In this document: positions 1-20,229 of the stretch, one piece after another | Numbering within the stretch: the stretch's first letter is position 1 | Layout: every line of letters starts with the position of its first letter | IMG/VR virus record: IMGVR_UViG_3300025898_000041 | Location: 1-20,229 of that record | Source: a virus | Length of the DNA stretch: 20,229 bases | Strand: one strand, 5' to 3' | The notes under the pieces: generated by a model | What the model saw: only the letters and a program-made list of their open reading frames with translations | What the model was told of the DNA's origin: nothing | The model's database searches: none | Program-made: the position numbers and the translations under genes

Positions 1-362
1 GAGCCCCTCGGACACGCTTTTCCTTATATCCTAGGTCGGTGTTGGTTTTGTTTGGTTTTTCCTCAAGATCTTTTAGAGGGTTGCCTAACTACGCCAAATG
101 ATGCGTGTCGGAGTCTATCTGAGGCTGCGTTAGGTCATATTATACTGGTCGTGATGGTTCCTCATAGAGGACTTACGGGAAGATTCCCCTGGAAAACAGA
201 CTGAGAATCCGGTTATTCTACTTTTCAACATCAAGTTCGGTCAGTATATCGGGGTTTGATCCTGTGAAGATTCATGCGGTTTCTCTAGAGGATACTCGTG
301 ACGATTCACTGATGTCCTCATAGGAGAAAAAGAATGAGGTGTCTATAGCGTTCGTCCCCCAA

Positions 363-384
363 CCAAAACCAAAACCAAAACCAA
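363..384. repeat. CCAAAA tandem repeat
   Basis: Three perfect head-to-tail CCAAAA units (363-380) are followed by a partial fourth. Related tracts occur inverted at 41-60 and at 2084-2096, the latter just ahead of the leftward gene that starts at 2065. All three copies are in AT-rich non-coding DNA. The function is unknown; a protein-binding site or simple low-complexity sequence are both possible. Confidence 0.6.
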
Positions 385-507
385 CAGAATTCTCTATAGT
401 ATAAAAATTAGGTTAATATATAATAGTTATAGTTACTTTGTAGTCAATCGGTATAGAGTTTCTTTATTAAGAGCTTGATCAAACCCAAACGAAACCAAAT
501 CTGACCC

Positions 508-537
508 TTGTTTACCCTAGTGGGTCCTCTATATAAT
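508..537 (+). promoter_or_regulatory. Promoter for the zinc-ribbon gene, probably leaderless
   Basis: A perfect -10 box TATAAT (532-537) lies 18 bases after a -35-like TTGTTT (508-513). Initiation about seven bases after the -10 would fall on the A of the ATG at 545, so the transcript would have no 5' leader. This fits the absence of a Shine-Dalgarno sequence ahead of that gene. Leaderless mRNAs are common in actinobacteria. The TCCTCTA just before the -10 (525-531) also precedes the -10 of the leftward promoter near 2530. Confidence 0.55.
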
Positions 538-544
538 AAATAGT

Positions 545-928
545 ATGAGCTTCGACATCGTTGACGGGAAAATCATACCACATATTCCGGGTCAGAAAAC
601 GTGTAACATCTGTAACCGTAGCCGGCCCCACAGCTACTTTGCCAAGACTGGAAGGTACCACAAGCCCTACTGCAAGCCCTGTTACAAAGCGTACCAGTCG
701 CAGCGTGGTAAGGTCGACCGCATGGAGAACCGTTCGCTTACCATTGTAGAGTTCCGGGACTATTGGTTGCCCCTCATGATTGAGGCTGGAGAGGCACCCT
801 GGGCTGACCCGGAGTACAAGACAACGGAGGAACTGGTTAAGGAGACAGCCCCTACGCTTTCCGAACAGGAAAAGACGGCGCGGCACAACGCCATCGTTGC
901 GGAGCTGAACCGCACCGTCCCCTCCTAG
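545..928 (+). CDS. Small zinc-ribbon protein, endonuclease VII-like N-terminal zinc site
   Basis: This 127-residue protein has two Cys-x2-Cys knuckles, C20/C23 and C43/C46, separated by a short aromatic and basic segment (residues 30-42). Such a four-cysteine site binds zinc. The spacing and the YCKPC context recall the N-terminal zinc site of phage recombination endonuclease VII and HNH proteins, but no HNH catalytic motif follows. The C-terminal half (60-127) is charged and probably helical. It could be a nucleic-acid-binding or regulatory protein; nuclease activity is not supported. The ATG has no Shine-Dalgarno sequence and sits seven bases after a perfect TATAAT, so leaderless translation is likely. 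The gene ends six bases from the stop of a convergent gene, with no clear terminator between them. Confidence 0.75.
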   Translation: MSFDIVDGKIIPHIPGQKTCNICNRSRPHSYFAKTGRYHKPYCKPCYKAYQSQRGKVDRMENRSLTIVEFRDYWLPLMIEAGEAPWADPEYKTTEELVKETAPTLSEQEKTARHNAIVAELNRTVPS

Positions 929-934
929 TTCAGG

Positions 935-1273
935 TCAGCCGACCTTCGTGCACTGGTACCGATGCTGCGAAGGACTCAATGCCTTCGGGTGCTGGACGGT
1001 CGGCGTCTTGTGAGAGATGGTCACATCCCCGTTTGATGACGCCCCTGTGGTGTCTGCTCCCTGCATCGCCGCAACCTGCGCCTGCAAGTCAGCGACCTGA
1101 CTGTCCATGGCCGCCTTCTCGAGGACGCCACCGAGGATGGCCGCCCCCAACGCGAGGCCGACCAGTGTACGGCGGGTGAAGGTGTGCCTACGCTTCCACC
1201 ACGACGCCTTCACGGGCCCCTTCGGGGCCGGCGCCGAAGGGTCGGGCAGCACACCCGTGATCGTACCCTTCAT
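935..1273 (-). CDS. Small membrane-anchored protein, function unknown
   Basis: A 112-residue protein whose first 35 residues are rich in proline, then basic (a WWKRR stretch followed by FTRR). One hydrophobic segment follows at about 36-52, then a short heptad-like helix (MDSQVADLQAQVAAMQ, about 55-71) and a Ser/Thr/His-rich tail. The pattern suggests a single-pass inner-membrane protein with a short coiled coil, basic side inside. An AAAGGGAA ribosome binding site lies just upstream of the ATG on the minus strand. It is the last gene of the leftward cluster and converges on the zinc-ribbon gene. The family is not recognised. A role in superinfection exclusion or lysis would fit its size but is only a guess. 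Confidence 0.65.
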   Translation of the reverse strand: MKGTITGVLPDPSAPAPKGPVKASWWKRRHTFTRRTLVGLALGAAILGGVLEKAAMDSQVADLQAQVAAMQGADTTGASSNGDVTISHKTPTVQHPKALSPSQHRYQCTKVG

Positions 1274-1303
1274 TTCATTTCCCTTTCTGTCGGGAAGGCA
1301 CGA

Positions 1304-1319
1304 TAGGGCCCCCGCCCTA
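1304..1319 (-). other. Intergenic hairpin in the leftward operon
   Basis: On the minus strand TAGGGC pairs perfectly with GCCCTA around a GGGG loop (six base pairs), in the 59-base gap between two leftward genes. No run of T follows, so it is not a standard intrinsic terminator. RNA processing or stability are possible roles. Confidence 0.4.
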
Positions 1320-1332
1320 CCGCACCCACCTA

Positions 1333-1521
1333 TCAGAAAGTGACCGTGGTCTTCCAGTCCTCGTTACACATGGACCCTTCCGGGTTGTCTCCCGGTTCCG
1401 GGTTGCCTGCACACCACATGTCGGACTGCTCGAGCACCCACGACCCGTTCGCGTCCTGACCAATCAACGGCTGACCCTGAAGTTCCGTACCGTGTTTGCG
1501 GCACGTGAAGACGAATTCCAT
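1333..1521 (-). CDS. Cys-rich small protein, function unknown
   Basis: A 62-residue protein starting MEFVFTCRKH. A longer reading exists upstream in the same frame, but the ATG at 1521 is preceded by a good GAAGGG ribosome binding site at seven bases, and the longer form would run through the upstream 52-aa gene, so the short form is preferred. It contains C7, H10, C38 and C52, a possible metal site or disulfide set, and is acidic in its C-terminal half. It follows the 52-aa gene by 13 bases, so the two are probably co-translated. No family is recognised. Confidence 0.6.
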   Translation of the reverse strand: MEFVFTCRKHGTELQGQPLIGQDANGSWVLEQSDMWCAGNPEPGDNPEGSMCNEDWKTTVTF

Positions 1522-1534
1522 TACCGTACCCTTC

Positions 1535-1693
1535 TCAGCACTGACCGTCGCATGCGAACCAACCGACCGTACCCCGCGTTTCGTACCCGCCCACCCCGAC
1601 GATCGTCCACCCCTCGTTCTGGGTCGACTCGTCCCCGTAGTGAACAACAAGAGGTGCGATGACCATCGTGACGATGATCAGGATCTTCTTCAT
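1535..1693 (-). CDS. 52-aa secreted or membrane peptide, function unknown
   Basis: A very short gene, easily missed by length cut-offs. The product begins MKKILIIVTMVIAPLVVHYG: a basic start followed by about 14 hydrophobic residues, which is a signal peptide or membrane anchor. A short polar region with two C-terminal cysteines (the end reads ACDGQC) follows. An AGAAGGG ribosome binding site lies eight bases upstream of the ATG, and the TGA runs into the ribosome binding site of the next gene, so the two genes are likely coupled. The C-x3-C end could form a disulfide outside the membrane. An envelope-acting function is inferred only from the signal-like sequence. Confidence 0.6.
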   Translation of the reverse strand: MKKILIIVTMVIAPLVVHYGDESTQNEGWTIVGVGGYETRGTVGWFACDGQC

Positions 1694-1722
1694 GTTCTAG
1701 ACCCTTCTGGTATGGAAGGAGT

Positions 1723-1746
1723 GGGTACGATCTTTCGATCGTACCC
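1723..1746 (-). other. Perfect 10-bp hairpin with a GAAA loop (minus-strand RNA)
   Basis: GGGTACGATC (1723-1732) and GATCGTACCC (1737-1746) are exact reverse complements around a four-base loop. Read on the minus strand the loop is GAAA, a stable GNRA tetraloop, which suggests that the structure works in RNA of the leftward operon. It lies between the stop of the helix-turn-helix gene and the start of the 52-aa gene. There is no T-run, so it is more likely a processing or stability element, or a weak attenuator, than a classic terminator. Confidence 0.6.
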
Positions 1747-1762
1747 CACCCACCTTACCAGA

Positions 1763-2065
1763 TCAGGACTGGTCGGTCTCGACGTCGTCGATGGTCATCT
1801 GGTTCTCGTCCACGACCGTCTCGGTCTGCACCGACTCGTCCTTCTTGAGCAGGTTCTTCGGAGCGTACTTGTTGTCGAACCAGTTCTTCAGGTCCTCGAC
1901 CGTGACCTTCTTCTTTCCGTCCTCGCCCACGAAGGACTTGATGTAACCCTTCCCGACGTAGGTGTACAGCATCTGCGGGGGCAGCTCCTTTTCCACACCC
2001 AGGTTCGCGATCCACCCGTTGACGACCTTCGTGGCCTGGTACGGGGAGTACGTGGTGTTCAACAT
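1763..2065 (-). CDS. Putative excisionase/MerR-type helix-turn-helix DNA-binding protein
   Basis: A 100-residue protein. Residues 10-70 read like the small winged-helix fold of phage excisionase-type proteins: a helix (ATKVVNGWIANLG), then PPQMLYTYVGKGYIKSF as the turn and recognition segment, a short basic wing (GKKK), and VTVEDLKNWFDNKY as the closing helix. Residues 75-100 form an acidic, probably disordered tail. An AAGGGG ribosome binding site precedes the ATG by six bases. It sits beside the ACCGT repeat array and a block of inverted and direct repeats, so it could be the factor that reads them. The assignment comes from remembered family patterns, so the fold is moderately sure and the target is inference. 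Confidence 0.6.
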   Translation of the reverse strand: MLNTTYSPYQATKVVNGWIANLGVEKELPPQMLYTYVGKGYIKSFVGEDGKKKVTVEDLKNWFDNKYAPKNLLKKDESVQTETVVDENQMTIDDVETDQS

Positions 2066-2137
2066 TTTCTTACCCCTTTTTCCGGTTTTGGTTTTGCTGT
2101 TGATATTAGTATATAGCGGGATCTTGCAGTTACATAC

Positions 2138-2155
2138 GCGCTATTTGGCGCTATT
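2138..2155. repeat. Direct repeat GCGCTATT spaced one helical turn
   Basis: GCGCTATT occurs at 2138-2145 and again at 2148-2155. The ten-base period would place both copies on the same DNA face. It lies upstream of the leftward helix-turn-helix gene, so it may be an operator. Confidence 0.45.
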
Positions 2156-2189
2156 ATTCATGATCTTTTTTGACCGTGTGTACTAGATG

Positions 2190-2230
2190 GTCATATATAG
2201 GTAGGGGTTATTACCGTACCTATATATGAC
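2190..2230. promoter_or_regulatory. 14-bp perfect inverted repeat, possible operator
   Basis: GTCATATATAGGTA (2190-2203) and TACCTATATATGAC (2217-2230) are exact reverse complements, 13 bases apart. The left arm overlaps the -10-like TATATA (2194-2199) of a possible rightward promoter whose -35 would be TTGACC (2170-2175, spacing 18). The element lies between two leftward genes. The AU-rich arms and the lack of a following T-run make an operator more likely than a terminator. A second small dyad, ACGGTC-TAG-GACCGT (2229-2243), abuts it. Confidence 0.5.
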
Positions 2231-2249
2231 GGTCTAGGACCGTACCGTA

Positions 2250-2444
2250 CTAACTGTTACATTCACACTTATTAGTAACGGACCGTACCATTCCACAACC
2301 CGGACAAACCTTACCGGACCGGACGGTCTGGACCTGCTTGGACCGTCCGAACTTGAACGGTGAAGCAGCACGGTCCGTATAAGCACCGTCCTTCATGAAC
2401 CGAAAATCGTTCCTTACCGTACCGTTCAGGTCCTGATAGGACAT
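2250..2444 (-). CDS. Small zinc-ribbon protein within the ACCGT array
   Basis: A 64-residue basic protein, the first gene of the leftward cluster. The C-terminal part has a Cys-Pro-Gly-Cys knuckle (residues 47-50) and a second pair, CEC (about 60-62), which makes a compact zinc site likely. The N-terminal part is rich in basic and aromatic residues. An AAAGGAA ribosome binding site precedes the ATG by about six bases. The gene body itself carries many ACCGT/ACGGT elements, which constrain its codons. A DNA-binding role, even self-regulation through these elements, is attractive but unproven. The family is not recognised. Confidence 0.6.
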   Translation of the reverse strand: MSYQDLNGTVRNDFRFMKDGAYTDRAASPFKFGRSKQVQTVRSGKVCPGCGMVRSVTNKCECNS

Positions 2445-2526
2445 GACCGTTCCTTTCCAGACTGATAGTATCGTTTTTTGACCTGTCCTATTTTTTTGTT
2501 TGCTATTTTGTTTTGCTTGTAACTAT

Positions 2527-2556
2527 ATTATACTAGAGGATCTTGGTCCAAGTCAA
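2527..2556 (-). promoter_or_regulatory. Promoter of the leftward small-gene cluster
   Basis: On the minus strand TTGACT (2556-2551) is followed after 18 bases by a perfect TATAAT (2532-2527), a near-consensus vegetative promoter. TCCTCTA precedes the -10 (2540-2534), as in the promoter at 508-537. The predicted start near 2520 leaves a leader of about 75 A-rich bases before the ATG at 2444. An SD-led first gene follows, in contrast to the leaderless 545 gene. Confidence 0.6.
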
Positions 2557-2698
2557 TGCCCCTGGGTCTCAGATAGAGTAGGAGCATTTTCGCATGTGTT
2601 ACCAGGTCATACCGTACCTTCGTCGGCAGATTTGACCATATAATATACACGAGAAAAGTCGCCAGAAACTGCAGATTTTCCACGTATTTACCAATAAG

Positions 2699-2728
2699 TT
2701 GCGTACATTACGGGTAATAAGCTATCAT
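2699..2728 (+). promoter_or_regulatory. Candidate promoter of the rightward late operon
   Basis: TTGCGT (2699-2704) and TATCAT (2723-2728) are separated by 18 bases. The spacer contains a small dyad, ATTAC-GG-GTAAT (2707-2718), which could be an operator. The same arrangement, TTGTGT-18-TATCAT, occurs at 8597-8626. The first structural-module gene starts at 2771. The boxes are imperfect, so confidence is limited. Confidence 0.4.
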
Positions 2729-2770
2729 ATAGGAAGGAGCTTTGTCCTGAAAGCCTAGGGAGGCGACCAA

Positions 2771-3058
2771 ATGGCTTACGATCCTGAGGCGCTTGATGGA
2801 CTGAGGATGGAGCAGGACCTCACAGGTGCTACTGATGCCGAGCTGGCGAACGAGATCTTCAGTCAGAACGCAGCACGAGCGGCGCTGAAGATCACCCACC
2901 TTGCCTTCAACAGTGCGAATGAGCAGCTTCAGTACCGCGCAGCTACGTACATCACCGACCGCGTCCTCGGCCCTGTGAAGAGTGCAGGCCTGAAGGGCGA
3001 CGATCAGAAGGATGCCCTGGCTGAGTTCGTCAAGGGTATCGTGAACAACAACGCCTAG
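2771..3058 (+). CDS. Putative terminase small subunit-like protein
   Basis: A 95-residue, largely helical protein. The central segment (about 29-70: an asparagine-alanine start, then ALKITHLAF, ANEQLQYRAATYITDRVLGPV) resembles the helical region of actinophage small-terminase-like proteins, where a line such as 'NE-R--AA--I-DR-LG' is typical. Small terminases recognise the packaging site and load the large subunit. A GGGAGG ribosome binding site lies seven bases before the ATG. It is the first gene of the rightward operon, two genes before the terminase large subunit, which supports the idea. It is shorter than most small terminases and no DNA-binding helix-turn-helix is obvious, so it could instead be an unrelated small protein. 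Confidence 0.5.
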   Translation: MAYDPEALDGLRMEQDLTGATDAELANEIFSQNAARAALKITHLAFNSANEQLQYRAATYITDRVLGPVKSAGLKGDDQKDALAEFVKGIVNNNA

Positions 3059-3070
3059 AGCCACAACAAA

Positions 3071-3100
3071 GGCCCTGTGGAATCTGTGCAGCCTAGGGCC
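3071..3100 (+). other. Intergenic hairpin containing the CCCTGTGG element
   Basis: GGCCCT (3071-3076) pairs exactly with AGGGCC (3095-3100). The loop carries most of CCCTGTGGAATCTGTG, a 16-base element that recurs at 8522-8537 and 18127-18142 with only its ninth base changed. It sits between the first two late genes and no T-run follows. Confidence 0.5.
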
Positions 3101-3119
3101 GCCCGCGATGGAGGACATC

Positions 3120-3455
3120 ATGACGTTTGGTTTCAAGGCCCTTGGCACCAAGGATGAGGTCATCGAGCAGCTGAAGGCCTACGACGACACCAACTTCGGC
3201 GACCTGGGGAAGGCTGTCAGGGATCTGATTGTCGGGAACCTCGAGGCCACTTCCGGATTGACAGCGCATTCGCAGGATCAGTGGGGGCTGCGCTACGTGG
3301 TCGAAGGGCACGGACACGGCGATGCGAATAGCATCAGTGTCACGCTGAAGTGCGATGCGTGCTGGGTGCCACAGGCTAAGGCTGACGAGCCTGGGGCCGA
3401 CCCGACGCCGACTCCCAACACCGACGTGCCTGCGCAGAGCGGTCCGGTCGGCTGA
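3120..3455 (+). CDS. Conserved-looking phage protein of unknown function
   Basis: A 111-residue protein starting MTFGFKALGTKDEV. An ATG four codons upstream is open, but the GGAGG ribosome binding site (3110-3114) is correctly placed only for the ATG at 3120. The first 90 residues look like a compact alpha/beta domain: a helix (TKDEVIEQLKAY), a second helix (LGKAVRDLIVGNL), then strands around YVVEGHGHGD and SISVTLKCDACW. Residues 91-111 are a Pro/Ala/Asp linker. It lies between the small-terminase-like gene and the tail fibre and is translated in the same operon. No family is recognised; it may be a small virion or assembly protein. Confidence 0.65.
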   Translation: MTFGFKALGTKDEVIEQLKAYDDTNFGDLGKAVRDLIVGNLEATSGLTAHSQDQWGLRYVVEGHGHGDANSISVTLKCDACWVPQAKADEPGADPTPTPNTDVPAQSGPVG

Positions 3456-3474
3456 AGTCCTGAGGAGGGGAACC

Positions 3475-4851
3475 GTGCCCACAGTGCCGGGGATTACATA
3501 CGTACAAGTACACGATGTACTCTACCGTGGGGACGGTTCCTTTGACTCTGGCTTCATCGAGTTTAGGCTGACACAGCAGATTCACAAGTCAGGCGCTGTT
3601 GTCCTAACGCCTACGACGTGGGTTGTGCCTGTAGGGACCAATAATGATGGGGCCTTTTCGGTTTCCTTGCCGGCCAGTGACGACACCAGCCTGAGCCCGG
3701 CCAGTTGGTTTTATCAGGTGCAGGTACGTACAAAGGAATGGAACGAGACCTTTTACATGCCGGTGCTTATTGCATTGGCTGGAACTGGTGCTACACTTTC
3801 GCAGCTGCTCGACCACGTAGCAGTGCCACAAGCGCCGGGCTTTGACCTTGCGGGGTTCCTTCAGAAGACCGGTGGCACCATGACAGGTGCCTTGATTCTG
3901 TCCGGAGATCCCACTGTCCCTTTGGGCGCGGCGACCAAGCAGTTTGCGGAGAGCCTTGCAGCTGCAGGTACGCCTGATGCGACCACGACGGCGAAGGGTA
4001 AGATCAAGCTCGCAGGGGACCTTGCTGGTACTGCGGACTTACCCTTGGTACCTGGATTGGCGAACAAGGCCGCTGCGAGCCACTCGCACGCTGAATCGGA
4101 CATCACCCAGCTAGTGACTGACCTGAACACCTTGAGTACCTCAATTGCAGGCAAGGTGCCCTCGTCGCTAGTAACTACAAAGGGTGACCTGCTTGCTGCT
4201 ACCGGTAGCGGGGTACTGAGCCGTCTAGGGGTCGGTTCAAATAACCAGGTGCTCACTGCTGACAGCACACAAACTACAGGAGTGAAGTGGGCAGCAGTTG
4301 CAGGTGGTAGCGGACCCATACTGTACATTCCTGGTGGGTACGGGCTTACGTCCGTTACGGGGGATCCCCTAGCCTACCAGAACACGCAGCCTGCGGGTAC
4401 CAACTTCATCTGGTACATGCGCCTACCAACGCCAGCAAGCGGCACCGCGACCAACCTCTGGGTTGCCTGTGGTACATCGGGTGCGTACGATGGCACCACT
4501 ACACCTAACCAGATCGGCATCTACGACGACACGGGCGCCAAGCTCGGAGCGACGGCTGACGACAGCACTCTATGGGGTGCCATTGGCTGGCGCGGCGGTG
4601 CAGTTGTCGGAGGCGCTGCCAGTATTGGCACTTCGTACTTCTACCTCCTGGCCCTAATCCGTGGATACTCGAACGAACAGTTCTGTTTCCCCGGTGCCCC
4701 TGTGGACTCCCACACCTTTGCCTCGCGCGGCCCTGGACAGACTAAGCGGCGTTGCGGTTACTTCAGTGGTGCTATTGCACTGCCTGCTAGCTTTGACCCG
4801 ACGACGTATGGTACCGAATCGGGGTTCGGGTTCCTTTGCGGGGTGAGCTAA
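3475..4851 (+). CDS. Tail fibre / receptor-binding minor tail protein
   Basis: A 458-residue protein. The frame is open further upstream, but a strong GAGGAGGGG ribosome binding site four bases before the GTG at 3475 sets the start, and the upstream part lies over the previous gene. Residues 1-110 are a beta-rich attachment domain with a periodic strand pattern. Residues 129-160 carry the tail-fibre signature KTGGTMTGAL...L.GDPTVPLGAATKQFAE. About 180-280 is a repetitive shaft with TTKGDLLAATGSGVLSRLGVGSNNQVL, and 283-458 is a Gly/Thr-rich beta domain, probably the receptor-binding head. Its stop overlaps the terminase start (TAATG). A fibre placed before the terminase is unusual, since fibres normally lie after the tape measure. 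The host receptor cannot be told. Confidence 0.8.
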   Translation: MPTVPGITYVQVHDVLYRGDGSFDSGFIEFRLTQQIHKSGAVVLTPTTWVVPVGTNNDGAFSVSLPASDDTSLSPASWFYQVQVRTKEWNETFYMPVLIALAGTGATLSQLLDHVAVPQAPGFDLAGFLQKTGGTMTGALILSGDPTVPLGAATKQFAESLAAAGTPDATTTAKGKIKLAGDLAGTADLPLVPGLANKAAASHSHAESDITQLVTDLNTLSTSIAGKVPSSLVTTKGDLLAATGSGVLSRLGVGSNNQVLTADSTQTTGVKWAAVAGGSGPILYIPGGYGLTSVTGDPLAYQNTQPAGTNFIWYMRLPTPASGTATNLWVACGTSGAYDGTTTPNQIGIYDDTGAKLGATADDSTLWGAIGWRGGAVVGGAASIGTSYFYLLALIRGYSNEQFCFPGAPVDSHTFASRGPGQTKRRCGYFSGAIALPASFDPTTYGTESGFGFLCGVS

Positions 4852-6302
4852 TGAGCCTTACAGTCGACAAGGAGAAGTACTTCAAGTCGATTAACTACCA
4901 CCCCCACCCTGAGCAGCGCAGGTTCCACGACTCGAAGGCACGGTTCCGGATCTGCTGTTGCGGCCGTCGGTTTGGTAAGTCTACGATGGCTGCGCGCGAC
5001 CTTGAGCCTTACCTGTTTATTCCGAAGACGCGTTACTGGATTGTCGGGCCTACCTATGACCTGGGCGAGAAGGAGTTCCGGGTTATTTGGGATGACCTGA
5101 TGATTGGTCAGGGCTTCGGTAGGGACAAGCGAATCAAGAAGGCGTACAACAAGAAGCAAGGGGACATGTACATTGAGTTCCCCTGGCAGTCGCGCCTAGA
5201 GGTCCGATCGGCAGAGCATCCAGATCTTCTGGTTGGTGACGCTCTCAATGGCGTTATTATGTCCGAGGCGGCCAAGCAGAAGGAAGCAACTTGGAAGAAG
5301 TACATTCGTCCTGCGCTGACTGACTATCGAGGGTTCGCAACGTTTCCTACTACTCCTGAGGGCTACAACTGGCTGCACAGGATGTGGCAGTACGGCCAGG
5401 ACCCCGATCGCCCTAACTACGAGTCGTGGCAGTTCCCTTCCTGGGCTAACACGGTTATCTACCCTGATGGGTACGATGACGAAGAGATCCAGGAGATGAA
5501 GCGTTCGACTATTCCTGAATGGTTTGCACAGGAAATCGGCGCAGAGTTCTCAGCCTTTGTCGGAAAGATCTACGGCGAGTGGCGTGAGACCGTTCATGTC
5601 AAGAAGCATACGTTCAACCCTGCATGGCCGAACTACATCGCCTTTGACTGGGGCTTTACGAACCCCATGGCGGCGATCGAGTTCCAGGTCGCACCTGATG
5701 ACACTGTGTACATCTGGCGTGAGTACTACAAGGCCTTTGTCACGCTGAACTCGGCCCTAGAAGAGATGAAGGCACGGGAACAGCCTAAGGGCTATCGCCT
5801 GGACCTAGCCTTTGGCGACGCAGCCGACCCTGAAGCCTGTGTTACTGTCAGCGAAAAGTTGGTCGGGTGTTACGCGGATCCCAAGGCTAAGGAGAACTGG
5901 CGCGACGGTGTAATGACCGTCAAGAAGGCCTTGGGGATGCGCGAGACAGGCCTGTACGACGAATACGAGCGCCCGATCGAGCGGCCTGGGCTGTATGTTG
6001 ACCACTCCTGTAAGAATGTAATCAGGGAGTTCAACAACTACAAGTCGAAGGAACCTGTTAACGGTTCGAACGTTCCTGAGATGGGCCAGAAGGTCGAAGA
6101 CCATGCTATGGATGCTATTAGGTATGGTCTAGTACACTTGTTCACTCTGGGCGCGAGTCACCACCTGGATGAGGTCATGGGGCTTCCTTCGCCTTACCGT
6201 GACCCTGATCCTGGTGACCTTAACAGGCTAGCGGGAATGCGAGTAGTTCCTAGCTCTGAACTCGACCACGGCATGTTCGTGGCATCCGAACTAGTGTTCT
6301 AG
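4851..6302 (+). CDS. terL: Terminase large subunit (ATPase-nuclease packaging motor)
   Basis: A 483-residue protein that drives DNA into the prohead and cuts it. Walker A is GRRFGKST at 38-45, the Walker B region is GVIMSEAA at 134-141, and the coupling motif is FPTTPEG at 165-171. The C-terminal RNase H-like nuclease has acidic positions in FDWG (D266), GDAADPE (D323, D326) and DHAMDAIRYG (D418, D421). The aspartate usually before the Walker B glutamate is serine here; E139 is kept. The start at 4851 overlaps the fibre stop and has GGGGTGA upstream; an in-frame TTG lies five codons earlier. Length is normal for the family. Function is certain; which packaging type (headful, cohesive or terminal repeat) is not. 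Confidence 0.95.
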   Translation: MSLTVDKEKYFKSINYHPHPEQRRFHDSKARFRICCCGRRFGKSTMAARDLEPYLFIPKTRYWIVGPTYDLGEKEFRVIWDDLMIGQGFGRDKRIKKAYNKKQGDMYIEFPWQSRLEVRSAEHPDLLVGDALNGVIMSEAAKQKEATWKKYIRPALTDYRGFATFPTTPEGYNWLHRMWQYGQDPDRPNYESWQFPSWANTVIYPDGYDDEEIQEMKRSTIPEWFAQEIGAEFSAFVGKIYGEWRETVHVKKHTFNPAWPNYIAFDWGFTNPMAAIEFQVAPDDTVYIWREYYKAFVTLNSALEEMKAREQPKGYRLDLAFGDAADPEACVTVSEKLVGCYADPKAKENWRDGVMTVKKALGMRETGLYDEYERPIERPGLYVDHSCKNVIREFNNYKSKEPVNGSNVPEMGQKVEDHAMDAIRYGLVHLFTLGASHHLDEVMGLPSPYRDPDPGDLNRLAGMRVVPSSELDHGMFVASELVF

Positions 6303-6310
6303 GAGGCGAC

Positions 6311-6826
6311 ATGCCACTCAGGGCTGCAAAGACTGTCCTTCAGCACGTGGCTAGGTACATCTTCGCCAATGGCCGTTCCATGACTGCCATTGTGCTAGGT
6401 AATGCAGGTACTGCTCTTGCTGCCCCTACTCTGGGTACCGCTACTACTGGCGGAACGCTTGCTGCAGGTACCTACACGTACAGTAATACGGCAATCGTGA
6501 ACGGTGTTGAGACTCAGGCCAGCGCCACAGCCAACCAGGTCACCACAGGATCGACGTCGACTGTAACTGTTACGGCACCTGTGACCTCTGGTGCGACTGC
6601 CTACCGGTTCTACGGCCGTACGGGTTCCCAGCTGTTCATGAAGCAGCAGGTGAGCAACGTGTTCGTCGATGACGGTAGCATCACGCCTGCTGTAGGCACC
6701 GCCGCCCCTGCTGCGAGTAGCGCTTCTCTGCTTCTGCCTGAGTTGCAGGGTGGTCGGCTGCTCCACGGAGTTGCTGCCGCTACCACGACCAAGCAGACTG
6801 GTGCCTATCACAACAGGGGCCTCTAA
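6311..6826 (+). CDS. Small virion-type protein with an Ig/fibronectin-like domain
   Basis: A 171-residue protein with AGGAGG four bases before its ATG. Residues 1-35 look helical. Residues 38-135 form a Thr/Val/Gly-rich beta-sandwich with the typical run GGTLAAGTYTYSNTAIVNGVET, GATAYRFYGRTGSQ and VFVDDGSITPA. This domain is clearly similar to residues about 20-130 of the major tail protein encoded at 13521, where GGTLPATSTYKY, GATGYKLYRT and TYVDTGALTPAG occupy matching places. Ig-like domains on phage proteins often decorate the virion surface and bind carbohydrate weakly. The tail (136-171) is Ala/Leu-rich. Its place between terminase and portal suggests a virion component. The role is inference. 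Confidence 0.65.
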   Translation: MPLRAAKTVLQHVARYIFANGRSMTAIVLGNAGTALAAPTLGTATTGGTLAAGTYTYSNTAIVNGVETQASATANQVTTGSTSTVTVTAPVTSGATAYRFYGRTGSQLFMKQQVSNVFVDDGSITPAVGTAAPAASSASLLLPELQGGRLLHGVAAATTTKQTGAYHNRGL

Positions 6827-7029
6827 TGGCAACCCGGAAGTTGAAGGTCAACAGCCACGTCAATGTCTTTTCCGGTGGCAAGCTGCTTCCGGGGACTGTT
6901 ACAAGCTTCGCCACGGACACCGCTCCGATTGTGAGGCTTGTCCATACTGGTACCACCTTCGGAACTGCTTCTGTCGGCGTTCCTAAGTGGTCGCGTACAG
7001 GTTCTAGGGCTGGGACGTACACACCATGA
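6826..7029 (+). CDS. Small basic protein, function unknown
   Basis: A 67-residue basic protein between the Ig-like protein and the portal. Its ATG overlaps the upstream stop (TAATG), and its own stop overlaps the portal start (ATGA), so all three should be translated together. The sequence suggests one small beta-barrel-like fold: KVNSHVNVFSGGKLLPGTVTSFATDTAPIVRLVHTG. The 'GGKLLPGTV' and 'APIVRLVH' strands fit an SH3-like or KOW-like barrel, but this is only pattern reading. No family is recognised. Confidence 0.6.
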   Translation: MATRKLKVNSHVNVFSGGKLLPGTVTSFATDTAPIVRLVHTGTTFGTASVGVPKWSRTGSRAGTYTP

Positions 7030-8576
7030 CCACTACCGAAGAAGCAGCGGAAGGTAGTCAGCTTACCTGGGCCGAGGCGCTTGAGAAGTACGAGTTCGTT
7101 GACACTGTTACTGATCCTGACGGACAGTCAGTTGTTCTAATGGCTGACAGGTCAGCACAGAATACTCTCGGGCGACCTGACCTGAATGAGATTGGCACCA
7201 CTAGTCCTTCGACGTACCTGAGTTTCCTTAGGCAGGAATACAATCCTGACTTGCGTGAGGCTCAGGGTCTGCGCACTTACGACAAGATGCGCAGGTCCGA
7301 TTCAACTGTTCGGTCGACTCTACGGTTGATGAAGACTCCTGTCCTGTCTGCACGCTGGTTCATTAAGCCTGCTTCGGACAGTAAGAAGGACAAGGCGATC
7401 GCTGACTTCGTGTCCTGGAATCTGTTCAAGGGCATGACGAACTCTTGGCCACAGCTGCTTACGGAAGCGCTGCTGTGTCTGGAGTTCGGGTACTACATGT
7501 TCGAGAAGGTCTGGACGAATAAGCATCCTGAGCGCCCTGGGATGATGTGCTGGCAGAAGTTTGCTCCTCGTCACCCTCTCGATGTGCTGTACTGGGAGTT
7601 TGACGATAAGGGTGGTCCTGCTGGCGTACAGATGTACAACTACAGCATCCTGAGCACCATCTTCATTCCGATCGAGAAGCTCGCTGTCTTCACGTTCGAG
7701 AAGGAAGGTGGCGACATGACTGGTCTGTCGCTCCTTCGTTCTGCGTACAAGCCTTGGTACTACAAGCAGCAGCTCGAGAAGATCGACGCTATCCAGAAGG
7801 AGCGTCATGGTATCGGTATCCCGATCATTAAGCTTCCTCCGGGGTTTAGTAAGAACGATCGCCTCCTGGCAGACAACCTCGGACGTAATCTGCGTACCAA
7901 CGAGCGTGCACACGTTGTTCTGCCGCCGAACTGGGACTTGGTCTTCGCCAAGCTCGAGGGACAGCCAGTCAATGCACTGGATTCGTTGAACTACCACGAC
8001 GACCAGATCGAAATGAACGTGCTTGGAAACTTCATTGACGTTGAAAGTGGTCGCTCAGGCAAGGATGATGACCACACAATGTTCATGAGGTCGACGCGGT
8101 TCCTGGCCGAATGCGTCGAAGATGTGTTCAATTCGTACTGTATTCGACAGTTGGTCGATTACAACTTCCCTCGGACGCCTAATGGTTACCCTGAGCTCAA
8201 GGCTCGCCGCATTGGTGAAGAAGACACCTGGCGCACCATCTCGTTCGCTGTCAGGAATCTCGTCGGGTCTGGTGTACTCACTCCGGACGACCAGCTCGAG
8301 GACGAGATGCGCGACGAGTTCGACCTTCCGCCTCGTGATCCTACGACGTCTCGCAACATCGGCAACCCACAAGGTGCACCTGTTGAGGGCCAGGCCACAG
8401 CGCCTCAGGGTAGTGGAGGCGCGCGTCCTGCTCCTGCAAACCAGCAACGAGGAGCCTCTGGCGCAAACGTTCCAAGTGCGCCAAACCCCTCGCCCGCGCA
8501 GCTTCCGAGGCAAAACCCTCGCCCTGTGGTATCTGTGCCTCGGGGCAACGCGGGGACTGACAGAAGTGGTAAGTAG
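7026..8576 (+). CDS. Portal protein, Mu gp29/DUF935 type
   Basis: A 516-residue protein. Portals form the twelve-subunit ring through which DNA enters and leaves the head. The line LREAQGLRTYDKMRRSDSTVRSTLRLMK followed by VLSARWFI, and later WPQLLTEALLCLEFGYYMFEKVW, GLSLLRSAYKPWYYKQ and KERHGIGIPI, is the recognisable core of the Mu-like portal family (about residues 70-290). Residues 340-400 form the stem and wing region (GRSGKDDDHTMFMRSTRFLAECVEDVFNSY). From about 440 the chain is Pro/Ala/Gln/Gly-rich and probably disordered. The start is coupled to the upstream gene by a four-base overlap. The coding sequence ends with a copy of the CCCTGTGG element (8522-8537). Confidence 0.9.
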   Translation: MTTTEEAAEGSQLTWAEALEKYEFVDTVTDPDGQSVVLMADRSAQNTLGRPDLNEIGTTSPSTYLSFLRQEYNPDLREAQGLRTYDKMRRSDSTVRSTLRLMKTPVLSARWFIKPASDSKKDKAIADFVSWNLFKGMTNSWPQLLTEALLCLEFGYYMFEKVWTNKHPERPGMMCWQKFAPRHPLDVLYWEFDDKGGPAGVQMYNYSILSTIFIPIEKLAVFTFEKEGGDMTGLSLLRSAYKPWYYKQQLEKIDAIQKERHGIGIPIIKLPPGFSKNDRLLADNLGRNLRTNERAHVVLPPNWDLVFAKLEGQPVNALDSLNYHDDQIEMNVLGNFIDVESGRSGKDDDHTMFMRSTRFLAECVEDVFNSYCIRQLVDYNFPRTPNGYPELKARRIGEEDTWRTISFAVRNLVGSGVLTPDDQLEDEMRDEFDLPPRDPTTSRNIGNPQGAPVEGQATAPQGSGGARPAPANQQRGASGANVPSAPNPSPAQLPRQNPRPVVSVPRGNAGTDRSGK

Positions 8577-8596
8577 TACCCTTATATACGAATCAG

Positions 8597-8626
8597 TTGT
8601 GTCCCCTTGGGTCACTGTGTTATCAT
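8597..8626 (+). promoter_or_regulatory. Possible internal late promoter
   Basis: TTGTGT (8597-8602) and TATCAT (8621-8626) lie 18 bases apart in the 74-base gap between the portal and the next gene, matching the TTGCGT-18-TATCAT arrangement at 2699-2728. An imperfect dyad, GTGTCCC-CTT-GGGTCAC, lies in the spacer. A boost of head gene expression at this point would make sense, but the -35 is weak. Confidence 0.35.
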
Positions 8627-8650
8627 TAAGACAAGGGAAAGGGGCGTGCC

Positions 8651-8872
8651 GTGGCAGCTCCCAAGAAGACCACCGTAAGCAAGGGCAAGACACCTGCTAG
8701 GGGCGGTCAGAAGGCGGTTGTCACGCCGCCTGTGAAGAATACCGCAGCCACGGCCAAGAAGCCTGCTGTCGGTACACAGAAGCCCAGCGCAGCGATGCCC
8801 GTAGGCAAGAAGCCGGTCGTGTCGACCAAGAAGGCAACTCCGAAGGGGAGTGGGGGTGGCTACGGTAAGTGA
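8651..8872 (+). CDS. Basic Lys/Ala/Pro-rich protein, histone-tail-like
   Basis: A 73-residue protein with a GTG start; AAAGGGG lies six bases upstream. It is made almost wholly of Lys, Ala, Pro, Thr, Gly and Val, with repeated KKP/KKPVV and TPAR/TPKG units and a GSGGGYGK end. It has almost no acidic residues and no predicted fold, and it resembles the tail of a linker histone. Such proteins can bind DNA or RNA or act as charge-rich scaffold or internal head proteins. It lies where Mu-like phages carry a minor head (gpF-type) gene, which was not found here. Its stop overlaps the start of the protease (GTGA), so translation is coupled. Packaging into the head is a guess. Confidence 0.7.
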   Translation: MAAPKKTTVSKGKTPARGGQKAVVTPPVKNTAATAKKPAVGTQKPSAAMPVGKKPVVSTKKATPKGSGGGYGK

Positions 8873-10083
8873 CTGGGCATTTTAGCTACCTGTACGATCT
8901 CTCGGGTATCCAGTTTGACGATAATTCGTCGAGCTGGATTCAGGCCTTTCCTGTTGGTAAGTACCAGCATCCCACCTACGGCGAGATCAATGTCACGCCT
9001 GAGCGCGTGAAGGCTTTTGCTGCCAGCGTCAACAATAAGGTTCGTGGCACTGATCTCGATATCGACTACGACCACAAGACGCATACGCAGGTCGCTGCGG
9101 GGTGGGTCAAGCAGGCTGACGCGCGTCCCGACGGTCTCTACCTCCACGTCGACTGGACACCTGCAGCTCGTGACAAGATCAAGAACAAGGAATACCGCTA
9201 CTTCTCGCCTGAGTACACGGATTCCTGGACGGACAACCAGGGTACGACTCACAATGACGTTCTGTTCGGTGGCGCACTCACTAACCGTCCGTTCCTGAAG
9301 AACATTCAGCCCGTCAACCTCTCGGAGGAGATGGCGAAGCTTCTCGCTACGTCTGCACCTCCTGTTTCGCCTAATGATGGTACCGGTACGCGAACTGACC
9401 CGCAGAGCAGTTCGGTAGCGCCACTAAGTGTTGATGACGCCCTCGGCAAGATGGCTAGCCTCCTAGGCTTGGATCCCAATGCTGACCACAACCAGATCCT
9501 GGGCGCGGTCAGTATGCTCGCCAAGGACGAGGCAACTGAGGGCGACGACACTACGAAGGAGCCCGGACAGGGCAACACAAAGGAGACGCAGATGTCCGAG
9601 AAGAAGGGCGGCGAGGGTGGGGCACCTGCGGTGACCCTGTCCGAGGCGCAGCTTATGGAGCACCCGCTCTTCAAGCAGCTGTCCGACAAGATGATGGTGC
9701 TGGAAGCAGCGAACCGCCTTGCCGAGGTGCAGCGTACGCTCAGCAACCTGACCGAAGGCAACAACGTCCTCTCGCCTGCTGCCAAGGAACTGGCTGAGCC
9801 GTTCATGCTCACGCTAGGTTCCGACGCGCACAAGAAGTTCGCCGAGATCCTCCAGATGTTCGTCGAGGGTAAGGGCGTCGTCGAACTGGGTGAGCGAGGC
9901 GTTGCTCGCAAGGTCATTAGCACCGAGGACCAGATGACTGGTGTGAGGGCCTTCAGCGAAGCTGTCAAGAAGGTTCAGGCCGACAACAAGGACCTGACCT
10001 ACGCACAGGCCGTTCACGCAGTCACGCTGAACGACCCTGATCTGTACGAGCAGTACCGGCAGTCCACTCTGGCTGGCGAGTAA
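8869..10083 (+). CDS. Prohead protease with scaffold, Mu gpI-like
   Basis: A 404-residue protein; the GTG start overlaps the upstream TGA. Residues 1-150 match the Mu gpI-type prohead protease: WIQAFPVGKYQHPTYGEI, TDLDIDYDHKTHTQ (61-74), YFSPEY (111-116) and GGALTNRPFLK (134-144). In Mu this protease cleaves the scaffold and head proteins during maturation. About 160-240 is a Ser/Thr/Pro/Gly-rich linker, and about 250-404 is helical scaffold sequence. An internal in-frame ATG at 9592 with its own ribosome binding site gives the scaffold alone, as for the Mu I/Z pair. AAGGGGAGGAGG after the stop serves the next gene. Confidence 0.88.
   Translation: MTGHFSYLYDLSGIQFDDNSSSWIQAFPVGKYQHPTYGEINVTPERVKAFAASVNNKVRGTDLDIDYDHKTHTQVAAGWVKQADARPDGLYLHVDWTPAARDKIKNKEYRYFSPEYTDSWTDNQGTTHNDVLFGGALTNRPFLKNIQPVNLSEEMAKLLATSAPPVSPNDGTGTRTDPQSSSVAPLSVDDALGKMASLLGLDPNADHNQILGAVSMLAKDEATEGDDTTKEPGQGNTKETQMSEKKGGEGGAPAVTLSEAQLMEHPLFKQLSDKMMVLEAANRLAEVQRTLSNLTEGNNVLSPAAKELAEPFMLTLGSDAHKKFAEILQMFVEGKGVVELGERGVARKVISTEDQMTGVRAFSEAVKKVQADNKDLTYAQAVHAVTLNDPDLYEQYRQSTLAGE
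9592..10083 (+). CDS. Nested scaffold protein, Mu gpZ-like (in-frame internal start)
   Basis: Within the protease gene an ATG at 9592 (residue 242, same frame) is preceded by AAAGGAG (9579-9585) at six bases, a ribosome binding site as strong as those of full genes. The 163-residue product begins MSEKKGGEGGAPAVTLSEAQ and is rich in charged helices (LSDKMMVLEAANRLAEVQRTLSNLTEG, HKKFAEILQMFVEG), as expected for a scaffold. Mu gpZ and lambda Nu3 are made in this way from the ends of their protease genes. Without the protease domain, this form could fill the prohead in large numbers while few full-length copies cut it. The start is not tested, but the signal is clear. Confidence 0.75.
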   Translation: MSEKKGGEGGAPAVTLSEAQLMEHPLFKQLSDKMMVLEAANRLAEVQRTLSNLTEGNNVLSPAAKELAEPFMLTLGSDAHKKFAEILQMFVEGKGVVELGERGVARKVISTEDQMTGVRAFSEAVKKVQADNKDLTYAQAVHAVTLNDPDLYEQYRQSTLAGE

Positions 10084-10099
10084 GGGGAGGAGGTAAGTC

Positions 10100-10501
10100 A
10101 TGGGTCCGAACTTCGTTCTTGACAAGGGCTTCAAGGTCAATTCCTCCGCCACTGTCAACCAGTTCACGTGTGCCACGCTGGACACGACCGATGCAAGCGG
10201 TGGTACTGTCACTACTGCAGGTACAGGTACTCGTGTTCTGGGTGTGTACCAGGAAACCCTGGACGCTACCAAGGTGGCGACGGGTAAGGCTACCGTCGAT
10301 GTCCGCATCATGGGTATCACTCGCGGTATCACTGGCGGTGCCATCACCATCTACACGCCTGTGTTCTGCGACGCCTCGGGCAACTTCGTTACGTCAGGTG
10401 CTGCAGGCACCAAGCAGGCTGGTATCGCACTTACGGGTGCGTCCGGTTCTGGTCAGGTCATCGACGTGCTGCTGACGCCGGGTGCGGCAGTCTCCAGCTG
10501 A
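10100..10501 (+). CDS. Capsid decoration protein (DUF2190-like)
   Basis: A 133-residue Gly/Thr/Val-rich beta protein directly before the major capsid gene. The text NSSATVNQFTCATLDTT, RVLGVYQETLDATKVATGKATVDVRIMGITRG and VTSGAAGTKQAGIALTGASGSGQVIDVLL is typical of the small capsid-associated family (DUF2190-type) that lies beside the head genes of many phages. Such proteins bind the outside of the expanded shell and make it stable. A very strong AAGGGGAGGAGG ribosome binding site precedes it and third codon positions are mostly C or G, both fitting high expression. It could instead be an internal or connector-associated protein. Confidence 0.75.
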   Translation: MGPNFVLDKGFKVNSSATVNQFTCATLDTTDASGGTVTTAGTGTRVLGVYQETLDATKVATGKATVDVRIMGITRGITGGAITIYTPVFCDASGNFVTSGAAGTKQAGIALTGASGSGQVIDVLLTPGAAVSS

Positions 10502-10520
10502 CCCCTGAAGGGAGTGAATC

Positions 10521-11549
10521 ATGGCAGTTTACAGCCCTTCTGGGTCTGGTTCCGTCCACATCGATCTGGTGCTCACCCAGATTTCGATCCAGTGGCCGAT
10601 GGACATGGGCTTCGTCGGGCCGGAGCTCTTTCCGGCCGTGCCTGTGGCGAAGCAGTCCAACAAGTACTACATCTTCGACCGTGAGTTCTTCAAGGTGGAA
10701 GCTGCGGACGTTCGTGCGCCTGGTACGGTTGCGAACGAGATTCCTGGCCTGAAGGTCAGCACGGACTCGTACTACGCATCCGAGCACGCCCTTCAGATCG
10801 CGGTCACGGACGAGGAGCGGCAGAACGCCGACATCCCTCTGCAGCCTGATCAGGATGCTGTCGAGCTCGTCACTGACCGCATCATGTTCAGCCGCGAACT
10901 CAACATGATGAACATGGCGCGTACGATCGGTAACTACGCGTCTGGCAACAGTGTCACGCTGTCTGGTACTGCTCAGTGGAACAGTGCAAACTACGCTACG
11001 TCCAACCCGATCTCGGATGTGAAGACGGGCATCAGGGCGATCAATGCGAAGATCTTCAAGAACCCGAACCTCGCCATCTTCCCGTACCAGGTGATGACGC
11101 AGCTCGAGGACCACCCGGACTTCATCGAGCGCATCAAGTACTCGGAGCGGGCGATCCTCACTCCGGACATCATCTCCTCGGTTCTGGGTATCGATCGAGT
11201 TCTGGTTCCGGGTGTCGGCTACTCCACCGCTGGTGCAGGTGTGTCCGTCACCTCGGCGAACATGACCTACATGTGGGGCAAGGACGTCATCCTCGCCTAC
11301 GTGCCTGGTGCTCCCGGCATCAAGAAGCTCGGATTCGGCTACGAGTTCGTGTGGGGCTTCGGCGGTGGTCAGGCGCGAGACAACGGCAAGACTGGAGGCT
11401 CCTCGCAGTCCCAGGTCATCGACCGTTGGCGCGAGGACCCGCGGGCATCGGATCTCATCCGTGTCCGGCGGCGCTACGACCTCAAGCTGGTCGGCGTCGA
11501 GAGCAATCTGCTCATCACTGGCTACCTCATCCAGAACGCGGTGGCCTGA
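10521..11549 (+). CDS. Major capsid protein
   Basis: A 342-residue protein expected to have the HK97 fold. It opens with a shell-protein pattern: IDLVLTQISIQW, then GFVGPELFPAVPVAKQSNKYYIFDREFF (about 28-57). It ends in RRRYDLKLVGVESNLLITGYLIQNAVA, like the C-terminal part of many capsid proteins. The middle has the spine helix region (about 110-140, AVELVTDRIMFSRELNMMNMARTIG) and the strand LAIFPYQVMTQLEDHPDFIERIKYSERAIL. Its position after protease, scaffold and decoration genes supports the call. GAAGGGAG precedes the ATG by about six bases. The codons are nearly all C- or G-ending, unlike the following connector genes, which fits very high expression. Confidence 0.9.
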   Translation: MAVYSPSGSGSVHIDLVLTQISIQWPMDMGFVGPELFPAVPVAKQSNKYYIFDREFFKVEAADVRAPGTVANEIPGLKVSTDSYYASEHALQIAVTDEERQNADIPLQPDQDAVELVTDRIMFSRELNMMNMARTIGNYASGNSVTLSGTAQWNSANYATSNPISDVKTGIRAINAKIFKNPNLAIFPYQVMTQLEDHPDFIERIKYSERAILTPDIISSVLGIDRVLVPGVGYSTAGAGVSVTSANMTYMWGKDVILAYVPGAPGIKKLGFGYEFVWGFGGGQARDNGKTGGSSQSQVIDRWREDPRASDLIRVRRRYDLKLVGVESNLLITGYLIQNAVA

Positions 11550-11562
11550 GAAAGGAGAGAAC

Positions 11563-11922
11563 ATGGCTTACTTCGCCAAGACTCCGATCCAGCACGGTCT
11601 GGATTCCGGAGACGTCGTGACGCTGCAGGTCGGCGACGAGCTCACCGAGGAACACGGTTTCAGCCAGAACGACATCGACACTCTTCTCGCTTCGGACTCC
11701 ATCGAGGAAGGCGACGAGTACTCGGGTGAGCGCCCTGTGGGTCCCATGGAGCGTGTCACCACTGCTCACGGTGTCGAGGGACAGACCCTCCCGTCCGGTG
11801 CTCCCGAGACTCCGCAGGAGGCCGCGGAGGCTGATGCAGTGGCGACCGAACCGTCGCTGCAGGAGAACCCTAACGCCGAGGGTGTCGACGAGCGTACTGA
11901 GGACACCGAGAACACGGAGTGA
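11563..11922 (+). CDS. Acidic small head-associated protein, function unknown
   Basis: A 119-residue protein. The ATG at 11563 has AAAGGAGA in front of it; a longer open frame upstream overlaps the capsid gene and was rejected. Residues 1-50 form a small folded unit with GDVVTLQVGDELTEEHGFSQNDIDTLLASDSI. From about 55 onward the chain is strongly acidic and rich in Glu, Thr, Ala and Pro, probably disordered. Proteins of this kind lie just after the capsid gene in several actinophages. Their role is unknown, but binding to capsid or connector is plausible. The next gene follows eight bases later. Confidence 0.7.
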   Translation: MAYFAKTPIQHGLDSGDVVTLQVGDELTEEHGFSQNDIDTLLASDSIEEGDEYSGERPVGPMERVTTAHGVEGQTLPSGAPETPQEAAEADAVATEPSLQENPNAEGVDERTEDTENTE

Positions 11923-11930
11923 GGTGAAGC

Positions 11931-12380
11931 ATGTCGCGTATCACGGTTCAGCAGGCGCAGTCTTGGGCTGAGAAGACCAAGCTGCCTATTACTGTCCTTG
12001 ATGCCGACTTGCTTACTCAGGTCGAGAACCAGGTGCTTGGCATGCTGACCGAGGGCTTCGATGTCAGCACCTGGTCCGACTCTTCTTCCACGCCACCTAT
12101 CGTACAGCAAGTCATTTCAATGCTGTACATTTCCTGGTTCTATAACAGGCAGTACTCGGAAGACCAGGAACATGTTAACGTCTATGCCACGCTTCTCCGT
12201 GCTGAGGCAGAGTCGTTGATGGCAGGCCTTTTGAACGGGTCTGTTATCATGCCTGGCCTAGTAGTTTCTGCTTCGGATGGACCGACATTCTACCCGAATG
12301 ATTCATCCTCCGCACAGCAACCAACGGACCTCGACAGTTCGTTGGGTGATGCTGCTTTCTCTGTGGGGAAGGTGTTCTAA
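11931..12380 (+). CDS. Head-tail connector (adaptor) protein
   Basis: A 149-residue protein with GAGGTGAAG just ahead of its ATG. The helical core (about 15-95) contains ADLLTQVENQVLGMLTEGFDVSTW, TPPIVQQVISMLYISWFYNRQYSED and YATLLRAEAESLMAGLLNG. This layout is like the adaptor proteins (Mu gp36 / HK97 gp6 type) that bind below the portal and seat the tail. The gene lies at the usual place between the capsid and tail genes and shares a stop-start base with the following morphogenesis gene. The exact family is not certain because the sequences of these proteins diverge. Confidence 0.7.
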   Translation: MSRITVQQAQSWAEKTKLPITVLDADLLTQVENQVLGMLTEGFDVSTWSDSSSTPPIVQQVISMLYISWFYNRQYSEDQEHVNVYATLLRAEAESLMAGLLNGSVIMPGLVVSASDGPTFYPNDSSSAQQPTDLDSSLGDAAFSVGKVF

Positions 12381-13045
12381 TGACAGCTCCCCGTAAAGAC
12401 TCCGGAATCCTTGCGTTTGACTTCTCGCCAACGATTGGCATCCTGGCTCGTGATGTCGACAAGATGGGTGTTGACATCCGTTCGTTCAGAGTGCCTCTGA
12501 CGAATGCAGTCCGCAATGTCATGATTCCGTCGATTCAGCAGAACTTCTCTTCAGGTGGTCGTCCTGACACTTGGGTGCCTTTGTCTGAGTCTACACTGCT
12601 TATTCGTAGCCGTGAAGGTTCAGGCAGCACTACTCTAGTCCGGTCTGGTGCATTGAAGCGTAACATGGGCTTCATGACCATGTGGGACATTACTCAGGAC
12701 TACGCAATCGTTAAGCAGCTGCCTGATCGTGTCTGGTATGGTGCCATACACCAGTCAGGTTACGATACTACTACAGGTGCGCAGATTCAGAGTAAGATCA
12801 AGTCTGCTGCCAAGCGTGGTGTGAAGCTTAGTGCAGGTAAGGCAGCACAGCAAGTCATGGCCGAGCTGGACGCTAAGCTTAAGGTCGCCATGGCTTCAGG
12901 CACTTCAGCTGCTTCTAGCTCTGACCGTGCGCATGCTATTCCCGCGCGCCCGTTCGTGATGTTTCAGGATGAGGACTTGGATAAGATTGATGCTGAGTTC
13001 GATTCCTGGATTGCCATGCGGGTTGCTGCTGCAGGGTTTGGGTGA
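12380..13045 (+). CDS. Virion morphogenesis protein, Mu gpG / P2 gpS-like
   Basis: A 221-residue protein; its start overlaps the upstream stop (TAATG). Its layout fits the phage virion morphogenesis family: a basic helix at 43-58 (NAVRNVMIPSIQQNFSSG), GRPDTWVPLSESTL, LVRSGALKRNM, an aromatic-rich strand and the late motif IPARPFVMFQDEDLDKI (about 188-204). Proteins of this group act at the junction of head and tail and help tail completion. The position between adaptor and tail terminator supports this. An inserted Lys/Ala-rich helix (about 135-175) makes it longer than some relatives. The exact step is inferred from the family. Confidence 0.78.
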   Translation: MTAPRKDSGILAFDFSPTIGILARDVDKMGVDIRSFRVPLTNAVRNVMIPSIQQNFSSGGRPDTWVPLSESTLLIRSREGSGSTTLVRSGALKRNMGFMTMWDITQDYAIVKQLPDRVWYGAIHQSGYDTTTGAQIQSKIKSAAKRGVKLSAGKAAQQVMAELDAKLKVAMASGTSAASSSDRAHAIPARPFVMFQDEDLDKIDAEFDSWIAMRVAAAGFG

Positions 13046-13509
13046 TAGAGATGACCACACCCACTGATAGCCTCGAAACCTTTGCTGCGACTATTCAGAA
13101 TCTGATTACGGCTAAGCAGACCGACTTAGCCGTTGCAGATATCTGGTATGGTGAGCAGACTAAGATTCCACGCACGCCTGCTGTAGAAGTCATTCCTGGT
13201 GGTAAGGTACGCAACCCTGCCGGAGCACCTAGGCGGGTTAAGAACGCTTTCGAATGCTTCGTGCTGGTTCAGGCAGGTCAGGTTCAGGATGCACAGTTGA
13301 ATCTTCACCTTGCTAGCCAGCTAGCAGAGTCCATCGAGACTATCCTACACGCTGATCCTACGCTAGGCGGAATCGTTATCAACTGCCTAGTCGTACGTAC
13401 TGACTTTGGTGTTTCGTTGCGCAGCAAGACTGAATTTCGTGCAGCGCGTCTTACTGTACAGGCGGAGTCGCTTACGCTTCTTCCCATGCAGCCGAACTAC
13501 AACCAGTAA
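13042..13509 (+). CDS. Putative tail terminator protein
   Basis: A 155-residue protein if the GTG at 13042 is used, which overlaps the upstream stop (GTGA); an ATG at 13051, also in frame, would give 152 residues, and neither has a strong ribosome binding site. The protein has the layout of tail terminators (lambda gpU type): an N-terminal helix (LETFAATIQNLITAKQ), a central strand region (RTPAVEVIPGGKVRNP, NAFECFVLVQAGQVQDAQLNLHLASQLAESIETIL) and a C-terminal strand (FRAARLTVQAESL). Terminators cap the tail tube at the right length and join it to the head. Its position just before the major tail protein is the normal one. Confidence 0.75.
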   Translation: MIEMTTPTDSLETFAATIQNLITAKQTDLAVADIWYGEQTKIPRTPAVEVIPGGKVRNPAGAPRRVKNAFECFVLVQAGQVQDAQLNLHLASQLAESIETILHADPTLGGIVINCLVVRTDFGVSLRSKTEFRAARLTVQAESLTLLPMQPNYNQ

Positions 13510-13520
13510 GGTGGTGTAAA

Positions 13521-14819
13521 GTGGGATACGGTATTGGTGGTGGCGGCTTCCTGGGATTGGCGCTAGAGCAGCTCGCTGCGCCTGTTCAGCTTGCTGCTAC
13601 GTCGTCAACGGCTGGCGGCACGCTGCCTGCTACGTCTACGTACAAGTACGTTCTGACTGCGACGAATACTGCCGGTGAGACGCTTGTCAGCAACGAGCAG
13701 ACGGTCACCACGGGTGCAGGTTCTACCAACTCGAACACTGTCAACTGGAACGTCGTTACTGGTGCGACGGGTTACAAGCTCTACCGGACCGCTGCAGGTG
13801 GTGCAACAGGGACTGAGCTTCTCCTGACCGCTATCACTGGCGGCTCGACCATCACCTACGTCGACACTGGTGCTCTTACTCCTGCTGGCGCTCAGCCTGC
13901 TGCGAACACGGCAGTCGCTTCGGGCGTCTACACGGCGCCGACCAAGTACGGTCCGATCACGTCCGAGTCTCTGAAGTACGTCCAGGGTACTCAGTGGCGG
14001 CGGCCTATCAGGCAGTCGGTGGACAACATCGGTGGAGTGCCTGGCAACGTACACGTCGAAGGTGACGTCGTCATCGAAGGCCTCACCGACCTGATGGTCT
14101 ACTTCCACAGGGCGATGCGTCAGGCACTCGTCAAGACTGGTCCAGTGTCTGGCAAGTACCTCTACACCTACACGCCTACTGCCTCGGCTACTGCTGGCCG
14201 CACGCTCTCCATCACAGTCGTTCGAAACGGTGTAGTGTTCGGCTACGTCGGGTGTACTGTGGGAACTGTAAAGTTCGGTGTCAGCAACGGTATGCTGACT
14301 GCGACGTACAGCATCATCGGCATGGACGAGACTGTGCAGAGCATGCCTACGCCCGTGTGGACGACGAACCAGCTGCAGCCGTTCGGTGCCGGCGAGTACG
14401 ATGTCGAAATCCCCACAGGGACGCAGGTCTTCGACACGGACACGTTCGAGTTCACGTCGACTGATAACGCGACGCCGAACTACCGAATGAAGAATACAGG
14501 TCGTGGTGCACAGTTCGTCTCCTACAAGGAGCGTACTGTGACCATGACGATGAACCGTGACTTCCAGGACCGGACTGACTACGATGCCTTCAAGGCGCTC
14601 ACTGCGCAGGGCATCAGGGTCAAGGCGACGAAGGCTGTCACGGGTGAGATCTTCCAGCTGGACGTCATCGCGGCTGTGAAGGATACCTACGAAGCTGGCA
14701 ACTTGTCCAACCAGGGCGACCTGCTGATGGAGAAGATTGCCTACCAGGGAACGCTCGATCCTACTTCGGGCAATGCCTGGACGCTGGCCATCACCACCGC
14801 TGAAAACATGACTCCTTAG
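13521..14819 (+). CDS. Major tail tube protein with N-terminal Ig-like domain
   Basis: A 432-residue protein; GTG start with AAGGTGGTG about five bases upstream. Residues about 20-130 are an added Ig/fibronectin-type beta domain (ATSSTAGGTLPATSTYKYVLTATN, VTGATGYKLYRTA, TYVDTGALTPAG), similar to the protein encoded at 6311. Residues 135-432 form the tube domain, rich in strands and Gly/Thr; the region RTVTMTMNRDFQDRTDYDAFKALTAQGIRV and EKIAYQGTLDPTSGNAW near the end is typical of tail tube subunits. Ig-like extensions are known on tube proteins and lie on the tail surface. High C-ending codon use fits the large number of copies needed. The downstream intergenic region contains strong RNA structures. 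Confidence 0.85.
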   Translation: MGYGIGGGGFLGLALEQLAAPVQLAATSSTAGGTLPATSTYKYVLTATNTAGETLVSNEQTVTTGAGSTNSNTVNWNVVTGATGYKLYRTAAGGATGTELLLTAITGGSTITYVDTGALTPAGAQPAANTAVASGVYTAPTKYGPITSESLKYVQGTQWRRPIRQSVDNIGGVPGNVHVEGDVVIEGLTDLMVYFHRAMRQALVKTGPVSGKYLYTYTPTASATAGRTLSITVVRNGVVFGYVGCTVGTVKFGVSNGMLTATYSIIGMDETVQSMPTPVWTTNQLQPFGAGEYDVEIPTGTQVFDTDTFEFTSTDNATPNYRMKNTGRGAQFVSYKERTVTMTMNRDFQDRTDYDAFKALTAQGIRVKATKAVTGEIFQLDVIAAVKDTYEAGNLSNQGDLLMEKIAYQGTLDPTSGNAWTLAITTAENMTP

Positions 14820-14970
14820 TCATCAGAGTCTAAGTAAGTCTAATCAAGATCAACAACGCCCCTTAGAGCTCTACGTAGCTCGTAGGTCCCCTAGCTTAGA
14901 CTCAAAGGGACTTGAGTCTATCGCTAGTCTACAAGCTAGTGAGCTCTAGCTTTAGAGAAGGATGTGCATC
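14820..14970 (+). promoter_or_regulatory. Structured intergenic RNA between tail tube and chaperone genes
   Basis: This 151-base gap is the longest in the late operon. GAGTCTAAG (14826-14834) is exactly complementary to CTTAGACTC (14895-14903). The same 3' arm can instead form TAGACTCAA (14897-14905) with TTGAGTCTA (14912-14920), nine base pairs around a six-base loop AGGGAC. That loop is complementary to GTCCC at 14886-14890, a possible pseudoknot. AAGCTAG (14933-14939) can pair with CTAGCTT at 14946-14952 or at 14891-14897, ahead of the ribosome binding site. It holds four AGTCTA copies. The alternative pairings suggest an attenuator, a processing site, or an expression step-down. Confidence 0.55.
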
Positions 14971-15378
14971 ATGCCCGCAGCTGTTGTAAACATGAACTCG
15001 ACGGAGAGGTTCGACCTCAAGAGTCTGCCGCCGGATGGCTACGTTGTGCTGCGCAAGATGACCTACGGTCAGAAGCTCACGCGGCAGCAGAACGCTATGC
15101 GGATGCAGATGGAGATGCAGCGCGGCCGCAAGGGCAACGCTAAGGCCAACATGGAGATGCTGACTCTCCAGTCTACTCTTTACGACTTCAAGAACTGCGT
15201 TGTAGAACACAACCTCACCGACGAGTCTGGTGCAGCGCTCAACCTGTCCAACGACTTCGACGTGACGCGCCTCGACCCGCAGGTTGGCGAAGAGATCAGC
15301 ACTCTCATCGACAACATGAACAACTTCGAGGACGAGAACCTGGGAAACTCTGGGAACGCGTCCGATTCGCTGTCCTAA
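14971..15378 (+). CDS. Tail assembly chaperone, short form
   Basis: A 135-residue helical, charged protein. The ATG at 14971 is preceded by GAAGGA at about eight bases; an ATG at 14962 is too close to that signal. Between the major tail and tape measure genes this is the lambda gpG-type chaperone, which binds the tape measure and guides tube assembly. The helices YGQKLTRQQNAMRMQMEMQRGRKG and TLQSTLYDFKNCVVEHNL (about 35-85) are typical. The acidic end (GEEISTLIDNMNNFEDEN) leads to the slip site at 15342, and 15376 is the stop of this short form. Most ribosomes should make this form and a minority the fusion. Confidence 0.85.
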   Translation: MPAAVVNMNSTERFDLKSLPPDGYVVLRKMTYGQKLTRQQNAMRMQMEMQRGRKGNAKANMEMLTLQSTLYDFKNCVVEHNLTDESGAALNLSNDFDVTRLDPQVGEEISTLIDNMNNFEDENLGNSGNASDSLS

Positions 15379-15569
15379 GGGACGGACGCCATGCAGAGGA
15401 TGACGCAGATGTAGGAACTGTTCTGTCTGTGGTGTCCTTGTGCCAGACCTTCTACTGTCTTCCGAATTCGGGAGGCCTGCTTGACCAGGATCCGTTCTGG
15501 GTCGAAGCAATGGGCGTAGTGATTGCAGCGCAGGCACAGAAGGCCGAGATCGACAGGGCCAAGAGCTAG
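14971..15569 (+). CDS. Tail assembly chaperone, -1 frameshift fusion form
   Basis: Shifting back one base at the slip site GGGAAAC (15342-15348) joins the first 126 codons of the short form to a frame open until TAG at 15567. The 73 added residues begin LWERVRFAVLRDGR and include GGLLDQDPFWVEAMGVVIAAQAQKAEI, the usual look of the gpT-like extension in actinophages. The fusion is 199 residues. The extra frame lacks any gene start of its own and fills the gap to the tape measure, so fusion is its only sensible use. In phage lambda the G/GT ratio matters for tail assembly. Direct proof needs peptide data. Confidence 0.85.
15342..15389 (+). promoter_or_regulatory. -1 programmed ribosomal frameshift signal
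   Basis: The heptamer G_GGA_AAC (15342-15348) lies in the right phase of the short chaperone frame. Nine bases after it a stem can form: GCGTCCG (15358-15364) with CGGACGC (15383-15389), seven perfect pairs, with a smaller GTCC/GGAC helix possible inside its loop. The zero-frame stop UAA at 15376 lies within this loop. Spacing and structure are the standard ones for -1 frameshift stimulators. Confidence 0.8.
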
Positions 15570-15577
15570 GAGGGACT

Positions 15578-18500
15578 GTGGCGCTTAGCACTCGTGAGAT
15601 CCTCCTAGTCATCCGCGCACAGGATGAAGCTTCCAGCATTATGGCCAAGCTGGTTGGTTCATTTAGTGATGTAGACAAGGCATCTCAAACAGCCGCTAAG
15701 TCACAGATTGCTACTGGCGCTGCAATCACTGCTACAGGCATTGGTATGGCTGACCTGGGTGTGCAGACACTCGAGGCCATGGGTTCTGCAACAGATGCAG
15801 CGAAGCAATTCGAGCAGGGTGTTGCAAGGGTTCAGACCCAGGTCACCACTACCAAGGTTTCGAATCAGCAGCTTGGTGACGAAATCCTACGTGTTGCTAA
15901 CGACACTGCAACACCCATTAAGGACCTAACCGATGGTCTGTTCGATATCTTCTCGACCATCAACGTCAACGTACCACAGTCCGAGCAGCTCCTGACTGCT
16001 TTCTCGAAGGAAGCCGTTGCTGGTCAGCTAGACCTTCAGACCGCTGGTCGTGCGACCATGACGGTCATGAATGCGTACCATATTCCTATTGACCAAGTCA
16101 ATAAGGTCCTGGATATCAACTTCCAGTTGCACCGTGAGGGTGTTGGTACGTATCAAGAGTTCGCATCTGTAATGGGTCAGTCGGTTCCCTCTGCCGTTCG
16201 CGCTGGGCAGTCCTATGAGACGCTCGCAGGCATGATGGCGTTCCTGACTCGAAACGGCCTGAGCGCTGCAGCTGCCTCGGCTTCAGCTGGTCGTGCACTA
16301 GATGCATTCTCCAACCCTGCAGTCGTTAGTCGCCTGCAGGCCATGGGTGTCGAGGTCAAGAACTCGTCTGGTGGCTTCAACGACATGGCAACTGTTATGG
16401 AGCAGTTGCAGAAGAAGTTGGAAAACCTCACAGCACCTGAACGCTCTGCTGCCCTGAAGGAACTCTTCATGGGTGCGGGCGGTACAATCCAGGCGCGTAG
16501 GTTCTATGACTTGGTTACGTCAACAGGGCAGTCGGCAAAGGACTTTGCTGGCTTCGTTGACGACATGAACAACTCCGCAGGTGCGTTCGAAGACGCCTAC
16601 GGACAGATGGCTGGTACTACGGTCAACCAGTCACAGCTGCTACAGAACCAATGGGATGCACTGAAGATCACTGCTGGACAGGCATTGATTCCTGTTCTGA
16701 ATCAGCTAATCACGGTTGTGTCTGGTGTGTTGCAGTGGTGGAATGGTCTCGATGATGGACTCAAGCAGAACATTGTTCGCTGGGTCGCTATCGGTGCAGT
16801 CATCCTGACCGTCGTCGGTGTCCTTGTCGTTATTGCTGGCGCCTTCGTAACTCTGGGCGGGGTTGCGGCACTACTGGGTGTTTCACTTGGTGCGCTGCTC
16901 GGAGTTTTCGGACTAATCGTCCTTGCCATCGCGGCAGTTGTTGCGATCGTCGTCCTGCTTGTACAGCACTGGGATGCAGTCAAGACAGCTGCGGTTGCTG
17001 TCTGGGATGCTATCCTGGCCAAGCTCACAGTAGTGTACGACTGGATCAAGGCACAGATCGGTGACAAGCTTGTTAAGTTGTGGAATGATATCACGTCCAC
17101 AATTATGCATGCCTGGGCACCTGTAAGCGACTTCATTGTCGGAATCTGGAAGAACATCTCCGACTGGGCGCAGAAGATCTGGCCGGACGTTCAGAAGATT
17201 ATTCAGCCTATCATTCAGTGGTTCGTAGCTATCTGGCCCTACATCAAGGACATAGTCAGTGCTAACCTGAAGGCACTCGCCGACTCCTTGACTTTCCTGT
17301 GGAATATTGTCAAGGATGTATTCGGGTTCATCTGGGATGTGATCAAGGCTGTAGTCACAGGTGTTGTCGACATTCTCAAGGGCGTCATCGACTTCGTTGT
17401 CGGTGTCTTTTCTGGCGACTGGGGTCGTGCCTGGCAGGGCATTGGTGAGATCTTCAACGGCCTGTGGGAGATTGTTTCAGGTGTCTTCCAGGCATTCATC
17501 AACCTGATCGTCAACGTGTTCAAGGACGCTGTCTCCTGGCTCGTCAATATCCTTCAGGACTTCGCACAAGGGTTCAATGGCATCTGGAACGCCATCATCA
17601 CGACCATTGTCGACCTGTGGACGAACTTCTGGAACTGGTTGAAGAAGCTCTGGAATGATATAGTCACTTGGGTCGGCAACACTGTCTTGAACTTCGGACA
17701 CGCCATTGCTGACTCGTTCCAGTGGGCCATTGACAAGATCACCCAAATCTGGAATGGGCTGATGGATATTGCCAAGAAGCCCGTCCAGTTTATCATTGAC
17801 GTAGTTTACAACAACGGCATCGTGCCCCTGTGGAATGGCATCGCTGACCTGTTCGGTCTAGGTAAGCTTAATCCGCTACACCTTGCAGATGGTGGTCCGA
17901 TTGCAGGCCCTGGCGGACCTCGCGACGACATGATTCCCGCATGGCTGTCTAACGGCGAGTATGTCATGCCTGCTGACAAGACAGGCAAGTACTTCGGAGT
18001 TCTTGAGGCTATGCGAGCAGGTAAGTTTGCCGACGGCGGTATCGTCGGCGACATCGGCAGCTTCTTCGACAGCGCGGGCAGCTGGCTCGCTGGTATCGGA
18101 TCCAGCATCGCTGACTTCTTCTCCGACCCTGTGGGATCTGTGAAGAAGATGTTCCAGGGGCCGATTGACCAAGTCAAGCAGATTGCTAATTCAAACTTCG
18201 GTAAGGCTCTAGCAGCGATTCCTGGCAAGGTCCTTGATGGTGCAGTAAGTAAGGCAGAGGACTTTGCCAAGTCGCTTCTGGGAATGGGCAGCGGTGGAGG
18301 TAACGTAGACCAGTACGCTCCACTAGTCCTTCAGGTGTTGGCAATGTTGCACCAGCCAGCCAGCTTGCTCCCGAACGTGCTTCGAAGGATGAATCAGGAG
18401 TCCGGCGGCAACTCAACTGCCATCAACAAGTACGACATCAATGCTCAGCGCGGTGACCCTTCGCAAGGCTTGATGCAGGTTATCCCCTCGACGTTCGCTG

Positions 18501-18835
18501 CCTACGCTGGACCGTTCCTTGGCTTGGGCATCATGAACCCTCTGGCGAACATCTATGCAGGTCTGAACTACGCATTGCATACCTACGGCAGTATTCAGAC
18601 AGCTATGGATAAGCCTGGTGGGTACAAGAACGGTGGATGGCTGAAGCCAGGCCAGCTCGGGTTCAACGAGACGTCCAAGCCCGAAGCCGTGTTCACCCAA
18701 GAGCAGTTGGGTGCACTCCTAAACAATCGCAAGAACGGTCAGACAGTAACGCAGAACTTCTACATCACTACACAAGAGCTGAATCCCGCCAAGCACGCAG
18801 CCGACCTGGGCTGGGAATTGTCGAAGAGGTCATGA
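15578..18835 (+). CDS. Tail tape measure protein with lytic transglycosylase domain
   Basis: A 1085-residue protein that sets tail length and helps DNA entry. The GTG start has AGGAGGG just before it, overlapping the stop of the frameshifted chaperone. Residues about 60-370 are the tape measure core (QTLEAMGSATDAAKQFEQG, TLAGMMAFLTRNGLSAA, GQALIPVLNQLITVV). About 398-465 is a hydrophobic run, probably membrane-inserting. About 490-760 has repeated WN/FxxxWxxI helices. From about 920 a lysozyme-like fold appears: MNQESGGNSTAIN (E941 probable catalytic acid), GDPSQGLMQVIPSTF and NPLANIYAGLNYAL. Such domains open peptidoglycan during entry. It is shorter than many tape measures, so a tail of moderate length is expected. 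Confidence 0.92.
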   Translation: MALSTREILLVIRAQDEASSIMAKLVGSFSDVDKASQTAAKSQIATGAAITATGIGMADLGVQTLEAMGSATDAAKQFEQGVARVQTQVTTTKVSNQQLGDEILRVANDTATPIKDLTDGLFDIFSTINVNVPQSEQLLTAFSKEAVAGQLDLQTAGRATMTVMNAYHIPIDQVNKVLDINFQLHREGVGTYQEFASVMGQSVPSAVRAGQSYETLAGMMAFLTRNGLSAAAASASAGRALDAFSNPAVVSRLQAMGVEVKNSSGGFNDMATVMEQLQKKLENLTAPERSAALKELFMGAGGTIQARRFYDLVTSTGQSAKDFAGFVDDMNNSAGAFEDAYGQMAGTTVNQSQLLQNQWDALKITAGQALIPVLNQLITVVSGVLQWWNGLDDGLKQNIVRWVAIGAVILTVVGVLVVIAGAFVTLGGVAALLGVSLGALLGVFGLIVLAIAAVVAIVVLLVQHWDAVKTAAVAVWDAILAKLTVVYDWIKAQIGDKLVKLWNDITSTIMHAWAPVSDFIVGIWKNISDWAQKIWPDVQKIIQPIIQWFVAIWPYIKDIVSANLKALADSLTFLWNIVKDVFGFIWDVIKAVVTGVVDILKGVIDFVVGVFSGDWGRAWQGIGEIFNGLWEIVSGVFQAFINLIVNVFKDAVSWLVNILQDFAQGFNGIWNAIITTIVDLWTNFWNWLKKLWNDIVTWVGNTVLNFGHAIADSFQWAIDKITQIWNGLMDIAKKPVQFIIDVVYNNGIVPLWNGIADLFGLGKLNPLHLADGGPIAGPGGPRDDMIPAWLSNGEYVMPADKTGKYFGVLEAMRAGKFADGGIVGDIGSFFDSAGSWLAGIGSSIADFFSDPVGSVKKMFQGPIDQVKQIANSNFGKALAAIPGKVLDGAVSKAEDFAKSLLGMGSGGGNVDQYAPLVLQVLAMLHQPASLLPNVLRRMNQESGGNSTAINKYDINAQRGDPSQGLMQVIPSTFAAYAGPFLGLGIMNPLANIYAGLNYALHTYGSIQTAMDKPGGYKNGGWLKPGQLGFNETSKPEAVFTQEQLGALLNNRKNGQTVTQNFYITTQELNPAKHAADLGWELSKRS

Positions 18836-18836
18836 C

Positions 18837-19703
18837 ATGACAGCTCCCATTCTTAGCGACTTCACATTTCAGTTCGGAACTAGCGGGGTACTGCTTAACA
18901 ACACACCTACGAACTTAGTCGATCCTATCTTTGACGTAGAAAAGGTTACAGGGTTTGACTCTGCACCCTTTCGTTCATCGACTAAGGCACTAGATGGTCG
19001 TGATGGTGGTATTGCCGAAGCGGAGTTCCTTGACGTTCGGACCATAGTGATCTCTGGTACCGTATATGGTCAGAACAACCCCATTGGTCCGTATCTAGAT
19101 GCTGCGAAGGCCAACTTCGCACCCTCTAAGGTTGATACGCCTTTATTCATCAAGGAGCCAGGCAATCCACAGAGGCAGATCTTCTGTAAGAGCCTAGGGT
19201 TCAAGTACGACTGGGACGTTGCCTACCGTACTAATTGCACTGCATACCAGGTAACGCTCATCGCAGCTGATCCTGTTGTATACAGTTCAAACCAGCGACA
19301 GACCTCAGGTGCAAACTCTGCAGGTGCATTCCCTGGCTTTGGGTTCAACCTGGCCTTCAACTTTGGGTTTGGCGGTGCTTACCTTCCTGCCAACATGACA
19401 GTCCTCAATATGGGCAACAAGGAAGTTGGCGGTACCATTGTCGTAACGGGCAGTGGTACCAATGTAGGAATCGTGAATGCTAATACCGGTAAGATCCTTT
19501 CTACCAGTATTAGTGTAGGAACGCTTGACACGCTAGTCTTCGACCTCAGCTACCGTAGAGTGACACTAAACGGTGTAAGTCGAAGGGGTTCAGTGACCGC
19601 TGAGAACTGGTTCAAGTTCCAGCCAGGACAGACAGTGCTACAGCTGCAAGCAGACAGTGGTACTATCTCGGCAACGGTTTACAACTACGATGGGTGGCAA
19701 TAA
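18837..19703 (+). CDS. Distal tail protein (Dit-like)
   Basis: A 288-residue protein starting one base after the tape measure stop, with GAAGAGG upstream. It opens FTFQFGTSGVLLNNTPTNLVDPIFDVEKVTGFDSAPFRSS, a recognisable siphovirus tail-component/Dit start, and continues with DGGIAEAEFLDVRTIVISGTVYG and TLIAADPVVYSS, strands of the ring-forming domain (about 1-165). The C-terminal half, VGGTIVVTGSGTNVGIVN and LVFDLSYRRVTLNGVSRRGSVTAENWFKFQPGQTVLQLQADSGTISATVYNYDGW, is the galectin-like beta domain of the same family. Dit proteins form the hub at the end of the tail tube. Its position after the tape measure is the standard one. Confidence 0.85.
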   Translation: MTAPILSDFTFQFGTSGVLLNNTPTNLVDPIFDVEKVTGFDSAPFRSSTKALDGRDGGIAEAEFLDVRTIVISGTVYGQNNPIGPYLDAAKANFAPSKVDTPLFIKEPGNPQRQIFCKSLGFKYDWDVAYRTNCTAYQVTLIAADPVVYSSNQRQTSGANSAGAFPGFGFNLAFNFGFGGAYLPANMTVLNMGNKEVGGTIVVTGSGTNVGIVNANTGKILSTSISVGTLDTLVFDLSYRRVTLNGVSRRGSVTAENWFKFQPGQTVLQLQADSGTISATVYNYDGWQ

Positions 19704-20229
19704 TGGCAATCGTTGCCCCTGGAGCCTTCTTCCAGAACCTCACAAACCACTCGGCGCAGCTGACGCGCCTAGCGGCGACAACGTTGCCGTACAAGCCTCG
19801 TGTGACTGGCTCGAACACCCTGACCTCGATGCAGTGTGCCAGTGGCGTCGTGATGCAGGGCAACAGCTTTCAGGTTGCTGCGCAGGCCTCGCCTAACATG
19901 TCAGTACTTGTCCACCGAGGCAAGGGCATTGTTGAAGGCACTGACTCACTGACCCAAGCTGACTATGGCGTATTCAATGATGCTGACGTCACACTGACCA
20001 TTGCGACTTCCGACCCTACACGCCTTCGCGTCGACATCGTGTACGTTAACGTTCGAGATGCAGCGTACACAGGCGTCAACAACGACGTTCGCCTTCTCGT
20101 TGCGACGGGTAACCCTGCAACAGGGACGGCTGATGAAAGCGTTCTCCCGACCAACTCCATGGTCTTGGGCTACGTCAACGTTCGTGCGAATACCACACAG
20201 ATCCTGAGCACTGACATCGTTGACCGTCG
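19703..20229 (+). CDS. Minor tail / baseplate protein, cut by window end
   Basis: The start overlaps the Dit stop (TAATG). The frame stays open to the window edge, giving the first 175 residues: MAIVAPGAFFQNLTNHSAQL and onwards. Two features fit actinophage minor tail proteins of the baseplate or fibre-holding kind: RLRVDIVYVNVRDAAYTGVNNDVRLLVATGNPATG (about 109-143) and VLPTNSMVLGYVNVRANT (about 148-165). This is a beta-rich, repeated layout. Place in the operon (after Dit) agrees. Its full length and end domain are not visible. Confidence 0.7.
   Translation, partial: MAIVAPGAFFQNLTNHSAQLTRLAATTLPYKPRVTGSNTLTSMQCASGVVMQGNSFQVAAQASPNMSVLVHRGKGIVEGTDSLTQADYGVFNDADVTLTIATSDPTRLRVDIVYVNVRDAAYTGVNNDVRLLVATGNPATGTADESVLPTNSMVLGYVNVRANTTQILSTDIVDR

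Follow-up and report, generated by a model that had tools for sequence, protein, structure and literature searches.

A cluster of the short word ACCGT/ACGGT in a fragment of a soil siphophage genome is real, local, selected and oriented. Its copies exceed chance expectation, keep to one region and, in the longer form of the word, share a common orientation; they are retained with turnover in one clade of relatives, and within a small zinc-ribbon gene they carry the imprint of selection on the nucleic acid. The explanation preferred here, held at a probability of roughly 0.4 from sequence comparison, is a regulatory binding-site array with a phage protein as its reader, for which the zinc-ribbon protein is one possibility. 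Such an array had been proposed in the initial annotation, with iterons or dispersed stoperators as models; the array survives as non-random, local, oriented, kept in relatives and nucleic-acid-selected, whereas neither model is supported.

Setting, density and orientation of the cluster

The window, i.e., the whole stretch of DNA analysed, is an IMG/VR record of 20,229 bases, complete as a record and representing a siphophage fragment (soil virus). Rightward late genes run from 2771 (terS, TerL, Mu-type portal, protease, capsid and tail), while the leftward operon comprises ORFs for the zinc-ribbon protein (2444-2250), the winged-HTH protein (2065-1763) and small products (1693-1535, 1521-1333 and 1273-935). 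A nucleotide search of the window against the phage collection gave 0 matches, tblastn with the HTH and zinc-ribbon proteins matched no isolated phage, and the host scan of genome contigs returned a single match, an unclassified bacterial scaffold. An actinobacterial setting is presumed solely from the nearest TerL matches. The -10 block of the leftward promoter is conserved in 5/5 contigs of the motif-bearing clade and (TATAATATAGTTAC, window 2527-2545) can still be made out in cousins as distant as any examined (L019, L021, L051 and L096). At the left end, window 1-545 holds few ORFs, and the TTGG(T)-rich and AACCAAAACC tracts at its ends can pair across ~320 bp, the counterpart of these tracts in L017 being GGGTTT/AAACCC. 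The gene at 545 is apparently leaderless, its ATG following TATAAT by a few bp, and its product weakly matches the HNH/endonuclease VII type.

Table 1. Coordinates of the motif copies, genes and signals of the leftward region and late operon start
Feature	Position	Strand	Remarks
Core cluster, 14 ACCGT/ACGGT in 278 bp	2173..2450	.	
GGTACGGT copy between SD and ATG of 62-aa leftward ORF	1523..1530	-	lost in L017
GGTACGGT copy within 52-aa leftward ORF	1566..1573	-	no excess over codon expectation
Intercistronic hairpin, HTH stop to next SD	1706..1765	-	stem GGGTACGGT...ACCGTACCC in L017, L020
Winged-HTH protein gene, 100 aa	1763..2065	-	HTH_17 / BldC-Xis-MerR-like predicted fold
Hairpin/dyad right after zinc-ribbon stop, motif copy at loop	2184..2237	-	-23.6 kcal/mol, z -6.3
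GGTACGGT copy in 3' hairpin of zinc-ribbon gene	2213..2220	-	same columns in L014, L018
Two overlapping GTACGGT, 5 bp apart, just past zinc-ribbon stop codon	2239..2250	-	
Zinc-ribbon protein gene, 64 aa	2250..2444	-	C-x2-C-x9-C-x-C
GGTACGGT copy in zinc-ribbon gene, frame G GTA CGG T	2282..2289	-	same columns in L014, L018, L020
GGTACGGT and overlapping ACGGT in zinc-ribbon gene, frame GGT ACG GT	2416..2425	-	5/5 contigs
ACGGT between Shine-Dalgarno (GGAAAGGA) and zinc-ribbon ATG	2446..2450	-	
Leftward promoter of zinc-ribbon gene, TTGACT-N18-TATAAT	2527..2556	-	11/12 consensus (sigma-70)
GGTACGGT copy 55 bp upstream of leftward promoter -35	2611..2618	-	
Probable terminase small subunit gene, late operon start	2771..3058	+	phrog_2538, E 0.009

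The recount of the core cluster agrees exactly with the 14 copies first reported, as 10 ACCGT and 4 ACGGT on the + strand. Since the whole-window total of 74 predicts 1.02 per 278 bp, the accompanying estimate of fewer than one was slightly optimistic, while a density beyond chance stands. Among 1,200 simulated genomes (whole-window Markov models of orders 1-3, 400 each), the maximum in any 278 bp was 7 ACCGT/ACGGT, against the 14 observed. The longer word ACCGTACC occurs seven times within 1096 bp (1523-2618; starts 1523, 1566, 2213, 2239, 2282, 2416 and 2611), again exactly as first counted, against a simulated maximum of 3 in such a span, and the rest of the record holds one more copy, at 10722 on the opposite strand. 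Rather than being evenly spread, the motif is thus concentrated in ~1.1 kb; the late operon shows no comparable motif cluster, which bears out the original impression, and scans of G001 (42 kb), G002 (25 kb) and G003 (19 kb) in 1-kb bins found no other bin that approaches the cluster in motif density.

Against shuffles of the local region, the excess persists under both a first-order (P<0.001) and a second-order model (P 0.002 or less). Under a third-order model it fades for the 5-mer in 2173-2450 (P 0.2) because such a model already holds most of the word, which is a limit and not a refutation; the 8-mer in 1300-2650 still stands out (P 0.003).

ACSGT differs from its own reverse complement at the centre base alone, and strand is therefore informative only for longer words. 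The reported presence on both strands consequently holds for the 5-mer with little meaning and does not hold for the 8-mer, as clustered ACCGTACC copies occupy the + strand exclusively, so that GGTACGGT always lies on the sense strand of the leftward genes. Strand counts of ACCGTAC in the zinc-ribbon/HTH interval are 6:0, 6:0, 6:0 and 4:0 (window, L014, L018 and L020, respectively), and pooled flanks give GGtACGGTmC on the leftward-sense strand. Same-strand spacing (26, 5, 38, 134 and 195 bp) has no helical phase or iteron regularity, which speaks against the iteron reading.

Selection in the zinc-ribbon gene and turnover among relatives

The zinc-ribbon gene contains 8 ACSGT against a mean of 3.3 under synonymous-codon permutation (0/3,000 trials reach 8), and GTACGGT occurs in two of its reading frames; the other leftward genes show no motif excess under codon permutation. 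Enrichment beyond protein and codon needs, in two frames, therefore argues for selection on the nucleic acid.

Relatives were collected by TerL, zinc-ribbon and HTH scans of viral contigs. The interval is present in five distinct contigs, all metagenomic fragments (the window, L014, L017, L018 and L020; identity there from 94-98% down to about 68%), with a sixth, L013, not counted as distinct at 99.7% identity to the window. Judging by these contigs, the cluster is retained in a small clade of uncultivated siphophages, though its copies move. ACCGTAC/ACCGTACC heads the 7/8-mer ranking of the zinc-ribbon/HTH interval in each of four contigs (window, L014, L018 and L020), and in dinucleotide shuffles the top 8-mer reaches P<0.001 in the window, L014 (as the overlapping word GTACGGTA) and L018, and P 0.005 in L020, whose top 7-mer is CCGTACC (P 0.013). 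Within the zinc-ribbon gene, copies have been gained at other codons and frames, V-R-S in L018 and G-T-V in L020. Copies without a window counterpart at the same column number 2-3 in L018 and 2 in L020, where 0.06-0.5 would be expected. The 2611 site is kept as GTACGGT in L014 and L017, has a copy nearby in L018 and none in L020.

The irregular spacing counts against the array reading. So does L017, in which both genes are present and the zinc-ribbon protein is 76% identical, yet GTACGGT-type sites in the interval number just two and dinucleotide shuffles give no significant clustering of any 8-mer; its copies sit instead in the HTH 3' hairpin, where the stem is GGGTACGGT/ACCGTACCC. Likewise, cousins L019, L021 and L024 (~64% TerL identity), together with L096, keep both genes and lack the motif (the L024 zinc-ribbon being identified by eye). 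Absence from relatives that keep both genes, raised at the outset as a danger to the proposal, is thus found in these four, while the closer contigs retain the motif. Top 8-mers of the interval are not significant in L024 and L096 by local dinucleotide shuffles. Word clusters discarded as arrays elsewhere include those of L046 (a protein repeat) and the (GACT)n of L096 (a microsatellite), and those at the HTH-family loci of L093, L094, L114, L125, L126 and L128 were set aside, L093 looking protein-coded.

A functionless origin, in which a locally biased, duplication-prone stretch lets words drift by slippage and shared ancestry, is unlikely. It would accommodate the overlapping copies 5 bp apart, which resemble slippage, the weakening of the excess under the third-order local model, and the weak clusters of other words that cousins show in the same interval (TACCTA in L021 and AGTACCTA in L019, P 0.005-0.01), though the significance of these words would be lost on correcting for the number of word lengths used. 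Nevertheless, drift hardly accounts for the uniform orientation, for copies in two frames that the codons do not require, or for gains made separately in L018 and in L020.

Candidate readers and competing explanations

As a binding-site array, the cluster would be a cis-acting set of short asymmetric candidate sites, GGtACGGTmC on the leftward-sense strand, located where the leftward early operon begins and diverges from the late operon. The sites would be bound as DNA by a phage-encoded protein of clade-private specificity. The simplest such reader would be the zinc-ribbon protein, sitting on its own gene and promoter flank, and so lowering early transcription of the leftward genes or setting its timing; a second candidate is the winged-HTH protein encoded next to it.

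Both gene calls of the initial annotation are upheld, the HTH as a winged-HTH by predicted fold and the 64-aa gene by its conserved C-x2-C-x9-C-x-C, but the two do not fare equally as candidate binders. Identity of the zinc-ribbon protein is 62-97% in motif-bearing contigs, against 31-45% in zinc-ribbon relatives without the motif. As this protein differs strongly between relatives with and without the motif and has the sites packed into its own gene, autoregulation would be the most economical guess, although the covariation may reflect phylogeny alone; the AlphaFold model of the protein is unreliable (pLDDT 50). The HTH product is modelled by AlphaFold2 with pLDDT 90-95 over residues 11-70 (about 90 or more), and its predicted fold is that of a winged HTH nearest to BldC, Pukovnik Xis and MerR proteins (BldC Foldseek probability 1.00 but E 0.03; VIA Z 7.0; Pukovnik Xis Z 6.7). 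HTH_17 was found in 3/12 HTH-family members, and a sequence search of the family against solved structures gave no match. The core of the HTH protein, QMxYTYVxKGYI, hardly differs in relatives without the motif, making this protein a weaker candidate reader unless other residues set specificity. In a side observation, L030 carries three tandem HTH-family genes (295-528, 1551-1925 and 2696-3022, - strand).

TerS is a third candidate reader, because terS is adjacent and Cluster EF genomes are circularly permuted. Some pac phages (P1, SPP1) have short repeats in or beside terS that serve terminase recognition. A pac-type site, with oriented repeats to which the small terminase subunit would bind and so initiate headful packaging, draws support from the start of terS 150-600 bp to the right of the repeats, from the single direction of all clustered 8-mer copies and from clade-private site specificity, usual for terminases; Cluster EF, with the circularly permuted genomes, contains the nearest abundant isolated relatives by TerL (35%) (PMC7302621). 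It is nonetheless quite unlikely, as the repeats lie within a leftward early gene and flank its promoter, the 1523 and 1566 copies are 1.2 kb off, and the close relative L017 has few interval sites.

A translation or RNA element of the SAS/ESAS type is likewise a slim prospect. Here GGnACGGT would belong to a start-associated box, and the extra copies would bind an RNA-binding protein or ribosome-linked factor. Two leftward starts do carry the motif between SD and ATG (GGAAAGGAACGGTCATG at 2444 and AAGGGTACGGTAATG at 1521), the orientation is on the sense strand, and SAS/ESAS are known from Clusters K and EF; however, only 2/5 leftward starts carry the motif, one of these losing it in L017, the majority of copies are intragenic or downstream of a gene, and the copies have no RNA structural context in common. 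Motif copies are no more single-stranded than the remainder of the predicted mRNA and show no loop preference in its predicted pairing, so that an RNA-loop target is unsupported. Moreover, since the 2611 copy lies upstream of the promoter and is partly conserved, DNA is favoured over an RNA/mRNA site.

A replication origin with iterons and AT-rich DNA on its flanks is very unlikely: the flanks are indeed AT-rich and the cumulative GC skew of a 24.9-kb relative has its minimum in the matching 1-kb bin, but the skew is confounded by divergent transcription, which turns at this very place and produces a like signal, the spacing is aperiodic and no replication initiator gene is adjacent.

Described repeat systems, a cousin array and further observations

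Private early-region repeats in actinophages have been described since 2011, and clade-private repeats are also present in Clusters EC, EF, EG and EI (PMC7302621). While the broad kind is thus known, the window array departs from each testable named family in a defining feature, and its word and intragenic packing are new. Cluster A mycobacteriophage stoperators (L5, Bxb1) are 13-bp immunity-repressor sites scattered over the genome, with a consensus that differs between related phages (PMC6550527). The window sites share with them a short asymmetric form and mostly one orientation relative to transcription, but are 8 bp long and packed in ~1.1 kb, many in one gene. This confinement speaks against dispersed stoperators. 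Searches of four related contigs, themselves fragments, for the families PF00589, PF00239 and PF01381 found no integrase, resolvase or HTH_3 repressor.

SAS/ESAS are lineage-specific repeated words among the non-structural genes of Cluster K mycobacteriophages (PMC3203893) and of Cluster EF Microbacterium phages (PMC7302621). Two window copies likewise lie between SD and start codon; whereas virtually all SAS/ESAS copies are start-adjacent, only 1523 (8-mer) and 2446 (5-mer) are so in the window, several copies lie in coding DNA, and the word differs (GGtACGGTmC vs GGGAAAGGACCCC / GGGATAGGAGCCC). Cluster O mycobacteriophages carry 17-bp full palindromes genome-wide, with no clear preferred direction (PMC4351075); these resemble the window site in occupying intergenic and coding DNA and in being private to one cluster, unlike it in that the window 8-mer is asymmetric and clustered. 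For the repeats of Clusters K, O, EC, EF, EG and EI no reader protein is known (PMC3203893, PMC4351075, PMC7302621), while a compact array in one 64-aa gene, with few candidate readers and a codon-level test, makes the reader question directly testable.

BldC-family sites have units every 9 bp (consensus AATTNNNNC), the whiI site being CAATTCGGACAATTCGGACA, head-to-tail at 9 bp (PMC5859096). The window resembles them in its asymmetric, short, directional unit and in the gene for a protein of predicted BldC-like fold that adjoins the array, and differs in that its units are irregularly spaced and GC-rich; no 9-10 bp spacing peak, and hence no BldC direct-repeat register, is seen in the window clade. 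A separate array lies in the cousin L051 (3300011442_000002, 57% TerL, ~0-5500), and further in L073-L076 (whole contig), L037, L039, L040, L042, L044 and L045. In this group, AAATCGGACAT-type words occur in tens of copies across a ~13-kb leftward early region and are almost absent elsewhere in 75.8 kb; most copies are on the leftward sense strand, with the orientation flipping in the upstream leader. About seven leftward gene starts have a ATGTCCGA..TCGGACAT hairpin and AGGAGACAAAATG in a SAS/ESAS-like layout. The spacing of same-strand CGGAC units has peaks at 9 bp (19 pairs) and close to its multiples; five loci together hold 15 pairs spaced by 9-10 bp, where a jitter null gives 3.9, with a maximum of 12 in 2,000. 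This ~9-bp periodicity matches the Streptomyces BldC direct-repeat site (AT-rich half and C); no HTH_17 protein was found in the group. By analogy only, the register supports directional arrays read by a BldC-like protein in the superfamily and suggests one concrete reader class. A loose BldC-like scan also recovered tandem AAATCGGACAWWTCGGACAT in 37 viral contigs (L134-L170), most with a single site, and dense in 2/37 (L147 and L166, the records of L051 and L039).

A wider extrapolation, which is quite doubtful, holds that the superfamily repeatedly evolves clade-private, transcription-oriented early arrays (GGTACGGT in the window, AAATCGGACAT in L051), read by small zinc-ribbon/winged-HTH proteins and silencing the early region. 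The readers, the phage's own or host BldC, would cover the early region and switch it off at the onset of late transcription; if true, this would amount to stoperator-like silencing in phages that lack any recognisable integrase or immunity repressor.

Apart from the arrays, several hairpins were noted in the leftward operon. The outer stem of 2184-2237 has three pairs changed on both sides between the window and L017. A second stop-to-SD intercistronic hairpin lies at 1281-1340 (- strand), and both this and the 1706-1765 hairpin are conserved in L014, L017 and L020, the stem of the latter showing an A-U to G-C change in L017 and L020; Rfam gave only a sub-threshold miRNA-like match on the 1706-1762 hairpin (E 0.18). 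Finally, the 42-kb relative L067 encodes the 7-deazaguanine genes QueC, QueD-like PTPS and GTP cyclohydrolase I at 9778-12536 (+ strand), pointing to possible modification of its own DNA or of host tRNA.
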